64,000 nt of DNA from Desulfomonile tiedjei DSM 6799 (GTDB lineage Bacteria > Desulfobacterota > Desulfomonilia > Desulfomonilales > Desulfomonilaceae). The notes below the pieces were generated by a model. It was given only the letters and a program-made list of their open reading frames with translations. It searched no databases and was not told where the DNA came from. Location: NCBI RefSeq assembly GCF_000266945.1, contig NC_018025.1, positions 3,538,001 to 3,602,000 of the forward strand, read 5' to 3'. How positions within the stretch are numbered: position 1 is the first letter of the stretch; every line of letters begins with the position of its first letter. This document shows, in pieces, positions 1-64,000 of the stretch. The position numbers were made by a program, and so were the translations under genes.

Positions 1-90
1 TACCGGGCACCCACGAGGGGCGCCCCTACAATCAGGCCGTGAAGATGATGAGAATTTCGTGCCACGATCTGGGATAAATTTCGAGTTCTG
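1..90. repeat. Dispersed intergenic repeat, inverted copy at 40590-40672
   Basis: The first ~85 bases (CACCCACGAGGGGCGCCCC core, then CGTGCCACGATC about 40 bases later) reappear in reverse complement at about 40590-40672 with only scattered differences. The rest of 91-467 contains no convincing gene; small open frames there overlap the end of the downstream minus-strand gene and look non-coding. Confidence 0.7.
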
Positions 91-467
91 ACAGTCTCTT
101 GCACCCACGGCTACTGTTGCGTAGCCCCTATGGGGCTGTAGAAACCTCTTTCACGCTTAACTGGATGGATACGTAGCGGTTCCAGGCCCGGATTATTCAT
201 AGGAACCGGCCATCCGGTCATAAATTGGAACCTGTGTAGCGAAGCGGATCTGATTACCCGTTTCCATAGGTTCTTTTGGCTCCGTGATTCATGGACAAGT
301 GTTGCAAGATGATGCGCATGATTGTTTTCTATAGAAACATTTCGGGCGGCACGTAAGCCGCCCGCTCCTGGTATACAGCGAATTCCATCGACTCTGCCGG
401 ACCACTCGGTGGAATCACATTATTGGCGAAGTGTGACTCAAAATACTTTCTTGAATTCACAAGTACA

Positions 468-1805
468 TCAGCCCACTCGTCGCATGTTTGCCAGTCCCGA
501 TTCTGCTCCCAAGGACTCTTGCATTTCCGACTGCTCATCTCTCCCGGATATGATCTTCTTCTGAACCAGAGCATCAGCCACGAGGCCTGAGACAAACTGC
601 ACCTTCGTATCCAACTTGTAATGATCCATCAAATCCGTGAGTTGTGTGTGGCAATTTTCGCACGCGGTAGCGAGAATGTCCGCGCCGGAGACCTTCACTT
701 GGTCGGCTTTGACTTTGGCGGATTTCATCCGAAAATCCTTATCACCCATTATCACCAAACCGCCACCGCCGCCACAGCACCAACTAGCACGTCGATTCGG
801 CTGAAGATCGACAAAGTCGTCGGTCAGCGCATTTAGAATATAACGGGGCTCTTCATAGATGCCGCCCTGGCGAGCTATCTGGCAAGGGTCATGGTACGTT
901 ATACGACCTTTGATTCTTGACTTGTCAAGTTTGATGCGGCCTTCACGAAGGTACTCGGCGATCAATTCCATGAAGGTGATCACCTTGAAGGGGTGGCTGC
1001 CCGTCATATGTCTCATGACGCGATAAGCCGTTCCGCACTCGCATATGACGACCTGTTCGACATTCAAGCGTTCGGCTTCATCGATAATGCGCCTGGCAAT
1101 CTGTTTGGTCGATTCAGGGTTTCCCACGAAAGCGCCAAAATTGACCGCCTCGAAGTAGCTCAGCGACCAATGCTCCTTGGCAGCGTTCATGATCGCGGCA
1201 GCCGGAATGATCGAATGCTTTCCCGCAAGCGCGACGTAGAGCACCCTCGCGCCTTTCACCTCCAAGGGAATCACCCCTTCGCCGGCTTCGGTTTGCCACT
1301 GTTGGATTACCTCTGACTCCAGACCTCGAACCGCTTCGGCAAAATTTGCCTTGGTGGCTTCAATGTTCTTGCCTTTGGATATAGAGACGTTTGCAAGCAT
1401 TGTGAGCACCTTCGGCTCCATGTCCGCTCCAATCAGCAAGAGCTTTGCAATCCCTTGGATGAGTTGCGTGTCTATACCGAACGGGCAATACGTCATGCAG
1501 CGTCTGCATCCTGTGCACGTGAACGCTGTCTCGTAGATCTTTTCCATCCATGCATCGTCCAGTTCAACGGCTTCGTTCCACCATGAAGCGAATTTGCCCG
1601 ACGCCTTAAAGTACTTCTCGTAAACTCGGCGGACATTTTGGGCCCGAGCAACCGCGGTGTACCTCGTCTCCGGCATGGATGCGTACACGTGACATGCTTC
1701 TATACACACCCCACAGCGAGTGCAGTTGTCCAGGTACAGGCGGGCAGCGCGAGTTAATTTCTCGGAGAACATTTCCAACAGTCTCTTCTTGAGGTTTTCA
1801 TCCAT
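468..1805 (-). CDS. HdrD/DsrK-like iron-sulfur protein
   Basis: A 445-residue cytoplasmic Fe-S protein of the heterodisulfide-reductase subunit D family. Two ferredoxin-type cluster motifs lie near the N terminus (CTRCGVCIEAC around residue 28 and CTGCRRCMTYC around residue 96). Two CCG-type domains follow: the first is degenerate (only CECG near residue 252), the second has CCGGGGG plus CENC near residues 342-383, the signature that binds the non-cubane catalytic cluster in HdrB/HdrD. It starts 2 bases after the stop of the NarI-like membrane gene, so the two are translationally coupled and probably form a DsrMK-like quinol/thiol-disulfide complex. It is shorter than DsrK proper, so I call it DsrK-like rather than dsrK. 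The physiological substrate cannot be read from sequence; the TusA and DsrE2 neighbours suggest a protein-bound sulfur or disulfide. Confidence 0.85.
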   Translation of the reverse strand: MDENLKKRLLEMFSEKLTRAARLYLDNCTRCGVCIEACHVYASMPETRYTAVARAQNVRRVYEKYFKASGKFASWWNEAVELDDAWMEKIYETAFTCTGCRRCMTYCPFGIDTQLIQGIAKLLLIGADMEPKVLTMLANVSISKGKNIEATKANFAEAVRGLESEVIQQWQTEAGEGVIPLEVKGARVLYVALAGKHSIIPAAAIMNAAKEHWSLSYFEAVNFGAFVGNPESTKQIARRIIDEAERLNVEQVVICECGTAYRVMRHMTGSHPFKVITFMELIAEYLREGRIKLDKSRIKGRITYHDPCQIARQGGIYEEPRYILNALTDDFVDLQPNRRASWCCGGGGGLVIMGDKDFRMKSAKVKADQVKVSGADILATACENCHTQLTDLMDHYKLDTKVQFVSGLVADALVQKKIISGRDEQSEMQESLGAESGLANMRRVG

Positions 1806-1807
1806 TG

Positions 1808-2521
1808 CTAGATTCTCCTGAGCGCAGTTAAGGGTAGTGCGAAGAAACTGTGCATAATTTTGCTGAACGGCAGAACCATGAGAAACAGGTTGGCCAACAG
1901 TATATGCACTACGACTACGCTGTAGTGGCCGCCGGAGAGAAGATCACGGGGATCCTGGAAGGTAAACCCGACCAATCCGTTCAGATAGGCCCCAAAGTCC
2001 TGTTTGGTGAGCACGAATCCGGATTCGCTCCACGAATTGGCCCAACTGATCACGTCTCCGGTAACGAACACGCAGAAAAGGAGAGCAAGGAGAATGTAGT
2101 CGGAAGGCACCGAGAATTCCCTCACAGGAGACCGAAATCTCCGTAACATGAGATAGGCCACGGAAATGGTAAGAATCACACCGACAGCACCATGACCGAT
2201 CATGTGTGGTGAATCCTTCGCCGTTATTCTCAACTGAGGGATCAAATCCAGGTGAGCGACAATCAAGAAAGCAAATGCTATATGGAACAGCATAAGGAAG
2301 AACCAGAGGACCGGCCGATGTTCCCTCACAGTGGGCAAGGTAAGAGCATCGAATACGGCAGCAAGTACAGGACGTTTGGATTCAGGAAAAATCTTTAAGG
2401 TGTTGGGATGTCTCGGGGCTTTGAGTATGCCCGCAATTTTTAGACCGATGCCGATGATGCACCACACAAAGGCCAGGTACACCATCGGCACCGTAACGAA
2501 ATAGTAAATCTTGTCAAGCAT
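1808..2521 (-). CDS. NarI/DsrM-like membrane cytochrome b subunit
   Basis: A 237-residue integral membrane protein with about five hydrophobic segments (near residues 5-28, 72-94, 105-125, 142-160 and 200-222). Histidines sit in the second and fifth segments (HIAFAFLIVAH and HYSVVVVH), the pattern expected for b-haem ligands in the nitrate reductase gamma/DsrM family. It lies between tusA and the HdrD-like gene in a tight minus-strand operon. Known relatives exchange electrons between the menaquinone pool and a cytoplasmic HdrD-like partner, and that role is inferred here. The direction of electron flow is not determinable from the sequence. Confidence 0.8.
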   Translation of the reverse strand: MLDKIYYFVTVPMVYLAFVWCIIGIGLKIAGILKAPRHPNTLKIFPESKRPVLAAVFDALTLPTVREHRPVLWFFLMLFHIAFAFLIVAHLDLIPQLRITAKDSPHMIGHGAVGVILTISVAYLMLRRFRSPVREFSVPSDYILLALLFCVFVTGDVISWANSWSESGFVLTKQDFGAYLNGLVGFTFQDPRDLLSGGHYSVVVVHILLANLFLMVLPFSKIMHSFFALPLTALRRI

Positions 2522-2537
2522 TCCTGACCCCCGTACT

Positions 2538-2777
2538 CTATTTGAGGCGCTTCACAAATATCTGTATCGAGCCGTTTCCCTGTTTTGTCTCGAGAACTTC
2601 GTTGCCGGTTGTATCCGCCCATGCAGGAAAGTCGGAAAGAGAACCAGGATCGGTGGTATGCACTTCGATTATCTCCCCGACTGATACGGAGCCAATCTCC
2701 TGGCTCATCTTGACTACGGGCATGGGACAGGGGAGTCCTTTGAGATCCAACACTTTAGCTACTTTATGGTCAGACAT
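2538..2777 (-). CDS. tusA: TusA-family sulfur carrier protein
   Basis: A 79-residue protein with the TusA/SirA hallmark CPMP (CPxP) in its first third, where the Cys carries a persulfide in family members. I start at the second of two in-frame ATGs because AAGGAG lies six bases upstream of it, whereas that site abuts the first ATG (2783). The ribosome binding site overlaps the stop codon of the upstream dsrE2-like gene (2788), which indicates translational coupling. Together with the DsrE2-like protein it is a plausible sulfur relay to the membrane HdrD-like complex encoded downstream. It could serve tRNA thiolation instead, but no tus or mnm genes are nearby. Confidence 0.88.
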   Translation of the reverse strand: MSDHKVAKVLDLKGLPCPMPVVKMSQEIGSVSVGEIIEVHTTDPGSLSDFPAWADTTGNEVLETKQGNGSIQIFVKRLK

Positions 2778-2787
2778 CGTCATCTCC

Positions 2788-3363
2788 TTAGATAAAAAGC
2801 TGATTGATCGATTTCCTGGAATGGTTCAAGTAGGTGGCCACTCCAACGAATTCCATGTTCGGGTAGTCGATGATTTCTTCGCGCTTGAATCCCATGAGAT
2901 CCATGGACATCTCGCAGACTTTGATTTCCACGCCGAGTTGAGCCGCCATTTCGAAAAGCTGATCGAGATTGGGGGCGTTCTTCTTTTTCATCAGGCCCTT
3001 CATCATTGCCGTGCCCATTCCGCCCATGTTCATCTTGGAGAGTTTCAAGCTGTTGCGGCCTTTGGGCAGCATCCAGCCAAACATCTTGGACATGAAATCC
3101 TTACCTTCCACATTGGCTTCCGGTTTGCGGAGTGCAGCGGTTCCCCAGAATGTAAAGAACAGGACCACTTTCATGCCCATGGCAGCCGCTCCTGTGGCAA
3201 TAATCATTGATGCAAGCAGTTTGTCCATGTCGCCGGAAAAGACGATCATCGACAACTTGTTCTCCTGGGCGGGGCCCAATTCTTCGACTTTCTTTCGCAA
3301 ATCTGCGATCTGTGATTCGAGGTCCTCCAGATTCGGTGTCCGAGCCTCAGCGGGTAAGCTCAT
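2788..3363 (-). CDS. DsrE2-like sulfurtransferase (DsrE/F family)
   Basis: A 191-residue protein of the DsrE/DsrF-like superfamily, best matching the DsrE2 subgroup: an N-terminal Glu/Lys-rich helix (residues ~10-33), a Rossmann-like core with a hydrophobic strand pair, a Met/Lys/Gly-rich insert, and a Cys in the C-terminal third (VCEMSMDLMGF, around residue 150) typical of DsrE2 proteins. The start is supported by AAGGAG about eight bases upstream. It is the first gene of the operon with tusA, a NarI-like and an HdrD-like gene. DsrE2-TusA pairing is well known in sulfur oxidisers and also found in sulfate reducers, where its purpose is less clear. Confidence 0.82.
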   Translation of the reverse strand: MSLPAEARTPNLEDLESQIADLRKKVEELGPAQENKLSMIVFSGDMDKLLASMIIATGAAAMGMKVVLFFTFWGTAALRKPEANVEGKDFMSKMFGWMLPKGRNSLKLSKMNMGGMGTAMMKGLMKKKNAPNLDQLFEMAAQLGVEIKVCEMSMDLMGFKREEIIDYPNMEFVGVATYLNHSRKSINQLFI

Positions 3364-3756
3364 ATACGTTCTCCTTTCTTAGCTTCTTCTCACGTTTATG
3401 ACGCGGTGATGATTGATTCATGAGATTGTCTCCCGTCTTGATTTTCGGGAGCCTGTCTACTGTCAAGATAGATCTATTGCTATATTAAAATACTCTTATA
3501 ATTTTATACAGGGCTCAGCCGTGAATGTCAACAGAATCTGTCAAGAATTTGTTCGAGCCGATACGTGTTTCCCGATATACTATTATCATAGTAATATTCT
3601 GCTGTTGACCACATTTTCACGATACGGGGTTTCGTGAGATCGTGTTCAGACCGTTCGGTCATTACCGCTCAACTCGGTCAAAAGCTGAGTATTTCAGTTA
3701 AGAAAAAACCGGTGAGTGACCTTTCCGATTTTGGGAAGCAGATCTCTTAATGGTAG

Positions 3757-3937
3757 TACCAAAAATTCTGTCGTTTATCCCTCGTGTGAATTACAGGATA
3801 TTGGATAGGGACCGGCGTCCCTGCCGGTCCATTATAGCGATATCATTGATCATATTGAAGATGTGCCGGCACGGAGGCCGGCACCCACCAATACTCCTAT
3901 CCTCAACGGACATTAATTCTGGCAATCACTATAATGG
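3757..3937 (-). repeat. Family A ~165-bp double-hairpin dispersed repeat
   Basis: It contains two strong hairpins (a GACCGGCGTCCCTGCCGGTC type and a GTGCCGGC..GCCGGCAC type) joined by an AT-rich spacer with GATATCATTGAT. Reverse-complement near-copies lie at 47694-47866 and 56556-56720, and the similarity extends into both flanks (GTGTGAATTACAG side and GGACATTAATTCTGGCA side). The remainder of 3364-4127 shows no gene I can support. Confidence 0.8.
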
Positions 3938-4127
3938 CCCGGGAAAGCGTCTTCTAACGACACGTATACATTGCCAATGAGTTGTGTCACCAGTTTTCCC
4001 TTAATACCTGAGCCCTATTTTGATGGCCTGAAAAATCTTCTTGACGTTCTCTCTGCCATGGGCGTACCGTTAGTTAGAAGATCTGCCACAAGCCGCGCAA
4101 AATAGTTGCAATTAGGGGGGCTCCTCC

Positions 4128-7100
4128 ATGATTAAAGAAGTCGGAAATTCTGCTGCCGTAAGAATCCTGATCTGTGAAGACGAGCTACTATTTGCAGAAA
4201 ATCTTGCCGCTACGCTCAGGGATCTCGGATACGAAATTATCGGGACAGTTATGACCGGACAACATGCTATTGACATGGTCGAAGAAGTCCAGCCCGACCT
4301 GATCTTAATGGATATCGGTTTGTCCGGAGAGATAGACGGAGTAGAGGCAGCGCGGTGCATCCGGGCGCAATTTGACATTCCTCTGGTCTATCTCACGGCT
4401 TATGCCGAGGAAAATGTCTTTGACCGAGCCAAGAATACGGAACCTTACGGATATTTGGGCAAGCCATTCAGTCTGGTCGAACTTAAGTGCACGCTTGAGA
4501 CAACGTTGTGCAAACACCAAATAGACAGAAAAATGAGAGAAAGCGAAGCACGAAGAGCCAAGGCAGAAGAACTGGCAGGCCTTTATAGTTGGGAATGGGA
4601 TTTTCAGACGGGACGTTTTGTGTGGTCAGAACAATCATATCGCATCTTCGGCCTGAATCCCGATGAAACGAAGCTTGTCTTTGAAACGTTCATCAACTTA
4701 GTTCGTCCGGAGGACAGGGATCGTCTCAAAGATGCTCTCCGGGATGCGAAAGACGGGAAACGCCCCTATGAAATTGAGTTCCGTATCGTGCAACCGAACG
4801 GTCAAGAACGGATACTCCATAGCCGGGGCGAAATTCGCAATGATAGGAGAGGACGTGCGGTCCGAATGCAGGGAATGACCCTGGACATCACCGATCGCAA
4901 GAAAGCCGAGCAAGCCCTTCGAGAGAGTAAGAATCGATATCGCCAGGCCGTGGAAAACTCTCCTAATGCAATCCTCGCGGTTGATGCCGAGGGAACGGTA
5001 CTGTCATGGAATGACTCCTGTGAGCGGCTCACCGGCTACACCAAAGAGCGAGCCATAGGGAGCAGCGTTTTTGATCTTATTTTGCACCTTGAACGGACCA
5101 AAGTTGCGGATATCATCCATAAGGTCTTCGACGGACATTCCTTCAATGAAATCCCGCTGGATTTCTGTGCTGATAACGGCACGGCCCGGAAGATGATATC
5201 GCGTGCTTATCCGCTGATGGATGTAAACGGCAGGGTTCTGGAATGCATGCTCGCTAACACGGATATTACGGATCTGCACAACTCTCGGGAAGAATTGCGC
5301 AGGAGCGAAGAGCGATACAGAAGAATTGTAGAGACGGCAAATGAAGGTATCTGGGCCATGGACAGCGAATTTCGGACAACCTTCGTAAATCGGCGTATGG
5401 CTGATATGCTTGGATATTCTGTACCAGAGATGCTTGGCCGTACGGTTGATTCCTTCATATTCCAGGAAGATCTTGGGGATCATGAAACCAAAATGGAAAT
5501 GCTTCGTCGCGGGAGAAACCAGGTTTATGAGAGACGCTTCCGATGCAAGGACAATGCAGCTCTGTTGACAACGGTTTCGGCCACTGCGCTTCTGGATGAC
5601 GAGGGTGCTTTCGCCGGCTCATTCGCGATGTTCACCGATATAACCGAACGTAAGGATACTGAGAAGGCGCTCAGACAAAGTGAAAGCCGCTACAGAGATC
5701 TGTTCGACAATGCTCTGGATGTGATCTACACACACGACCTGGACGGAAACTATACTTCGGTAAATGAGGCAGCAAAGCGGTTGCTCGGCTATTCTGAACA
5801 GGAATTCTTGAAACTCAATTTCAGAGATCTGGTCACTCCGGAGCATCTGCCGATAACACTAGCCCACTTTCGACGAAAGCTCCAAAACAACCAGGACAGG
5901 ACCGAACCTTACGAGCTTCGCGTGCGCACAAAGGACGGCTCGCATCGGTGGTTCGAAGTCGTTTCAAGATTGATCAGAGAGGACGGACAGCCGGTTGCCG
6001 TTCACGGAATTGCCAGAGATATCACGGATCGGAAGCAGGCTGAAGAGGCTCTCAAAACGAGTGAACAAATACTGGATCGTATTCTCGCGGCTTCACCTGT
6101 GGGCATAGGCCTCAGTCACATGAGAAAGATGCGATGGGTGAACGACGCCTGGACACGACTATTCGGATTTGAGAATCGATCTGATTGCAAAGGCCAAGAT
6201 GCAATGCAACTCTACCCGTCTCGTGAAGACTTCCTGCGAGCAGGAGCCATCCTGTACAAGAATCTTGAAAGCGGAGTTATCAACGCAACTGATGCGAAAA
6301 TGAGAAGAAGAGACGGCTCCGTGTTTGACGCGTTCATACGAATGGCCGCTCTCGATCCCTTCGATCTGAGTGCAGGACAGATCGCGATGATAACGGATAT
6401 TTCCGATAGAAAGGCTGCGGAACAGGCTTTAGAAAAAAGTGAGGCAATGCTGAGCAGCATATTACAGGCAGCTCAAATAGGTATCGGCGTCTCGGTCAAT
6501 CGAACGCTCTCCTGGACTAACCCGATGATTTCTCGCATGACCGGGTACTCGGCCGCTGAGCTTAGCGGTCAATACGCAAGAATGTTGTACCCGAGTGACG
6601 AAAAATTTGAGCGTGTAGGTAAGATACAATATCGGGATATTGCGGAACTAGGGATCGGACAAATTGAAACGCAGTGGAAGCGTAAGGACGGAGAAATAAT
6701 AGATGTTTTTCTGAGTTCGGTTCCGATGGTACCGGAAGATGTTTCCAAAGGAGTTGTTTTCACGGTGCAAGATATAACCGACCGTAAGCGCGCAGAGCGA
6801 GCTCTGAGGGAAAGCGAAGAAAAATATAGAGCCACTTTCAACAATGTTGCCGTGGGAATCGATGTGGTGGATCGGGACGGACGATTCCAAAAAGTGAACG
6901 GCACCCTGTCCTCTTTGCTGGGCTACAGTGAGGAGGAGCTTCTCGACCTTACATTTTTCGATGTGACCCATCCCAGCGATGTGGAAGAATCTTCACATAG
7001 GCATGAAACGTTAATGCGGGGGGAACTGGATACCTATCGCTACGACAAACGATATATCCATAAAGATGGTTCGGTTATCTGGGCAGATACCAGCGTATCG

Positions 7101-8687
7101 GTAATTCGGGACTGCAAAGGGAAACCGGTTGCCGCTGTCGCGGTGATTTCGGATATCACCAGACGGAGAAATTCAGAGGCAATCAGACTCCGTTTAGCCA
7201 CAGCCGTGGAACAGGCTGCGGAAACAATCGAAATCACCGATCCCGATGGCACGATTGTCTACATTAATCCTGCATTTGAGCGAATTACCGGGTATACACG
7301 TGAAGAAGCAATAGGAAAGAATCCGAGCATCCTCAAGAGTGGACACCATGACGACCGATTCTACCGCACTATGTGGGAGACTATTACTGCCGGTAAAGTC
7401 TGGAGAGGTCACTTCATCAACAAAAAGAAGGACGGGACATTATTTGAAGAAGAGGTCTCCATTTCTCCTATTACCGACAAGACGGGAAAAATAATCAACT
7501 ATGTGGCTGTAAAACGAGACGTTACCAGAGAAAAATCGTTACAGGCACAGCTCTTACAGGCGCAAAAAATGGAGGCCATCGGGACCTTAGCAGGAGGCAT
7601 CGCTCACGATTTCAACAACTTGCTTCAGATCACTTTAGGTTACTCGGAGATGCTGCTTTCTGAGAAAAAGAAAACCGACCCGGAATATGCCGATTTGGAG
7701 AAAATATTTCATGCAGCGTCAAGTGGGGCCGAGCTCGTGAAAGGTCTACTCACTTTCAGCAGGAAAGTCGGACCAAAACCTATCACGCTGAATCTCAATC
7801 GGCAGATAACGCAAGTAGAGAAACTGTTACGACGGACTATACCCAGGATGATAGATATTGAGATGAAATTAGCGGACGATCTTGCAGAAATCAACGCTGA
7901 CCCCGCTCAAATTCAGCAAATGCTGATGAATCTCGTGGTTAACGCCCGTGATGCCATGGCTGACAGTGGTAGACTGAGACTGGCGACGAAGAATGTCATA
8001 TTGGATGAGGGATTCTGCAGTACTCATGTGGGCATAAACCCCGGAGCATTTGTATTATTGCAGGTGTCCGACACCGGCCATGGAATGGACAGAGCGACCA
8101 TCGAGCATATCTTTGAACCGTTTTATACTACCAAAGAGGTCGGAAGGGGAACGGGCCTCGGACTTGCTACAGTGTACGGAATTGTGAACCAGCATGGAGG
8201 AATCATAACCTGTGAAAGTGAAATTGGACGAGGTACTGCGTTTAGCATTTATTTTCCGGCTATCGCAGCGTATGGGAAATTCGGGATAAATGGGTTCGAA
8301 TCGGCGGCTGAATCCGGTACAGAAACAATACTGCTTGTTGATGATGAAGACATGGTGAGAGATTTGGGAGCCCGGATTCTGAGAAGAGCCGGGTACACGG
8401 TCCTGACAGCCAATAACGGTCAAAATGCTTTGGAGGTGTTCAAGGAAGAATCATCTCTGATCTCTCTCGTGATTCTCGATCTGATCATGCCCGAACTGGG
8501 CGGCAAGGACTGTCTTCCGGAACTCCTGAAGATCGATCCGGCGGTCAAGGTGCTAATCGCGAGCGGTTATGCTGCTGACGCAGCAACGCAGGAGTGTATT
8601 CGGCTCGGCGCAAAGGGATTCGTGGCAAAACCTTTCAGGTTAAAAGAACTTCTGCAAAATGTTCGCAAGACATTGGATTATGTCTGA
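4128..8687 (+). CDS. Hybrid histidine kinase: REC-(PAS)8-HisKA-HATPase-REC
   Basis: A 1519-residue soluble sensor kinase with no membrane segment. Order: receiver domain at ~10-130 with acceptor D62; eight PAS domains starting near residues 149, 270, 396, 521, 648, 773, 899 and 1022, most ending in a DITDRK-type motif; H-box with phospho-acceptor H1160; N-box NLVVNARDAM, DTGHGMD, FEPFYTTK and GRGTGLGL of the ATPase; and a C-terminal receiver with D1451. Having receivers at both ends suggests it is fed by an upstream kinase and passes phosphate on. A purine-rich ribosome binding site precedes the ATG. It is paralogous to the gene at 14193-18971 (H-box surroundings identical over more than 20 residues). 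No output regulator is adjacent, so its target is unknown. It has the same strand as the two polysaccharide-type genes that follow, but repeats separate them. Confidence 0.92.
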   Translation: MIKEVGNSAAVRILICEDELLFAENLAATLRDLGYEIIGTVMTGQHAIDMVEEVQPDLILMDIGLSGEIDGVEAARCIRAQFDIPLVYLTAYAEENVFDRAKNTEPYGYLGKPFSLVELKCTLETTLCKHQIDRKMRESEARRAKAEELAGLYSWEWDFQTGRFVWSEQSYRIFGLNPDETKLVFETFINLVRPEDRDRLKDALRDAKDGKRPYEIEFRIVQPNGQERILHSRGEIRNDRRGRAVRMQGMTLDITDRKKAEQALRESKNRYRQAVENSPNAILAVDAEGTVLSWNDSCERLTGYTKERAIGSSVFDLILHLERTKVADIIHKVFDGHSFNEIPLDFCADNGTARKMISRAYPLMDVNGRVLECMLANTDITDLHNSREELRRSEERYRRIVETANEGIWAMDSEFRTTFVNRRMADMLGYSVPEMLGRTVDSFIFQEDLGDHETKMEMLRRGRNQVYERRFRCKDNAALLTTVSATALLDDEGAFAGSFAMFTDITERKDTEKALRQSESRYRDLFDNALDVIYTHDLDGNYTSVNEAAKRLLGYSEQEFLKLNFRDLVTPEHLPITLAHFRRKLQNNQDRTEPYELRVRTKDGSHRWFEVVSRLIREDGQPVAVHGIARDITDRKQAEEALKTSEQILDRILAASPVGIGLSHMRKMRWVNDAWTRLFGFENRSDCKGQDAMQLYPSREDFLRAGAILYKNLESGVINATDAKMRRRDGSVFDAFIRMAALDPFDLSAGQIAMITDISDRKAAEQALEKSEAMLSSILQAAQIGIGVSVNRTLSWTNPMISRMTGYSAAELSGQYARMLYPSDEKFERVGKIQYRDIAELGIGQIETQWKRKDGEIIDVFLSSVPMVPEDVSKGVVFTVQDITDRKRAERALRESEEKYRATFNNVAVGIDVVDRDGRFQKVNGTLSSLLGYSEEELLDLTFFDVTHPSDVEESSHRHETLMRGELDTYRYDKRYIHKDGSVIWADTSVSVIRDCKGKPVAAVAVISDITRRRNSEAIRLRLATAVEQAAETIEITDPDGTIVYINPAFERITGYTREEAIGKNPSILKSGHHDDRFYRTMWETITAGKVWRGHFINKKKDGTLFEEEVSISPITDKTGKIINYVAVKRDVTREKSLQAQLLQAQKMEAIGTLAGGIAHDFNNLLQITLGYSEMLLSEKKKTDPEYADLEKIFHAASSGAELVKGLLTFSRKVGPKPITLNLNRQITQVEKLLRRTIPRMIDIEMKLADDLAEINADPAQIQQMLMNLVVNARDAMADSGRLRLATKNVILDEGFCSTHVGINPGAFVLLQVSDTGHGMDRATIEHIFEPFYTTKEVGRGTGLGLATVYGIVNQHGGIITCESEIGRGTAFSIYFPAIAAYGKFGINGFESAAESGTETILLVDDEDMVRDLGARILRRAGYTVLTANNGQNALEVFKEESSLISLVILDLIMPELGGKDCLPELLKIDPAVKVLIASGYAADAATQECIRLGAKGFVAKPFRLKELLQNVRKTLDYV

Positions 8688-8698
8688 ATACAAATTTG

Positions 8699-8945
8699 CA
8701 TTCAAAATTCCCTCATTCTTCCCTTCAGTAAAGGGGGATTAGGGGCATAGGGGTTAACATAAGAATCCGGCGTAGGATGTCATGACCAAAGCAAACCACA
8801 TCATTTTTGCCAAGTCGCCTGAATGACTGTCATTGCGAGCGAAGCAAAGCAATCGCCTGAAATTAAGCGCCTGATTCCCAGGCGATTGTCCCGAGAGAAG
8901 CGGGATCGCTACGCTCCTCGCAATGACAAGGATTAAGTTAGTTGC
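8699..8945. repeat. Composite repeat containing CATTGCGAG element
   Basis: The block runs from a C/G-rich hairpin fragment through TAAGAATC..GGATG, GACTGTCATTGCGAG and a GCGATTG/AGGCG dyad to CTCGCAATGACAAG. The same order of segments is present at 31740-31955, where the central dyad is in the opposite arrangement. It ends in inverted CATTGCGAG/CTCGCAATG arms, like a mobile palindromic element. Confidence 0.7.
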
Positions 8946-9062
8946 TGAATGGTGGATTCCTCGCTGTTCGCGGACGTTCTCCATCAACATGGGTCGGCAG
9001 AGACGCCGACCCCCACCAGGAAAGCCGGGAGTGTATGCTCCTATTTTAACGCTTATGGGAAT
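8946..9062. repeat. Dispersed repeat with GGTCGGCAGAGACGCCGACC hairpin
   Basis: A ~120-bp segment (AGTTGCTGAATGGTGGATTCC, then a hairpin built on CGGCAG..CGCCG, then CCACCAGGAAAG) is repeated at about 61344-61472 with similar spacing. It directly follows the composite repeat at 8699-8945. Confidence 0.6.
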
Positions 9063-9174
9063 TAGAGAACATTGTGCCACATAATCAGAAAATCCTTGCG
9101 AGTTTTGCGGCCGAGCGTCATACGTGGAGCGACCATACACGCAAGATTGCGAGTTTTCTTACGGAGCGCAGCAG

Positions 9175-11391
9175 GTGAGCCTTCGCGATAGAGTCATCCA
9201 TTACGGCCCAAAAGCTATGACGTTACCGCTGCGTGTTCTCGCCCGGAAAGTGTGGAGAAAGGCTCTCACCGTCTTTTCGGCTGCATGGCAGCGCAGGCGC
9301 GATTTGAACCACCCTCCATATTCTACAGCGGCAAGTCTTAGCACACGCCCCATAGTGCCGCTCGCTTCCCTGGACCTCACCCATGCTGCTTTGCAGGATT
9401 TACCTGAAATAGCGGTCTTCTATATGGAGCACCGTTTTGACCTCCTGGGATCGGGTTGGGTTCGTTGGGGCTACGCTGAACCCTCACCCGGTCTGGAAGG
9501 CCATACTTACGACATGCGTGTAATGGGGGACCCCATATCTACTCTGCGCCCGGCCCACCGCAAGGAGGCCGAACGACTCAAGGCGCTTATTGACGACCCG
9601 AATTATCAACCTATCGACTGGCAAAAGGATGTAAAGTCCGGCTTCCGTTTCGACGAATCACAGTGGTATCGCGATCAGCCCATAGGTACGCATCCAGGCG
9701 CTGACATCAAGATGCCCTGGGAGTTGGGCCGTCTGCAGCATTTGCCCCAGATGGCTCTGACTGCAGCTCTCCTTCGCGAAATGAATCCGGAAATGACCCA
9801 TGCGCTTGCACGGGAGTTTCGCTGCCAGGTCCTGGATTTCCTGGCTATGAATCCCCCATGCAACGGGAGCCAGTGGACATGTACCATGGACGTAGGGATC
9901 AGAGCAGCCAATCTTGTCCTAGCCTATGACATTTTCAATCAGTTGGAATGCGCAGATGAAATTGATGATGTTTTCCGCGCGGAGCTGGCTCAGGCTTTGC
10001 GCAGGCACGGACAACACATTGTGGCGAATCTCGAATGGACCGAAACCCTCACGTCCAATCATTATCTTGCTAATCTCTGCGGGATGCTGTTTGTCGCTGC
10101 GACTCTCGAATCCACGCCCGAAACTGACGCTTGGCTCGCTTTTGCAGCTCAGCAACTGGACAGGGAGTTCTTTCGACAGTTTTGCCCGGACGGAGTTAAT
10201 TTCGAAGCGTCCACGAACTACCATCGACTCAGCCTTGAAATGATAGTCTTTTCCACAGCGCTGCTGCTTGGGTTGCCTCAGGAACGCCTGCTCGGCCTGA
10301 TTTCTCCGGACAGTCGTTATCTCCCCAAAGAGCCGCATCTGGCGACAGACTGGCCCGAGAGAGCCGGTGCTGCTGCTCGGGCGAATGACCCCGCTCTTTT
10401 GCTGGGAGAAGGTTTTCTCGAGCGACTGACTCGGGCCGCTTGCTTCATCGTAGATATCACTAAACATAGCGGTGAAATCCCTCAGATCGGCGATAACGAT
10501 TCGGGCCGCTTTTTCAGGCTTACACCGCTTGGAGAATGGATGACCCCAGAGGAGGCCGAGACTCGCTACCTCAATCTGGCAGGGTATACGACTCTCATCT
10601 CGACGTACAGGAGGGCGGGGGAACGCTATTTCGACGACAATATACTGAGGCATCATGCTGTAATAGGTGCAGCAGCCGGTATCATAGACCACCCTTCCCT
10701 TTCTTCTGGTAGTTCGCTGGAAAAAAGCATCTGTGCTGCGCTGGCACGCGGGCGACATTTCGCCTGTGAAGTATCTCCACTATGGCCCACGGTGCGGCCG
10801 AGTTTGTATGTTCCCGAGCACAAGACAACCCGAATAATCTACGAAGACACAGATACTTCCATGCCGTCTCTGACGGAAGAAGGCAGTTGGACACACTATC
10901 CGGATGCAGGCATCCACATCTACCGTTCCGGAAGGGTGCACCTGACGGTCAGCGCCGGGCCCAACGGACAGAACGGGAATGGCGGACATGCGCACAATGA
11001 CAAATTATCCTTTGAATTACAGATAGATGGTGTGGACCTTGTGCAAGATCCCGGGACGTACCTCTATACGGCTGCAGTAGACCAGCGCAATCTTTACCGC
11101 TCGACCGCCGCACACAATGCTCCTTGCCTCGCGGGACACGAGCAAAACCGGTGGGAGCCGGGGATCATGGGCCTGTTCTGGATGCACGAAGACAGTTCGG
11201 CATGGGTCTCCCACGTATCGGGTGGGACCATCACCCTTGACCTTCGCTTGTCACAAGGATATATTTTTCGCCGGCTTGCAGTGGAAGATCGACGAGTCAT
11301 CATAGAGGATTTCTCTGATTGGCCTGACCTGCAAGCACGTCACTGCCTACCTTTTTCGAACGGCTACGGCAGAATACTGCGAAGTAAATGA
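9175..11391 (+). CDS. Heparinase II/III family protein
   Basis: A ~738-residue protein. The N-terminal half is an alpha-helical toroid region (rich in Trp/His motifs such as NHYLANLCG and FEASTNYHRLS); the C-terminal half carries the heparinase II/III beta-domain signature GGHAHNDKLSFEL with DPGTYLYT about 16 residues later. The longest frame opens at a GTG (9124), but I prefer the GTG at 9175 because GGAG lies about eight bases upstream and the protein then begins near the IHYGPKAM motif common in this family. Family members are polysaccharide lyases, and those next to a bi-domain dehydrogenase are common in exopolysaccharide loci; the gene 260 bases downstream is exactly such a partner. No signal peptide is evident, so an intracellular or biosynthetic role is as likely as secretion. 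Confidence 0.82.
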   Translation: MSLRDRVIHYGPKAMTLPLRVLARKVWRKALTVFSAAWQRRRDLNHPPYSTAASLSTRPIVPLASLDLTHAALQDLPEIAVFYMEHRFDLLGSGWVRWGYAEPSPGLEGHTYDMRVMGDPISTLRPAHRKEAERLKALIDDPNYQPIDWQKDVKSGFRFDESQWYRDQPIGTHPGADIKMPWELGRLQHLPQMALTAALLREMNPEMTHALAREFRCQVLDFLAMNPPCNGSQWTCTMDVGIRAANLVLAYDIFNQLECADEIDDVFRAELAQALRRHGQHIVANLEWTETLTSNHYLANLCGMLFVAATLESTPETDAWLAFAAQQLDREFFRQFCPDGVNFEASTNYHRLSLEMIVFSTALLLGLPQERLLGLISPDSRYLPKEPHLATDWPERAGAAARANDPALLLGEGFLERLTRAACFIVDITKHSGEIPQIGDNDSGRFFRLTPLGEWMTPEEAETRYLNLAGYTTLISTYRRAGERYFDDNILRHHAVIGAAAGIIDHPSLSSGSSLEKSICAALARGRHFACEVSPLWPTVRPSLYVPEHKTTRIIYEDTDTSMPSLTEEGSWTHYPDAGIHIYRSGRVHLTVSAGPNGQNGNGGHAHNDKLSFELQIDGVDLVQDPGTYLYTAAVDQRNLYRSTAAHNAPCLAGHEQNRWEPGIMGLFWMHEDSSAWVSHVSGGTITLDLRLSQGYIFRRLAVEDRRVIIEDFSDWPDLQARHCLPFSNGYGRILRSK

Positions 11392-11499
11392 TTGGGGAAT
11401 CCAAATCCCGATTCCGGCTGTCGCATTATCCTTCAACAAAGCTGCCGTGCACCCGGTTATCGACGCTGCATTCGAGCTTTGTTATCTCATGCCGATTTG

Positions 11500-11560
11500 C
11501 ATTCAAAATCCCCCCATTCCCCCCTTTAATAAAGGGGGGTTAGAGGAGATTTTCGTTTGA
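11500..11560. repeat. Family C C-rich/G-rich hairpin repeat
   Basis: An inverted pair CCCCCCTTTAATAAAGGGGGG-like hairpin preceded by ATTCAAAATC and followed by GAGGAGATTTT. Related hairpins occur at 8705-8742, 31708-31745, 44010-44100 and 46035-46130. The rest of the 11392-11648 gap holds nothing else I can recognise. Confidence 0.7.
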
Positions 11561-11648
11561 CTTTGAACACAAATTGGTGTCAGTCCGTATCTGGGCAGAG
11601 AATCGTTGAAATGTCGATTTTCGGGAAATAAACGACTTAGGATCGATC

Positions 11649-13793
11649 ATGCTACAGGTCTTGATAAAGAGCGGTAAGGCAGCACCATCCGAAGTCCCTG
11701 CTCCGGTGGTTAATCCTGGCTGCGTTCTCATCAAAGTAGTGAATTCATGTATTTCCGCGGGGACCGAGCTCACAGGCGTGCAGGACAGCGGCAAATCTAT
11801 AATCCGACAAGCCCTGGAACAGCCTCAGAAAGTTGCAAAGGCACTCAACATGATGCGCTCAGAGGGCATCACACGCACGCTGGCCAGAATAAAAGGACAT
11901 TTTGAGGCCGGCAGTCCCACGGGTTACTCCGCAGCGGGGTTCGTAATTGGAGCTGGAAAAGGTGTAACGGACCTGCGGCCCGGAGACCGGGTGACCGCGG
12001 CCGGTGCGGGATACGCGAATCATGCGGAATTCATCGATGTACCGCGTAATCTTGTGATGCGAATTCCCGATAGCCTGAATTTTCCCGAGGCATCTACCGT
12101 GACTCTTGGCGGTATCGCCATGCAGGGAGTCCGTCGAGCGGCTCCAGCACTTGGTGAACTCGTCGTCGTTTATGGTGTGGGCATTATCGGCATGCTTGCC
12201 CTGCGTATGCTGGTACTGTGCGGAGCACGTGTCATTGCAGTGGATCTCGATGAGAAGCGTCTGGAGTTGGCCCGAACCATGGGTGCAGAGCTTGTTCTCA
12301 ATCCGTCGAAAGACAATGTTCTGACTGCAGTCAAGAACTGTACGGATGGACGCCTGGCAGACATCGTTATCTTTTGTGCCTCCACCGGTAATTCGAAGAT
12401 ACTTACGCAAGCGTTTGCCCTGACTCGGCGCAAGGGTCGGCTTGTCATGGTGGGCGTATGGGGTAAGGAACTGGACCGTGACGACATTTACAAGAAGGAA
12501 ATCGATTTCCTCATCTCCACCTCCTATGGTCCCGGCCGTTATGACGCGGATTACGAAGAAAGCGGCCATGATTATCCCTACGATTACGTCCGCTGGACGG
12601 AGAACCGCAACATGACTGAATATTTGCGGCTCATGGCATCCGGGAGACTCGATGTAAAGCCGCTCATTCATGGTGTTTACGATATAGATCGTGCGTCAGA
12701 AGCCTATGACGCTCTGCAATCACCAACCAAGCCCATGATGGTGCTCCTGGATTACGGCAAAGATTTACCCGAACTGCCCTTTGAGCTTCCACGTAAGGTG
12801 TTTGTGCATGCACCGATGCATTCCCGATCGAAAGGCTCGCCTGTGCGGGTGGCCGTCGTTGGAGCTGGCAGCTATGCTCAGAGTATGCACCTGCCAAATC
12901 TCAAAGAACTGAATAAGCTGTTTACCTTGCGTGCCGTATGCAGCCGCACAGGATCCAATGCCAAGGCTGTGGCCGCCCAGTACATGGCCGATTATGCCAC
13001 TACCGATTACGACGAGGTGTTAGCGGATAAGGAGGTGGATCTCGTTATTTTGTGCACTCGCCATCACTTGCATGGACCGCAGGCTTTGGTAGCTCTTGCA
13101 GCAGGCAAACACGTTCTGGTGGAAAAGCCTCTCTGCCTCACGCAGACCCAATTGAACTCCCTGACGGATTTTTATGCCGATAGCGCTAGCGGCAAAGAAA
13201 AACCTATGTTGACTGTCGGCTTCAATCGGCGTTTCTCCAGGTATGCCGATGAGATCCGTCGATGCATCGCAAGCCGCAACACGCCTTTGTTCTTGCATTA
13301 TCGCATGAATGCCGGATATCTTCCTCCTGACCATTGGACTCACGGAATTGAAGGCGGAGGCCGTATTGTGGGAGAAGCCTGTCACATTATCGATCTTTTT
13401 CGCAGCTTGACTGGTTCTCCAGTACTGTCGGTATCTGCTGCTTCGCTCCATCCCGACGGGCACAATTTCAGCGGTGCAGACAATAAAATCATCTCGCTGG
13501 AGTACGAAGACGGGTCTGTGGGCAGCATAGAATATATGGCTGTGGGAGCAAAGCAGATTCCCAAGGAGTTCATGGAAATCCATTTCGACAGCAAAACAAT
13601 CGTTATGGAAAACTATCAGTCCATCAAGGGCTTCGGCGTGAGAGTCCGGAATCTAACGGATTCCATTCCCGACAAAGGGCAATTGCCCATGATGAAACGG
13701 ATCGGCTCATATCTCACAGGCACCGAGGATACCTGGCCTATTTCGTTGCTGGAACTCATCGAAACCACCTCCATTACTTTTGCCGTGAAATAG
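11649..13793 (+). CDS. Fused zinc-type dehydrogenase / Gfo-Idh-MocA oxidoreductase
   Basis: A 714-residue bi-domain protein. Residues ~1-375 form a medium-chain dehydrogenase with GAGTELTG at the substrate end and a Rossmann motif VYGVGIIG; residues ~395-714 form a Gfo/Idh/MocA oxidoreductase with VGAGSYAQSMHLPN and the family motif EKPL. Both modules should bind NAD(P), implying two linked redox steps on a sugar or sugar nucleotide. The classical GHE zinc ligand motif is not evident, so the first module may be zinc-independent. Bi-domain proteins of this type are repeatedly found beside heparinase II/III-like genes in surface-polysaccharide clusters, as here. The exact substrate is unknown. 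Confidence 0.85.
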   Translation: MLQVLIKSGKAAPSEVPAPVVNPGCVLIKVVNSCISAGTELTGVQDSGKSIIRQALEQPQKVAKALNMMRSEGITRTLARIKGHFEAGSPTGYSAAGFVIGAGKGVTDLRPGDRVTAAGAGYANHAEFIDVPRNLVMRIPDSLNFPEASTVTLGGIAMQGVRRAAPALGELVVVYGVGIIGMLALRMLVLCGARVIAVDLDEKRLELARTMGAELVLNPSKDNVLTAVKNCTDGRLADIVIFCASTGNSKILTQAFALTRRKGRLVMVGVWGKELDRDDIYKKEIDFLISTSYGPGRYDADYEESGHDYPYDYVRWTENRNMTEYLRLMASGRLDVKPLIHGVYDIDRASEAYDALQSPTKPMMVLLDYGKDLPELPFELPRKVFVHAPMHSRSKGSPVRVAVVGAGSYAQSMHLPNLKELNKLFTLRAVCSRTGSNAKAVAAQYMADYATTDYDEVLADKEVDLVILCTRHHLHGPQALVALAAGKHVLVEKPLCLTQTQLNSLTDFYADSASGKEKPMLTVGFNRRFSRYADEIRRCIASRNTPLFLHYRMNAGYLPPDHWTHGIEGGGRIVGEACHIIDLFRSLTGSPVLSVSAASLHPDGHNFSGADNKIISLEYEDGSVGSIEYMAVGAKQIPKEFMEIHFDSKTIVMENYQSIKGFGVRVRNLTDSIPDKGQLPMMKRIGSYLTGTEDTWPISLLELIETTSITFAVK

Positions 13794-14078
13794 GAAGATT
13801 ATGCATACAGACTCGAATACCGGCAATCCGATCTTCTTTTGGTTCTTCGGCAGTCTCATAGGGAATATTGAGAGATCTCTCTTTGGCCGGTCCCGCCAAA
13901 TCTCCTTCGCTACGAACGGCACGCCCCTACTTCGCTTCGGAGACATGCCGGGACCGGATTTGCTCCCGCCGGTGGGGGGGATTACTTCTTTGAACGCACA
14001 TTCGTATCAGTCACATGCAAAATCGTTCATTTCATCAATGACTTATCGTTGGGTATTTTTACTTTTCTCGAAAAAACT

Positions 14079-14107
14079 TTGACTTGTCTCAGCGTATTAC
14101 GTACTAT
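14079..14107 (+). promoter_or_regulatory. Predicted sigma-70 type promoter for the haem-PAS kinase
   Basis: TTGACT at 14079-14084 and TACTAT at 14102-14107 with a 17-base spacer, about 85 bases upstream of the kinase start. The remainder of the 13794-14192 gap has no supportable gene. Confidence 0.5.
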
Positions 14108-14192
14108 CAAACACGGGGTGAAGACCCATTTTTTCGAACTGGACCGTCAGGATTATTAAGCTTCGGAGAAGATTTCGCGGAGGGATCGTCAC

Positions 14193-17100
14193 ATGGTCAG
14201 ATCGTTGAGCACGAAGGCATATCTGGCTTTGGCGCTCGGTCTCTTGTTTGTCGTCCTATCGGTTGTCGTGGTGATGCTGGTAAATTCCAGCATGAAACGA
14301 CTTGCGCTCAACGATGCCGAACATGCGGCCGGCATGCTCCTCGATCACAATCTTGCCATCCACTCTTATTTTTCCCAAGATCTTAAGCCCCGGCTTTTCC
14401 ATGATTTCAGTGCGCATTTTCCAGAAAATTACTTCGATCCGATCTGGATGTCTTCCACCTATGCCGTCAGAAAAGTTGACAAGTATTTTCATCAATTAAA
14501 TAAAAACCCCTATTATTATAAAGAATGCGCCATAAATGCCCGGTCTCCTGAAAATGAAGCCGATGATTACGAAAAAGCATTCCTTGCCGATCTCCAGAAC
14601 GATCCCACACTGATGACGAAAACAGCGATTCGGGTTTTTGACGACAAACCGTTCTTCACCCTCTTACGTCGCGGTGAAGTGATGGAGGAGTCTTGTCTTC
14701 GCTGTCATAGTTCCCCGGAAAAGGCGCCCGGAGACATGGTCGCACAATATGGTCCAGAGCGCAGTTTTCACAAGAAGATTGATGAAGTGGCTCAGGCGAT
14801 CTCCATACGAATTCCGCTTTCGGAGGCTTTTTCGAGTGCTGCAGCATTCTCTTCCAAGCTATCGGGATTATTACTATTGGCCATGGGAAGTGGCGTATTT
14901 TTCATGTGGTTAGGTCACAGAAAGCTCATCATAAACCCCTTGTCAGAGATTCAGGAACAGGCGGTACGGATAGCGTCCGAGCACGAACATCTGGGGGACA
15001 CTATTCCGGAGCCGAAAATCAGGGAACTGCGCGATCTTGTAGCAGCTTTCAACCAGATGTCCAAGGAGCTGCAAAAGACTTACCAGCAGCAAGAACAAAC
15101 TATTCAAGAGCGCATGGCGGAGCTGACGAGAACAAACTTACGGCTTACTCAAGAAATTATCGAGCGCAAAACTGCTCAAGAAGCACTAAGAAATAGTGAG
15201 GAACGCTTTCGGAAGATTTTTGAACAAGGTCCAACTGGTATTGCGATTCTCGATCTGGATTTCAGGTGGGTCTCGGTCAATGCAAAACTCTGTGAAATGG
15301 TACAATATACGGAAGAGCAACTTACTGAACTCACCCTTATTGACATTACCCATCCTGACGATACTGAGATTTTTTTCCGAGAGAACAAGAAATTATTATC
15401 AGGTGAAATTACATGCAACAAAATGGCAAAACGCTGCATAAGGAAAGATGGGAAAATTCTATGGATTAACCTGACTGAGTCAATTCTTCGTGACGACCAA
15501 GGAAAGCCGCTCTACTTCTTGATCATGCTGGAAGACATCTCACACCGCAAAATGGTGGAAGAAGCATTGATCGAAAGCGAAGAAAAGTATCGTCGCTTAC
15601 ATGAAACACTCATAGATGCTTTCGTTTGTGTTGACATGAAAGGCCGCATTCTGGAAACGAATCAAGCGTACCAGAACATGCTGGGCTACTCTGAGGAGGA
15701 ACTCTGCACACTCAATAATATAGACCTTACTCCTTCCAAATGGCACGCTTTCGAAGCGAATATAGTTCAAGAACAAATCCTGGTGAAGGGATATTCAGAT
15801 GTTTATGAAAAGGAGTATCGCAAGAAAGACGGCACCGTTTTTCCTATTGAGTTGCGGAGATTCCTGATTCGAGACGACCTGGGTCATCCTTTAGCCATGT
15901 GGGCTATTGTTCGCGATATCACCGAACGAAAATTGGCTGAGAAAGCATTACGCGAAAGCGAAGGACGCTATCGCTCTCTTTTTGAAAACATGCTCGAAGG
16001 TTTTGCCTATTGCCGAATGCTATTCGAGAATGAAAAGCCCCAAGATTTTGTATATCTCGACGTAAACGATGCATTCGAAAAATTGACCGGTTTGAAAGAT
16101 GTGATTGGGAAAAAAGTTAGCGAAGTCATTCCGGGAATCTGTGAATCTAATCCTGAATTGTTTGAAATTTATGGCAGAGTCTCTCTCACGGCTACTCCTG
16201 AGAAATTCGAAACATATGTGGATGCTCTGGGAATCTGGTTTTCCATTTCTGTATACAGTACAGAAAAAGGTACATTTGTCGCTGTCTTTGACAATATTAC
16301 CGAGCGAAAACAGGCGGAGGCTGCATTAAAGGAAAGCGAAGAGCATAATCGTTTCCTAGCGGAGGTCATCGAGTTTTCCTCGCAACCGTTTGCATCCGGG
16401 AACTCCGATGGTAGCCTGGTATTCTTCAACCGGGCCTATTACGATTTGATCGGATACAGTAGAGAGGAAGCGTGTCGCATCGACTGGATCGAAGACGTCA
16501 CTCCACCGGAGTACCGGGACATGGAGTATAGTAAGCTTGCACATCTTGCTGAAACAGGTGAGCCTGTTCGATACGAAAAGGAGTACATACGTAAGGACGG
16601 CAGCCGTATTCCGGTAGAATTACTGGCTCACGTCACAAAAGATTGTAATGCAAAGCGTCCCCAATTCTATGCTTTCATCACGGATCTCAGCGGACACAAA
16701 GCTGTCGAGAATGCACTTCGTACCAGTGAAGCACAATTGTCCAATGCACTGGCAATGGCTCAACTCGGGCACTGGGAATACGACTTCGCTACCGATTTGT
16801 TCACGTTCAATGACAATTTTTACCGGCTATTTCGCACCACAGCCGATCAAGTCGGTGGATATACAATGTCCTCAGCCGAATACGTACGTCGCTTTGTCCA
16901 TCCCGACGATTCACATGTGATTGCTGACGAAATACGAAAGTGCGCAGAAATCTGTGATTTCAGCCCGGACGATCTGGAGCATCGCACTATCTTCGCTAAC
17001 GGAGAAATCGGCTATATTGTCGTTCGATGCTTTGTGACCAGAGACAATAATGGCAGAGCTGTCAAAACATATGGCGTGAGTCAAGACGTAACAGAGCGAA

Positions 17101-18971
17101 AGAAAGCACAAGAGAGCATCGAGCGAGAGAAAAACAGGCTCAAGGTGATTCTCGATGTTTTCAATGACGGCGTGTACATCGTCAACGCTCAACGCACTAT
17201 TGAATACGTTAATCCGGTAATCGAATCCACTTTCGGTCTTGTTAACGGCAAAAAGTGTCACGAGTACATTCATCAATCTCCTAAACCGTGCCCATCTTGC
17301 TGGACTCCGGAAATTTTGGCGGGTCAATCAGCGAAGAGAGAACTTCACGTAGAAAGAATCGGAAAAACATTCGAAGTCTTTGAGACCCCTATCAAGAATG
17401 ACGACGGCTCTGTCTTGAAACTGGTGTTTTTCCACGATATAACAGACCGCAAGCGAGCGGAGGAAGATCGGGTCCGCCTGGTTACAGCAATTGAGCAGGC
17501 TGCGGAAACGGTTGTCATGACTGATACCAAAGGAACAATTCTCTATGTGAACCCTGCTTTTGAACGGACCACGGGATATTCAAGCCTCGAAGCAATAGGG
17601 AATAATCCTCGCATACTCAAAAGCGGTCAACATGACGCACCCTTCTATGAGAACTTGTGGAAAACGATTTCCAGTGGCGCCGTATGGAGCGGCCATTTCA
17701 TAACCAAGAAGAAAGACGGCACCTTATTCGAGGAAGAGGCGACTATTTCACCGGTAAAGGATGATTCCGGCAAGATTGTCAACTACGTCGCGGTTAAAAG
17801 AGACGTTACGACGGAAGTCTCACTGCAGAAACAGCTTCTGCAAGCTCAAAAAATGGAAGCTATTGGAACTCTGGCAGGAGGCATTGCACACGATTTCAAC
17901 AACCTGCTTCAGGTAATCTTGGGTTATTCTGAATTGTTACTGCAAGATAAGAGAGAACAGGAACCCGATTATTCGGATCTGAAGAAGATCTTCCAATCAG
18001 CCCAGAACGGCGCCGAATTGGTCCGGAGACTGCTCACGTTCAGCAGAAAAGTGGAGCCACAGTTCGCTGTCATGAATCTGAACAGACAGATCATGCAAAT
18101 TGATAGGCTTCTCCAAAGAACCATTCCCAAGATGATCTGCATCAATCTTCAGTTATCTAATGATATCAACGAAATCTATGCCGATGCGACACAAATGGAA
18201 CAGATTCTCATGAATCTAGCCGTTAATGCCCGAGATGCCATGCCGGACGGAGGAAAGCTCACCATTACCACAACCAACATCACACTCGATGATGAATACT
18301 GTAAGTCTTATACTTCAGCTGTTCCCGGAGATTATGTTTTACTGACAGTTGCGGATACCGGCCACGGAATGGATAAGAAAACCATCGAACACATGTTCGA
18401 ACCGTTTTATACTACGAAAGAGCTTGGACGCGGAACAGGCCTGGGACTTGCAATAGTGTACGGAATAGTGAGTCAACATGGCGGGCACATAACCTGTTAC
18501 AGCGAAGTGGGAAGAGGTACGGAGTTCAAAGTCTATCTTCCGGCAATACCTGCGGAAATCCAGCCTAGCACGGAATTGTCGGGAGAAATGCCCGCCTTTG
18601 GAACTGAGACCGTTTTGTTGGTGGATGATGAAGAATTCGTGCGTGAACTAGGAGATCGCATTCTGAGCAAGAATGGCTACAAAGTGCTCACGGCCGCCAA
18701 CGGAATGGAAGCCTTGAAGGCTTACTCTCAACACAAGGATGCCATAGCCATGATCATTCTCGATCTTGTCATGCCGACAATGGGAGGCAAAGATTGTCTC
18801 CACGAGCTGCGCAAGATCGATCCGCGAGTAAAGGTTCTGGTTGCGAGTGGTTATTCTGCTGATGCAACTGTACAGGAGGTTCTCGATCTCGGTGTAAAAG
18901 GATTCGTCTCCAAGCCGTTTCGGTTCAAGGATCTCTTGAGACAGGTGCGCAAGGCGTTAGACGAACCTTGA
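14193..18971 (+). CDS. Membrane hybrid histidine kinase: haem-type DUF3365 sensor, 7 PAS, HisKA, HATPase, REC
   Basis: A 1592-residue sensor. TM1 is at ~10-30; the extracytoplasmic region of ~185 residues matches the Tll0287/DUF3365 type and carries CLRCH (C168, C171, H172), a c-type haem attachment motif; TM2 is at ~222-243; a HAMP-like and coiled-coil linker runs to ~330. PAS domains begin near residues 338, 466, 592, 718, 848, 982 and 1094; the sixth contains a Cys cluster (CHEYIH..CPSC) that could bind metal or sense redox. H1233 is the phospho-acceptor and D1524 the receiver Asp. GGAGGG lies eight bases upstream of the ATG. The last ~500 residues are closely related to the kinase at 4128-8687. 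A periplasmic haem sensor suggests detection of redox state, oxygen or NO, which is inference. Confidence 0.92.
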   Translation: MVRSLSTKAYLALALGLLFVVLSVVVVMLVNSSMKRLALNDAEHAAGMLLDHNLAIHSYFSQDLKPRLFHDFSAHFPENYFDPIWMSSTYAVRKVDKYFHQLNKNPYYYKECAINARSPENEADDYEKAFLADLQNDPTLMTKTAIRVFDDKPFFTLLRRGEVMEESCLRCHSSPEKAPGDMVAQYGPERSFHKKIDEVAQAISIRIPLSEAFSSAAAFSSKLSGLLLLAMGSGVFFMWLGHRKLIINPLSEIQEQAVRIASEHEHLGDTIPEPKIRELRDLVAAFNQMSKELQKTYQQQEQTIQERMAELTRTNLRLTQEIIERKTAQEALRNSEERFRKIFEQGPTGIAILDLDFRWVSVNAKLCEMVQYTEEQLTELTLIDITHPDDTEIFFRENKKLLSGEITCNKMAKRCIRKDGKILWINLTESILRDDQGKPLYFLIMLEDISHRKMVEEALIESEEKYRRLHETLIDAFVCVDMKGRILETNQAYQNMLGYSEEELCTLNNIDLTPSKWHAFEANIVQEQILVKGYSDVYEKEYRKKDGTVFPIELRRFLIRDDLGHPLAMWAIVRDITERKLAEKALRESEGRYRSLFENMLEGFAYCRMLFENEKPQDFVYLDVNDAFEKLTGLKDVIGKKVSEVIPGICESNPELFEIYGRVSLTATPEKFETYVDALGIWFSISVYSTEKGTFVAVFDNITERKQAEAALKESEEHNRFLAEVIEFSSQPFASGNSDGSLVFFNRAYYDLIGYSREEACRIDWIEDVTPPEYRDMEYSKLAHLAETGEPVRYEKEYIRKDGSRIPVELLAHVTKDCNAKRPQFYAFITDLSGHKAVENALRTSEAQLSNALAMAQLGHWEYDFATDLFTFNDNFYRLFRTTADQVGGYTMSSAEYVRRFVHPDDSHVIADEIRKCAEICDFSPDDLEHRTIFANGEIGYIVVRCFVTRDNNGRAVKTYGVSQDVTERKKAQESIEREKNRLKVILDVFNDGVYIVNAQRTIEYVNPVIESTFGLVNGKKCHEYIHQSPKPCPSCWTPEILAGQSAKRELHVERIGKTFEVFETPIKNDDGSVLKLVFFHDITDRKRAEEDRVRLVTAIEQAAETVVMTDTKGTILYVNPAFERTTGYSSLEAIGNNPRILKSGQHDAPFYENLWKTISSGAVWSGHFITKKKDGTLFEEEATISPVKDDSGKIVNYVAVKRDVTTEVSLQKQLLQAQKMEAIGTLAGGIAHDFNNLLQVILGYSELLLQDKREQEPDYSDLKKIFQSAQNGAELVRRLLTFSRKVEPQFAVMNLNRQIMQIDRLLQRTIPKMICINLQLSNDINEIYADATQMEQILMNLAVNARDAMPDGGKLTITTTNITLDDEYCKSYTSAVPGDYVLLTVADTGHGMDKKTIEHMFEPFYTTKELGRGTGLGLAIVYGIVSQHGGHITCYSEVGRGTEFKVYLPAIPAEIQPSTELSGEMPAFGTETVLLVDDEEFVRELGDRILSKNGYKVLTAANGMEALKAYSQHKDAIAMIILDLVMPTMGGKDCLHELRKIDPRVKVLVASGYSADATVQEVLDLGVKGFVSKPFRFKDLLRQVRKALDEP

Positions 18972-19099
18972 CAAGATGATAAAAGAGCCGAGCCCTTTCT
19001 CCTACAAGAATTGCACCACAATGTCAGGACGCTGCGTATGTCGGCTGATTTAGCCGATGCTTTTCTAGCAAGTGTATAAAATAGCGTCCGATGCGAAAA

Positions 19100-19210
19100 G
19101 TACTGCTTGACAATTGGTGGGTGCCGTGCCTCCGTGCCGTCACGTTTTTCAAATACAAATCAACCAGTTCGGGGCGGCAGAGACACCGGCACCTACCGTC
19201 CTTCAAAAGA
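19100..19210. repeat. Dispersed repeat, variant of family A
   Basis: It contains TTGGTGGGTGCCGTGCC..GGC..CACG, then CAAATACAAATCAACCAGTTC and GGCAGAGACACCGGCACC. An inverted relative occupies 26915-27030. Apart from this, the 18972-19327 gap shows nothing I can assign. Confidence 0.65.
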
Positions 19211-19327
19211 ACGTTGTGATCAAAACGTCAGAAATTATGTCAACTACTACAATTCGGGCCTCGGCTAGCGGCACACCCTATAGAAAAAAAGGCGATAATG
19301 AAATTGGCACCTGTGAGCAGTCCGTAT

Positions 19328-20488
19328 CTAATTGGTTGAAAAGTGGCTGTAGAGTGCCATGAGTTTCTTTTCTTCAGTATCCCAATTGTACAGCTTCTCG
19401 AAAGCTGTTCGCCCATTCTTTCCCATCTCGAGACATAACTCCCGGTGGTGAACCAAAAAGGCTATCTTCTCTGCGAAAGAATGAGGATCGTCGGGAGTGG
19501 CTAACAGACCCGCTTTGGATTCATCAACATACCTTCTGATGGGCGGTAAGTCGCTTCCGATAATGGGAAGTCCGCACGCCATATAGTCAAACATTTTGGT
19601 GGGGATATTCTTGTAAAATTTGGGCACCGGCTGCAACGGCACGAGTCCGATATCCGAAGCCATCAGCCAAGGCCCGATCTCTGCTTGAGACAATACTCCG
19701 GACCAGGTAACCCTGTCCGTAAGGACGCTGTCTTTTTCTACCACACGCAAGAATTGGGAACAGTCCTCTTCCGAATCGAACCACCCCGCAAGCCTGAGGC
19801 GAACGTCAATCCCCTTCTCACTCAGAAGAATTCGCATGATGTCGAGCATAAGCAGATAACCGCGATCTTCATTAAGGTCGCCGATATAGACAAGAGACAG
19901 AGGTCCATTATGAAGCGTACTCTCTTTTTTTTGGCTGTTACAAAAATCTATTCTGGGATAATTGTAAAGAGTCAAAACATGAGCATGTATCTTGCGGAAT
20001 CTCTCCGACACCGCTTCATCAGCGGTGATAATCGCGCTGAACAATGGGGCGACAGTGCGCTCGATCCAGTCAAATAAACGTGCAACGATCTCGCGTGCCC
20101 ATGGGGGAAGCCATTTCCTGATCCGTATTGTGTCCGGATAATGTTCGTGTACATCGTAGATTACTGTTTTACGTGTTATCAGCCTTAATAGAAGACCTAT
20201 AGGGATCAGATCGGGATCGTGAAAGTGATAAACATCAGCTCTCTCTTTAAGAGCTAACATCAGAAGACGCCACAGGGAAAAGAGTCGATGAAATCTGGAT
20301 GCCGGCTTGGGGAGGGACTTTACTTCTATTCCCTGAATGGGCCCGTCCGTTCCATCGTGAGGAATAATGAGGGTTACATGAAAGCCGTTCTTGACGAGCG
20401 ATGCCGCTTCACGGTGAAAAATGCGAGCATCGAAGACGGGATGAACAGAACTGAGAAAACAGATTTTGATAGTCGAGTGAGATAACAT
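19328..20488 (-). CDS. Family 4 glycosyltransferase
   Basis: A ~386-residue GT-B fold glycosyltransferase. The N-terminal domain holds SSVHPVFDARIF and DVYHFHDPDLIPIG; the C-terminal domain holds VYIGDLNEDRG and the nucleotide-sugar region KMFDYMACGLPIIGSD, with the acidic E replaced by D in the EX7E-like segment. I start at the ATG 18 bases inside the longest frame (a TTG at 20506), since AAGG and TTAGG precede it. It probably transfers a sugar from a nucleotide donor to a surface glycan; acceptor and sugar cannot be told. It is monocistronic and convergent with the kinase, and the upstream 20489-21014 gap holds no gene. Confidence 0.85.
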   Translation of the reverse strand: MLSHSTIKICFLSSVHPVFDARIFHREAASLVKNGFHVTLIIPHDGTDGPIQGIEVKSLPKPASRFHRLFSLWRLLMLALKERADVYHFHDPDLIPIGLLLRLITRKTVIYDVHEHYPDTIRIRKWLPPWAREIVARLFDWIERTVAPLFSAIITADEAVSERFRKIHAHVLTLYNYPRIDFCNSQKKESTLHNGPLSLVYIGDLNEDRGYLLMLDIMRILLSEKGIDVRLRLAGWFDSEEDCSQFLRVVEKDSVLTDRVTWSGVLSQAEIGPWLMASDIGLVPLQPVPKFYKNIPTKMFDYMACGLPIIGSDLPPIRRYVDESKAGLLATPDDPHSFAEKIAFLVHHRELCLEMGKNGRTAFEKLYNWDTEEKKLMALYSHFSTN

Positions 20489-21014
20489 CCTAACAAACCT
20501 TATCAATTAAAGTGCGAGTTGCCCACTTCATCGGGCACATACTACTAATCGCAAAAGAGTCTGAAGCAATGCCCCTATTATTTACCTTTACAGGATGTCC
20601 TCTGATACCCCCCTCTGTCAAGCCCAAAAGTCTTGTCCTTGTGATCGGAGAAAACTATGTAACCGAGCATTCTCACTCATTTTAACAGAATATCGACAAA
20701 TATCGTACAGAAATATATTCCGAGTGAAATATTCTGTGTACGGACTGCACACCGATTCATCACACTCTTGTGACTTTTCGGGGGGCGTGTGGAAGATGGC
20801 CCCAGTTTCGCTTGACCGACACTGAGGAGATAGATACCTTCCGGGAATGCCTCAAATTCACAGTTCTCCCAGAGCCGCTCCTCGAAGAATGGCATAAACG
20901 ATTCCACCGCGATACTATAGAAATATGATCAGAGCCGAAGCATGTGCGATTGTTCGCGATTGTCCTTTGCGATATGTGGAGAGCGGATGCCCGGCATAGA
21001 ATCTGGGGGGAGAT

Positions 21015-21977
21015 ATGAAAGCAATCAGAGTTCACGAGTTCGGCGGCCCGGAAGTCATGCGCCTGGAAGAAGTAACGGATCTTACACCAGGTCCGGACCA
21101 ACTGCTGATTCGAATAAAAGCAGTAGGAGTAAACCCGGTCGATACGTATGTACGATCAGGACAATATGCCAATCTGTCTCCATTACCTTACACTCCTGGA
21201 ACGGATGCGGCTGGAATCATCGAATCAATCGGCAAAGAAGTACCACGTTTTGCTGTCGGCGACAGGGTCTATGTCGCTGGCACCGTTACGGGAGCATACG
21301 CTGAACAGGCACTTTGCCTCAAATCGCAGGTGCACATGCTGCCCGAGGGGGTCTCTTATTCCCAGGGTGCAGCAATAGGCATTCCGTACGGGATCGCTTA
21401 TCGAGCTCTGTTCAATCGAGCGGTTGCAAAGCCCGGAGAAATCGTTCTGGTGCATGGCGCTACGGGGGGAGTAGGGTTGGCAGCGCTCCAGTTGGCAAGA
21501 AATGCGGGAATGATCGTCATCGGAACCGGAGGCTCGGATGAAGGACGACAACTGGTTCTCCAACACGGAGCACATCACGTGATAGATCACCATGCCGCGG
21601 ACCACTTTAAGCACATCATGGATATAACCGAGGGGCGCGGCGTTGACGTGATCCTTGAGATGCTCGCCAACGTAAATCTGGGGAATGACTTGAAGGTGTT
21701 GAGCCGAGGAGGTCGTGTCGTGGTAATAGGCTCTCGAGGAACAGTGGAGATTGATCCTCGTGACGCCATGTCTCGCGATGCTGCAATCCTTGGGGTCCTG
21801 ATCTTCAATGCTTCGGATCAGGAACTCACCAGCATTCATGCAGCGTTGGGAGCCGGATTGCGGAATAATACAATCCGACCGTTCATAGGTGCGGAAATCC
21901 CGCTGGCAGAAGCTCCTCGAGCCCATGAGAAAGTCATGGAGTCTCGCACGTACGGAAAAGTGGTTCTGGTTACATAA
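21015..21977 (+). CDS. NADPH:quinone oxidoreductase (zeta-crystallin family)
   Basis: A 320-residue zinc-independent medium-chain dehydrogenase. The N-terminal GroES-like domain begins MKAIRVHEFGGPEVM, and the Rossmann motif GATGGVGLAALQLA lies near residue 150. It lacks the Cys ligands of zinc alcohol dehydrogenases, as expected for quinone oxidoreductases. GGGGGGAGAT immediately precedes the ATG. Family members perform one-electron quinone reduction or enone reduction with NADPH. It stands alone with no operon partner. Confidence 0.88.
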   Translation: MKAIRVHEFGGPEVMRLEEVTDLTPGPDQLLIRIKAVGVNPVDTYVRSGQYANLSPLPYTPGTDAAGIIESIGKEVPRFAVGDRVYVAGTVTGAYAEQALCLKSQVHMLPEGVSYSQGAAIGIPYGIAYRALFNRAVAKPGEIVLVHGATGGVGLAALQLARNAGMIVIGTGGSDEGRQLVLQHGAHHVIDHHAADHFKHIMDITEGRGVDVILEMLANVNLGNDLKVLSRGGRVVVIGSRGTVEIDPRDAMSRDAAILGVLIFNASDQELTSIHAALGAGLRNNTIRPFIGAEIPLAEAPRAHEKVMESRTYGKVVLVT

Positions 21978-22044
21978 ATTCCGTTATTGGGCCCAACAAA
22001 GAGGGAAGAGATTCCTTTATGTATGTGACAAAATATTAGGAGCC

Positions 22045-22110
22045 TTTACGGAGGATTCCCGAGGAACCCTTTCGCGCCAAGAAAGATTCCCGCGAAATTC
22101 TCTCCAATCA
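22045..22110. repeat. Degenerate family D hairpin repeat
   Basis: GGAGGATTCCCGAGGAACCC, a short spacer, then GATTCCCGCGAAATTCTCTCC resembles the intact element at 32015-32085 (GGGGAACCC..GGGTTCCCCGGAAATTCTTCCC) but has lost stem symmetry. It lies between two convergent genes and may once have acted as a terminator. Confidence 0.5.
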
Positions 22111-22139
22111 CCGCCTCTGTGGTCTCCGATTCTTCTGGT

Positions 22140-22940
22140 TCAGCTTGCTGCGCTTGCGGCATGTGAATACAGAAATGCTTTTACACAATCGAGAGTCTGC
22201 AAGAGAGAATTCTCCTCTCGTAATTCCAGAACCCACCAGTCGCAGAGAGGCAGTCTTTGGAGCAGAAGCAGCCTGTCTTCGAGATCGGAGTCGTTGCTCG
22301 GAGGAATGTGACCGGTTGCAGTTTCTTTATGATAGATGTGAGCACTGAGGATTCGTTCAGGATGAGGTAGCGCAAAGTCCTGGACATCGTACACTTGACT
22401 TCGCACGGACGGACACACCTGCGCGTGTCCGATATCGAGTGTTCCCCAGCAGTTCGTCTTCCGGATCAATTTTTCGTACAGTTCCGGTCTGGCTGTCCAA
22501 CCCCAGGCAAGATTTTCAAGACAAAGACGAATACCCGCGGCCCGAGCCTTTACTCTTAAATCGCTTAAGCCGCTGATAGTCCTTTCCCAGGAGACGTCTT
22601 CCATGGATTCTCTGCCGAGACCGACATGGAGTGTCGCAAAACGGCCGGCCAGCTTGGAAATCAATGCAAGTGCAGCGGAAAAAACATTGGCAGCCGACAG
22701 CGACTTTTCGACGTCAGAATCGCCAACTTCGTTGTCCGGAAAGAACAGATGAAATCGTACTTCCAGAGGCGCAAGTTTCGAAATTGCATGAATGAATCGC
22801 TCCTCTTCCTGACGATTTCTCGGCATGTCTTCAAGCCGCAAGGTCCAGTCGATTCCATGAAAACCATGATCAAGAGCGAATGATCTCAGGTGGACTACGT
22901 TCGGAAGGAAGTTAGGACACGCCAGTTTTGGACCGTTCAT
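22140..22940 (-). CDS. Sugar phosphate isomerase/epimerase-type TIM barrel protein
   Basis: A ~266-residue protein of the xylose-isomerase-like/AP endonuclease 2 superfamily: HGFHGIDWTL near the N terminus, FHLFF, ATLHVGLG, LCLENLAWG and GTLDIGHAQVC follow the strand order of the barrel and give the metal-binding His/Glu/Asp residues. The start was chosen at the ATG with CAGGAGAG about ten bases upstream; the longer frame would place that site inside the coding region. It is monocistronic. Substrate is not predictable; the family includes isomerases, epimerases and endonuclease IV-like enzymes. Confidence 0.78.
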   Translation of the reverse strand: MNGPKLACPNFLPNVVHLRSFALDHGFHGIDWTLRLEDMPRNRQEEERFIHAISKLAPLEVRFHLFFPDNEVGDSDVEKSLSAANVFSAALALISKLAGRFATLHVGLGRESMEDVSWERTISGLSDLRVKARAAGIRLCLENLAWGWTARPELYEKLIRKTNCWGTLDIGHAQVCPSVRSQVYDVQDFALPHPERILSAHIYHKETATGHIPPSNDSDLEDRLLLLQRLPLCDWWVLELREENSLLQTLDCVKAFLYSHAASAAS

Positions 22941-23174
22941 CAATGAACTCTCCTGCAAATACGTTGGCTTGCATATTACATCGTCACCCCCGATATGTCA
23001 AATAGAAGTTAACAATATGCGTTTGTTGAAATATGAGGGGCTGAGTTTCGGTCCCTGAGAGAGGACGACGGGCATGCTGCCCTTGCAACACCAAGGAGGC
23101 GGACGAAATGTCTGATTCATTCTGTCCCCTCTTAACTAATCGGCATCCATAGCAATTTTTTCCGGGTGAGGTCA

Positions 23175-24086
23175 TCACCGTTCCAGGAGATCGCGTAAAC
23201 GATTAGAAGACTCAATCAAAGGGTCTTCAGGCCACACTTTCACGTGTTTCAACATTCTCCAGATAATCTGATTGTCAGAAACATGCTCGCCGGGCTGATC
23301 AATACCTTGAGGAGGCCAGTCGAGAAATTTCGGGTCTCCGGACGTGCCTTCATCTTGGAGGTTGCGAAGCCGTACGAAAATACGGTCTGTGAACCCGTTC
23401 TTTCCGTTGGCATAAAATGTAACTTCTCCCTTTCCGAAGGACACCAAAGCCGACGACGGATCGAACGTTATATCCGGTTTTGAACGTTCATAGCGCTCTG
23501 CGAACGTGACGTCGATTACACCTCGAGGAAAAGGGCAACTATAGCGCACATGGAGAGCAAGCCAATGCTTTGACTCCGCGGCAATCTTGCATTTTAGCCA
23601 GTTGCCTTGAGACAGAAAAGCAGGGAATTGCATCGGCTCAGATAAGTCGTTTCTTATTGTGTAATTGTGCCGAAATTCGATGGAGCTCCACCTAGTGAAC
23701 TCCCAGGCGCGTGCTGAGAGTGGTATGCCGAGCACTGCCAGCATCGCACCCGCAACTTTTCCGAGGAACGCTCGGCGGTGCTCACCGGGGACGCTGACAT
23801 TTTCGATGATTTGTTGGATTTGAGTCTTCGGAATAGCATTGAGCAAGACGGTTTCAGTGTTGGACAATTCAAGCTCAATCTCGACGGCAGCCCCTGAACG
23901 CTTTGCAAGCAGGACGGAGCGGAATTCGGGATCGACAGAGGCTTTCTTTATGAGCACTTCAATACCGCGCGGAATGCCCTTGAATAATTCACTCTTTGTT
24001 ACTGATCGTTCGTCTACGATGGTCGGATCGATTTGAGTGCCCCCAGGAAAATTCCGGTCAGTATCCCGGGAAGAAGAATCCGCCAT
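23175..24086 (-). CDS. Unknown protein with internal twin-arginine-like segment
   Basis: A ~303-residue protein I do not recognise by name. Residues ~30-100 form a charged helical domain (ELFKGIPRGIEVLIKKAS.. region). At ~103-122 there is HRRAFLGK followed by a hydrophobic Ala/Leu/Gly stretch, a twin-arginine-like signal placed unusually deep in the protein. The remaining ~180 residues look beta-rich, with a second half containing WLALHVRYSCPFP and WPPQGID. AAGGAGA precedes the chosen ATG, and the longer frame to 24125 is unlikely. It has no operon partner. It could be exported with a cytoplasmic leader domain or anchored in the membrane; function is unknown. Confidence 0.72.
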   Translation of the reverse strand: MADSSSRDTDRNFPGGTQIDPTIVDERSVTKSELFKGIPRGIEVLIKKASVDPEFRSVLLAKRSGAAVEIELELSNTETVLLNAIPKTQIQQIIENVSVPGEHRRAFLGKVAGAMLAVLGIPLSARAWEFTRWSSIEFRHNYTIRNDLSEPMQFPAFLSQGNWLKCKIAAESKHWLALHVRYSCPFPRGVIDVTFAERYERSKPDITFDPSSALVSFGKGEVTFYANGKNGFTDRIFVRLRNLQDEGTSGDPKFLDWPPQGIDQPGEHVSDNQIIWRMLKHVKVWPEDPLIESSNRLRDLLER

Positions 24087-24664
24087 GGTGGATCTCCTTT
24101 TCACAAGGCCGGAAAAGCCTCTCACACATAAACGATCGGAGAAAGAATCATTCTCCTCTTACCACGATATCTTGCAGTACGTGCAGGGGTCAAGGTAATT
24201 CCATAAGCCGGCAAAATCACAGAGTCGAACCTTACTCAAGGCAGTCTTCCTACGGATTGGTGATTACATGTCCCTCCAAATTCTTCCACATCATCATCGG
24301 TATATTTGATTTGACATATCGGTCTTCCCTTGGTATAGATATTTATGACTTCTTATCACTTGACAGGAGTTCATCCGTGTACCGTTCTTTCGGCTTTACC
24401 TGAAGTAGCTCGAATCAAGCGACCCGTGTTTGGTTGGCTCTGAGCTAGGCCGAAAGACTCCCGTCCCCTGCCGCTTTCCCAAATATCAATCGAGGACCTC
24501 TTTCAGGCAAGCTCATCGACCTTCTTGATACTGATCGGCAAGCAAAGAAGTAGATCTGGGAGACTCTTTTGAAAGAAACGTTTCCTGAAATCCTTCCGAG
24601 ACCTTGTAGAATTCCTCTGAATCGCCGTTCTTGCGATGCAAAACCGATGATTCAGAAGAAATGT

Positions 24665-24720
24665 TAAAAGTTTTTGGAAGGGTTTGGGGAACCTTTTTAC
24701 AAAAAGGTTCCCCAGCTCTT
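24665..24720. terminator. Family D hairpin, terminator-like, upstream of the tRNA
   Basis: GGGGAACCTTTTT..AAAAAGGTTCCCC forms a near-perfect stem. The sequence before it (GTTAAAAGTTTTTGGAAGGG) matches the flanks of other family D copies. The rest of 24087-24664 has no gene I can support; an open frame on the minus strand (24513-24932) spans the tRNA and is rejected. Confidence 0.6.
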
Positions 24721-24733
24721 ACTCCTTTCTTAC

Positions 24734-24825
24734 GGGGGCAATGGTGCTGGGCGCCCCGCGGGCTGCAAACCCGTTGGCCCGGTCTCGTAAACCGGGAGGA
24801 GGTTCGATTCCCCTTGCCCCCTCCA
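24734..24825 (+). tRNA. Unusual 8/4 tRNA, long variable arm, anticodon GCA (Cys-like, mimics tRNA-Sec)
   Basis: A 92-base cloverleaf can be drawn by hand. The 8-bp acceptor pairs GGGGGCAA (24734-24741) with TTGCCCCC (24814-24821); discriminator is T24822 and CCA is encoded. The D stem is GGTGC/GCGCC with a tiny TGG loop. The anticodon stem is GCGGG/CCCGT with loop CTGCAAA, giving anticodon GCA at 24765-24767. The variable arm is a 6-bp stem CCCGGT/ACCGGG. The T arm is only 4 bp (GG-A-GG/CCCC with a bulged A24800) around loop TTCGATT. The long variable arm, long acceptor and position about 105 bases before selB imitate selC, but GCA plus U73 are cysteine identity elements. A modified 8/4 tRNA-Cys with one bulge has, from memory, been described as a tRNA-Sec mimic in deltaproteobacteria. 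Canonical selC needs UCA. Confidence 0.8.
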
Positions 24826-24930
24826 AAGAATGGACCTGTTCTCAAGCGGACATTACCGGCTAGCAAAGATCTCTCTGACTCTCTGACAGACAAGTCTTCC
24901 GGAGAGCTTCTCAAGGATAGCGAAACAGCC

Positions 24931-26874
24931 ATGAATACATTTCTTACCGCAGGTGTTGCAGGACATGTCGATCACGGCAAGACCAGCCTTGTGCGGTTTC
25001 TGACCGGAATCGATACGGATCGTCTGAAAGAGGAAAAGCGACGGGGTCTTTCGATTGAACCCAGCGTTGCTCCTCTGAAGCTTCCGTCAGGCAACCGGAT
25101 CGCTTTGATGGACGTACCGGGTCATAGCGATTTCCTGAAGAATACTATTCGGGGATTGAGCGCTGTGGATATGGCCATTTTGGTGGTGGCAGCGGATGAT
25201 GGAGTCATGCCGCAGACCAGGGATCACTTGGCGGTGTTGAATTTCGTGAATGCAAAAGGCGGCTTCATTGTGCTCAGTAAGGCAGATCTGGTCGATCGCG
25301 AGACCGTAGAACTCGCTGAAATGGAAATCCGGGACATTATACAGGGCTCTTTTTTGGAGAATAAACCGGTAATTCCCTTCTCTGCCTTGGAAGGCAGCGG
25401 TCTGGAAGAAGTCTTGATGGCCACGGAAGACGAAGCCGAGCAGGTGCATGGCAAGGCGATTCAAGCTCCATTTCGCCTCTGGATCGATCAGGTCCGGAGT
25501 TTCCCCGGTTTCGGAACTGTGGCAAGCGGCACCGTGATGTCAGGGAGTATCACGCGGGATAATACCGTTGAGCTGTTGCCTTCGGGCAAGCAGGCGAAGG
25601 TGCGGTTTATTGAAGTTCATCATGAGCGGGTAGACCGGGCAGTGGCCGGACAACGGGTCGGTCTCAATCTGCAAGGCATCCCTCTTGAGGATCTCAAACT
25701 GGGAACGGTACTTGCCGCCCCGGGGGTTCTCACCCCTGCAAGCCTGTTCAATGCAGAGTTATCCCTCCTTCCAGGAACTCGGCGTCCGATCATGAATCGT
25801 CAGAGGGTCAAATTATATATCGGCACGTACTGTACAACGGCTCGCCTGGTGATGATGGGTCACGAGCGGCTTCATCCGGGAGAAACGGGATTGGTACAAC
25901 TGAGGCTCAGTGAACCGTTAGCTGTTCTCCCGAGAGACCCCTTTGTAATCTCACCGATGAATCTGCATGCGGTTATTGGAGGCGGCAGGATTCTCGAGAC
26001 ACCAAAGGAGAAGTTCCGATCTGGGAATTCGGAAAAAACCATGACCTATTTGCACCTCTTGCAGGAAGACAATGTGAAAAGCATTGTCAACCTGTACCTT
26101 GCCAAGTTCTCCAGCCGCCCGGTAACAGCGGATGAGATTGTGGTAGCGACAGGTTTGGAGCTCGAACGTATCCAGGCAGAGATCAACGCAAGAATGAAGT
26201 TAGGAAAACTGCTTCACCTGAACGGACGGGGATACTTCGATAAGAGTCATTACGAGCTTCTGAAAAGACGCCTCGTGGATGTCACGAAGAATATCCTCTC
26301 AAAGGATGCCTTTAAGCCCACGGCAAGCGCAGACGAAATCCGGTTTCGCCTGGACCCGAATCTGAATATTGCGATATTTGACCGAATGATCGGGGATCTG
26401 TGCAAAGACGGGAAGCTCACAAGAACTGAAAAAGGGTATAAAGTCACCAACTTTGTGGTCAAGCTCCCTTTGTCCAGAGAAAGACTCATAGAGCGGCTCA
26501 TCGATTTTGCCGCAAAACAGGGCTATTGGACTTTTTCTGCAGGAACATATTGGAAGCGTCACGGAGAAGGCATTGCTCATAGGGACGTGGAGAAAGTCCT
26601 CGATCATCTCCATGCTCAGAAGAAGCTCGTTCGACTCAATGACGGCCGTTTCTTAACCGTTGAAGCATTACATGACATCAAAGAACACGTGAGAACCCTG
26701 ATCCTGCAGAAAGGGAACCTGACCATTGAAGATGGTAAGAGAATCCTGGGGTACGGAAGAAACAGAGCCGTGCCGGTGCTCGATTATCTGGACACGATCG
26801 GATATACGAAGCGGAATGGCGATAAACGAGTGCTCAATCGGGAAGTCACTCATGGTGTGAGCATGATGTTATAA
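24931..26874 (+). CDS. selB: Selenocysteine-specific elongation factor SelB
   Basis: A 647-residue translational GTPase that delivers Sec-tRNA to UGA codons marked by a SECIS element. G1 is GHVDHGKT (residues ~11-18), G3 DVPGH, and G4 the SKAD variant of NKxD. EF-Tu-like domains II and III follow, then a C-terminal winged-helix array (residues ~380-640) that binds SECIS RNA. The open frame extends upstream through the tRNA, but the ATG at 24931 gives the usual SelB N terminus and length. The unusual tRNA lies ~105 bases upstream on the same strand. No selA or selD is present in this window, nor any obvious selenoprotein. Confidence 0.95.
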   Translation: MNTFLTAGVAGHVDHGKTSLVRFLTGIDTDRLKEEKRRGLSIEPSVAPLKLPSGNRIALMDVPGHSDFLKNTIRGLSAVDMAILVVAADDGVMPQTRDHLAVLNFVNAKGGFIVLSKADLVDRETVELAEMEIRDIIQGSFLENKPVIPFSALEGSGLEEVLMATEDEAEQVHGKAIQAPFRLWIDQVRSFPGFGTVASGTVMSGSITRDNTVELLPSGKQAKVRFIEVHHERVDRAVAGQRVGLNLQGIPLEDLKLGTVLAAPGVLTPASLFNAELSLLPGTRRPIMNRQRVKLYIGTYCTTARLVMMGHERLHPGETGLVQLRLSEPLAVLPRDPFVISPMNLHAVIGGGRILETPKEKFRSGNSEKTMTYLHLLQEDNVKSIVNLYLAKFSSRPVTADEIVVATGLELERIQAEINARMKLGKLLHLNGRGYFDKSHYELLKRRLVDVTKNILSKDAFKPTASADEIRFRLDPNLNIAIFDRMIGDLCKDGKLTRTEKGYKVTNFVVKLPLSRERLIERLIDFAAKQGYWTFSAGTYWKRHGEGIAHRDVEKVLDHLHAQKKLVRLNDGRFLTVEALHDIKEHVRTLILQKGNLTIEDGKRILGYGRNRAVPVLDYLDTIGYTKRNGDKRVLNREVTHGVSMML

Positions 26875-26914
26875 GCACTTGACACAAGTTCTGACCTTTT
26901 GAACGCATAGTTTA

Positions 26915-27035
26915 TCAAAAGATCGGTATGCTCGGCGTCGGGCCGAACTGGTTGATTTGTACTTAAAAAATGTGCCGGCACGGAGGCACGGCACCCACCA
27001 ATTTTCGAGAGACTGCTGCTAGACAACCTGAATCG
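26915..27035. repeat. Dispersed repeat, inverted relative of 19100-19210
   Basis: GAACTGGTTGATTTGTACTT, then GTGCCGGCACGGAGGCACGGCAC and CCACCAATTTTC reproduce in reverse order the elements at 19100-19210. It sits between convergent selB and the activator gene; nothing else is seen in the gap. Confidence 0.65.
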
Positions 27036-27139
27036 AGAGAGCAGTCGTTCACCGGCCACTCACTATTCTGCGCTCAGAAAAATCGTTGCGATCTCGACGT
27101 AGAAATCCGGTCTTGCCTTGCAACCGACTTTGAATTCGT

Positions 27140-27892
27140 TCATCTCTGAGCCGCATAAAGTGCAGCTCCGAGTGCTCCTACCATGTCAGGTTCGGATGCC
27201 ACTAGTATCCCCGATCTGGTTTCCCGTTCGATGAGTTCTCTTATGCAGGGATTCAGGGCAACCCCTCCGGAAAAGACCAGAGGACCGTCCACGGAAACCC
27301 TCCTTAACATGGAGAGTGAGCGTTTGACTACTGAGTGGTGAAGAGCAAGGGCTATATCTTGAGGTCTATGTCCTCGTGCCATCAAGGATGTTGCCTCCGA
27401 CTCGGCAAAAACCGTGCACATGCTGTTAATGGAAAGCCCGAGTGTCCCCTCCAATGCAAAATCTCCAAACTCTTCGATAGGGATTTGGAAGCTTGTAGCC
27501 ATGAATTCGAGGAACTTGCCCGTTCCTGCCGCACAACGGTCGTTCATCTCGAATTTTGCCACCCGTCCGGCCGAATCCAGCGAGATCGCTTTCGTATCCT
27601 GTCCGCCGATATCCAGGACGGAACGGCCCGCGGGAAAGAGGTGTTTCGCGCCAAGAGCATGTGCGAAGATCTCCGTAATGCTCTCGGCCTTCACATGGTC
27701 TTTGAAGAGCTTTCTCCCGTAACCTGTAGTGACGGTATGTTCGGCGGAAAAGCCGTTCAGAATCTTATGGCATTGTTCCAAGGGTGTGAACGTAGTCTCT
27801 GCTTTTCTGAATGCCAGGATCCGTTTTGAGTCCGGATCCAGGAAAACAACTTTGATTGTCCGGGACCCTACATCTATGCCGCATACCGCCAT
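27140..27892 (-). CDS. BadF/HgdC-type ATPase activator of the adjacent dehydratase-family protein
   Basis: A ~250-residue ASKHA-fold ATPase: phosphate-1 motif CGIDVGSRTIKVVF at the N terminus, DIGGQDTKAI near the middle, and GALGAALYAA at the end. Two Cys (NDRCAAGTGKFLE and SMCTVFAESE) are those that bridge a [4Fe-4S] cluster across the homodimer in HgdC. It drives an ATP-dependent low-potential electron into its partner. The ATG at 27892 has GGTGAG six bases upstream; the longest frame (27991) adds ~33 unlikely residues, and an ATG at 27904 is an alternative. The gene starts ~105 bases after the partner stop at 27999, with the same strand, so the two are probably co-transcribed. Confidence 0.88.
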   Translation of the reverse strand: MAVCGIDVGSRTIKVVFLDPDSKRILAFRKAETTFTPLEQCHKILNGFSAEHTVTTGYGRKLFKDHVKAESITEIFAHALGAKHLFPAGRSVLDIGGQDTKAISLDSAGRVAKFEMNDRCAAGTGKFLEFMATSFQIPIEEFGDFALEGTLGLSINSMCTVFAESEATSLMARGHRPQDIALALHHSVVKRSLSMLRRVSVDGPLVFSGGVALNPCIRELIERETRSGILVASEPDMVGALGAALYAAQR

Positions 27893-27998
27893 ATTACTCA
27901 CCATGCCCAATTCGCAATTTTTCTTGATCACTCGATCTTGAAAGTCACAGAGAGAGTTCCAAGAAAGTTCCTCCTTCTGTGACGCAATCATTATCAGT

Positions 27999-29306
27999 TT
28001 ATGAACATCGACAGGTGCTGCAGCCGGCCATTTTTATCCTCTCGCTAAATGCTTCAACACGTGTCTTGATCTGTTCCACATCTTCCATGCTGTAGTCGGT
28101 ATCGATTCTCAAGGTCGGTATTCCTGCCTCTTCAAGAGCTTTCTCCACCGGTAGCGATTCAATCTGATACGGCTGGCAGAACTGCAGGCCGTAATGGATA
28201 ACTCCATCTGCCTTATAATCGTTGAACATCTGCTTGACGTGATTGAGTCGATCCGAATTCGGAGTGAAGATAGCGCAGTCCACTTTGAAATATCTGTCCA
28301 CTATGGACTCCATCAGCTCATCAACAGTGCTGCCTGAGGCATCAGTCTGATTGCGTGTGCCCCGCTCTCCTACACACGATTCTTCTCCCACGATTACTGC
28401 TCCCGATGATTCAATAACCCACGGAAGCTTCCAGTTAGGCACGGCCATGGGGCAACCGGACAACAGAATGCGAGGCGCTCCTTTTTTATCGAGGCCTTTC
28501 CCTTCGCGAATTCTCCCCTCAAGCTCATCACAGAGCTTGTTGACTGAATCCGTGAACCGAATGGGATCGTCATAGAAAAATACCTGGTTGATCAAGAGCG
28601 CATCCAAGCCGGAAATGGGCAGAGGATCGGCTTTCCTCAATTGGGAAAGGCGATGAACAGCTTTGCGCTTGTTATTCACTATCTCAATGCCTTTCTTGAG
28701 ACGATCGGCATCTATGGTTACCCCGGTAAGCTCTTCCACGGTCTTCTTGAATTTGTCGTATTCGGCCCTCAAAACAGATCTGCCTTCGTTCGATTTGGTC
28801 TGAGGCAAGTCCATCACGTAGAGGTTTGGAACCAGGGCGTCCAACACCTCATAAGACTTCTTCTTGCCGTCACAGGTATTTTCTCCCACGATCATATCGG
28901 ACGACTCGATATAAGGGCATACCTTGCCGAGCTTGAACCCGAATGCGGACTTAATGAGAGAGCATGTATTGCGGGGAAGCAGCTTTTCCACTTCTTCCGT
29001 GGCGAAATCCGCGCCTGTGCACAATCCCACGAGGGTGGCATCAGCAGCTCTGATGATTTCTTCGGGCACGAAAACACAGAAAGAGCCGATAACCTTGTGC
29101 CCTTCTTTCTTGCCATCGACAAGCTCTTTGACTCGCAAGCCATGGACCTCGCTCATGACGAAGTTGAAGTAATCCATCCCTTGCGGTCGATCGGTTTGGC
29201 TCAAGAAGATGTCCTGATAACCTTTTCCCAGCACCTGGAGAAGAGCGTCATGCGATGCCAAATCCAATCCGAGATCTTTCCACATCTGCTCGTACGTGGC
29301 AGCCAT
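27999..29306 (-). CDS. 2-hydroxyacyl-CoA dehydratase/BcrC-family protein, probable double-cubane cluster protein
   Basis: A 435-residue member of the HgdB/BcrC family of ATP-dependently activated Fe-S enzymes. Conserved Cys positions include GLCTGAD, SLIKSAFGFKLGKVCPYIE, VGENTCDGKKK, LSGCPM, GEESCVGERG and GLQFCQPYQ, with a Cys-rich tail GCSTCRCS. Only one dehydratase-family subunit is encoded beside one activator, without the second subunit or CoA-transferase that true 2-hydroxyacyl-CoA dehydratases need. That single-subunit-plus-activator arrangement is characteristic of the YjiM/YjiL and double-cubane cluster proteins, which bind an [8Fe-9S] cluster. AAAAGGAGG lies upstream of the ATG. Substrate is unknown; participation in aromatic or acyl-CoA reduction is possible but less likely. 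Confidence 0.8.
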   Translation of the reverse strand: MAATYEQMWKDLGLDLASHDALLQVLGKGYQDIFLSQTDRPQGMDYFNFVMSEVHGLRVKELVDGKKEGHKVIGSFCVFVPEEIIRAADATLVGLCTGADFATEEVEKLLPRNTCSLIKSAFGFKLGKVCPYIESSDMIVGENTCDGKKKSYEVLDALVPNLYVMDLPQTKSNEGRSVLRAEYDKFKKTVEELTGVTIDADRLKKGIEIVNNKRKAVHRLSQLRKADPLPISGLDALLINQVFFYDDPIRFTDSVNKLCDELEGRIREGKGLDKKGAPRILLSGCPMAVPNWKLPWVIESSGAVIVGEESCVGERGTRNQTDASGSTVDELMESIVDRYFKVDCAIFTPNSDRLNHVKQMFNDYKADGVIHYGLQFCQPYQIESLPVEKALEEAGIPTLRIDTDYSMEDVEQIKTRVEAFSERIKMAGCSTCRCS

Positions 29307-29558
29307 AGTGCCTCCTTTTCTGTCAGCCGGAATAACCCCGCGAAGCGGCGTTTATTATAATTACCTATACTTTCAATCGGCATAGTCTATCGTCATGGCG
29401 CTGCCGTTGTCAAGCCCGTACGGAGCAATGAATGCATCGAGAATGACAGGACGCTGACCTCATTGAATGCTTGGGATGACCACATTTTCATAGACAAGAA
29501 ATGCGCAGTTGGGTTACGTCAACAGATGGTACGCTTAAATCCGGTACGGAGGAGAAGA

Positions 29559-30206
29559 ATGAAGCTTCCGGCTGACAACGACGGTTTTACCTACTCGCAT
29601 CTCGACGAGAAGGATCTGGAAGACGTGGCGGAAACGATGTCATTGTCTTTTACGGACGGTTCGGAACCGACAGCGCGTGCTCTGGGGCTTGCAAAAGAGG
29701 ATTTCAAACAATTCTCGGATGCCGTGTTGCCCAAATTACTTTGCCAGGATCTTTCTTTTGTCGCTCGGGATTCGCAATCCGGTGAAATCGCAGGCACCCT
29801 ATTGAACGAAAAGATGTCGCTTGACTTGCCGGTGAGCCCGATTCAGTTTCCATGGTCAGCTCCTGTGATTGCACTCGCTGCTCATCTTTATAATATCTAT
29901 TATCAGAGAATTGCGCAGAGCCCGCCTGACTCGCTGCACATATTTATGCTTGCAATCCAAGGACCTTTTCGCGGAAAAGGAATTGGTCACCAGCTTTTGA
30001 AACTGTCTCTGGAGCACGCTCGTAGCTGGGGATACAGTCGGGCGGTCGTGGAAGCCACGGGACTCGTATCGCAGCATATCTTTCGGAAAGCCGGATTCTT
30101 TCCTTGCGTGGAAGTGCCCTATGCGAGGTTTGAATGCGATGGAAAGAGGCCCTTTGCAAACACAGGAGAGCATCCCAGCATCATGTTAATGGACATGGAC
30201 CTTTGA
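29559..30206 (+). CDS. GNAT-family acetyltransferase
   Basis: A ~215-residue N-acetyltransferase. The acetyl-CoA binding motif is QGPFRGKGIGHQLL (R/Q-x-x-G-x-G/A) at about residue 135, followed by the helix and the RKAGF motif typical of the fold end. The start at the ATG preceded by GGAGGAG gives a compact protein; the longer frame from 29463 has a basic, low-conservation leader. It overlaps the start region of the following DUF429 gene. The acceptor amine is unknown. Confidence 0.82.
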   Translation: MKLPADNDGFTYSHLDEKDLEDVAETMSLSFTDGSEPTARALGLAKEDFKQFSDAVLPKLLCQDLSFVARDSQSGEIAGTLLNEKMSLDLPVSPIQFPWSAPVIALAAHLYNIYYQRIAQSPPDSLHIFMLAIQGPFRGKGIGHQLLKLSLEHARSWGYSRAVVEATGLVSQHIFRKAGFFPCVEVPYARFECDGKRPFANTGEHPSIMLMDMDL

Positions 30207-31201
30207 TTAAGGATTGTCGAACCCTCAAGCCAGGCCCGAAAACTTTCCCAGGATTGGTCGTGCATGCCGATTGGAGTTCAGCTCCTGCCAAACGATGGAT
30301 GACCGTTGCGGAGCTTGAAGGGTCAAGCTACCTCGTGAACACCCCTGAACCGGCCGGAGATGTGCATACATTTCTTCCTCGGCTTCTCTCACGTGCAGAA
30401 GGCGCCAAGATTGTAGTCGGCTTTGATTTTCCCATCGGATTACCCATGGCCTATGCTGAGAAGGCTGGCATAACAGATTTCGTCCGGGCGCTTCTGCAAT
30501 TCGGCACTGGAGTATGGAGTCGTTTCTACGATCCGGCCGAGACTGCATCGGACATCAGCATATACAGGCCGTTCTATCCAGCCCGTCCCGGCGGTACGAC
30601 GCATGCGCACCTGGTCCAGGGTTTGGGAGTCGCCACTATAAACGATCTCCGGAGAGTATGCGAACGGTCACAACCGGGTCGGAATGCGGCATGTCCGCTC
30701 TTCTGGACTCTGGGAGCTAACCAAGTCGGTCGAGCTGCTATCATCGGGTGGCGCGATGTCCTTGCACCTGCAATTCGTGATGGGCGAGACGTTGCCCTCT
30801 GGCCTTTTCAAGGCAGTCTGCAGCAGCTCATTGAAGATCATGACTGCGTGGTGGCAGAGACGTATCCCGCAGAAGCATGCCTGCATGTAGGGTTCACTCC
30901 TCCGGGAAGAGGTTGGAGCAAGCGACTTCAGGAGCATCGAAAGAATAAAGCGACGTTTGTGCTGGACTGGCTGAGCAGGCGTCCGGTCCGGTTCACCACG
31001 GAACTCTTGAATCAGGTAGTGGATGGGTTCGGATCGACTCCGAATGGGGAGGATCGATTCGATTCCTTTATGGGGCTACTCTCTGTAATAGAGGTTACAG
31101 CGGGTGGACGTTCGGAAGGTGCTCCCGACGATCCGGTCATGCGACAGATAGAAGGCTGGATATTGGGGCAGGACGGCTCCGCTAATACGCTGGTTTGGTG
31201 A
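30203..31201 (+). CDS. DUF429 family protein (predicted RNase H-like fold)
   Basis: A ~332-residue protein of the DUF429 type: VVHADWSSAPAKRW near the N terminus, VGFDFPIGLP, and acidic residues VAETYPAEA and DGFGSTPNGEDRFDS in the second half, compatible with metal-binding positions of an RNase H-like core. The start is uncertain: a TTG at 30203 overlaps the stop of the GNAT gene, an ATG at 30134 lies inside it, and a GTG in the VVHADW region is possible. Tight overlap suggests co-expression with the acetyltransferase. Its biological role is not known. Confidence 0.7.
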   Translation: MIKDCRTLKPGPKTFPGLVVHADWSSAPAKRWMTVAELEGSSYLVNTPEPAGDVHTFLPRLLSRAEGAKIVVGFDFPIGLPMAYAEKAGITDFVRALLQFGTGVWSRFYDPAETASDISIYRPFYPARPGGTTHAHLVQGLGVATINDLRRVCERSQPGRNAACPLFWTLGANQVGRAAIIGWRDVLAPAIRDGRDVALWPFQGSLQQLIEDHDCVVAETYPAEACLHVGFTPPGRGWSKRLQEHRKNKATFVLDWLSRRPVRFTTELLNQVVDGFGSTPNGEDRFDSFMGLLSVIEVTAGGRSEGAPDDPVMRQIEGWILGQDGSANTLVW

Positions 31202-31253
31202 CGCAACAGCTTGTTACCATGCAAAGCGTAGATGAAACACTGCAAAACTTCCC

Positions 31254-31281
31254 TCGACAGTGTCTCAGGAAAGCATATAAT
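31254..31281 (+). promoter_or_regulatory. Predicted sigma-70 promoter for the antitoxin-toxin module
   Basis: TCGACA at 31254-31259 and a perfect TATAAT at 31276-31281 with 16-base spacing, about 20 bases before the antitoxin ATG. GGAGG at 31290-31294 is the ribosome binding site. Confidence 0.6.
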
Positions 31282-31301
31282 ATGGTCATGGAGGCACACT
31301 G

Positions 31302-31523
31302 ATGATCCGAACCGTTGAAGCCACAATTGACGAACAGGGAAATGTCACACTCCTGGAGCCCGTGCAATTGACCTCCGTACGACGTGCACTTGTGACCATA
31401 CTTGAAGACGAACCCGCTGTAGCAGCAAATGAAACATCTATTCTGAGCGAACCGGCCCTTGCCAAGGATTGGAATCGGCCGGAGGAGGATGCTGCGTGGC
31501 AACACCTTCAGCCGGAGCGGTAG
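31302..31523 (+). CDS. Small antitoxin (AbrB/DUF104-like) of a MazF/PemK-type module
   Basis: A 73-residue protein: beta-strand-rich N terminus (EATIDEQGNVTLLEP) that would bind DNA, and an acidic, Trp-containing tail (ALAKDWNRPEEDAAW) that would wrap the toxin in this family. It has its own promoter and ribosome binding site. The expected toxin start overlaps its last codons (GTG at 31496), but the toxin is truncated, so this antitoxin is probably an orphan. It could still act as a repressor or neutralise a homologous toxin elsewhere. Confidence 0.78.
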   Translation: MIRTVEATIDEQGNVTLLEPVQLTSVRRALVTILEDEPAVAANETSILSEPALAKDWNRPEEDAAWQHLQPER

Positions 31524-31615
31524 TACTTGTCTCTTTTCCGTTCTCCGATCTGTCAAGGAGTATCCATTTGTATGAAAAGAAGGGGCATCTATATAGATAT
31601 CAGCTACTTGTTTGA
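31496..31615 (+). pseudogene. Truncated MazF/PemK-type toxin remnant
   Basis: From the GTG at 31496, behind GGAGGAGGAT, the frame reads VATPSAGAVVLVSFPFSDLSR, the start of a MazF/PemK-like endoribonuclease (VLVSFPFSD is the first strand of the fold). It then departs into SIHLYEKKGHLYRYQLLV and stops at 31613-31615 after 39 codons. The usual ~110 residues, including the conserved core, are missing. The sequence after 31620 is repeat-rich, so the 3' part was probably lost by deletion or element insertion. Confidence 0.72.
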
Positions 31616-31707
31616 CTAAGTTTACATAATATCCCCTGCGATTGTAAGCTACTCTTTTCATTGCTGGTTGTGGCCGCTCTGGCCATGGATGTTCAGTTAT
31701 TCGTGGG

Positions 31708-31958
31708 TAAAATCCCCCCTACCCCCCTTTATGAAAGGGGGGTAAAGAAGCAACGTGCAATTCCCTCCTTAGTAAAGGGGGTTAGTGGCATAGGCGTCAA
31801 AATAAGAATCAGGCATAGGATGTGATGACCACAGCGAACCGCATCGTTTTTGCCAAGGTGTCTGAATGACTGTCATTGCGAGGAGCGCAGCGACGTGGCA
31901 ATCGCCTGGGATCAGGCGCTTAATTTCAGGCGGTTGTTTCGCTCGCAATGACATGCTC
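31708..31958. repeat. Family C hairpin plus CATTGCGAG composite repeat
   Basis: CCCCCCTACCCCCCTTTATGAAAGGGGGGT forms a hairpin at 31713-31744. It is followed from 31755 by the composite seen at 8699-8945, ending in CGCTCGCAATGACATGC. No gene lies between 31616 and 32095. Confidence 0.7.
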
Positions 31959-32011
31959 AATGAAAGGAATTCATATAGCGAACAATCTTCATATATGTAG
32001 CCATAATATTG

Positions 32012-32085
32012 AGAGTTTTTGGGGAGGGGTCCGGGGAACCCTTTTTTGCAAAAAAGGGTTCCCCGGAAATTCTTCCCAATAATCG
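32012..32085. terminator. Family D hairpin, strong terminator-like stem
   Basis: CCGGGGAACCCTTTTTT-GC-AAAAAAGGGTTCCCCGG is an almost perfect long stem at ~32029-32067, flanked by GAGAGTTTTTGGGGAGGGG and AAATTCTTCCC. It lies just downstream of the minus-strand glycosyltransferase and would terminate transcription from either side. Confidence 0.7.
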
Positions 32086-32095
32086 CTATATTGGG

Positions 32096-33316
32096 CTACA
32101 GGGATGAAAACAGCGCATCGAATTCTTCTGCTGTGGAATCCCAACTCACACCGGACTTGACGAGAAAATCATGGCCGGCTGCTCCCATACGTGCCCGCAA
32201 GTCCGGGTCGGAGACAAGACGGATGAGGCACTTCCGCAGTTCTTCCACATCACCGGGTTCCACCAGGAAGGCAGTCTCCCCTTCCCTCACCATGTCAGGT
32301 ATTCCGCCGATGCGAGTGGAAATCACCGGGAGCCCCGAAGCCATTGCCTCGTTCACCACATTCGGGCGTCCTTCCATGTAACTGGGCAAGCACAATAAAT
32401 CCGTGTGGCGCATCAACCTTGCCACTGCTTCAGGAGGGAGTAATCCTCTCCACTCCGTGTTGTCGGCAAGTCCGAGCCGCTTGGACAAAGCTTTTAGCAC
32501 CTCCAGGTCAGGGCCGTCTCCCACAATCGTGAGGTGAGCTTTCTCAAGCTCCGGGTCCGCAAGCGCATCCAGCAAATCGTGAAGTCCTTTTCGAGCAATC
32601 AGGCTGCCGACGAATAGTATCCGGACATGTTCCCGTATTCGTCTCGGTTCCGATGGCGGATGGAACATCTCCACATCCACCCCGAACCGCGGCACGCGAC
32701 ATTTTTCGCGGTCGATCCCGAGATCGAGCATGATGTCTCTTAGTTCGCGGCTGACGGGAACGATCAGAGATGCCCTTTTGGTGACGAATTTCGTGAGTTT
32801 GCGCCAGATGTAGCGATCACGTGCCAGGTACCCGTCATCGCCTCTGAAGGAAATAACCAGCGGCTTTCGCGTCAACATGCCTGCGACCGCACCGACAATT
32901 CCCGCGCCAAGCCAATTCGCATAGATAAGATCCATGTGACGGGCTTCCGATATGGCTTTCAGGAGAAATACCAGCATCATCGGAAAGACCTGCAACTTCG
33001 CGAGGAAACTCTTTGCCATGTTTTCGGGAATACCACCCGCACCGATCGTTAGCCTTTCCAGGAATCTCGGGAAAAAATAGCCGAAACGCACAGTTTCAAT
33101 GCCGCTCAAGAAACGCCTGCCGTAAAACTGCCCGTTTGACGGAGCAACCACTCGAAGCTCGTACCCGCGGCGCTTCAGTGCACCCAACAATTTGGCAATG
33201 AAGATTCCTGAAGGATCTTTTTCATCAGATGGATACGAAGTCGTGAGAACCAGAACCTTGGGTTTTCGCTGCCTCTTTTCGGGCTTACGATGCGTGGATT
33301 GTTTGGGTTTCTTCAC
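32096..33316 (-). CDS. Family 4 glycosyltransferase
   Basis: A 406-residue GT-B glycosyltransferase with a basic, Lys/Arg-rich N terminus followed by VLVLTTSYPSDEKDPSGIF. The C-terminal nucleotide-binding domain has ILFVGSLIARKGLHDLLDA, VGDGPDL and the EX7E motif region LCLPSYMEGRPNVVNEAMASG with both Glu residues present. It probably elongates a lipid-linked or surface glycan from an activated sugar. It is transcribed with the SAM hydrolase gene upstream (43 bases apart), which seems functionally unrelated. Confidence 0.9.
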   Translation of the reverse strand: MKKPKQSTHRKPEKRQRKPKVLVLTTSYPSDEKDPSGIFIAKLLGALKRRGYELRVVAPSNGQFYGRRFLSGIETVRFGYFFPRFLERLTIGAGGIPENMAKSFLAKLQVFPMMLVFLLKAISEARHMDLIYANWLGAGIVGAVAGMLTRKPLVISFRGDDGYLARDRYIWRKLTKFVTKRASLIVPVSRELRDIMLDLGIDREKCRVPRFGVDVEMFHPPSEPRRIREHVRILFVGSLIARKGLHDLLDALADPELEKAHLTIVGDGPDLEVLKALSKRLGLADNTEWRGLLPPEAVARLMRHTDLLCLPSYMEGRPNVVNEAMASGLPVISTRIGGIPDMVREGETAFLVEPGDVEELRKCLIRLVSDPDLRARMGAAGHDFLVKSGVSWDSTAEEFDALFSSL

Positions 33317-33358
33317 TGTTTCACCCGTTGTACGATCTCCATAGCGCCTGGCGGTTTC

Positions 33359-34132
33359 TTACCAGAGGATCCGGATTTTGTCACCTGTCTCTATATGGAG
33401 CTCTGCTGAAGCATTTCCTCGGTTGACGGCCACTTCGAGCAATCCGAAACTGTTGATCAGTGCGACCGGTTCGTGAAAGGGGACTTCTGCGAAATATCTG
33501 CTGAGCCGTGGAATACGTGTCCCGGCAATACGGATCTCTCGAACCGTGCGGTCCAGCAAATCAGCCGGAATGTTGGTTGTAACATTGCCGAAGCGATCTG
33601 TGTAAATGGCTTCTCCTTCAATTGCGCTCGCACTCCTGACGGGCTTCGGAACCGTCAACGTTACCGGTTTCTCCACGACCGGACCGATGCTCTCGAACAT
33701 TTTCCCTGCACTCAGATGAGCAGCAGCGGGAGCAAAAATGTCACGTCCGTGAAAAGTCGCATACGGCTCCGGAAGCATGAATTCGGGATTGCGAATCTCT
33801 CGGACTTCCACGTCTGCTGACTCGTTCAAAATGAAGGTGAACAGGCCGTTATCAGGACCCACGTAATAGCCTGTTCTTGTTCTGACAGCTAAACCTCGCC
33901 TTTGACTGCCGACTCCAGGATCGATTACTCCGACATGCACGGCAGTCGGCGGGAAGTACTTGCGGATTCCGTTGAGGACAAGCGCACCCTCCAGTATGGA
34001 GAAAGGTTCTATGTCATGGGTTACGTCCACGATCCGTGCTTCGGGGAAGATCCCGAGAATAACCCCTTTCATCTGGGCCGTGAAACCGTCTCTTGTGCCG
34101 AAATCCGTAGTGAGAGTCACGATGGAAATCAC
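33359..34132 (-). CDS. SAM hydroxide adenosyltransferase (DUF62 / fluorinase-like family)
   Basis: A ~257-residue enzyme that, in its family, hydrolyses S-adenosylmethionine to adenosine and methionine. Hallmarks: TLTTDFGTRDGFTAQMKG at the N terminus, DVTHDIEPF, IDPGVGSQRRGLAV, GPDNGLFTF, GRDIFAPAAAHL and DRFGNVTTNI. DPGVGxxRR and the His in GRDIF region are the hydroxide-forming (not fluorinase) type. The start is the GTG preceded by AGGAG at six bases; the longer frame to 34192 would run into the divergent comF promoter. The physiological role of this family remains poorly defined. Confidence 0.88.
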   Translation of the reverse strand: MISIVTLTTDFGTRDGFTAQMKGVILGIFPEARIVDVTHDIEPFSILEGALVLNGIRKYFPPTAVHVGVIDPGVGSQRRGLAVRTRTGYYVGPDNGLFTFILNESADVEVREIRNPEFMLPEPYATFHGRDIFAPAAAHLSAGKMFESIGPVVEKPVTLTVPKPVRSASAIEGEAIYTDRFGNVTTNIPADLLDRTVREIRIAGTRIPRLSRYFAEVPFHEPVALINSFGLLEVAVNRGNASAELHIETGDKIRILW

Positions 34133-34140
34133 GATATCTC

Positions 34141-34169
34141 CTGCAATACGCGTTGACAAGCTGTATAAT
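34141..34169 (+). promoter_or_regulatory. Predicted promoter for comF
   Basis: A perfect TATAAT at 34164-34169 with a weak -35 (CTGCAA at 34141-34146) and 17-base spacing. It lies in the divergent region, ~80 bases before the comF start. Confidence 0.4.
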
Positions 34170-34248
34170 ACTTGATTAAGTCTTGGCATCAAGAGAACAG
34201 TGCTTCACAATTCCTCTCGGTATCCCTCGTACGAGCAAGGGACAAACA

Positions 34249-35034
34249 ATGCTGAAAGACGGGATTACGGATTTCATCCAAACGCTTTCGGATCTAGTCT
34301 TTCCTCCTGCCTGCCATTTCTGCGATTCTCCGGAGGTTGAGTCGGGCTTTGAGATCTGCGCGGATTGTGCGGAATCCATCACCCGCATAGAGCCGCCGAT
34401 TTGTGCCCAATGCGGCCTGCCGCTGGCTCACAATACCACACATGAGATGCTGTTTTGCGGAACATGTCTAACAGATCCGCCTGCGTACGGAACGGCCCGT
34501 TTTGGCACAGCTTATGAAGGCGATTTGAGGCAAGCTCTCAAGAATTTCAAGTACAACGGTCAATTACGTCTTTCATCGGCTCTTGGACAACTCTTGTCGG
34601 AAGCCTTCTTCCGATATTACGATCCCGCTCAATTCGACGTCATAGTGCCGGTTCCGATTCACCGCAAGAAATTACTGGAACGGGGATTCAATCAGGCGGT
34701 AATACTCGCTCGAAAACTTTCGAAGAATACCGGGATTCCGCTCGATAGAAATAGTTTCAAGAAGATCCGCGATACACCTGCGCAAGCCCGGCTCTCCAAG
34801 AAGGAAAGGCAGCGTAACCTGAAGGGTTCTTTTCAAGTTTCTCGCCTGAATGCTATAAAGGATAAACGTATTTTGCTCGTGGACGATGTCGCAACCACCG
34901 GTTCAACCATCACAGAGGCTTCACGGACACTACACAAGGCGGGAGCCGCACAGGTAAGCGTTCTCGTCCTCGCTCTTACGCTTCCCGGCAAAAGCGAGCC
35001 GGAGGGGAGTACCAATGCGCATTCAAAGAGATAA
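34249..35034 (+). CDS. comF: ComF family phosphoribosyltransferase-like protein
   Basis: A ~261-residue protein. The N-terminal double zinc ribbon has CHFC..CADC and CAQCG..CGTC pairs. The type I phosphoribosyltransferase domain follows with VPVPIHRKKLLERGFNQA and the PRPP loop LLVDDVATTGSTI. ComF proteins assist DNA uptake in competent bacteria, and many anaerobes retain one without obvious competence. AAGGGA precedes the chosen ATG, and the 22 residues from 34183 are ignored. It is followed by the three-hairpin structure that probably terminates transcription. Confidence 0.9.
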   Translation: MLKDGITDFIQTLSDLVFPPACHFCDSPEVESGFEICADCAESITRIEPPICAQCGLPLAHNTTHEMLFCGTCLTDPPAYGTARFGTAYEGDLRQALKNFKYNGQLRLSSALGQLLSEAFFRYYDPAQFDVIVPVPIHRKKLLERGFNQAVILARKLSKNTGIPLDRNSFKKIRDTPAQARLSKKERQRNLKGSFQVSRLNAIKDKRILLVDDVATTGSTITEASRTLHKAGAAQVSVLVLALTLPGKSEPEGSTNAHSKR

Positions 35035-35035
35035 G

Positions 35036-35205
35036 ATCTGGGAAACCCTTCTTGTAAGAAGTGTTTCCCAGACCCTTCCCAAGAACTTTTAATATTCGCC
35101 TAACACCAGAGTTTTTCTAACGAAAAACTCTGGTGTTAGGCGAGTGCTAAAAGTTTTTTGGAGGGTTCGGGGACCTTTTTTACAAAAAGGTCCCCGGATA
35201 TTACT
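35036..35205. repeat. Three-hairpin composite repeat with a 21-bp perfect central palindrome
   Basis: The left hairpin is GGGAAACCCTTCTT..AAGAAGTGTTTCCC. The central palindrome has perfect 21-bp arms at 35097-35117 and 35122-35142 with a 4-base loop (TAAC). The right hairpin is GGGGACCTTTTTT..AAAAAGGTCCCC. Imperfectly mirrored linkers (AACTTTTAATATT and GTGCTAAAAGTT) join them. A similar arrangement with a different central palindrome occurs at 61020-61160. Confidence 0.85.
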
Positions 35206-35276
35206 GCTTTGAAAGCGAATCCGAAACAAGGGACTGCAGGCTCGCTGCGGTCATGTTTTAGCCGAAAGGAGAAGCA

Positions 35277-36734
35277 ATGGCTTTGAAGACTCCCGAGCAG
35301 TTCGAAGAGAGCTTGAAGCAATTCAAGCCTGTCGTATTCATGAACGGCAAACGTGTGGAGGATGTGCTTTCGAATCCTAATACTCGAACCGTGGTTGAGG
35401 CCAATAAAGCGAGTTACCAGTGGGCACTCGATCCGCGATACAGTCAAACCATGACGTGTTTCTCACCTCTTATCCAGGGCACGGTGAACAGGTACACGCA
35501 TATCAGCGGGAGCAACGAGGATCTTCTTTCCAAAGCCAAGGCTGGAACCTTCACCGCAGAAATGCTGGGCACATGTATTTACCGGTGCGTGGGGTACGAC
35601 GCATTCCATGCCCTTGCCGCCACAACCTGGGAAATGGACAAGACTATCGGCACCGAGTACTACCCGCGATTTGTCAATTACTTGAAAATGGTGCAAGAGA
35701 ACGATCTTTCTGCCGCTGGAGCGCTGACAGAACCCCGCGGGAGCAGGAAGAAGAGGACTCTGGATTGGCCGGATCCTTTCCTCTCGTTAAAGGTAGTGGA
35801 GAAGAACAGCGACGGCATTGTTGTCAGAGGCGCGAAAGTGAACATTTCAGGGGCTTTCGCCAGTCATGAGCTTGTGGTTTTGCCTCAATCATCCCACGGA
35901 GAAGGTGAGGAGGACTATGCTGTAGCCTTTGCCGTTCCCGTTGATACGAAGGGTATAACTTACATCTGCCAATATTCGCCCTATTCCGCGGAACGCGACC
36001 AGGCTGAAGATATTTACGAACTGGGAAATCCCGTATTCGGCCAACGGGAAACCTCAATGGTCGTTTTCGACAATGTTTTCGTGCCCTGGGAACGGGTATT
36101 CCATTGCGGAGAAGTGAAATATTCCGGCAAACTTGTCGCACGGTTTGCACGAACTCACCGTATGACGTGCGGCGGCACGTGCAAAGTGGGGTTCATGAAT
36201 CAAATCATAGGAGCCTGCAAGCTTATTCAAGAGTATAAGGGCCTGGACAATATCTCCCACATAAACGATCAAATCACGGAAATGGTGGTGCTCCGAGAGA
36301 CCGGTCGAGCATGCGGCATGGCCGCGGCTCAGTTGGGGTCAGAAGATCCTCCGGGTTCCGGCGTCTTTCTTCCTGACGAAGTCATGGGCAATGTGGCCAA
36401 ACTGAATATCTGTAACGCTTTTTGGCGCACTATGGCTCTGGCGGGCGATATAGGCGGAGGATTGATCGTCACCATGCCGTCACTAAAAGAATTGAAAAAT
36501 CCCGAAACCAAAGCGTACGTCGAGGAGTTCTTCAGTTTCGGATCGGACGAACCGACGGAAAACATTCTCAAGGTGCATAAGCTGCTCCAGCACTGGACTG
36601 CCGGACAACACGGAGTGGGGACCTGGCACGGAGCCGGGCCGGTGATGGCACAGAAGATTATGCTCCAGAGGATCGTGAAATTCGATCATGAAAAAGAACT
36701 CGTGAAGAAAACGCTAAATCTGAAGGAGAAATAA
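35277..36734 (+). CDS. 4-hydroxybutyryl-CoA dehydratase / 4-hydroxyphenylacetate 3-hydroxylase family protein
   Basis: A 485-residue flavin-binding acyl-CoA-dehydrogenase-fold protein. The pair C100-x3-C104 (TCIYRC) matches the first two [4Fe-4S] ligands of 4-hydroxybutyryl-CoA dehydratase. H294 and C302 (or C298) in RTHRMTCGGTCKVGF correspond to the remaining ligands, with one extra residue in the spacing. The cluster therefore probably exists and the protein is dehydratase/isomerase-like rather than a monooxygenase, as expected in an anaerobe. Reaction in the family: radical dehydration of 4-hydroxybutyryl-CoA to crotonyl-CoA and vinylacetyl-CoA isomerisation. GAAAGGAGAAGCA precedes the ATG. 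It stands alone, without 4-hydroxybutyrate CoA-transferase, so the substrate may differ. Confidence 0.82.
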   Translation: MALKTPEQFEESLKQFKPVVFMNGKRVEDVLSNPNTRTVVEANKASYQWALDPRYSQTMTCFSPLIQGTVNRYTHISGSNEDLLSKAKAGTFTAEMLGTCIYRCVGYDAFHALAATTWEMDKTIGTEYYPRFVNYLKMVQENDLSAAGALTEPRGSRKKRTLDWPDPFLSLKVVEKNSDGIVVRGAKVNISGAFASHELVVLPQSSHGEGEEDYAVAFAVPVDTKGITYICQYSPYSAERDQAEDIYELGNPVFGQRETSMVVFDNVFVPWERVFHCGEVKYSGKLVARFARTHRMTCGGTCKVGFMNQIIGACKLIQEYKGLDNISHINDQITEMVVLRETGRACGMAAAQLGSEDPPGSGVFLPDEVMGNVAKLNICNAFWRTMALAGDIGGGLIVTMPSLKELKNPETKAYVEEFFSFGSDEPTENILKVHKLLQHWTAGQHGVGTWHGAGPVMAQKIMLQRIVKFDHEKELVKKTLNLKEK

Positions 36735-36830
36735 GAGAAATCGGGGAGGAACTTCTTGTAATCCCGCTTGGCGGGACTCCCAACCCACCTCAAGAACTTT
36801 CAATATTCGCCCAAAAGCCTGGGAGGGAGT
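36735..36830. repeat. Degenerate family D element with CCCGCTTGGCGGG hairpin
   Basis: GAGGAACTTCTTGTAATCCC, the linker AAGAACTTTCAATATTCGCCC and GGGAGGGAG repeat the layout of 35036-35205 with worn stems. The rest of the gap (36831-37185) contains short hairpins (GGCCGGCGATTCATCGCCGG) but no gene I trust; the 63-codon frame at 36958 is repeat-derived. Confidence 0.55.
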
Positions 36831-37185
36831 CTTGGGGAGATATGCGCTAACTTGGCGTGGTTTTGGTCGTTTGTTCCGGAGGAACAGCCGACAATAGGCC
36901 GGCGATTCATCGCCGGTTAAGGAAAAACCTAATGATTTTCGAGTCCCGGAGCGACGATTGATACACAAATTCCCGGCAATGAATTACCGGGCTATTTTCT
37001 TTAGTCCCTCTGGGACAAAGAATTACAGCAAAGTCAAGATCGACCTTCGGAAGATTAACGTTGGGGGCATTCAGAGTGGGATGGCAAAAGCTCGAGTCGT
37101 CGTCTTAAACGAAGATGTGGCAGAATGGTTTGAGGAGTCATCATGGTGAGTTAACGAAGACTCCTCACACCTTACTCGCGAAGCA

Positions 37186-37623
37186 TTAGAAATTGTACAG
37201 CTCTTCGCCGTAAAGTTTGATCCATTCTTTGGAGAGAGCATCATGAGCCGCCTGGATATTGTCTACGCCCAGGAGGATTATCGTGCGATCGCCCGCGCCG
37301 TGGAAACTGATGCAGGAATACAGGTATCGCACATTCACTCCCGCAAGCTTCAAAGGTTTTAGCAAAGCATTTAGTCCGCCCGGATGATGCGGAGCTTCTG
37401 CAGCCAATATTTCCCTGATTTCGGGTTTGAGACCGGCGCTTTCAAGGACGTTGGTGACTCGAGCAGGGTTTGTGGCAACAAAACTCAGTATTCCCTCAGA
37501 TCCTTCGGCTTGTACAGTCAAAGCCAAGATATTGATTCCGTTGGCTCCAAGAAGTTCGCTGACCTGGGATAAAACGCCGGGTTTGTTTTCGAGCCGAACG
37601 GCAATTTCTTTCACCGTCTTCAT
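37186..37623 (-). CDS. Tandem ACT-domain protein
   Basis: A 145-residue protein made of two ACT domains (residues ~1-70 and ~72-145). The first has the NKPGVLSQVSELLGANGINI pattern, where the Gly at the strand-helix turn is a common amino-acid contact. Stand-alone double-ACT proteins bind amino acids and act as sensors. It lies 41 bases after korC in the same operon, so it may sense an amino acid from which the 2-oxoacid substrate derives. Function beyond that is unknown. Confidence 0.85.
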   Translation of the reverse strand: MKTVKEIAVRLENKPGVLSQVSELLGANGINILALTVQAEGSEGILSFVATNPARVTNVLESAGLKPEIREILAAEAPHHPGGLNALLKPLKLAGVNVRYLYSCISFHGAGDRTIILLGVDNIQAAHDALSKEWIKLYGEELYNF

Positions 37624-37664
37624 GAGAAAACCTCCGATATGAACAACAACATAATGAGAATGAA

Positions 37665-38216
37665 CTATGCAGCAGAACTGGTATTGATGAACTTCGCCCC
37701 CTCGAAGAGCGCTTTCTGATTCATGTCAATGAGCGTTTGTTTCTTGCCTTTCAAGACCGTGTCAATCGCGCCCAGAAGTGCTTCTTGTGAGACGATTCCG
37801 GCAACGGCATTAACAGCTCCCAGCATAACCATGTTCAATGCGCGGTCGTTTCCCATGTCGCGTGCCAGCGAGTTCGCAGGTATTTTGACAATTCGGAGAT
37901 CGCTTCGCGCAGGATCTTCGGAAATGAGATCGCTGTTAAGGAACATGGTGCCACCGGATTTCACGGCATTTGAATACTTGATCATAGAAGGATAATTCAT
38001 GGCCACCACGTATTCCGGAGAAGCAGCAGTGGGCGAGGCTATTTCACTATCGGACACCACCACCGTGCAATTGGCTGTGCCGCCGCGAACTTCGGCGCCG
38101 TACGCGGGCAGAAAGGTGACGTGTTTGTCTTCGTTCATCCCCGCTACTGCCAGGACATAACCCATCATGAGGACTCCCTGTCCTCCGAATCCTGAGAACA
38201 CTATTTTAAGCAACAT
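37665..38216 (-). CDS. korC: 2-oxoacid:ferredoxin oxidoreductase, gamma subunit
   Basis: A 183-residue subunit with GFGGQGVLMMG at the N terminus and GAEVRGGTANC about 45 residues in, both typical of the gamma subunit. It completes the four-subunit enzyme that decarboxylates a 2-oxoacid to acyl-CoA with reduction of ferredoxin. Its start overlaps the end of the beta-subunit gene by 11 bases. The exact substrate (2-oxoglutarate, branched-chain or aryl oxoacid) cannot be decided from sequence alone, so the symbol is provisional. Confidence 0.9.
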   Translation of the reverse strand: MLLKIVFSGFGGQGVLMMGYVLAVAGMNEDKHVTFLPAYGAEVRGGTANCTVVVSDSEIASPTAASPEYVVAMNYPSMIKYSNAVKSGGTMFLNSDLISEDPARSDLRIVKIPANSLARDMGNDRALNMVMLGAVNAVAGIVSQEALLGAIDTVLKGKKQTLIDMNQKALFEGAKFINTSSAA

Positions 38217-38943
38217 CCTTGATCACCTTGACCGGGAATATTTTGGTCATGACTTCGTCCACCCACCGTATAGCCTCGGCTGGAGAAAGCTTCCAGTTTG
38301 TGGGACAGGGCGACAGAATTTCAACCATGGAATAACCTTTGTCTTCCAACTGAACTGTAAATGCCTTTTTCAGAGCTTTTTTCGTTCGCATAACGCCCTT
38401 GGGAGACGTCACGGCAGTGCGTTCGATATAAACGCTTCCGGCAGCGAGTCCGAGCATTTCGCTAAGGTCCAGGGGATTGCCGTCGCGAAGAGGTATTCTG
38501 CCGCCGGGAGACGTGGTGGTGACCTGACCCGGAATGGTGGTTGGCGCCATTTGTCCGCCGGTCATTCCGTACACTGCATTATTGATGAACACTGCAGTGA
38601 TCCGTTCCCCTCTGTTTGCAGCATGTATTGTCTCCGCAGTACCAATAGCGGCTATATCGCCGTCGCCCTGGTATGTGAAAACGATGCGATCCGGCAAGAC
38701 CCTCTTGATGCCTGTTGCAACAGCCGCTGCACGGCCATGCGGAGCCTCGGCCATATCAACATCAAAGTAGTTGTACGCCAAGACGGCGCATCCCGCGGGA
38801 GGAACTCCGATGGTCTTGTCTCGTATTCCCAATTCGTCGATCACTTCCGCAACGAGCCGGTGAACGATACTGTGACCGCAACCCGGACAGTAGTGAAAAG
38901 GGGTCTCTTTGAGAGACTGGGGCCTGGAAAATACTTTTTTCAC
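38206..38943 (-). CDS. korB: 2-oxoacid:ferredoxin oxidoreductase, beta (TPP-binding) subunit
   Basis: A 245-residue thiamine-diphosphate subunit. The N-terminal CPGCGHSIVHRL is the canonical beta-subunit start; GDGDIAAIG and NNAVYGMTGGQMAPTT give the TPP/Mg2+ binding site (GDGD..N..YGMTGGQ). It is followed directly by the gamma subunit, and the alpha subunit is ~118 bases upstream. The pattern fits the Kor/Vor group better than pyruvate oxidoreductases. Confidence 0.92.
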   Translation of the reverse strand: MKKVFSRPQSLKETPFHYCPGCGHSIVHRLVAEVIDELGIRDKTIGVPPAGCAVLAYNYFDVDMAEAPHGRAAAVATGIKRVLPDRIVFTYQGDGDIAAIGTAETIHAANRGERITAVFINNAVYGMTGGQMAPTTIPGQVTTTSPGGRIPLRDGNPLDLSEMLGLAAGSVYIERTAVTSPKGVMRTKKALKKAFTVQLEDKGYSMVEILSPCPTNWKLSPAEAIRWVDEVMTKIFPVKVIKDVA

Positions 38944-39060
38944 GTTTGTCGCTCCCTTGAACTGACATAGCCGACGCCGGCGGAAATTTGTTCAGCGAAC
39001 AGTGTTAATAGAGAGTAGAGTTAGACTCGGCCATGCACTCAGATTTCTGGAATAACTCGA

Positions 39061-40185
39061 TCAAGCGATTCCCAGGACTCGATAACTGGAACCCGCTTCA
39101 GAACCGTTCTGGCGTCCGGAATTTACCCTGTGGTACGTTGCAGACAGAACCCGAGCTATTTCCTCACCGGTGGGGACAACCCCTCCGGGCCGGCCGTAGA
39201 ATGATACGTCGCAACGTCCTTCAACTGCCAAACGTACGTCTTCAACCATCTGACCGGTGCTCAATTCAAATACTACGATGTGCTTGACCTTGCGGCTCAG
39301 TTGAGCGAGCGGCTCGTTGGGATACGGCCACAGCGTTTTCGGTCGAAATAATCCAATCTTCTTACCGGCCTCTCGGACACGTTGCACAGCGCCTTTTGCG
39401 ATACGCGCAGCCGTTCCGTAAGCGACGATAATTATCTCCGCATCTTCGTGCTGGTACATTTCCGCATCGGGAATTTCTTCGGAAATGATCTCGTACTTGC
39501 GTGCAAGCCGCCAATTAAGCTCTTCTTCCAGATTGGGGTCCAACCAGAGCGAACGTATGATACGGCTGGAACGTTCTTTGCACCCGTCGAGAATCCAATC
39601 CTTCTTCGGAAGAGATGCGAGATCGATGGGTTCCGGGAAGATTACCGGCTCCATCATTTGCCCCATCATGCCGTCGCCCAGGATCATAACAGGAGTTCTG
39701 AATCGGTCAGCCAGATCGAAGGCATCTCTGGTCATATTGGCTATTTCCTGGCCGTAAGCAGGAGCCAGTACGATAAGGCGGTAATCGCCGTGTCCTCCAC
39801 CTCTGGTCGCCTGGAAATAATCACCCTGAGACGGGGCGATATTGCCGAGACCGGGGCCGCCTCGCATCATATTTACGATGACTGCAGGTAATTCCATGGC
39901 TGCCAGATAGGAGATGCCTTCCTGTTTCAGGCTGATTCCCGGGCTGGACGATGATGTCATCACCCGCGCTCCCGCAATACTTGCTCCCATGACCATGTTG
40001 ATGGATGCGAGTTCACTTTCGGCCTGAACGAATATTCCGTCTTTCATCTTTGCGAACTGTGCTGCCATGTACTCGGGAAGCTCGTTCTGAGGCGTAATCG
40101 GATATCCGAAATAGGCGCGGCAGCCTGCACGAATAGCTGCTTCGCCCAGCACGTGAGTGCCGCGCATAAGGACCTTGCCAGCCAT
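39061..40185 (-). CDS. korA: 2-oxoacid:ferredoxin oxidoreductase, alpha subunit
   Basis: A 374-residue subunit. The true start is the ATG with AGGAAG upstream that overlaps the end of the ferredoxin gene region; the longer frame to 40290 is a shadow of korD. Motifs: GYPITPQNELPEYMA near the N terminus (2-oxoacid binding), SELASINMVMGAS, and SSSPGISLKQEGISYLAAMELP. It pairs with the beta subunit to form the catalytic core. Confidence 0.92.
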   Translation of the reverse strand: MAGKVLMRGTHVLGEAAIRAGCRAYFGYPITPQNELPEYMAAQFAKMKDGIFVQAESELASINMVMGASIAGARVMTSSSSPGISLKQEGISYLAAMELPAVIVNMMRGGPGLGNIAPSQGDYFQATRGGGHGDYRLIVLAPAYGQEIANMTRDAFDLADRFRTPVMILGDGMMGQMMEPVIFPEPIDLASLPKKDWILDGCKERSSRIIRSLWLDPNLEEELNWRLARKYEIISEEIPDAEMYQHEDAEIIIVAYGTAARIAKGAVQRVREAGKKIGLFRPKTLWPYPNEPLAQLSRKVKHIVVFELSTGQMVEDVRLAVEGRCDVSFYGRPGGVVPTGEEIARVLSATYHRVNSGRQNGSEAGSSYRVLGIA

Positions 40186-40187
40186 AT

Positions 40188-40454
40188 TCAGTCTTCCTCT
40201 GCTTTGTCTTTGGATTCGCTTTTGTCTTGACGGTAGACTTCGATTGCCACATCCGGACACATGGTACCACAGAGCGCACATCCAGTGCACTCGACCATTT
40301 CAGGGTCTTCCGCGGATTCTTCTGCGAAGGCCGCAGGATAATAGCCTTTCTTGTTCAGCTCATCGGAAATGGAAATCTGCTTCTTGGGACAGAAAATGAT
40401 GCACAAGCCGCAGCCTTTGCACCGCTCTTTGTCGATTACGATGCGGCCTTTCAC
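40188..40454 (-). CDS. korD: 2-oxoacid:ferredoxin oxidoreductase, delta (2[4Fe-4S] ferredoxin) subunit
   Basis: An 88-residue ferredoxin with two [4Fe-4S] motifs (CKGCGLCIIFCP near residue 12 and CTGCALCGTMCP near residue 55) separated by the Tyr-rich linker seen in KorD/PorD. It passes electrons from the TPP subunit to soluble ferredoxin. It is the first gene of korDABC, two bases before the alpha subunit. The Lys/Glu-rich tail is not unusual. Confidence 0.9.
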   Translation of the reverse strand: MKGRIVIDKERCKGCGLCIIFCPKKQISISDELNKKGYYPAAFAEESAEDPEMVECTGCALCGTMCPDVAIEVYRQDKSESKDKAEED

Positions 40455-40589
40455 GTTTCATCTTCCTTTCATGTTGTAGGAAAAGTACTAAGTTAGACCT
40501 CGCAAGCCGCTCTGTCAATAGAAAAGAATCGCCGGCAAGTAAGCATTCAGTTAGACGGGGAAGAGGTTTCAAGCTGTCTCAAAATCGAA

Positions 40590-40740
40590 ATTTATCCGGG
40601 ATCGTGGCACGTATTTCTAACCATCTTCCCGGCCTGATTGTAGGGGCGCCCCTCGTGGGTGCCCAGTAGTGACCGGCCTCAGTGCCGGTCATTCCGGGAA
40701 GGGCAGGCACGAGACCTGCCCCTACGAGGGGTGAATCGTG
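40590..40740. repeat. Dispersed repeat, inverted copy of window start, plus GTAGGGGC hairpins
   Basis: 40590-40672 is the inverted copy of 1-90. It continues with CCGGCCTCAGTGCCGGTCA and GAGACCTGCCCCTACGAGG hairpins and a second CGTGGCACGATT. The 40455-40871 gap has no gene. Confidence 0.65.
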
Positions 40741-40871
40741 GCACGATTTGTTGTGCATTCGAGAATTTTGAGACAGTCTCGTTTCTTCAGCTTCATGGGG
40801 GCCATCCAACAGTAATCCAGCGGGACGTGGGCAATTCCCCGGAATTCCCGGAATTCCGGCCCGGAATTCCC

Positions 40872-41629
40872 GAATTCCGGGGACACCATACTTAATTAGT
40901 GCACAGAATGTAGTCTGTGGTATAGTGAAGCATGGCCAGACTAGCTCGATTGGTAGGTCCTGGTGTTCCTCACCATATAACGCAACGTGGTAATCGCCGA
41001 CAAAGGACTTTCTTCTGTGATGAGGACTATCTGGTTTATCTGGAAATTATGGCTGACTGGTGTTCCCGTTTCGACGTGGAAGTATGGACCTATTGTCTGA
41101 TGCCGAACCACGTTCACTTGATTGCAGTACCGAGTTCAGAAGATGGATTGCGCCGCGCTATTGGCGAAGCTCATCGAAGATATTCCCGGCGAATCAACTT
41201 TCGTGAGGGGTGGCGAGGGCATTTGTGGCAGGGTCGGTTTGCCTCATATCCCATGGATGAAAGGTATCTCCTTGCTGCAGCCAGATATGTCGAACTGAAT
41301 CCTGTGCGGGCTGGTCTCGTGCAGTCACCCGGAATCTATCCCTGGAGCAGTGCGGCTGCTCATCTGACGGGCCGGGACGACATATTGGTGAAGGTAGCAC
41401 CTCTGATCGAGCTTGTGGAAGACTGGGTAAAATTTCTTGCCGAAGCATGTTCGGATACCGAGGCAGAGGCGCTTCGTCGTCACGAGCGCACCGGTAGGCC
41501 TCTGGGCAATGATGACTTTCTCTCGAGACTCGAGCTTGCCCTGGATAGATCCGTCCGACCACGAAAACCTGGCCCGAAAGGGTTCAAGAAGAAAGGCTCC
41601 GGGAATTAAGTATGGTGTCCGGGGAATTG
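40872..41629 (+). mobile_element. RAYT unit bounded by inverted REP sequences
   Basis: Left boundary 40872-40897 (GAATTCCGGGGACACCATAC, then TTAATT) and right boundary 41604-41629 (AATTAAGTATGGTGTCC, then GGGGAATTG) are near-perfect inverted copies; the right one includes the stop codon of the transposase. Additional CCGGAATTCC repeats lie at 40845-40885 and 41622-41655. Confidence 0.75.
40932..41609 (+). CDS. REP-associated tyrosine transposase (RAYT, Y1 family)
   Basis: A 225-residue HUH/Y1 transposase. The metal-binding HUH motif is MPNHVHLI (residues ~56-63), and the catalytic Tyr is in AARYVELNPVRAGLV (~residue 118). The N-terminal MARLARLVGPGVPHHITQRGNRRQ is typical of RAYTs, which are usually domesticated single-copy genes that mobilise or maintain REP hairpins. 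Inverted REP sequences bracket it. A truncated duplicate of its 5' end is found 1.4 kb downstream. It appears intact. Confidence 0.92.
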   Translation: MARLARLVGPGVPHHITQRGNRRQRTFFCDEDYLVYLEIMADWCSRFDVEVWTYCLMPNHVHLIAVPSSEDGLRRAIGEAHRRYSRRINFREGWRGHLWQGRFASYPMDERYLLAAARYVELNPVRAGLVQSPGIYPWSSAAAHLTGRDDILVKVAPLIELVEDWVKFLAEACSDTEAEALRRHERTGRPLGNDDFLSRLELALDRSVRPRKPGPKGFKKKGSGN

Positions 41630-41733
41630 CCCGGAATTGTACCGGAATTCCCACAGAATCACTGAGGAGACCCCCCGTTGTTGTCCAGCGTCCATTACTC
41701 CTGATGGTGATGTCCTTGACCGATGTGGCCTAG

Positions 41734-42213
41734 ATGAGAGAGCTGATCATTCACTTAACCAAATACGCACAAATGGCTTGCTTGAGTGGCATATTGGTTC
41801 TTTCTAGTTCCTGTTCGGATTACGGAATTAGTCGGAAAATCAACACATTCTTCAAGGAAATAAGTGTGAGTGAACCGTCAAGTCACTATGATTTGAGAGA
41901 CGTTGTGCCTGGAGACTGGGAAGAAGTATGTATCGTTTATTTTCCATATATAAGCCGCTCAGATATCGAGAAGAAATTTCAGGGAAAGGTCGTTGGCCGT
42001 GAAAAATTCGTTTCGGAAGCCCATTGGATGCTTCTTGGCATAAACGGGAAAAGGGAGATTACTCAAGTTGTACTTGACGTCGACGTTGGTCGTTTCTTGG
42101 CCGACAATTTCAAAGGAGCCTCATGGCAGCGGAATTGCGTATCCAGTCAAGAGGCTGTGCTCACATGGATAACTCAGAACGGACAACGTTACCTTAAACT
42201 CGGGAATTATTAG
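41734..42213 (+). CDS. Small lipoprotein, unknown function
   Basis: A 159-residue protein with a signal peptide and lipobox LVLSSSC (Cys ~27), so lipidation and membrane anchoring are expected. The mature part has DVVPGDWEEVCIVYFPY and alternating hydrophobic residues; I recognise no family. It sits between the intact RAYT unit and the decayed RAYT fragment, both flanked by CCGGAATTCC/GACACC repeats, so it may be carried as cargo or be an old resident split from neighbours by the elements. No clear ribosome binding site is seen; the ATG follows GATGTGGCCTAG. Confidence 0.65.
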   Translation: MRELIIHLTKYAQMACLSGILVLSSSCSDYGISRKINTFFKEISVSEPSSHYDLRDVVPGDWEEVCIVYFPYISRSDIEKKFQGKVVGREKFVSEAHWMLLGINGKREITQVVLDVDVGRFLADNFKGASWQRNCVSSQEAVLTWITQNGQRYLKLGNY

Positions 42214-42282
42214 AGGTTCACATGCCCTCCAACTTTTGAACACGTGCGGGAATTCCGAATTCCGCGAATCAATTCCCAATTC

Positions 42283-42432
42283 CGCCAATTCCGGGGACAC
42301 CACCAATTCCGCCAATTCCGGGGACACCATACTTAATTAGTGCACAGAATGTAGTCTGTGGTACAGTGAAGCATGGCCAGACTAGCTCGATTGGTAGTCC
42401 TGGTGTTCCTCACCATACAACGCAATGTGGGC
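42283..42432 (+). pseudogene. Decayed RAYT 5' fragment with REP
   Basis: ATTCCGGGGACACCATAC.. and GCACAGAATGTAGTCTGTGG through the start codon (42373) and CGATTGGTA-GTCCTGG copy the RAYT region 40873-40992, with a one-base deletion after ~22 bases of coding that shifts the frame. Similarity ends at CGCAATGTGG. A tandem CCAATTCCGGGGACACCA lies just upstream (42285-42325). The remaining 42433-42704 holds no recognised gene. Confidence 0.75.
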
Positions 42433-42704
42433 GTGCCCGGCTATGACTAAATGGTTACCGCCTGCAGTCCTTCCACAGAAAAAGCTTGACTCCGACCGCA
42501 ATTGGACTACACATAAAATTCCTACAAATAATTGAGCGCGTCCCCGAAAACGGTGCTTCATGCCGCTCATGCTTCTCAGCTTGGCATGATCAGGGCATCG
42601 GCTTCCAAGAAATCCGTGGTGGAGGTTCCCCGGAGTCTGCGAGGTCTCCTTCTCGGGTTCTGGCGTGATGCGAACGGTCGAGTATTAAGGATTAGGAGGT
42701 AGGG

Positions 42705-43946
42705 ATGAAAAAATCCGCATACATTGTCTGTGCATTGATGATCCTATCGTGTCTGCTTTTTCTGCCCCAAATCGTCGCAGCTCAGGCTGGGAAACCAATA
42801 AAGATCGGGGTCATCGCCGACAAAACCGGTGGACTCGCCGCTTACGGATACTCCCACGAGAAAGTGCTCAGGACCGCAGCAAAACTCACCAATGAAAAGG
42901 GCGGCATCAACGGCCGGCCGGTGGAACTCTTCGTCGAAGATACAGAGACCAAACCATCAGTTGGGGCCTTGAAATTCAGGAAACTCGTCGAGACAGACGG
43001 CGTGGATTTCGTGATCGACTCCAACATGTCCGGCGTGGCCGTGGCATGCGCTCCTATCGCCAAAGAGCTGAAGACGCCATATTTCCCGTCCGCTTCTGCA
43101 ACGGAGATATCAGGTGACAAGGGCAACCGGTACGTTTTTCAGATGTGCACTAATATCCGCGAAGAGGTTAAAGGCACTGCGAAATGGGCAGTCGAAAACC
43201 TCGGCAAGAAATGGGTTGTCGTAGTTGTCAACTATGCATGGGGATGGTCGAATCAGGAGGACTTCACAAAGTATATCACGGAAAACGGAGGCCAGGTGCT
43301 CGAGGCGATCAGGGTGCCGCTGGGCACTAGCGACTGGCTGCCGTATCTGAAAGGCAAGATCCCCAAGGAAGCGGATGCAGTCTACCTGGCCGCCTTCGGT
43401 TCTGATTTTCTGTCGGCGCTCCGCGACATTCACGCTGTGCGCCCGGACATCAAGAAACTCGGTGCGGTCTATGCGCTCGCCTCGCACGATCCGGCTAAAC
43501 TGGGACCCGCCGCCGAAGGAACTTACTGCATCACCTCATATCCCACTTATCTGTCCGGATTGGACACGCCCTTCAACAAACAGTACAGGGAGTTGATTGG
43601 AGTGGACCCCGAAGGCATCGAGAAAGGCACAGGGACTCGCTTCGTACTGGCTTACAACTGGGCGGTCTGGGAAGCCTTCTTTGCACTGAAAAACGCTATA
43701 GAGAAAGTTAAATGGCAAGACAAGAAGGATACCCCTAAGGTAATCGAGGCACTCGAAGGAATGGAATTGAAGGAAAGCCTTGAATTTCCCCAGGGCAGCG
43801 CCACGATCAGGGCTCAGGATCACCTGATTCAGACGGGACTATACATCGAGCAGGTGGACAAAGGCGTAATCAAGGTGGTGGCGAGAATTCCCGCTGCCGA
43901 CGCTGTCTATCCGCCAATCGCCGATTTCCTGAAAGAACCGTTTTAG
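42705..43946 (+). CDS. livK: Branched-chain amino acid-type ABC transporter, substrate-binding protein
   Basis: A 413-residue periplasmic binding protein with a cleavable signal peptide (hydrophobic stretch 8-24, cleavage near ...IVAAQA). It has the LivK-type type-I fold: GVIADKTGGLAAYGYSHEKV at the start and NEKGGINGRPVELF. GGAGGTAGGG upstream is a strong ribosome binding site. Next in order are livH, M, G, F, so the five form one importer. The ligand is uncertain: LivK-like proteins also bind aromatic acids or amides, relevant in a benzoate degrader. Confidence 0.9.
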   Translation: MKKSAYIVCALMILSCLLFLPQIVAAQAGKPIKIGVIADKTGGLAAYGYSHEKVLRTAAKLTNEKGGINGRPVELFVEDTETKPSVGALKFRKLVETDGVDFVIDSNMSGVAVACAPIAKELKTPYFPSASATEISGDKGNRYVFQMCTNIREEVKGTAKWAVENLGKKWVVVVVNYAWGWSNQEDFTKYITENGGQVLEAIRVPLGTSDWLPYLKGKIPKEADAVYLAAFGSDFLSALRDIHAVRPDIKKLGAVYALASHDPAKLGPAAEGTYCITSYPTYLSGLDTPFNKQYRELIGVDPEGIEKGTGTRFVLAYNWAVWEAFFALKNAIEKVKWQDKKDTPKVIEALEGMELKESLEFPQGSATIRAQDHLIQTGLYIEQVDKGVIKVVARIPAADAVYPPIADFLKEPF

Positions 43947-44004
43947 GGTAACCGTTCAGTTACGCGGGGTAGAGAAGATCTTTTCCTGCGATCATGATAC
44001 CACT

Positions 44005-44105
44005 GACTTTCAAAATCCCCCCTAGCCCCCCTTTATTAAGGGGGGAATTGTACGTGCCTTCTTTACCCCCCTTTTATAAAGGGGGGAAGGGGATTTTCCC
44101 CACGC
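44005..44105. repeat. Family C hairpin repeats between livK and livH
   Basis: Two adjacent hairpin units of CCCCCCTTTATTAAGGGGGG and CCCCCCTTTTATAAAGGGGGG type lie in opposite orientation with AAAATCC / GGATTTT flanks. Confidence 0.75.
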
Positions 44106-44197
44106 ATAACTGAATGGATACGTTCTAGTAGACGACGTAACATGCTGTTCCGGTCGGGTCCCGTCTCGGTCGGAACGGTGGTGGAGGATCCCCGGTC

Positions 44198-45067
44198 ATG
44201 CCAGAATCGGCAGTCACGGTATTGTTTCTGCTCATGAACGGCCTCATCTGGGGTCTGATCATTGCTCTGATCGCCTTGGGCCTCACGCTCATATTCGGCG
44301 TCATGGGCATCGTGAACATGGCCCACGGCGACCTGTACATGCTCGGAGCGGTGCTGGCGTTTTATATTCTCCCCGTTTTCGACAGTTTTTGGGTCGCGCT
44401 GGCCGCGGTGCCAATAATTGCCGCGATCGTTGCGGCACCTATGGAACGTTTCATCCTGCGACCTTACGAAGGGCATCCGTCGGTGACGATGATTGCAACG
44501 GTGGGCATTTCTTTCATCCTTCAGCAGGTTGTTCTGGCAACGTACGGCGGCATACCCAAGAAGATTGCTGCGCCCGTGGATTGGTCCTTCAATCTGCTTG
44601 GCGTGGATTATCCCGGGTACAGGCTGATTGTTGCAGGTATCGCCATCTTGATCATCATCTGTCTTTATCTTTTCCTGTATCGCACAAATTACGGGATTCT
44701 CATCAGGGCTTCGATCCAGGACAGGCAGATGGCTGCGGCTATGGGAATTAACGTCAGCAGGGTGTTGATCTCGACATTTGTCATAGGCTCAGGGCTGGCA
44801 GCGATCGCTGGAGTGCTTGCAGCGCCCATATCCCAGGTTTTCTATCTTATGGGGAATGATGTGGTCCTGCTCTGCTTCATAGTTGTTATAATCGGCGGCA
44901 TGGGGAGTCTGGGCGGCACTCTGATCGCTGCACTGACGATTTGTGCGCTCGAAGGGGTCCTGGCGTCGGTGCTCACGCCCACTCAGGCCAAGGCAGCGAT
45001 TTTCGTGGTCATGGTTGCCGTGCTCATGGTGCGACCGCGCGGCCTTTTCGCTGAAAGAGAGGGCTGA
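44198..45067 (+). CDS. livH: Branched-chain amino acid ABC transporter permease LivH-like
   Basis: A 289-residue inner-membrane permease with about eight hydrophobic segments. Family motifs include GLIWGLIIALIALGLTLIFGVMGIVNMAHGDLYMLGA at the N terminus and the EAA-like loop AMGINV. GGAGG ten bases upstream supports the start. The stop is five bases before the livM GTG. Confidence 0.92.
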   Translation: MPESAVTVLFLLMNGLIWGLIIALIALGLTLIFGVMGIVNMAHGDLYMLGAVLAFYILPVFDSFWVALAAVPIIAAIVAAPMERFILRPYEGHPSVTMIATVGISFILQQVVLATYGGIPKKIAAPVDWSFNLLGVDYPGYRLIVAGIAILIIICLYLFLYRTNYGILIRASIQDRQMAAAMGINVSRVLISTFVIGSGLAAIAGVLAAPISQVFYLMGNDVVLLCFIVVIIGGMGSLGGTLIAALTICALEGVLASVLTPTQAKAAIFVVMVAVLMVRPRGLFAEREG

Positions 45068-45071
45068 GACG

Positions 45072-46013
45072 GTGCAAAGGGAATGGGTATTACGATATTT
45101 CGCGCTGGGCTTCCTGGTCCTCCTCGGCCTGCTGGGTGCTGTACTGCCACCCGGAGCAAGGTCTCTGGTAATCCAGATCATGATTTTCAGCATATTCGCT
45201 ATGGGATACGACGTATGTCTGGGGTATACGGCGCAATGCAGCCTCGGCCATGCCCTATTCTTCGGAGCCGGCGCGTACGGATGCGTTCTGTCGTTGATGC
45301 ACTTGAAAGTCGGCATTGTAGTTTCCCTCGGGATCGGTGTGGTCACCGGTCTCGTGATGGGAATCTTGCTGGGTCTTATCTGCGTGAGACTGTCCGAGGC
45401 GTATTTTGTAATCGTCACCGCGATCATTGCGGCGGTCTTCCACCTGTTAGCCATGGATTTGGTCTGGCTTACGGGTGGGGATGACGGTCTGAGCATAAGT
45501 CTCCCGCCCATAAAACTGGGATTCGCCGAAATCTCGCTTTACAAACCGATTGCAAATTACTACTTCATTCTTTTTTTTCTGGCCTTGAGCTACTTCGTAC
45601 TGGCACGGATTCTCCATGCTCCTCTCGGCAAGATCTTCGTGTCGATCCGCGAGAACCCCAAGCGGGCTCAATTCCTTGGCTATAACGTGACCCGTTACAA
45701 GCTCATAGCCTTTGTGTTGTCGGGTATGTTTGCCGCATTGGCGGGCGCTTTGTATTCCTTGACCCTGCGATACGCATCCGCCGACTATCTCGGGTTTTAT
45801 TGGTGCGTACTGCCCGTGGTTTGGTGCCTGGTCGGAGGCCTGGGCACACTGGTCGGCCCGTGGATCGGCGTGGCCCTCATGTCCCTGTTCCAGTATTACG
45901 TTAGCGCGTGGTTCACCTATTACCTGCTGTTGTTTGGGGTTTTGATACTCATCATCTTGGCCGTGTCGCGCCGGGGTATCCTCGGATATGTGGCAAGCAA
46001 AGGGGAGCGCTAA
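45072..46013 (+). CDS. livM: Branched-chain amino acid ABC transporter permease LivM-like
   Basis: A ~313-residue permease, the second channel half. GYDVCLGYTAQCSLGHALFFGAGAY is the LivM signature. I start at the GTG four bases after the livH stop; the longest frame from 44943 lies mostly inside livH and is a shadow. It has about nine hydrophobic segments. Confidence 0.9.
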   Translation: MQREWVLRYFALGFLVLLGLLGAVLPPGARSLVIQIMIFSIFAMGYDVCLGYTAQCSLGHALFFGAGAYGCVLSLMHLKVGIVVSLGIGVVTGLVMGILLGLICVRLSEAYFVIVTAIIAAVFHLLAMDLVWLTGGDDGLSISLPPIKLGFAEISLYKPIANYYFILFFLALSYFVLARILHAPLGKIFVSIRENPKRAQFLGYNVTRYKLIAFVLSGMFAALAGALYSLTLRYASADYLGFYWCVLPVVWCLVGGLGTLVGPWIGVALMSLFQYYVSAWFTYYLLLFGVLILIILAVSRRGILGYVASKGER

Positions 46014-46029
46014 GGCTATGGCATTAATT

Positions 46030-46135
46030 TATCAGAATATTCCCCCCCTTTATAAAGGGGGGCAGGGGGGATTTTGATCTAAACCCCTGAAATCCCCCTG
46101 AATCCCCCTTTAGAAAAGGGGGATATTGCCTTCTT
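46030..46135. repeat. Family C hairpin repeats between livM and livG
   Basis: CCCCCCTTTATAAAGGGGGG (~46040-46062) and a second weaker CCCCCTTTAGAAAAGGGGG copy (46097-46122) in opposite flank orientation (GATTTTGATC and AAATCCCCCTG). They sit within the operon. Confidence 0.75.
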
Positions 46136-46201
46136 GGCACCAGGGGGTGCCCATTTAAGCAACTGCGACCCTAAGTTAACGCATACGGGAGTGATAAGGC
46201 T

Positions 46202-46969
46202 ATGGCTGAAGACGGATATCTGCTGGAACTGAAAGACGTGTCAAAGCATTTCGGTGGGCTGGTCGCAGTTAACGGGGTGTCGTACGGAGTGCGGAAGGGA
46301 GAAATCAGGGGCATTATCGGTCCCAATGGAGCCGGGAAAACGACTCTTTTCAATGTTATTACAGGAGAGTTGAAGCCTTCGGGAGGAAAGGTGTACCTCA
46401 ACGGTGAGGACGTTACCGGCCTTCCACCCGATATTCTTTGCCGGAAAGGCATGAGTCGCACATTTCAGCTTACGTTCATTTTCCCTGAAATGACGGTTTT
46501 CGAATGCGTATGGGTAGGGGTCTACTCCCGTGCTCGAAGTCCCTGGAGCCTCTTCTTCTCCAGGATTGACCGCAACGGACCCGTGGCAGAAAAGGCGTTG
46601 CACATAATACGCTCGGTGGGTCTCGAGGACAAAATGGACGAGATCGCATCGAATCTCTCCTACGGGGACCAGAAGGTGCTCGAGATAGCAATGGCCCTGT
46701 CCACCGATCCGGTGATCCTCCTGTTGGACGAACCGACTCAAGGCGTGGGGCCGGGAGAAGTGGACACAATAATCAATCTTGTGGAGAGCCTTTCGCAAGA
46801 CATGTCCATAGTGCTTATCGAGCATGATATGGACATAATCTCGCGTCTTTGTCATTACGTTACCGTGTTGAGCTTCGGCACGGTAATTGCCGGAGGTTCC
46901 TGCGAAGTGGTGAGCCAGGATGAAGAGGTGCAACGCATATACCTCGGGGAGAAGATAGTATGCTCTTGA
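46202..46969 (+). CDS. livG: ABC transporter ATP-binding protein LivG-like
   Basis: A 255-residue nucleotide-binding subunit: Walker A GPNGAGKT, signature LSYGDQKVLEIA (Gly after Ser replaced by Tyr, common in LivG), and Walker B VILLLDEPTQG. Its end overlaps the livF start by 10 bases. It powers the LivKHM importer together with LivF. Confidence 0.93.
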   Translation: MAEDGYLLELKDVSKHFGGLVAVNGVSYGVRKGEIRGIIGPNGAGKTTLFNVITGELKPSGGKVYLNGEDVTGLPPDILCRKGMSRTFQLTFIFPEMTVFECVWVGVYSRARSPWSLFFSRIDRNGPVAEKALHIIRSVGLEDKMDEIASNLSYGDQKVLEIAMALSTDPVILLLDEPTQGVGPGEVDTIINLVESLSQDMSIVLIEHDMDIISRLCHYVTVLSFGTVIAGGSCEVVSQDEEVQRIYLGEKIVCS

Positions 46970-47661
46970 GACTCGAGGATATCCACACTCACTATGGGAA
47001 GAGCCACATCCTGCAGGGCGTTTCCATGGAGATCCGCAAGGGTGAAATAGTCGGACTCCTGGGCAGGAACGGCGTTGGAAAGACGACAACCCTGAACACG
47101 GTAGTGGGGTTCGTTAAACCGAGCAAAGGCCGACTCATCTTCAATGACCGCGATTTTACTTCCTATCCCTGCCATAAGATCTCGCGGATGGGGATCGCCT
47201 ACGTGCCTCAGGGGAGGCACCTGTTTCCGCAGATGACGGTCCTCGAGAATCTCAAGACAGGCATGCTCTACGCTACCGGCGGTGATGGACTGGACCGGGT
47301 GTTCGATCTCTTCCCTAATCTCAAGAGGTTGCTCGACCAAAAGGCTGGTTCTCTGTCCGGAGGCGAACAGCAGGCGGTAGCCATCTCGAGGGCAATCCTC
47401 AAGAACCCGGAGATACTCTTGCTGGACGAGCCGACCACGGGCCTGATGCCGCTTTTCGTAAACAGCCTCCTTGAAATAGTGCGGCGCCTCAATGAAGAAG
47501 GCATGACTATACTGCTGGTGGAAGAGAAGGTTCCTTTCGTGCTCTCGCTTTCACATCGGATCTACTTCATGGTTAAAGGCAGAATAGAACATGGGGCAGC
47601 CAAAGAGGATCTGGTCGAGCGACCGGAAGTTTTCGTAGATTATCTGGGAGTACGGCCGTAA
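46960..47661 (+). CDS. livF: ABC transporter ATP-binding protein LivF-like
   Basis: A 233-residue nucleotide-binding subunit: Walker A GRNGVGKT, signature LSGGEQQAVAI, and Walker B ILLLDEPTTGL. Its start overlaps livG, indicating translational coupling. It is the last gene of the operon. Confidence 0.93.
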   Translation: MLLRLEDIHTHYGKSHILQGVSMEIRKGEIVGLLGRNGVGKTTTLNTVVGFVKPSKGRLIFNDRDFTSYPCHKISRMGIAYVPQGRHLFPQMTVLENLKTGMLYATGGDGLDRVFDLFPNLKRLLDQKAGSLSGGEQQAVAISRAILKNPEILLLDEPTTGLMPLFVNSLLEIVRRLNEEGMTILLVEEKVPFVLSLSHRIYFMVKGRIEHGAAKEDLVERPEVFVDYLGVRP

Positions 47662-47693
47662 CGTCTGACCGTGAGATCGGCACGGGTTTTCGT

Positions 47694-47866
47694 AATTGCC
47701 AAAATTAATGTCCGATGGAGGATAGGAGTATTGGTGGGTGCCGGCCTCCGCGCCGGCACATCTTCAATATAATCAATGATATCGCCAGAATGGACCGGCA
47801 GGGACGCCGGTCCCTACCAACATACTGTAATTCACACGCGGGATAAACGACAGAATTCTTGGCGCT
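47694..47866 (+). repeat. Family A ~165-bp double-hairpin dispersed repeat
   Basis: Near-identical, inverted copy of 3757-3937, including the CTGTAATTCACACG and AATTAATGTCCGATGGAGG flanks. It lies between convergent livF and the TPR gene. Confidence 0.82.
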
Positions 47867-47921
47867 GACCATAGCACAGGCTGCGGGAGAGGTCCACTGC
47901 GGGCTTGGCCTCCTCCTTACC

Positions 47922-48476
47922 TCACTCCATCCGAGCGGATTCAACGGATGAGGCCCAATGGTCCAGATAACTCTTGAGGAGCGGATTCGTAGTAAGTTCA
48001 ATAGACTTACGATACATCTCGGCAGCCTTGTCTGATCTTCCCACATCCAAGTAGGTCACTGCAGTCATAAATACTGAAGCCAAATAGTTAGGGTCCAGCT
48101 CCAACGGTGCGGCGAAATTAATGAGACGATTTTCCGAACTCGCAGGAATAAAGTCGCCGGTGAATGCTGCATAAGCAAAAGCAGGTGCCAATTCGTTGGC
48201 CTTGTGCCAGTCCAGGATTGCGGCAAGCACCCTGCCGCTGCGAATGTATGCATTACCTCGGTTCACGTGAGCAGCATAGGATTTCGGATTCTTTCGTATC
48301 ATTTTCGACCAGTGCTGCACAGCAAGTTCGAGATCTCCCGAATACGCAGCCGCTACACCATGATCGAAATCACCTGCCGCAAATCCAACGCAGGAACCAT
48401 ATGCAGTTAGAAGCAAGGCCAGAAGCACTACAGCGAAACGCCAGAACCGACGTTGAGAGTGAAACCGAAAAAACAT
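47922..48476 (-). CDS. TPR-containing exported protein
   Basis: A ~184-residue protein with a basic start and signal-type hydrophobic stretch (FWRFAVVLLALLLTAYGSCVGFAAG), followed by tetratricopeptide-like helices: GDLELAVQHWSKMIRKNPKSYAAHVNRGNAYIRSG at ~50-85 and a further TPR-like repeat at ~140-165. It should act as an export-side scaffold. Start is uncertain: the ATG at 48476 gives a normal signal peptide, while one at 48524 adds 16 residues. Confidence 0.75.
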   Translation of the reverse strand: MFFRFHSQRRFWRFAVVLLALLLTAYGSCVGFAAGDFDHGVAAAYSGDLELAVQHWSKMIRKNPKSYAAHVNRGNAYIRSGRVLAAILDWHKANELAPAFAYAAFTGDFIPASSENRLINFAAPLELDPNYLASVFMTAVTYLDVGRSDKAAEMYRKSIELTTNPLLKSYLDHWASSVESARME

Positions 48477-48627
48477 TCCCAAATCCGATACGTTGCAGAA
48501 TTTTGTGTATGTCAGATTTTTCATGATAACACAGGGAAAAGATCTCTGCCAGGAATTAACGATTCACGGCAAACATGCGGATATTTAATTGACTTTTCGA
48601 TTACCACCATGATATCATAAGAAACCC

Positions 48628-48705
48628 TGAAAAATACAGGGCTGATGCAAGGTCGAGAGCCCGGCCATTCACCTGGATTCAGATTAGAAAGCCGGGCTTT
48701 CGTTT
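48628..48705 (+). promoter_or_regulatory. Structured leader with terminator-like hairpin ahead of the aminotransferase
   Basis: Hairpin CCCTG/CAGGG at ~48625-48641, then AGCCCGGC (48658-48665) pairing with GCCGGGCT (48691-48698) around a 25-base loop, followed by TTTCGTTTG. The second stem with its T-rich tail lies 36 bases before the start codon and could act as an attenuator. I could not match it to a known riboswitch. Confidence 0.4.
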
Positions 48706-48734
48706 GTTCTGATTTTGTAAAAAGGAGGTTGGGG

Positions 48735-49913
48735 ATGCCAGCATCCAAAAAGATCATGGAATTCATGCAGAGATCCTCCTGGATCAGGAAGATGTTCGAG
48801 GAAGGCGCTCGCTTGAAAAAAGAGCATGGAGCGCAAAACGTCTTTGATTTCAGCCTTGGAAACCCAAACCTTGATCCAGTTAAAGAAGTAAATGATGCAA
48901 TCGTCCAGGCAGCAATGGACTTTACTCCCGGAGTTCACGGGTACATGCCGAATGCAGGCTTTCCTGCAGTCAGGGCTGCAGTGGCTCAAAAGATTCGAGA
49001 AGCCGAAGGAGTCGAAATAAACGAGAATTCCATCGTGATGACCGTCGGAGCAGGCGGCGGGCTCAATGTGACCCTGAAAACCATTCTGAATCCAGGTGAT
49101 GAAGTTATCGTTCCCAAGCCGTATTTTGTGGAATATGTTTTCTATATCGATAACCACGGCGGGAAAACTGTTCTGGTGCCTACACTATCCGACTTTTCCC
49201 TGGATCTCGACGCTATTGCGCAGGCAGTCACTCCGAATACCGCGGCGTTGTTGATCAATTCTCCCAACAATCCCACCGGCAAGGTATATACAGAGCAGCA
49301 GATCAATGACCTGGCTCGGTTGCTCGAGAAGAAGAGCGCAGAAATCGGTCGAGCCATCGTGCTTATTTCCGATGAACCGTACAGAGGCATTATTTATGAC
49401 AATATTGCGGTACCCAGCATTTTGAAAGCGTATTCCAACAGCATCGTCGTGACTTCGTTTTCAAAAGATCTTTCTCTCCCCGGCGAGCGACTCGGTTATA
49501 TTGCCATGAATCCCAAAATGGACGATGCAGCATCGACCATTGACGGCCTGGTCCTTGCGAACCGTATTCTTGGATTCGTAAATGCTCCTTCGTTGATCCA
49601 ACGGGCAGTGAAGGGAGTTCTGACGAATCTGGTGGACGTTTCGGTGTACCGTCGGCGACGAGATCGGCTTTACAGTTCCCTTGTCGATGCCGGATATGAC
49701 TGTGTGAAACCCGAGGGGGCTTTCTATCTTTTTCCGAAGTCGCCCATAAGCGATGATGTGCAATTTGTAGCTAATCTGCAGAAGAAGCTGATATTGACTG
49801 TTCCCGGTACGGGATTCGGAGCTCCCGGGTATTTCCGCATAGCGTACTGCGTGTCTGACGAGACTATCGAAGGCTCACTCAAGGGATTTCGAGAAGCGAT
49901 TAAAGAAATCTGA
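48735..49913 (+). CDS. Class I/II pyridoxal-phosphate aminotransferase
   Basis: A 392-residue fold-type I aminotransferase. NSPNNPTGKVY and SDEPYRGI give the PLP-contact Asn, Asp and Tyr; the Schiff-base Lys is in TSFSKDLSLPGERLGY. The frame opens at 48645, but AAAGGAGGTTGGGG directly precedes the ATG at 48735. It interconverts an amino acid and a 2-oxoacid; the exact pair (Asp, Ala or aromatic) is not certain. A structured leader lies upstream. Confidence 0.9.
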   Translation: MPASKKIMEFMQRSSWIRKMFEEGARLKKEHGAQNVFDFSLGNPNLDPVKEVNDAIVQAAMDFTPGVHGYMPNAGFPAVRAAVAQKIREAEGVEINENSIVMTVGAGGGLNVTLKTILNPGDEVIVPKPYFVEYVFYIDNHGGKTVLVPTLSDFSLDLDAIAQAVTPNTAALLINSPNNPTGKVYTEQQINDLARLLEKKSAEIGRAIVLISDEPYRGIIYDNIAVPSILKAYSNSIVVTSFSKDLSLPGERLGYIAMNPKMDDAASTIDGLVLANRILGFVNAPSLIQRAVKGVLTNLVDVSVYRRRRDRLYSSLVDAGYDCVKPEGAFYLFPKSPISDDVQFVANLQKKLILTVPGTGFGAPGYFRIAYCVSDETIEGSLKGFREAIKEI

Positions 49914-49934
49914 TCACTGCCGGGCCGGAACTGC

Positions 49935-50768
49935 CTAACGCCTCAGTTGCAGTTCCAGCTCGTGCACCTTGGATCCTACCTCCAAAAGATATGCTTTTTG
50001 CGTCGTGAGTATTTCTTCCAGCTCTTTAATTCGTTTATTGAGTGCCTGCACTTCTTTACCGGATTCTGGTTGCGGTTGGGGCTGCGCTTGAGGTTGGGGT
50101 TGTGTTTTCATGGCCGCTATGGCTTGACGATCCGATTCCACTCCGGTCTTGAGATTTGACAGACCCTGCTCCAGCGGAGTCAACTGATCTTTGAGTTCCG
50201 CGACAGCCGCTTCTTTCAATTTGGGCAATGTCTTCTTCACGGCATTGACGATCTTGGAATTGTTCTCCTGGATATCTTTGCGGACATCCGCAAGTCCTTT
50301 AGCCAGATCGTCTACATTCTTGGACACTCCAGCCATGTGCTTCTTCAAAGCCGGGACTTCTCGCGCTGCTGCGCCTGCCTGCCGTGATTCTGCATCCAGT
50401 TTCTTGTTGAACTCTGAAATAGACCCTTCCAGGCTCTTGATCTTCTTGCCCACTTCTTCGCGTTCTTTTTGCGCTTCCTGAGCCCAGTCGCGGAATTCTT
50501 CAAGCTTGTTGTTGACCGGGTCCACCTTGGTCTTTATAGCTTGCTGCATACGATCTTGCTGGTCTTCGATCCTCTGGATATCGGCGCTGAAGTCTTTTGG
50601 TGGCGAGAATTTCCCGGCCATTTCCTTCAGGTCTTTTTCCTGTTTCTGCATTCTTTTTTCCAGGTCAGCTATCTTTTGTGCGAGCCCGGCGGTATCTTCC
50701 GAACAGCCCAGCAACAGCAGAGAAGCAATTATTACCAAGACATATAAAGCACTTCGGCGGGCGCTCAT
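49935..50768 (-). CDS. Coiled-coil lipoprotein, unknown function
   Basis: A 277-residue protein with a signal peptide and lipobox LLLLGC (Cys ~22). Almost the whole mature part is predicted heptad coiled coil (charged Lys/Glu/Gln-rich), interrupted near residue 220 by a Pro-Gln repeat (QPQPQAQPQPQPES). This resembles an outer-membrane-anchored stalk. It has no assigned partner, and its stop lies 22 bases from that of the convergent aminotransferase. Confidence 0.78.
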   Translation of the reverse strand: MSARRSALYVLVIIASLLLLGCSEDTAGLAQKIADLEKRMQKQEKDLKEMAGKFSPPKDFSADIQRIEDQQDRMQQAIKTKVDPVNNKLEEFRDWAQEAQKEREEVGKKIKSLEGSISEFNKKLDAESRQAGAAAREVPALKKHMAGVSKNVDDLAKGLADVRKDIQENNSKIVNAVKKTLPKLKEAAVAELKDQLTPLEQGLSNLKTGVESDRQAIAAMKTQPQPQAQPQPQPESGKEVQALNKRIKELEEILTTQKAYLLEVGSKVHELELQLRR

Positions 50769-51000
50769 GGGAGACCTCCCAACGCGTTTTTTGGGGCATC
50801 ATACCAGATTGAGCACGAAACGCAAGAATTTACAGACTATTAAATTCAAAAGATAACATCCGGCTTCGGCAAGATATTCCATCCTATTAGAAATTTAGTC
50901 ATTGAATTGCTTCTCTAGACGATCCAAGGGAAAATTTCCTCGACCCGGAATGCTCCGGACCGGACACTACCTGAGGGTTAGAGCGCCTCCGGACTCCAAG

Positions 51001-51029
51001 TTGACAGCCAATTTAGGCTGTGCTAGAGA
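51001..51029 (+). promoter_or_regulatory. Predicted sigma-70 promoter upstream of secA
   Basis: TTGACA at 51001-51006 and an extended -10 TGCTAGAGA (TAGAGA 51024-51029) with 17-base spacing, ~175 bases ahead of secA, which would give a long leader. Nothing else is recognised in 50769-51204. Confidence 0.4.
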
Positions 51030-51204
51030 TTTCCATGTTCAGCGGACTTGTGTCCCCTTTCGCGTGAAGAAGGTCACTTTTTCATATCTTGATAACTTTC
51101 AACGAGAACTCGGGGCCCGGTTTTTTGTCTTGTAGGAAAGATGAGCGTACGATTCGATTCCATGCTCCGATCATATTATTACCCAATTCGTATAAGGAAT
51201 GAAC

Positions 51205-53847
51205 ATGTTTGCGGCAATCGCGAGAAAGCTGTTCGGCAGCAAGAACGAGCGGGATCTTAAGAGACTGGATCCGCTGGTTCGGGCTATTAATGAACTTGAG
51301 CCTCAGATGAAGAGTCTCTCTTCTGAAGACATGAAGGCCAAGACCAGTGAATTCAGGGAGCGGCTTGACCGTGGAGAAGAACTGGACGAATTGATTCCCG
51401 AGGCCTTTGCATTGGTGCGGGAGACGTCCGTACGGACGCTGGGAATGAGGCATTTTGACGTTCAGCTCATTGGAGGCATTGTTCTTCATCAAGGGAAAAT
51501 TGCCGAAATGAAGACAGGTGAAGGTAAGACCCTCGCTGCAACGCTGCCGGTTTATTTGAATGCTCTCACCGGCAAAGGTGTGCACGTGGTCACGGTGAAC
51601 GATTACCTTGCCCGCCGTGACGCGGAATGGATGTCGGCTATTTATCATTTTCTGGGATTGTCCGTCGGCGTGATCGTGCACGATTTGAGTGATGAGGAGC
51701 GAAGGATTTCCTACAATTCTGATGTTACCTATGGCACGAACAATGAATTCGGATTCGATTATCTCCGTGACAACATGAAATTCGCGCTCCAGGATTATGT
51801 TCAGCGCGATCTCCACTATGCAATCGTAGACGAGGTGGATAGCATTCTCGTTGACGAGGCCCGGACGCCGCTCATTATTTCCGGTCCGACCCATGAGAAT
51901 ACTGACCGGTATTACCGGATCAATCGGGTAATTCCGGGGCTTCACAAGGAGAGTCACTACACGATAGACGAAAAGGCACGCAGCGTGGTCCTCACGGAAG
52001 AAGGCGTTGCCAAAGTTGAAAAAGCTCTCAATGTAACCAATTTATACGATCCGGGTAACATGGAAACGCTCCATCACGTGAACCAGGCATTGAAAGCTCA
52101 TACACTTTTCAAGAAAGACGTGGATTACATCGTCAAGGACGGGCAGGTCATCATCGTTGATGAATTCACCGGTCGTCTTATGCCCGGTAGACGTTATTCA
52201 GACGGCCTTCATCAGGCACTTGAAGCAAAAGAAGACGTACGCATCGAAAACGAAAACCAGACGCTTGCTACGATAACCTTCCAGAATTATTTCCGTATGT
52301 ACGACAAGCTGGCCGGCATGACAGGAACAGCGGATACGGAAGCAGCCGAATTCAAGAAGATCTACAATTTGGATGTGGTCGTCATTCCTACAAATCTTCC
52401 CATGATTCGCCAGGACAATCCGGATCTCATCTATAAAACCGAGCAAGAGAAATTCGATGCAGTTATCGAAGAAATCCGGGATTTGTACCAAAGGGGACAG
52501 CCTGTACTGGTTGGCACCATTTCCATCGAGAAATCGGAGTATCTCGCGCGAAGGTTGAAGAAGCTCGGCATTCCCCACAATGTGCTCAACGCGAAAAACC
52601 ATGCCTTGGAAGCTGAAATAGTAGCTCAAGCCGGAAGATACAAAGGGGTCACCATATCCACGAACATGGCCGGTAGAGGTACGGACATTATCCTCGGCGG
52701 TAATCCCCGCTTCCTTGCGTTAGCCCGAAGCAAGAATCCTCAAGATTCCGAGGAGTTCTCCAAATTACTGGGGGAATTCAAGAATCAATGCGAAGATGAA
52801 AAACGAAATGTTATAGCCGAAGGCGGGCTCCACATTCTCGGCACGGAACGTCACGAATCGCGTCGAATCGATAACCAGCTACGGGGTCGGTCGGGAAGAC
52901 AGGGCGATCCGGGCTCTAGCCGCTTTTATTTGAGCCTGGAAGACGATCTCATGCGTATTTTCGGTGGGGATCGCGTGAAAATGATCATGGAACGCGTGGG
53001 AATGGAAGAAGGGGAACCCATCGAACACCGCTATACCACCAAAGCCATAGAAAACGCCCAGAAAAAGGTGGAGGCACACAACTTCGATATCCGTAAACAT
53101 CTCCTGGATTTTGACGACGTCATGAACAAACAACGTGAAGTCGTCTATTCTCAACGCCGTTTCATTCTTGGCGGACAGGATCTGAAAGAGACTATCCAGG
53201 ATATGATTCAGGATATCGCAGAAGATCTGGTGGATCGATTCTGCGATCCGAAAACCCATTATGAGGAATGGGACATTGCTGCCCTCAAAGAGGCGCTTTG
53301 GGGCCAATTCGGCATACGCTTCGATTTTGAAGAGCTTCCTTCCACTCAGGACACTATTGCAGGAATAAGAGATGTTGTGGTCGAAGGCGCTCTCAAAGGT
53401 TATGTGCGTAAAACCGAGGAAATCACTCCGGAGATCATGCAGCAACTGGAAAAGTTCATTATGCTTCAAGCCGTTGACAATCAGTGGAAAGACCATTTGC
53501 TCAGCATGGATCACCTGAAGGACGGTATCGGACTGCGAGGATACGGTCAAAGAGATCCCTTGAAAGAGTATCAGCGCGAAGGATACGAATTGTTCCTGGA
53601 CATGAGTCAGCGCATAAAGGAGGAGACAATCCGCAATCTGTTCCTGGTAAGGATCGCCTCTTCCGATGAAGTAGAAGAGCTCGCGCCCCAAAAAGAGCAG
53701 GAAATCGTCCTGTCCCACGGCGGAGATTCCTCCGGTGAGTCAAAGGCAAAGCCGGTGCGAAGGCAGGCTGAGAAGATTGGTAGAAATACCCCGTGTCCGT
53801 GCGGTTCTGGAAAAAAATACAAAAAGTGTTGCGGTAAAGCTGCTTAG
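51205..53847 (+). CDS. secA: Protein translocase ATPase SecA
   Basis: An 880-residue motor of the Sec translocase. Walker [16 protein letters not shown]-type [16 protein letters not shown], the preprotein cross-linking region, helicase motif [10 protein letters not shown] and [13 protein letters not shown] are all present. The C-terminal zinc finger [14 protein letters not shown], which binds SecB or the ribosome, is present. The preferred start is the second ATG (51205) because AAGGA is six bases upstream; the first ATG at 51199 abuts it. Length is typical for a proteobacterial SecA. Confidence 0.97.
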
Positions 53848-53859
53848 TTCATATTCTCC

Positions 53860-53880
53860 CGGCCGGAATCCCTCCGGCCG
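53860..53880 (+). terminator. Hairpin after secA
   Basis: CGGCCGGA/TCCGGCCG perfect 8-bp stem with an ATCCC loop, 13 bases after the secA stop. No strong T-tract follows, so it may be a weak terminator or repeat. Confidence 0.5.
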
Positions 53881-53937
53881 CATTGCCTTTCCTTCCTTTT
53901 TCGGTTATAGACTCAATCCTGTTCCCGGCAGTGGAAC

Positions 53938-54846
53938 GTGAATTCCCCGAGCGAGGTGATTACCATTATCTCCTATCAACGAGACCGGTTCGTTACCACA
54001 GAGGAACTCTGTTTTCCGTTCATCGGAGATGTTGGCGGTACAATCCGAGGCTACAGGATCTTCACCGCCTGCCGTACGTGTGGCGACAAAATTTTCAGGA
54101 TTGAAGATCATCTTGATCGTCTGTATTACTCGGCGGCGTCTATCTACATGAAACCTCCCATGAATCGGGATTCTCTGAGAACGCTTCTGTACGCATTGAT
54201 TCAAGAAAACAGGAAAGCCGGATTCAAGGACGACCTGCTGATAGATATCATTTTTAGCGGTGGACTCGAAGATCACACCATGGCTCAGTCCGGCAGCAGC
54301 GCATACCTGTATATTGCCGTCAGAGAATTGATTGTTCCCCCTTCGGAATACTATGAAAAAGGCGTGGCGCTCGCAACGTGCTCCTATATGAGGATGTATC
54401 CGGATGTGAAATTGCTCAATTACATGGGCGCTATAATGGCACATCAGACAGTTGTGCCGCTCCACAATGCGTACGATGTAATATTCATCTATCCGCCTGA
54501 TGGGGTTACCATCCTTGAAGGTTCCACCTTTACGGTATTCTTTGTGAACGCTGAAGGAACAGTCGTAACCCCCCCTTTGGATGGTAAAATCCTGGACAGC
54601 GTCACCAGAAGAGTAGTACTTCAAGTCCTGCAACAGAGCGGGAAAATCCGGCTCAAGGAAGATCGGGTGCGGTTGGACGAACTTGAAACCTATCCCGAAG
54701 CTTTCATGGTTTCCACAACTCGAAACGTGCTCCCGGTAGTTCGCATCGATGACCGCATTATAGGATCCGGGCAGCCGGGACCAGTGACGCGGGAGATCAT
54801 GCATCTGGTCGAACAGTATGTAACAACCTTTTCTCTGCAACAATAA
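53938..54846 (+). CDS. Class IV (branched-chain/D-amino acid type) aminotransferase
   Basis: A ~302-residue fold-type IV PLP enzyme. It has RIEDHLDRLYYSAA near the N-terminal third and the PLP Lys in VKLLNYMGAIMAHQ, and it resembles BCAT/DAAT. The frame opens at a GTG at 53938; a second GTG at 53956 is possible. It may link with the anabolic or catabolic use of branched-chain substrates imported by LivKHMGF, but no operon link exists. Confidence 0.85.
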   Translation: MNSPSEVITIISYQRDRFVTTEELCFPFIGDVGGTIRGYRIFTACRTCGDKIFRIEDHLDRLYYSAASIYMKPPMNRDSLRTLLYALIQENRKAGFKDDLLIDIIFSGGLEDHTMAQSGSSAYLYIAVRELIVPPSEYYEKGVALATCSYMRMYPDVKLLNYMGAIMAHQTVVPLHNAYDVIFIYPPDGVTILEGSTFTVFFVNAEGTVVTPPLDGKILDSVTRRVVLQVLQQSGKIRLKEDRVRLDELETYPEAFMVSTTRNVLPVVRIDDRIIGSGQPGPVTREIMHLVEQYVTTFSLQQ

Positions 54847-55008
54847 TAGGAGGCGTGTCGCGCATTGGCAGTACAGTCATGCGAAATCCATATAGTTCAC
54901 CATACTGAACTTGAATTTACCTTCTGATTCCGTCGCTATGGTCAATTCACATCTGAAATTGTTGTCCTAACTGTAGCGATGTCTTAAGTGTGGTTATTCA
55001 CAATTTCT

Positions 55009-55038
55009 CTTGACAGAAGACCGTATACCGCAATATGC
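55009..55038 (+). promoter_or_regulatory. Predicted promoter for the had-like gene
   Basis: TTGACA at 55009-55014 and TATGCT at 55033-55038 with an 18-base spacer. It lies ~100 bases upstream of the alcohol dehydrogenase start. Confidence 0.5.
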
Positions 55039-55140
55039 TGATGCTACCATTATTTTGCTTGTCCCAAATTCCACCACAAGAACTGTTATTCTCCCGTTCG
55101 GGCTGAATACTGATTCCCAACCATTCTTAGGAGGGATCGC

Positions 55141-56259
55141 ATGAGCATTCCAGACAAGATCCAGACTTGGCAAATGATAAAAGGTCCGGTCTTTGATAAA
55201 GAGGCCGGAAAGATTACTGCTCCCGGTGTTATGGAGCGGACCGAAATTCCCGTTCCCGAACTCGATAAAGGCGAGGTCCTGGTGGAAATCGCAGGATGCG
55301 GAGTTTGCCACACGGACATGTCCTATTTTTACGACGGAGTCCCAACCGTTACGAAGCCCCCTTTGACGCTGGGCCATGAGATTTCGGGTACGGTTGTTGC
55401 CGCGGGTCCAGGGGGAGAGTCCTGGATGGGCAAGAACGTCATCGTCCCTGCAGTTATGCCCTGCAATAATTGCGATATTTGCGCAAAGGGTAGAGGCAAT
55501 CGATGTCTCGCTCAGAAGATGCCGGGCAGTTCGCTGGGGATATACGGCGGTTTTGCAAGCCACATTCCCGTTCCCTCGGAAGATCTGTGCGTGATTGAAG
55601 ATTTGAAAGGCCGCCCTCTCGAGAATTATGCCGTTGTAGCAGATGCGGTTACGACTCCTTATCAGGCGGCAATCAGGGCCGAAATCTCGGCAGGCGATCC
55701 TGTTCTCGTTACAGGCCTCGGCGGAGTGGGCATGTACATGGCTCAGATGGCCAAAGGTTTTGGCGGGAAGCCTGTTATAGGTATCGACATCAATGACGAG
55801 AAGCTCCAGAGAGCTCTTAAACTTGGCGCGGTGGACTACGTCATCAACAGCAAAGGTAAGGACTTCAAAGCGATACAGGAAGAATTCCGGGCAATTGCGA
55901 AAGAAGTTGGAATCAAACCGAATATCGGCTGGAAGATTTTCGAGTGCACCGGAGTAGGCGCCGCTCAAGAGTTGGCTTTAGGGTTTCTGGGATTTATCGG
56001 CAAGCTGGTGATTGTGGGGTTCGGCACCCAGAAGACTTCCTACATGATGAGCAGACTCATGGCTTTCGATGCTGAGGTGATCGGCACGTGGGGATGTTTG
56101 CCGAAGTACTATCCTCAGGTACTCGAGATGGTACAGTCCGGAAAAGTTCAGATCGATCCTCTACTCGAGACAAGGCCCATGTCCACAATAGGTAAGGCAT
56201 TTGAGGAAGCCCATAGTGGGACGAATATGAACAGAATCGTACTGATGCCCGATTTCTGA
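55141..56259 (+). CDS. had: 6-hydroxycyclohex-1-ene-1-carbonyl-CoA dehydrogenase-like zinc dehydrogenase
   Basis: A 372-residue zinc alcohol dehydrogenase. Catalytic zinc ligands are in GCGVCHTDM and GHE, and structural zinc Cys in CNNCDICAKGRGNRC; the nucleotide-binding motif is GLGGVGMYMAQMA. Overall sequence and the start QTWQMIKGPVF match Had of the anaerobic benzoyl-CoA degradation pathway, which oxidises the 6-hydroxyl to a ketone before ring hydrolysis. AGGAGGG lies upstream, then the ATG. The gene stands without the other benzoyl-CoA genes (oah, dch, bcr), so specificity is inferred from sequence only. Confidence 0.8.
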   Translation: MSIPDKIQTWQMIKGPVFDKEAGKITAPGVMERTEIPVPELDKGEVLVEIAGCGVCHTDMSYFYDGVPTVTKPPLTLGHEISGTVVAAGPGGESWMGKNVIVPAVMPCNNCDICAKGRGNRCLAQKMPGSSLGIYGGFASHIPVPSEDLCVIEDLKGRPLENYAVVADAVTTPYQAAIRAEISAGDPVLVTGLGGVGMYMAQMAKGFGGKPVIGIDINDEKLQRALKLGAVDYVINSKGKDFKAIQEEFRAIAKEVGIKPNIGWKIFECTGVGAAQELALGFLGFIGKLVIVGFGTQKTSYMMSRLMAFDAEVIGTWGCLPKYYPQVLEMVQSGKVQIDPLLETRPMSTIGKAFEEAHSGTNMNRIVLMPDF

Positions 56260-56292
56260 TACAAGCAATACTTGTTTGCGATCAAAGAAACG

Positions 56293-56333
56293 AACGGGGA
56301 ACCGTCTCACAGAGAGAGGTTCCCCGTTTTTCT
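56293..56333 (+). terminator. Intrinsic terminator after the had-like gene
   Basis: AACGGGGAACC (56293-56303) pairs with GGTTCCCCGTT (56318-56328) over 11 bp with a 14-base loop, followed by TTTTTCTT. Confidence 0.8.
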
Positions 56334-56555
56334 TGCAAAACGGAGAGCGCTACAACCAACTCAAGCCCGCCATCAAAAAACGTGGGGTGAAAGAGAGGAT
56401 AGGCGCTTGTCTCGGCCATCTTCTCTCGGATATTCGGAGATTGATTCATAGTGATTCTAAAAAGTAATAGCGAATTATCCAGAGCCAATCATCGGAATTG
56501 ACTGCAACCGGCCTCCGTGCCGGTCATTCAGAGACGCCGGACGCTACTACACAAT

Positions 56556-56720
56556 TGCCAAAGAAATGTCCGATTGAAGATTAAGGACAATTCAGAATAT
56601 TGGTGGGTGCCGTGCCTCCGTGCCGGCACATCCTCAATATTATAATGATATCGATAGAATGGACCGGCAGGGACGCCGGTCCCCACCAATATAATGTACT
56701 AGGGGTGCGGGATAGACATT
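56556..56720 (+). repeat. Family A dispersed repeat
   Basis: It has the same hairpin pair and order as 47694-47866 (GTGGGTGCCGTGCC, GATATCGATAGAATGGACCGG, GGACGCCGGTCCCC). 56334-56555 and 56721-56936 contain further hairpin fragments (TGACTGCAACCGGCC, GGCCGGCAGAGACGCCGGCC) but no gene I can support. Confidence 0.78.
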
Positions 56721-56936
56721 AAAACTTTCGCAAGCGCCTCAAGTATGGATGTACTTATTTCAACGCCCGTGAGAGTTCCTGTTACATCTTGCGGTTAATT
56801 CAGGCAAGTATGGGGCTGCCAAAATGAGGATATTCTCGCTCACAGATGGCAATCCCTCTCGACTGATGAGGGGTTGAAATGCAATCGGCCGGCAGAGACG
56901 CCGGCCGTTACCGAAAGATTTCTTTATCCCACCGGA

Positions 56937-57629
56937 TTATTTGTTGAGGGGGCGTTTTGCCAGGGCTATTCTGTAGATGTCGTACACGTCGTACAGGACT
57001 ATATCTTTAAAACCTGCTCTGGTGAGATTGTTTTCAATTACTTCCGTGGTCTCGTACACATCGCATACTTCTCCCCTGGAGCCGAAAAGACCGACAGTTC
57101 CCCCAGGTTTCAGGAAATTGTACATACATGCGTAAATTGCCGGACGAAGATGCGGTTTCACGTGGGGTATCATAAAAGAACTTATCACTTTGTCGAATGG
57201 CGTATCCGGGACGTAGTCTTCAACAGATGTAGTGTGCAGCGTGATGTTGGAGAGACCTGCTTTCAAAACCTTTTCTTCACCCAGTTCGATCATGTCGGGC
57301 GATAGATCGATTCCCGTCACCTGCTTGGCCTTATGAGCCGCCAAAACCGTAGCTGAACCCGTTCCACATCCGACATCCAGTACCATGTCATTTTCTTCAA
57401 TTACAAGTTCCATCAACCGCTTGAGTCCTTTTCTGTAACCCGGGTCCATTGACCACTGCAGATCGTAACTCTTGCGTCGATATTTGTAGTAGAGTTGGAT
57501 GGCTCTTTCCGACGGCATGAGTTTTACAACTGAGGTCCCCTGAATATAGGCGGTTCTCAGGACCTTAATTATCGGCCGAAGCAGCCGTCGGAATGGAGCA
57601 TTATCCTCACTCACTATTGTCTGATTCAT
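56937..57629 (-). CDS. SAM-dependent methyltransferase (class I)
   Basis: A ~230-residue methyltransferase with motif I VLDVGCGTGSATVLA (residues ~85-99) and GIDLSPDMI. A basic N-terminal region carries PIIKVLRTAYI. It has a UbiE/Coq5-like overall look, so methylation of a small molecule or quinone is plausible. The start chosen is the ATG with CAGGGGG about ten bases upstream; the longer frame reaches 57662. It lies ~87 bases after pth on the same strand. Confidence 0.82.
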   Translation of the reverse strand: MNQTIVSEDNAPFRRLLRPIIKVLRTAYIQGTSVVKLMPSERAIQLYYKYRRKSYDLQWSMDPGYRKGLKRLMELVIEENDMVLDVGCGTGSATVLAAHKAKQVTGIDLSPDMIELGEEKVLKAGLSNITLHTTSVEDYVPDTPFDKVISSFMIPHVKPHLRPAIYACMYNFLKPGGTVGLFGSRGEVCDVYETTEVIENNLTRAGFKDIVLYDVYDIYRIALAKRPLNK

Positions 57630-57715
57630 GTACATACCCCCTGGGTAAGAATTCTCGGTCAAAGAAACGATTAGTTTAATATAGCACTATCCAACACGCA
57701 AGCAAAAACCCCGAA

Positions 57716-58336
57716 TCATAATGCAGCAGCCGAATCAACCGGTACGTCCTTTATAGAGTGGAGCATCTGTTGTGCACGTTCGACGCCATAAGCTACAACA
57801 AACTGTACGGCCCGACAACCACCTGACACCAGATGAGCCGCGGCGGTTTCATCTTGCGGGTCGAATGCACTCAACACGAATGTCTCCGGCGGAACACCCA
57901 CTGGTGGGCGTCCGACACCCAGCCGCACCCTGATAAAATTGGAAAACCGCAACGAGTCCATAATGGATCGTACACCTTTATGACCGCCGTCACCTCCCCC
58001 GAGCTTGATTCTGACCCTGCCGAATGCAATGTCCATATCGTCATGGATCACCATCAGCCGTGACGGATCGGCATACAGACGATTCATTATGGGTGCAACA
58101 GCTTTACCGCTCAAATTCATGTAAGTCTGAGGTTTAATGAGGGTGATGGAATGCCCTTCAATCAAGGCCTTGCATATTTCGGCATCGACCCGATCCTTTT
58201 TCCAGGAGCTGTTTGAAATCCGGGCCAATTCATCAACGACCATGAAACCGACGTTGTGTCTGTGACGAGCGTACGCCCTTCCCGGGTTTCCCAGCCCCAC
58301 AATGACAATGTCGCGTTTTGAATCGCTGAAAGGCAC
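57716..58336 (-). CDS. pth: Peptidyl-tRNA hydrolase
   Basis: A 206-residue hydrolase that releases peptides from prematurely dissociated peptidyl-tRNA. GLGNPGRAYARHRHNVGF contains the catalytic His and Asn region, KPQTYMNLSG and IHDDMDIAFG the other active-site residues, and GGGDGGHKG the tRNA contact. It has the typical family length. It is divergent from the metallopeptidase gene. Confidence 0.95.
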   Translation of the reverse strand: MPFSDSKRDIVIVGLGNPGRAYARHRHNVGFMVVDELARISNSSWKKDRVDAEICKALIEGHSITLIKPQTYMNLSGKAVAPIMNRLYADPSRLMVIHDDMDIAFGRVRIKLGGGDGGHKGVRSIMDSLRFSNFIRVRLGVGRPPVGVPPETFVLSAFDPQDETAAAHLVSGGCRAVQFVVAYGVERAQQMLHSIKDVPVDSAAAL

Positions 58337-58442
58337 CTTTCCAAGTCTCCTGTTTTCTGGTACAAAGTGTCTTATGCGCGCAGAATCCTGAAAGTGTCAA
58401 GCTTTCAGAGCAGCGGCATCCATCACAGTAATTGAGACCACC

Positions 58443-58817
58443 GTGACTCCGGAACTGTTCAACAAGGCCGTGGCCAAAGCCATAGAGGAACTCCCCGCCA
58501 TATTTCAGGAAAAAATGGAGAACGTGGAGGTGATCGTAGAAGACTTTCCGGACCGGGAGACAATGGAATCTCTGCAATTGGCTTCCCGCTGGGAACTCCT
58601 CGGTCTGTATGTGGGTGTTCCCATATCCCAGAGAAGCGTATTCGCTGCAACATATCTTCCGGATCGCATTTATCTGTACCGACGGCCCATTATTGCCGCT
58701 GCAGGGTCCTCGCATATGATAGTGACGGCAGTCCGTGACGTTTTGCTCCACGAAATCGGTCATCATTTCGGATTCGATGATGAGGAACTGGGGAAGATGA
58801 CGGGAGAAGATCGATAA
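58443..58817 (+). CDS. Small zincin-like metallopeptidase family protein
   Basis: A 124-residue protein whose single motif HEIGHHFGFDDEEL (residues ~101-114) gives the HExxHxxG zinc site plus downstream Asp/Glu of this small metalloprotease family. It starts at a GTG. The following kinase gene overlaps its stop (58815-58817), so the two are co-translated. Its substrates are unknown. Confidence 0.82.
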   Translation: MTPELFNKAVAKAIEELPAIFQEKMENVEVIVEDFPDRETMESLQLASRWELLGLYVGVPISQRSVFAATYLPDRIYLYRRPIIAAAGSSHMIVTAVRDVLLHEIGHHFGFDDEELGKMTGEDR

Positions 58818-61021
58818 TGAGGCAGCCCCTTTCACCCGATGAGGAACAAAAGAAAAGGCGCAGAGAACTCTATGTTGCACTGTTCGCAGCCGTACTTGTG
58901 GGAGCGATTTTTCTTGCGGAATCGTACCTGGTCAGGTCCGCGGAAGACATACCGTTTGCGGGACATCTGCTGCTCTTTGGGCTGCTTTCGATTGTAACTC
59001 TTCTTCTCATCGTTATCATTTTCTTTCTTATTCGTAATCTGTTCAAACTTGTTTTCGAACGGCGTCGACGGGTTCTGGGATCTCATCTCAAAACTCGGCT
59101 CACTTCGGCATTTGTAGCATTGACCCTGGTCCCTACGGTGGTGCTCTTCATTGCGAGTGCAGGGGTACTCCACACCACCATTGAAAGCTGGTTCAAAGCT
59201 CAGGTGGAAGAGTCTCTTCAATCGTCGCTGGTTGTAGCGCAGGCGTTCTACCAGACTGCCTCGGAGAAGGTCCTGAATACCGGTGCCCGCCTTGCAGCAT
59301 TCATTCATGACAATGATTTGTTGAATCCGAGTGAACGAACGAGACTGGTCAAAGCAATGGATGCCTGGAGAGCAGCGGAAGGTATCAGCTCCATTCAACT
59401 CTATTTCAGTGACGGCGCAAATCCGGAACTCCTCAAAGATCCGGCACTGAAGGATATTCCCATTCCCCCACCTGTGCCGAGCTTTCTGAAGATTGCTTTT
59501 CAGGGCGATGCAACATCCAAGATTATGCCGCTGGAGGGCGGGAGCGATCTCATACAGGGATTGGCACCGATTAAAGAAACCAACGGGGAGCGTGTCTCTG
59601 CAGTCCTCGTCATAGATTATTTCATCCCCAATTCATTGGCGGGCAGGCTGTTTTCCATTTCCAGCGCATTCGGAGACTATCAGGAAGCAAAACGTATGAA
59701 AGGTCCGGTGAAGACCATGTACGTGCTGATCCTGCTCATGGTTGCTCTCCTGGCTATTTTCATCGGATTTTGGTTCGGTGCGACCATGGCCCGGGACATA
59801 ACCGAGCCGATCCAGAGGCTCGCTGAAGGAACCCAGAAGATTGCGCAAGGGGACCTGAACGTACACATAGATCCCACTGCGGACGATGAACTCGGGATTC
59901 TCGTGCGATCCTTCAATAAAATGACGGATGATTTACGCGAAAATCGGGACGAACTGGTCCGGGTCAACACGGACCTGGAAAGCCGCCGAAAATATACCGA
60001 AACGGTGCTGAAAAACATAGCAGCGGGGGTTGTTTCGCTGGATTCCGCAGCCCGAATCACCACAGCAAACAATTCTGCCCGGCGACTTCTCGGAATTGCC
60101 GCACGCGATATTCTCAACAAGCCGTGCGCAGACGTACTCCCCGAAGAATCTGCAGCGGCCATCACCAGCATACTCGAAGATGTTGCCGATTCCGATTCGG
60201 AAGCATTGGAGCGACAGATCACGCTGTCTTTTCCGGAGCGAGTGACTTCTCTGCTCTGTTTCGCGAACAAACTCAGGGACGAGGAGGGCAATAATCTTGG
60301 ATTCGTTCTGGTCTTCGAGGATATGACCTATCTGGTGAAGGCCCAGAGAATGGCTGCCTGGAGAGAGGTGGCTCGTCGTATTGCTCACGAGATCAAGAAC
60401 CCCCTGACCCCCATTCAACTCAATGCTCAGCGGCTTCGACGAAAATATATGCCGGTGCTTGCGGAAGATGGCGCAATTCTGGACCAGTGTACGGACGCTA
60501 TTATCGATCAGGTGGAACAGTTGAAACACATGGTCAACGAGTTCTCCCAATTCGCGCGCATGCCCGCAGCCAACCCGGTTCCAAATGATCTGAACGCAAT
60601 GATCTCTGAAGTGGTTAATCTTTATTATCAGGCGAACGATCAGGTGAACATTGTGTTCAAACCCGATCAATCAGTTCCGATTTTCAACCTGGATAAAGAA
60701 CAGATGAAACGCGCTGTGATGAATCTCCTGGACAATGCCGTTTCTGCAATAGAAAAAAAAGGAATCGTAAAAATAATGACAAGCTACGACAAAGATCTTG
60801 CCATTGCATCCGTAGAAGTTGCGGATAACGGAGCCGGAGTAAATCCACACGATCGGGATAGGCTGTTTGAACCATACTTTTCCAGAAGACCTGGAGGAAC
60901 GGGTCTCGGATTGACCATCGTCAGCACCATCGTCTCGGACCATAACGGATTCATAAGGGTCAAAGACAATCCCGGAGGAGGTGCTCGGTTTATTCTGGAA
61001 CTACCGGTCCGGAAGACGTGA
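58817..61021 (+). CDS. NtrY-like membrane sensor histidine kinase
   Basis: A 734-residue kinase. Three transmembrane segments are near residues 15-37, 48-73 and 94-116; an extracytoplasmic region runs to ~295; a fourth membrane segment is at 296-320; then HAMP, one PAS (~395-500), the H-box WREVARRIAHEIKNPLTPIQL and ATPase motifs DNGAGV, LFEPYFSRRPGGTGLGL. The architecture matches NtrY. The partner NtrX-type regulator is not in the window. It overlaps the metallopeptidase stop by one base. Confidence 0.92.
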   Translation: MRQPLSPDEEQKKRRRELYVALFAAVLVGAIFLAESYLVRSAEDIPFAGHLLLFGLLSIVTLLLIVIIFFLIRNLFKLVFERRRRVLGSHLKTRLTSAFVALTLVPTVVLFIASAGVLHTTIESWFKAQVEESLQSSLVVAQAFYQTASEKVLNTGARLAAFIHDNDLLNPSERTRLVKAMDAWRAAEGISSIQLYFSDGANPELLKDPALKDIPIPPPVPSFLKIAFQGDATSKIMPLEGGSDLIQGLAPIKETNGERVSAVLVIDYFIPNSLAGRLFSISSAFGDYQEAKRMKGPVKTMYVLILLMVALLAIFIGFWFGATMARDITEPIQRLAEGTQKIAQGDLNVHIDPTADDELGILVRSFNKMTDDLRENRDELVRVNTDLESRRKYTETVLKNIAAGVVSLDSAARITTANNSARRLLGIAARDILNKPCADVLPEESAAAITSILEDVADSDSEALERQITLSFPERVTSLLCFANKLRDEEGNNLGFVLVFEDMTYLVKAQRMAAWREVARRIAHEIKNPLTPIQLNAQRLRRKYMPVLAEDGAILDQCTDAIIDQVEQLKHMVNEFSQFARMPAANPVPNDLNAMISEVVNLYYQANDQVNIVFKPDQSVPIFNLDKEQMKRAVMNLLDNAVSAIEKKGIVKIMTSYDKDLAIASVEVADNGAGVNPHDRDRLFEPYFSRRPGGTGLGLTIVSTIVSDHNGFIRVKDNPGGGARFILELPVRKT

Positions 61022-61160
61022 AGAGTTTCCGGGGAACCCTTTTTTGCAAAAAAGTGTTCCCCGGACCCCTCCCCAAAAGCTCTTAATGTTATCCGGAACC
61101 TCAATTTCCTTGCAGGAAATTGAGGTTCCGGCAAGCGTTGGAAGTTCTTGAGATGGAGAT
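61020..61160. repeat. Three-hairpin composite repeat with a different central palindrome
   Basis: First hairpin CCGGGGAACCCTTTTTT..AAAAAAGTGTTCCCCGG; then the linker CCCAAAAGCTCTTAATG; then a central palindrome CCGGAACCTCAATTTCC..GGAAATTGAGGTTCCGG (61096-61136). It follows the kinase stop immediately and probably terminates it. Confidence 0.8.
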
Positions 61161-61194
61161 CGGGCAGTCTCAGTTTCACCCGGATTACAGGAGG

Positions 61195-61475
61195 TCTTGC
61201 GTAGGATGCTGGTGAGCGAAGCGAACCGCATCGCTCGAGGACGTTTGACGCTCTCATGCGAGCGTACGAAGTAATCCTCTGCGGTTTATTAGGCGTTTCT
61301 CCCGCTAGGCGCAGGATCACTTCGCTCCACGCAACAACAAGTATTGAGTTAATTGGTGAATGGTTGATTCCTGTGCCGTTGGTGCGGGTATTCCATTAAA
61401 CATGGATCGGCAGGGACGCCGATCCCCACCGGGAAGGTTGAGAGTGGATGTCCTTTTCGCGGCGCCTATGCCCCT
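61195..61475. repeat. Repeat cluster: AGCGAAGCGAACCGCATCG element and 8946-type repeat
   Basis: GTAGGATGCTGGTGAGCGAAGCGAACCGC matches part of the 31755 composite, and 61344-61472 repeats 8946-9062. No gene lies between the kinase and tsaC. Confidence 0.6.
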
Positions 61476-61571
61476 GGGCCCTCTCCAAGAATCCTAGATC
61501 TTATTTCTGTCGCGCAAGGACTTACTGCGAGAATGCCCCAGAGACCTTCTGCGACTCCGAATCGTGAAAAG

Positions 61572-62189
61572 ATGAACTTAGATGCTCAAGATATCTTTGC
61601 CAAAGCTCGGGATGTGATCCGCTCCGGCGGTGTCGTCATCGTACCCACCGAAACGTTTTACGGTCTTGCCGTGGCCCCATTCAATGATGAGGCAGTACGG
61701 AGAGTATTCAGCATCAAGTCCAGGCCAATCGGCAGTCCGCTGCCGCTTATTGCGTCAGATCGTAAGACTGTTGAAAAGTCTCTGATTTCATCCGATTCTC
61801 GTATCTCTATTTTGATGGATCGATTCTGGCCTGGAAGCCTGACGCTGGTGCTGCAATTGGCAGCCCAATTTGCAGAACCCATTTTTGGAGCATCCGGTAA
61901 AGTGGGAGTGAGAGTGCCGCCGGATTCGGCTGCTCGCAAGCTTGCTGAACTTGCAGGGGGATTTATTACCGCTACGAGCGCCAACTTTGCAGGAGATCCA
62001 CCACCCGGCGATGTTCGAAAAATACCAGCAGCATTGATTTCTCTAGTGGATCTGGTGATCGATCTCGGCCCCACACCGGGAGGCAAACCTTCCACGGTGA
62101 TCGAAATAGATCGGGGTGTGCTCAAGGTGATTCGTGAAGGAGCGGTTCCGATTGCTGCAATCAGATCCGTCCTCGAAGCTTCACCGTAA
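61572..62189 (+). CDS. tsaC: Threonylcarbamoyl-AMP synthase (TsaC/Sua5 type)
   Basis: A ~205-residue enzyme that makes threonylcarbamoyl-AMP from Thr, bicarbonate and ATP for tRNA t6A37. Motifs: PTETFYGLA (residues ~23-31), KSRP, and ITATSANFAGD. An earlier ATG at 61533 adds 13 residues; the start at 61572 gives the standard length, but ribosome binding sites are weak for both. A tRNA-Gln gene lies ~55 bases downstream. Confidence 0.9.
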   Translation: MNLDAQDIFAKARDVIRSGGVVIVPTETFYGLAVAPFNDEAVRRVFSIKSRPIGSPLPLIASDRKTVEKSLISSDSRISILMDRFWPGSLTLVLQLAAQFAEPIFGASGKVGVRVPPDSAARKLAELAGGFITATSANFAGDPPPGDVRKIPAALISLVDLVIDLGPTPGGKPSTVIEIDRGVLKVIREGAVPIAAIRSVLEASP

Positions 62190-62243
62190 AATGACATTCA
62201 GCTTGACAGGGCCGACCCTAAACGGTACTATGTCTGGATCGGT

Positions 62244-62317
62244 TGGGGGATCGTCTAGCGGCAGGACGGCGGGTTCTGGCCCCGTTAACCGAGGTTCGAA
62301 TCCTCGTCCCCCAGCCA
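62244..62317 (+). tRNA. tRNA-Gln (CTG)
   Basis: A 74-base tRNA with CCA encoded. The acceptor TGGGGGA pairs with TCCCCCA; D arm GTC/GAC; anticodon stem GCGGG/CCCGT with loop TTCTGGC, anticodon CTG; T stem CGAGG/CCTCG with loop TTCGAAT; discriminator G. It decodes CAG. Confidence 0.92.
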
Positions 62318-62474
62318 GCACCAATCGATTCGGACTCTTCGCATTTTCACTTCCGAGTTTGCCTTTATTTCCCTGAACCGGCCGAATGAGATATCATTAT
62401 TGCGTCAGATCGCGGATTCGCTTCGGATTAGTTCGTCCACGGTCCGACACTGGGTTCTTGGAGACGTTTCTCGA

Positions 62475-63665
62475 ATGTCCCTGCCTCACAGACAATCGAT
62501 CCCTACACGATTCCCTCAGGAAGATAACCCCGGCGGGATATACGTGCACGTGCCTTTCTGTAGAACTCGCTGCTCTTATTGTGGATTTACTTCTGGAATA
62601 TACGACCCGGATGCGAAAGTACGCTACATTCGTTCGATTCTGAGAGAAATCGAGCTTTATGCACATCTTGCGAAAAGGACCGCTCGGGAGTTCTTCTTCA
62701 ATACCGTGTATTTCGGCGGTGGCACCCCTTCCCTCCTCGATCCGGAGGATGTGTCGCGAATTCTGGTGCAAATTCGATCACATTTAAATGTTGTCCCGGA
62801 GGAAATCACTCTGGAGATGAATCCCGGCACCGTGGATAGAGCCCGTCTCAGCAGTCTAAGAAGAATCGGGATAAACCGCGTGAGTTTGGGTATCCAATCT
62901 CTTTTGGATTCCGAGCTGTTACTCATGGGCCGAAGTCATGCTGTTGCGGATGCATATGCTGCTTTTCGGGATCTTCGGGCAGCGGGATTCGACAATGTTT
63001 CGCTCGATCTCATTGCAGGATTTCCGAGTCAGACATTGGAATCGTTGAAGAGGAGTCTCGACTCCATTCTGGATTTGAGACCGGAACATGTGTCCGTGTA
63101 CCTCCTTGAAGTGAAGCCTGGAACCCGCCTTCACCGTCTGATCGATGCAGGGGAATTACCTGGTCCTGACGAAGATCTGGCCGCAGACATGTATGAGACG
63201 CTCTGCCGCGATGCAAAAGAAGCCGGGTACGAACATTATGAAATATCCAATTTTGCGTTACCGGGCAAGCAGTCCATCCATAACCTGAAATATTGGACTG
63301 ATTGCGTTTATATCGGATTCGGCCCCGGCGCTCACAGCATGGATGGCCGTACGAGGTACGCGAATTTCCGAGATCTGACTGATTTTGAAAAAGCCGTTGA
63401 AGCCGGAGACCTGCCCATTGAGATCAAGACGAAATTGACCCCCGAGATGCGATTCAAAGATGCGCTCATCATGGGCCTGAGACTTGTGGGAGGCCTGAAT
63501 CTCGAACTGATATCGGAGCGGTACAACGTGGATGCACTTCAATTCATCAAGAAGACTGTTGGAGACTTATTGGACCAAGGTCTCCTCCGTATGCAGGGCG
63601 AAATTCTTCTGCTTACAGACAGGGGGCGTTTGCTGTCCAATATGGTGTTTTCTCGATGGGTGTGA
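62475..63665 (+). CDS. hemW: Radical SAM protein HemW (coproporphyrinogen oxidase-like)
   Basis: A ~396-residue radical SAM enzyme/haem chaperone. YVHVPFCRTRCSYCGF carries the CxxxCxxC cluster motif, GGGTPSLL follows, and GPGAHSM lies in the C-terminal half. The frame opens at a TTG at 62400, but TTGGAGA precedes the ATG at 62475; the 25 extra residues resemble a helix-turn-helix. It is the HemN-like form lacking the Cys-rich HemN N terminus, and most such genes are HemW rather than the oxygen-independent oxidase. Confidence 0.87.
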   Translation: MSLPHRQSIPTRFPQEDNPGGIYVHVPFCRTRCSYCGFTSGIYDPDAKVRYIRSILREIELYAHLAKRTAREFFFNTVYFGGGTPSLLDPEDVSRILVQIRSHLNVVPEEITLEMNPGTVDRARLSSLRRIGINRVSLGIQSLLDSELLLMGRSHAVADAYAAFRDLRAAGFDNVSLDLIAGFPSQTLESLKRSLDSILDLRPEHVSVYLLEVKPGTRLHRLIDAGELPGPDEDLAADMYETLCRDAKEAGYEHYEISNFALPGKQSIHNLKYWTDCVYIGFGPGAHSMDGRTRYANFRDLTDFEKAVEAGDLPIEIKTKLTPEMRFKDALIMGLRLVGGLNLELISERYNVDALQFIKKTVGDLLDQGLLRMQGEILLLTDRGRLLSNMVFSRWV

Positions 63666-63773
63666 CAGTACCCCGATGCTCCTGAAATTCTCCAGGCTTG
63701 ACCGCATCCTCTCGAAGGTTTAAACATTCTAAGACTCGCTATAGGTGAACAGCCATATGATGAGGCCAAGAGA

Positions 63774-64000
63774 GTGATAGATCTTCATGTACACACAAAT
63801 ATGTCTGACGGGACTTTTTCTCCCGCTGAGGTGGTAAAGCGAGCAGCAAGTCTCGGATTGAGAGCCATAGCGATTACCGATCACGATACTGTTTCGGGAG
63901 TCGAGCAGGCGACCGAACAGGGACAGATAAGCGGCGTCGAGATAGTCCCCGGACTGGAAATCAGCGCGGATTGGGATAAGGGAATTCTCCATGTTCTCGG
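63774..64000 (+). CDS. PHP-domain phosphoesterase, cut by window end
   Basis: From a GTG with GAGG upstream, the frame reads VIDLHVHTNMSDGTFSP, the PHP metal motif, then ITDHDTVSGV. The family includes the 5'-3' exonuclease/nucleoside 3',5'-bisphosphate phosphatase group (YciV/RNase AM-like). The frame also stays open upstream (ILRLAIGEQPYDEAKR) with no start seen there. The 3' end lies beyond the window. Confidence 0.82.
   Translation, partial: MIDLHVHTNMSDGTFSPAEVVKRAASLGLRAIAITDHDTVSGVEQATEQGQISGVEIVPGLEISADWDKGILHVL

What the first reader, a model, noticed from the sequence alone, without database searches (positions are those of the whole stretch)
27140..29306. Single-subunit dehydratase-family protein with its own ATPase: probable double-cubane cluster protein
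True 2-hydroxyacyl-CoA dehydratases need two subunits; here only one, with a Cys-rich C-terminal tail GCSTCRCS, is paired with a BadF-type activator. This is the layout of YjiM/YjiL and the double-cubane cluster reductases, whose physiological substrates are unknown.
Basis: partly seen in the sequence, partly recalled or inferred. Interest (0 to 1): 0.55.

Follow-up and report, generated by a model that had tools for sequence, protein, structure and literature searches.

The report
Double-cubane reductase in selenium-gene neighbourhood
This is an ordinary member of a known family of ATP-driven iron-sulfur reductases whose natural job is unknown, but it and its relatives keep turning up beside selenium-handling genes, including an odd cysteine tRNA that mimics the selenocysteine tRNA, which points to a role in selenium metabolism.

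Summary
Window 27999-29306 (-) encodes a double-cubane cluster protein (DCCP): NCBIfam NF040772 469 bits against a cut-off of 350, 49% identity to PDB 6eno, AlphaFold model TM 0.93/0.96, and the six double-cubane ligand cysteines aligned and invariant. The downstream activase is its DCCP-reductase. No second subunit is nearby. The Cys-rich tail GCSTCRCS is not part of the cluster: it occurs only in three Desulfomonile sequences and is disordered in the model.

Convergent with the pair lie a tRNASec-shaped tRNA with cysteine identity (24734-24825; U73, GCA) and a second, divergent SelB (24931-26874), the selC*/selB* pair known from the literature. Across the phylum, selenium genes lie near DCCP in 13 of 40 loci against 0 of 39 for paralogous dehydratases. 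SelBs near DCCP form one clade apart from ordinary SelBs. selC* genomes carry DCCP in 18 of 24, against 74 of 223 others; in 8 of 24 within 3.4 kb.

Best reading: a bona fide DCCP that works in selenium metabolism. The substrate remains inferred. A DCCP-selenium link is already in print; I found no DCCP-selC*/selB* link.

The parts
27999..29306 (-). Double-cubane cluster protein (DCCP), 435 aa
   Evidence: NF040772 double_cubane 469.2 bits against cut-off 350; PDB 6eno/7yyl E 1e-137; AF2 model pLDDT 86.5, pTM 0.88, TM 0.93/0.96 to 6eno
28176..29078 (-). Span of the six predicted double-cubane ligand cysteines C77, C115, C145, C311, C344, C377 of DCCP
   Evidence: Map one to one on BzdN C36/73/100/263/293/327 (ligands as stated in PMC11971306) and on 6eno C76/114/144/309/341/374; invariant in 138 of 138 aligned rows (the window's own protein is in twice)
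28002..28025 (-). C-terminal tail GCSTCRCS, not part of the cluster site
   Evidence: Only in Desulfomonile sequences; residues 430-435 pLDDT under 50
27140..27892 (-). DCCP-reductase (ATP-dependent activase), 250 aa from the likely start; the ORF is open to 27991
   Evidence: TIGR00241 208 bits against 125.4; matches DCCP-R chain 7yyl_E, E 5e-42, and 4eht, with NDRCAAGTG and SMCTVFAESE motifs in line; start by homology and RBS
24734..24825 (+). selC*-type tRNA-Cys: tRNASec-like body (long acceptor and variable arm, 92 nt), anticodon GCA, discriminator U73, bulge in the T stem
   Evidence: ARAGORN, sequence and fold, RF01852 51.9 bits over gathering 47, model R1 113.3 bits against 38.2 for the genome's ordinary tRNASec
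24931..26874 (+). Second, divergent SelB (SelB*), 647 aa, convergent with the DCCP pair (265 bp between the two genes)
   Evidence: TIGR00475 293.7 bits against 242.25; main SelB of the genome is elsewhere, G000:C1:5619382, 404.5 bits; falls in the DCCP-adjacent SelB clade, 100/98; coordinates

Best explanation
The pair is a bona fide DCCP with its dedicated ATPase reductase (shown at the level of sequence and predicted fold). By homology the ATPase dimer receives an electron, and ATP hydrolysis drives it to very low potential into the [8Fe-9S] double cubane of DCCP, which reduces a small substrate (mechanism known for the Carboxydothermus pair, inferred here). Its physiological setting is selenium metabolism (inferred from gene neighbourhood): it belongs with selenium uptake and trafficking genes (YedE, YedF, Se_S_carrier, SelD, the selenium LysR regulator) and with the selC*/SelB* pair, which is thought to put cysteine at selenocysteine codons (recalled from the titles and abstracts of the primary papers, which are not held). 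The most likely job is reductive handling of a selenium compound, such as freeing selenide from an oxidised, elemental or methylated form when selenium is scarce. Stepwise: DCCP identity about 0.97; selenium-related role about 0.7; selenide release as the actual reaction about 0.35.
For: DCCP identity. Selenium setting: selenium genes within 8 kb in 13 of 40 phylum-sample DCCP loci and, with shorter flanks, 31 of 81 nearest-relative loci, against 0 of 39 paralogous HGD-D loci (Fisher p 7.6e-5 and 7.7e-7). Nearest relatives: L035 has YedE, DUF3343 and SelB* around the pair; L036 has the curated selenium LysR NF040786 and YedE beside it. The SelBs near DCCP form one clade. selC* next to SelB* in the window and in 14 of the 17 loci scanned. 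selC* genomes carry DCCP in 18 of 24 against 74 of 223, p 9.6e-5, family-stratified z 2.6; 8 of 24 within 3.4 kb. L061 and L091: selC*-selB*-cysS*-DCCP, in L061 with cysS* stop and DCCP start overlapping and selD-yedF behind. In E. coli and Klebsiella the DCCP operon holds a Se_S_carrier gene. Literature: DCCP called provisionally selenium-linked in PMC10418091, and Slackia selenium clusters in PMC5322559.
Against: Most DCCP loci show no selenium gene in the flank held: 27 of 40 and 50 of 81. Co-occurrence of DCCP with YedE (p 0.36) and SelD (p 0.15) is not significant; with SelB it is modest (90 of 225 against 2 of 22, p 0.0045). 6 of 24 selC* genomes have no DCCP. DCCPs of Sulfurovum and Acetoanaerobium show none of the searched selenium genes in the flanks read. 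Known in-vitro substrates of DCCP are acetylene, hydrazine and azide (PMC11971306), not selenium compounds. In the window itself the two gene pairs are convergent, so they are not one operon there.
Confidence: 0.65

Rival explanations
1. A selenium-free substitute: DCCP is an iron-sulfur reductase switched on when selenium is lacking, replacing a selenoenzyme's reaction, while selC*/SelB* makes cysteine versions of selenoproteins. It would be selenium-responsive but would not act on selenium.
For: Same neighbourhood data. selC* with U73 reads as a cysteine tRNA, and the review describes cysteine charging of selC*.
Against: The neighbours also include uptake and activation genes (YedE, YedF, SelD), which fit acquisition better than replacement. 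I saw no candidate replaced enzyme in the loci.
Confidence: 0.2
2. A general small-molecule or detoxifying reductase (acetylene, azide, hydrazine-like substrates) that lies beside selenium genes by shared anaerobic regulation or chance clustering.
For: Reported in-vitro substrates (PMC11971306 passages); most loci lack selenium neighbours; other recurrent neighbours are Hdr-like and Pst-like genes.
Against: 0 of 39 paralogous loci show selenium genes; selC* linkage recurs over the DCCP tree, needing 14 label changes for 15 rows; enterobacterial operons hold a Se_S_carrier gene.
Confidence: 0.2
3. A 2-hydroxyacyl-CoA dehydratase or benzoyl-CoA-reductase-type catabolic enzyme acting on a CoA ester.
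For: Same superfamily: PF06050, 3o3m_B 2.9e-24 and BzdN 6.2e-19.
Against: All catabolic equivalog models are far under cut-off (126.9 of 700, 76.6 of 453.8, 64.8 of 421); no second subunit nearby and no CoA-ester genes among the neighbours scanned.
Confidence: 0.03

Closest known systems
DCCP / DCCP-R of Carboxydothermus hydrogenoformans (PDB 6eno, 7yyl, 7yzm)
   Same: Whole-length match, 49% identity, six ligand cysteines, fold TM 0.93/0.96, adjacent ATPase reductase
   Different: Extra C-terminal CSTCRCS tail; C285 in place of a Thr; neighbourhood with selC*/selB*
YjiM / YjiL of Escherichia coli
   Same: Single-subunit DCCP-family protein plus activase in one operon; the control genome E. 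coli rings above cut-off
   Different: Distant branch, about 38% identity; operon continues into ytiA, a Se_S_carrier, instead of a convergent selC*/selB*
BzdNO class I benzoyl-CoA reductase
   Same: BzdN carries the same [8Fe-9S] cluster with the same six cysteine positions
   Different: Heterodimer with a CoA-ester active site; 25% identity
selC* tRNACys / selB* / cysS* system (Mukai et al. 2017, as told in the review PMC7609411)
   Same: tRNASec-like body, U73, GCA or UCA anticodon, second SelB just downstream, truncated CysRS in some
   Different: The review passages read do not mention DCCP; the DCCP linkage is what is added here

Membership tests
Double-cubane cluster protein (DCCP, NF040772) | Score over the curated equivalog cut-off | tested here: met
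   469.2 bits against 350
Double-cubane cluster protein (DCCP, NF040772) | Six cysteine ligands of the [8Fe-9S] cluster | tested here: met
   C77/115/145/311/344/377 map on the six BzdN ligands and are invariant, 138 of 138 rows (ligand list from PMC11971306)
Double-cubane cluster protein (DCCP, NF040772) | Fold of the solved DCCP | tested here: met
   Foldseek 2.6e-44, TM 0.93/0.96, rmsd 1.6 to 6eno
Double-cubane cluster protein (DCCP, NF040772) | Dedicated ATPase reductase next door, no second subunit | tested here: met
   Activase directly downstream; other HGD-D genes over 1.7 Mb away
Double-cubane cluster protein (DCCP, NF040772) | Homodimer holding the [8Fe-9S] cluster; ATP-dependent reduction | not testable with these tools
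   Needs protein, EPR and activity assays
2-hydroxyacyl-CoA dehydratase | Two HGD-D subunits encoded together | tested here: not met
   One only at this locus
2-hydroxyacyl-CoA dehydratase | Score over HadB/HadC cut-offs | tested here: not met
   126.9 of 700 and 25.1 of 750 bits
Class I benzoyl-CoA reductase | Score over BzdN/BcrC cut-offs | tested here: not met
   76.6 of 453.8 and 64.8 of 421.15 bits
selC* tRNACys (24734-24825) | tRNASec-like body with U73 and Cys or opal anticodon | tested here: met
   92 nt, GCA, U73, long variable arm; RF01852 51.9 bits
selC* tRNACys (24734-24825) | Charged with cysteine and delivered by SelB* | not testable with these tools
   Only described for other members in the review
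selB* (24931-26874) | Second SelB downstream of selC*, distinct from the main SelB | tested here: met
   Over selB cut-off, one clade apart from main SelBs, main SelB elsewhere
Selenium-metabolism gene set | Recurrent neighbourhood with selenium genes above a paralogue control | tested here: met
   13 of 40 and 31 of 81 against 0 of 39
Selenium-metabolism gene set | Genome-level co-occurrence with YedE and SelD | tested here: inconclusive
   p 0.36 and 0.15; SelB p 0.0045, stratified z 2.6

The most novel reading that the evidence does not exclude
DCCP with its reductase, selC* tRNACys, SelB* (and CysRS* where present), YedE/YedF/Se_S_carrier and SelD form one selenium-scarcity module: DCCP uses ATP-driven super-reduction to release selenide from recalcitrant selenium forms, while selC*/SelB* keeps selenoprotein messages readable by inserting cysteine. 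That would give two orphan systems, the double-cubane reductases and the selC*/selB* recoding pair, a common purpose.
Probability: 0.25. Interest if true: 0.85.

Novelty: new member of a known kind. Interest (0 to 1): 0.55.

Why it matters
PMC11971306 says that the biological function of DCCPs is unknown (passage). A repeated link of the gene to selC*/selB* and selenium transport genes turns 'substrate unknown' into a short list of testable substrates, usable in E. coli K-12, whose DCCP operon also holds a selenium/sulfur carrier gene. It would also tie a tRNA of unclear purpose to a physiological condition.

Tried and rejected
The Cys-rich tail as a cluster ligand or family mark: rejected, genus-only and disordered. 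A dehydratase or benzoyl-CoA reductase role: rejected by cut-offs and missing partner. Genome-level co-occurrence with YedE or SelD as support: not significant. Reading the ARAGORN 'SeC' calls beside SelB* as ordinary tRNASec: rejected, all 16 listed carry U73 while the genome's main tRNASec carries G73. The weak model hits of 44-60 bits (4 genomes; L075 and L135) were left out as likely ordinary tRNASec; with all 28 genomes the DCCP count, taken by hand, would be 19 of 28. Cross-phylum co-occurrence: not done, because a centre outside the own phylum was not accepted. One search was a pointless fetch and is not used.

Papers: passages only of PMC11971306, PMC7306483, PMC10418091, PMC9068703, PMC10134865, PMC8124441 and PMC8762117; outline, passages and the first part of the results of PMC5322559; abstract, passages and section 5 of PMC7609411. 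Mukai et al. 2017, Vargas-Rodriguez et al. 2018, the Jeoung and Dobbek papers and Haft and Gwadz 2023 were not held, so they are recalled or known through citations only.

Full report
What is there. The window holds two minus-strand genes, a 435-aa HGD-D protein (27999-29306) and an activase (27140-27991, probably starting at 27892). The first matches the curated NCBIfam model for double-cubane-cluster-containing anaerobic reductases with 469.2 bits against a cut-off of 350, while all dehydratase and benzoyl-CoA reductase models stay far under their cut-offs. Its best solved relatives are the Carboxydothermus DCCP entries 6eno and 7yyl (the organism is recalled), and the activase matches the DCCP-R chain of 7yyl and other activases. 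An AlphaFold model from 43 sequences (pLDDT 86.5, pTM 0.88) superposes on 6eno with TM 0.93/0.96 and rmsd 1.6. That the genome is Desulfomonile tiedjei DSM 6799 is my recall from its size (6,527,027 bases, 2 contigs; main contig 6,500,104); named close relatives are Desulfomonile.

Cluster cysteines. PMC11971306 lists the six double-cubane ligands of BzdN as Cys36/73/100/263/293/327 (passage). In the phmmer alignments these fall on C77/115/145/311/344/377 of the window protein and on six cysteines of 6eno; all six are invariant in 138 of 138 rows (the window's own protein is in twice and other rows are close relatives). The tail cysteines 429/432/434 belong to the three Desulfomonile sequences.

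Surroundings in the window. Upstream of DCCP lies a GNAT protein on the other strand; downstream, 265 bp from the activase's end, ends a convergent SelB-family gene (24931-26874; TIGR00475 293.7 bits against 242.25). It is not the genome's main SelB, which lies at 5.62 Mb with 404.5 bits. Just before it is a 92-nt tRNA (24734-24825) that ARAGORN calls tRNA-Cys(GCA) but that has a tRNASec-like body: long acceptor, long variable arm, U73, 51.9 bits to Rfam tRNA-Sec with gathering 47. The ordinary tRNASec of the genome, with UCA and G73, is at 3.20 Mb. The review PMC7609411 (section 5 and passages) describes this kind of pair as selC* tRNACys and selB*, with an extra CysRS* in Desulfobacterales, citing Mukai et al. 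2017; DCCP is not mentioned in what I read.

Is the selenium context general? I scanned ORFs around DCCP genes for SelA, SelB, SelD, YedE, YedF, SelU and DUF3343 (Se_S_carrier). At least one lay within 8 kb in 13 of 40 DCCP loci of a phylum sample (40 of the 102 places, fetched) and in 31 of 81 loci of the nearest relatives including the window (flanks 5 kb or less), but in 0 of 39 loci of paralogous non-DCCP HGD-D genes (40 fetched; one had no anchor). Fisher p is 7.6e-5 and 7.7e-7. Part of the queries came from DCCP neighbours; with E. coli queries only the counts are 9 of 40, 14 of 81 and 0 of 39. Family assignments of representatives: YedE TIGR04112, YedF TIGR03527, SelD TIGR00476, SelB TIGR00475, IscA_HesB_Se, Se_S_carrier PF11823 and the selenium LysR NF040786 in L036, L048 and L054. 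The nearest relative L035 has a carbohydrate-kinase-like gene, DUF3343 and YedE divergent from DCCP, then DCCP, activase, and convergent SelB*. In E. coli and Klebsiella the DCCP operon ends in a Se_S_carrier gene (ytiA in E. coli).

SelB* and selC*. In a tree of 31 SelBs, the 15 lying near DCCP form one group (100/98; 0 of 500 shuffles as low) apart from 15 main SelBs of the phylum. The near ones were chosen by nearness, so this shows that DCCP-adjacent SelBs are of one kind, not that all of that kind are near DCCP. tRNASec-like tRNAs lie in front of SelB* in the window and in 14 of 17 loci scanned; none of 16 such tRNAs has G73. A covariance model of 14 of them finds 24 strong hits in 247 genomes (28 at E 1e-9; 4 weak ones left out). 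DCCP occurs in 18 of these 24 genomes against 74 of the other 223 (p 9.6e-5; stratified by family z 2.6); start-to-start distances are under 3.4 kb in 8, about 10-11 kb in 3, 47 kb in 1; in 6 the two are on different contigs and 6 genomes have no DCCP. The model hits 11 of 80 relative loci in full, one more (L048) as a partial copy, and 3 of 40 phylum loci strongly, against 0 of 40 control loci. In L061 and L091 the order is selC*-selB*-cysS*-DCCP; in L061 the cysS* protein (TIGR00435, 461.6 bits, matching only to position 384 of 466) ends in an ATGA overlap with the DCCP start, with activase, SelD and YedF following. The selC* and selenium labels are scattered over the DCCP tree: 14 changes for 15 selC* rows, 7 forced by starred branches, quick method. 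That fits repeated assembly or an old link often lost.

What speaks against. DCCP and YedE (p 0.36) or SelD (p 0.15) do not co-occur significantly; SelB does modestly (90 of 225 against 2 of 22, p 0.0045) in a phylum where 225 of 247 genomes have SelB. Of the two DCCP genomes without a SelB hit, G138 lacks SelD too yet carries selC* 1.75 kb from DCCP and is a 90% complete assembly. DCCPs of Sulfurovum and Acetoanaerobium show none of the searched selenium genes in the flanks read.

Literature. PMC10418091 (passages) already calls DCCP provisionally linked to selenium metabolism; PMC5322559 (passages and results) shows a 2-hydroxyglutaryl-CoA dehydratase subunit and a CoA-substrate-specific activase among selenium genes of Slackia; PMC7306483 (passages) reports a LysR gene in the DCCP transcriptional unit of Calderihabitans. 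The general DCCP-selenium link is therefore not new. I found no paper tying DCCP to selC*/selB* in searches, but the primary selC* papers are not held.

Mechanism. Shown: family, predicted fold, ligand cysteines, gene pair, neighbourhood. Inferred from the known pair: ATP-gated low-potential electron transfer from DCCP-R to the double cubane. Inferred from context: selenium-related substrate. I favour reductive release of selenide, with a selenium-free substitute function as the main rival.

Noticed in passing
L044:2996-4989: A second selC* copy followed by a selB* split into two frames (3107-3637 and 3592-4989) next to an intact selC*-selB* pair.
   Followed up: no
L045:4412-4912, L077:4097-4852, L082:7156-7698 and others: A conserved small protein family of about 160-190 aa without Pfam or NCBIfam match (L095 member in both, L082 member in Pfam) sits near DCCP in 17 loci; looks RelE-like by eye.
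   Followed up: partly
L035:1587-2486, L042:9772-10650, L082:9840-10748: A carbohydrate-kinase-like protein (PF01256) next to DUF3343 in selenium gene clusters, possibly an unnamed selenium gene.
   Followed up: partly
L036:6556-9999, L041, L074, L099, L106: A Pst-like ABC transporter closely downstream of the DCCP activase in several loci.
   Followed up: partly
L095, L103, L107, L111 upstream of DCCP: Hdr-like and CCG-domain iron-sulfur proteins, in some with IscA/HesB-type genes, recur upstream of DCCP and could be electron donors.
   Followed up: no
L160:10382-11306: The activase reading frame overlaps the following selC* tRNA gene.
   Followed up: no
NZ_CP079125.1, NZ_LT985269.1 and other plasmid records: yjiM-type DCCP genes on small enterobacterial plasmid records.
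   Followed up: partly
window 23175-24125: Weak match, under cut-off, to an NHLP-clan RiPP precursor domain (25.5 of 40 bits).
   Followed up: no
G000:C1:3873142-3874065: SelD of the genome is read with one in-frame TGA, so it is probably itself a selenoprotein, as in most of the phylum's listed SelDs.
   Followed up: no

Follow-up and report, generated by a model that had tools for sequence, protein, structure and literature searches.

The three-hairpin sequence that we analysed in Desulfomonile is a non-autonomous DNA transposon, or MITE, and belongs to a family in which the arms of a central palindrome differ from copy to copy while staying complementary within each. We think it probable that the middles of these arms drift in paired form through replication template switching, a process that sometimes also inverts the loop or the whole centre. 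In the Desulfomonile genome studied the family numbers at least a hundred related miniature transposons, the copies being counted among the matches listed. The papers searched hold no account of these repeats, and within them the family is previously undescribed, an element of known kind in an unusual variant. The window referred to below is the whole 64,000-nucleotide stretch of DNA analysed, positions 3538001-3602000 of a 6,500,104-base contig in a genome of 6.53 Mb and two contigs (G000).

The sequence-only reading had described a composite of three hairpins at 35036-35205. The composite is indeed present, its predicted fold lies far beyond chance (z = -14.3 against dinucleotide shuffles), and it is part of a longer unit, since alignment of the genomic copies and the position of the TIR ends extend it to 35010-35225 on the + strand, a complete copy of 216 bp that belongs to subfamily A1. 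The same alignment gives the order of the parts, all on the + strand: the left TIR (35010-35036, by TIR comparison); hairpin H1 (35037-35072), conserved in sequence and with a conserved mismatch inside its stem; a left linker (35073-35096); the central palindrome (35097-35142); a right linker (35143-35167), with which the left linker pairs imperfectly; the sequence-conserved hairpin H3 (35168-35196); and the right TIR (35197-35225). The TIRs are about 25 bp long, with a TACCRATKCGCWWTCAAAGNAGYAA-like sequence, and the left one overlaps the end of a comF-like ORF (34183-35034), to which it supplies the last codons and the stop (35032-35034). In this copy the central palindrome is perfect, with 21-bp arms (35097-35117 and 35122-35142) around a TAAC loop (35118-35121); among copies its base and tip are conserved and its middle is hypervariable.

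The similarity of the flanking parts, on which the idea of a family depends, is significant genome-wide. The sequence at 35036-35205 has at least 39 further matches in G000, 40 of the 151 candidates having been scored. The TIR pattern has 245 matches in G000 and 596 in a genome of the same genus (G001), far above a control with the pattern reversed (2 and 0). Fifty-two TIR pairs in G001 have TNA on both sides, and the triplet is identical in 39 of these 52, where a quarter would be expected (p = 5.6e-14); no four-base target duplication was seen among the G001 TIR pairs. The target duplication is the 3-bp TNA, which is eroded at the window copy. At the orthologous position in G001 the gap between comF and hpaB measures 81 bases, compared with 278 in the window, and holds no element, and there is a converse site at which G001 carries a copy where the window has none. 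It is because of the abundance of the TIRs, the TNA duplication and the element-free orthologous comF-hpaB site in a relative that we regard these sequences as a MITE family: they are short and bounded by TIRs, they have duplicated targets, and they occur in many copies with element-free sites in relatives. They also lack a transposase gene of their own, the forms of 90-220 bp being too small for a gene. When a degenerate TIR pattern was run over 257 Gb of genomes, possibly excluding the window's own, only three assemblies matched, two titled Desulfomonile tiedjei and one deltaproteobacterial MAG. Genome G006 shows the same architecture, in one case accompanied by a clear TAA duplication.

The copies fall into size classes of about 90, 220, 338 and 404 bp. 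The form of about 90 bp consists of a single hairpin between two TIRs, the form of about 216-222 bp has two conserved hairpins around the long central palindrome, and the 338- and 404-bp copies are 220-bp elements in which the loop of an outer hairpin contains a further element. The size table of the TIR-pair collection made at 6 mismatches was left unused because that collection includes false pairs. The same TIRs are also found around different, GC-rich hairpin interiors of about 120-190 bp, both at L165-L172 in G000 and at 13845-14006 in the window (- strand; TIR at 13982-14006, far end uncertain), and the TIR superfamily is therefore broader than the three-hairpin element. Some copies in G000 (L014, L024, L028, L029, L030 and L048) are flanked outside their TIRs by unique inverted repeats, and the TNA triplets beside these copies tend to be inverted, not direct. 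Counts of such palindromic flanks gave 5 of 29 for the copies in G000, with a null of 0.6%, and 1 of 23 for those in G001, and in view of the latter figure we reject the targeting of hairpin loops as a general rule. It may be that the elements inserted in the loops of hairpins, or that the flanks were afterwards copied from arm to arm, two histories that are indistinguishable here.

Transposition itself would presumably be effected in trans by a transposase encoded elsewhere. No autonomous partner with matching TIRs was found among the PF13359, PF01609, PF07592 and PF01797 loci. The DDE transposases PF13359, PF01609 and PF07592 were rejected as the source, their loci being without matching TIRs, although the PF07592 search gave no match in any control genome and cannot demonstrate absence. 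Two IS families are abundant in the genome, and the ends of both are unrelated to the TIRs of the element; the plasmid collection searched with the element gave no match. One copy in G001, bounded by TIRs and 1366 bp long (L253, 405-1770), carries a 334-aa ORF inserted in the H3 hairpin, for which there was no Pfam match at E<=1. Other mobile elements lie in repeats: a 1514-bp IS4-like element (466 aa, about 14 near-identical copies; L136-L156, G000) lies repeatedly within one GC-rich palindromic repeat, with duplications of about 11 bp, and in one case (L152) inside a family B-type hairpin element, and a 1681-bp IS (490 aa, about 18 copies; L158-L164, G000) lies repeatedly in another dispersed repeat of the TAGCCACGGGTG type.

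The window itself holds several relatives. The element at 61020, which the sequence-only reading had set beside that at 35036, has a homologous hairpin and linkers; it is a right-truncated relative (61028-61160, + strand, by sequence comparison) with an A2-type centre at 61095-61131, and in its hairpin (61028-61065) and its left linker it agrees with family B. Partial copies had also been proposed at 24665, 32012, 22045 and 36735. The last of these is the truncated left half of a relative (36735-36840, + strand), in which a CCCGC/GCGGG hairpin replaces the upper part of the hairpin. Position 24665 is actually the right end of a decayed full-length copy (24510-24735, + strand) with a central palindrome that is now imperfect, and 32012 belongs to family B, a separate repeat of about 107 bp (31994-32100, - strand) with the hairpin-plus-linker module in common; 22045 fitted no hairpin pattern that was applied and was left out of the copy count. 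The CCCGC/GCGGG hairpin takes the place of the upper H1 both at 36745-36785 in the window and in copy L023 of G000, as if the upper H1 had been exchanged for another small palindrome. Directly downstream of the decayed copy lies a tRNA-Sec (24734-24821), which is conserved in G001, but the sequence upstream of the tRNA differs there.

The principal peculiarity of the family is its central palindrome. When the central arms were compared within and between genomic copies they proved to be largely paired within a copy and much less so when re-paired, complementarity in G000 being 94.1% within copies and 53.7% (sd 2.6) with arms re-paired among copies. Thirty of 35 gapless copies in G000 have distinct left arms, and all four Watson-Crick pairs occur at arm positions 8-12. 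The mean pairwise difference in that genome is about 0.59 in the arm middle, compared with 0.07 in H1, 0.09 in H3 and 0.11 in the T5 tip; the TIR values of this comparison were unused owing to poor alignment at the edges. In both subfamilies the variable paired middle is framed by conserved tips (TTTTTC or ATTTCC) and bases (GYCTAA or CGGAA), subfamily A2, to which the 61020 centre belongs, having the CGGAA base and the ATTTCC tip. The arms are hypervariable, with each copy paired, but the claim that the centres differ completely between copies is overstated, as many intermediate forms are found at this one position and the centres make up a graded series with fixed base and tip; to that extent they do match one another, as a single fast-evolving series. 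Given the shared place, the shared plan and the graded series, and not direct identity, the 35036 and 61020 centres would seem to occupy one homologous position.

A templated inversion process had been suggested for such a family, and it finds support in centres inverted in place in G001 and in loop inversion combined with arm homogenisation in G000. Subfamily A2 in G001 has about 32 copies, and five of them (L186, L238, L248, L249 and L084) show an in-place inversion of the centre, which is about 42 bp long. These figures exclude three A1 entries and count copies with common ancestry, not independent inversion events; the flanks are unchanged, the linkers and hairpins on either side keep their orientation, and the centres of the other 27 or so copies lie in one orientation. 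The centre of L186 is an exact reverse complement, matching the reversed consensus at 42 of 42 positions, and among A1 copies in G001 the centre is found in both orientations. In G000, copy L015 departs from its subfamily in that its loop is inverted and its left arm has bases matching the right arm; in L019 it is H1 that is reversed in place. The inverted A2 centres come from a metagenome assembly, and the G000 cases from a two-contig genome.

The interior of the element keeps its sequence apart from the middle of the central arms. There, in the model that we favour, template switching during replication at the hairpin would carry a change in one arm over to its partner. Such copying would keep the arms complementary while their sequence drifts, and would occasionally flip the loop or the whole centre between unaltered flanks. 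Compensatory change together with loop inversion has been regarded as the strongest support for template switching (PMC8794818), which has been described as leaving homogenised arms and an inverted spacer (PMC8604942); arm homogenisation with loop or spacer inversion is found in these elements too. Our preference rests on the fit of the arm covariation, the in-place inversions and the L015 pattern to this published footprint. The published cases resemble ours in showing arm homogenisation and inversion of the loop or spacer in short hairpins, but they concern rRNA genes and yeast coding genes (PMC8794818; PMC8604942), whereas here we have a multi-copy mobile element, the whole centre of which, some 42 bp, is inverted. 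There are also observations that count against template switching: almost every copy retains the mismatch in the H1 stem, and there are fixed mispairs between the linkers, so that homogenisation is not general, and a conserved tip and base around a variable middle is not predicted by template switching alone.

The main rival is selection for structure, in which a DNA hairpin or cruciform recognised by a transposase or a host protein would keep the arms paired; tip and base would be read by sequence, the middle would need only to pair, and compensatory changes would arise in two steps. This would account for the constancy of tip and base, seen in both subfamilies, on either side of a middle that varies but stays paired, and for the strong sequence conservation of the neighbouring hairpins. 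Taken alone, however, it does not predict centres inverted in place, or inverted loops along with homogenised arms, and the decayed copy with an imperfect centre persists, though it is possibly dead. As the sole account we consider such selection possible and rather doubtful; template switching is the probable one, if by no means certain, and both may act.

Selection of the structure as RNA, with the element transcribed as a small RNA, attenuator or terminator, is very unlikely. The predicted fold is very stable and many copies lie near gene ends, but among the arm pairs that are not Watson-Crick, in samples that are small and related, G.T is not favoured over A.C on either strand (14 against 11 in G000, 9 against 12 in G001), which argues against selection on an RNA; there is, moreover, no Rfam match for the element and no run of T directly after the hairpins. 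Neighbouring genes in G001 are not biased to convergent pairs, and with gene orientation around the G001 copies unbiased we reject a terminator role.

The element also invites comparison with REPINs and RAYT-associated REPs (PMC3116915), being composed of two inverted palindromic units, here around a variable centre, and occurring extragenically in hundreds of copies per genome. RAYT-type genes are present in the genome, one of them in the window (40932-41609), but no hairpins or linkers of the element lie near any Y1 transposase locus of the genome, the window gene is flanked by its own, different repeats, and RAYT systems do not feature TIRs with a 3-bp TNA duplication of the target; with no link to the RAYT genes, a REP pair moved by RAYT seems to us highly improbable. 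The window gene encodes a RAYT-like Y1 transposase (Pfam Y1_Tnp) that falls below the NCBIfam cut-off for REP-associated tyrosine transposase, and its flanking repeats, which are ACACCATACTTAATTA and GGAATTCC palindromes, do not belong to the MITE family. Least credible is the idea that unrelated hairpin elements have inserted into a shared outer one. Nested insertion does occur in the outer hairpin loops of the 338- and 404-bp copies, and might be read into the module common to the 61020 element and family B, but it fails for the variable centre of the 216-bp form because all centres have the same place, architecture and linkers and a shared base and tip in a graded series, with no duplication seen around the centre.

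Among known elements the closest in kind are prokaryotic MITEs such as Chunjie of Geobacter uraniireducens (178-235 bp) and QMITE2 of Coxiella burnetii (PMC10969869), which the Desulfomonile element resembles in being under 500 bp, with TIRs and a target duplication, in its mostly intergenic position, and in its stable stem-loop fold and many partial copies. Unlike them, it has its own TIR sequence and the TNA duplication, and two conserved hairpins around a hypervariable centre with complementary arms that is sometimes inverted in place.

The copies define a MITE family in the Desulfomonile group by their TIRs, target duplication and size classes. The question at stake is whether perfect hairpins of changing sequence come about by selected compensation in two steps or by template switching in one. 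Within one genus there are hundreds of TIR-bearing elements, with conserved sequence flanking a covarying, invertible palindrome, and these form a natural record with many replicates that is able to separate the two-step from the one-step route without invoking RNA function. More speculatively, and in our judgement improbably, the arm middle could be a self-templated hypervariable segment, the shape of the element driving repeated rewriting of both arms; the conserved tip would then prime fold-back copying, the conserved base would let the polymerase return, and the rewriting would possibly be error-prone. If that were true, this mobile element would be using its own palindrome to diversify its core.
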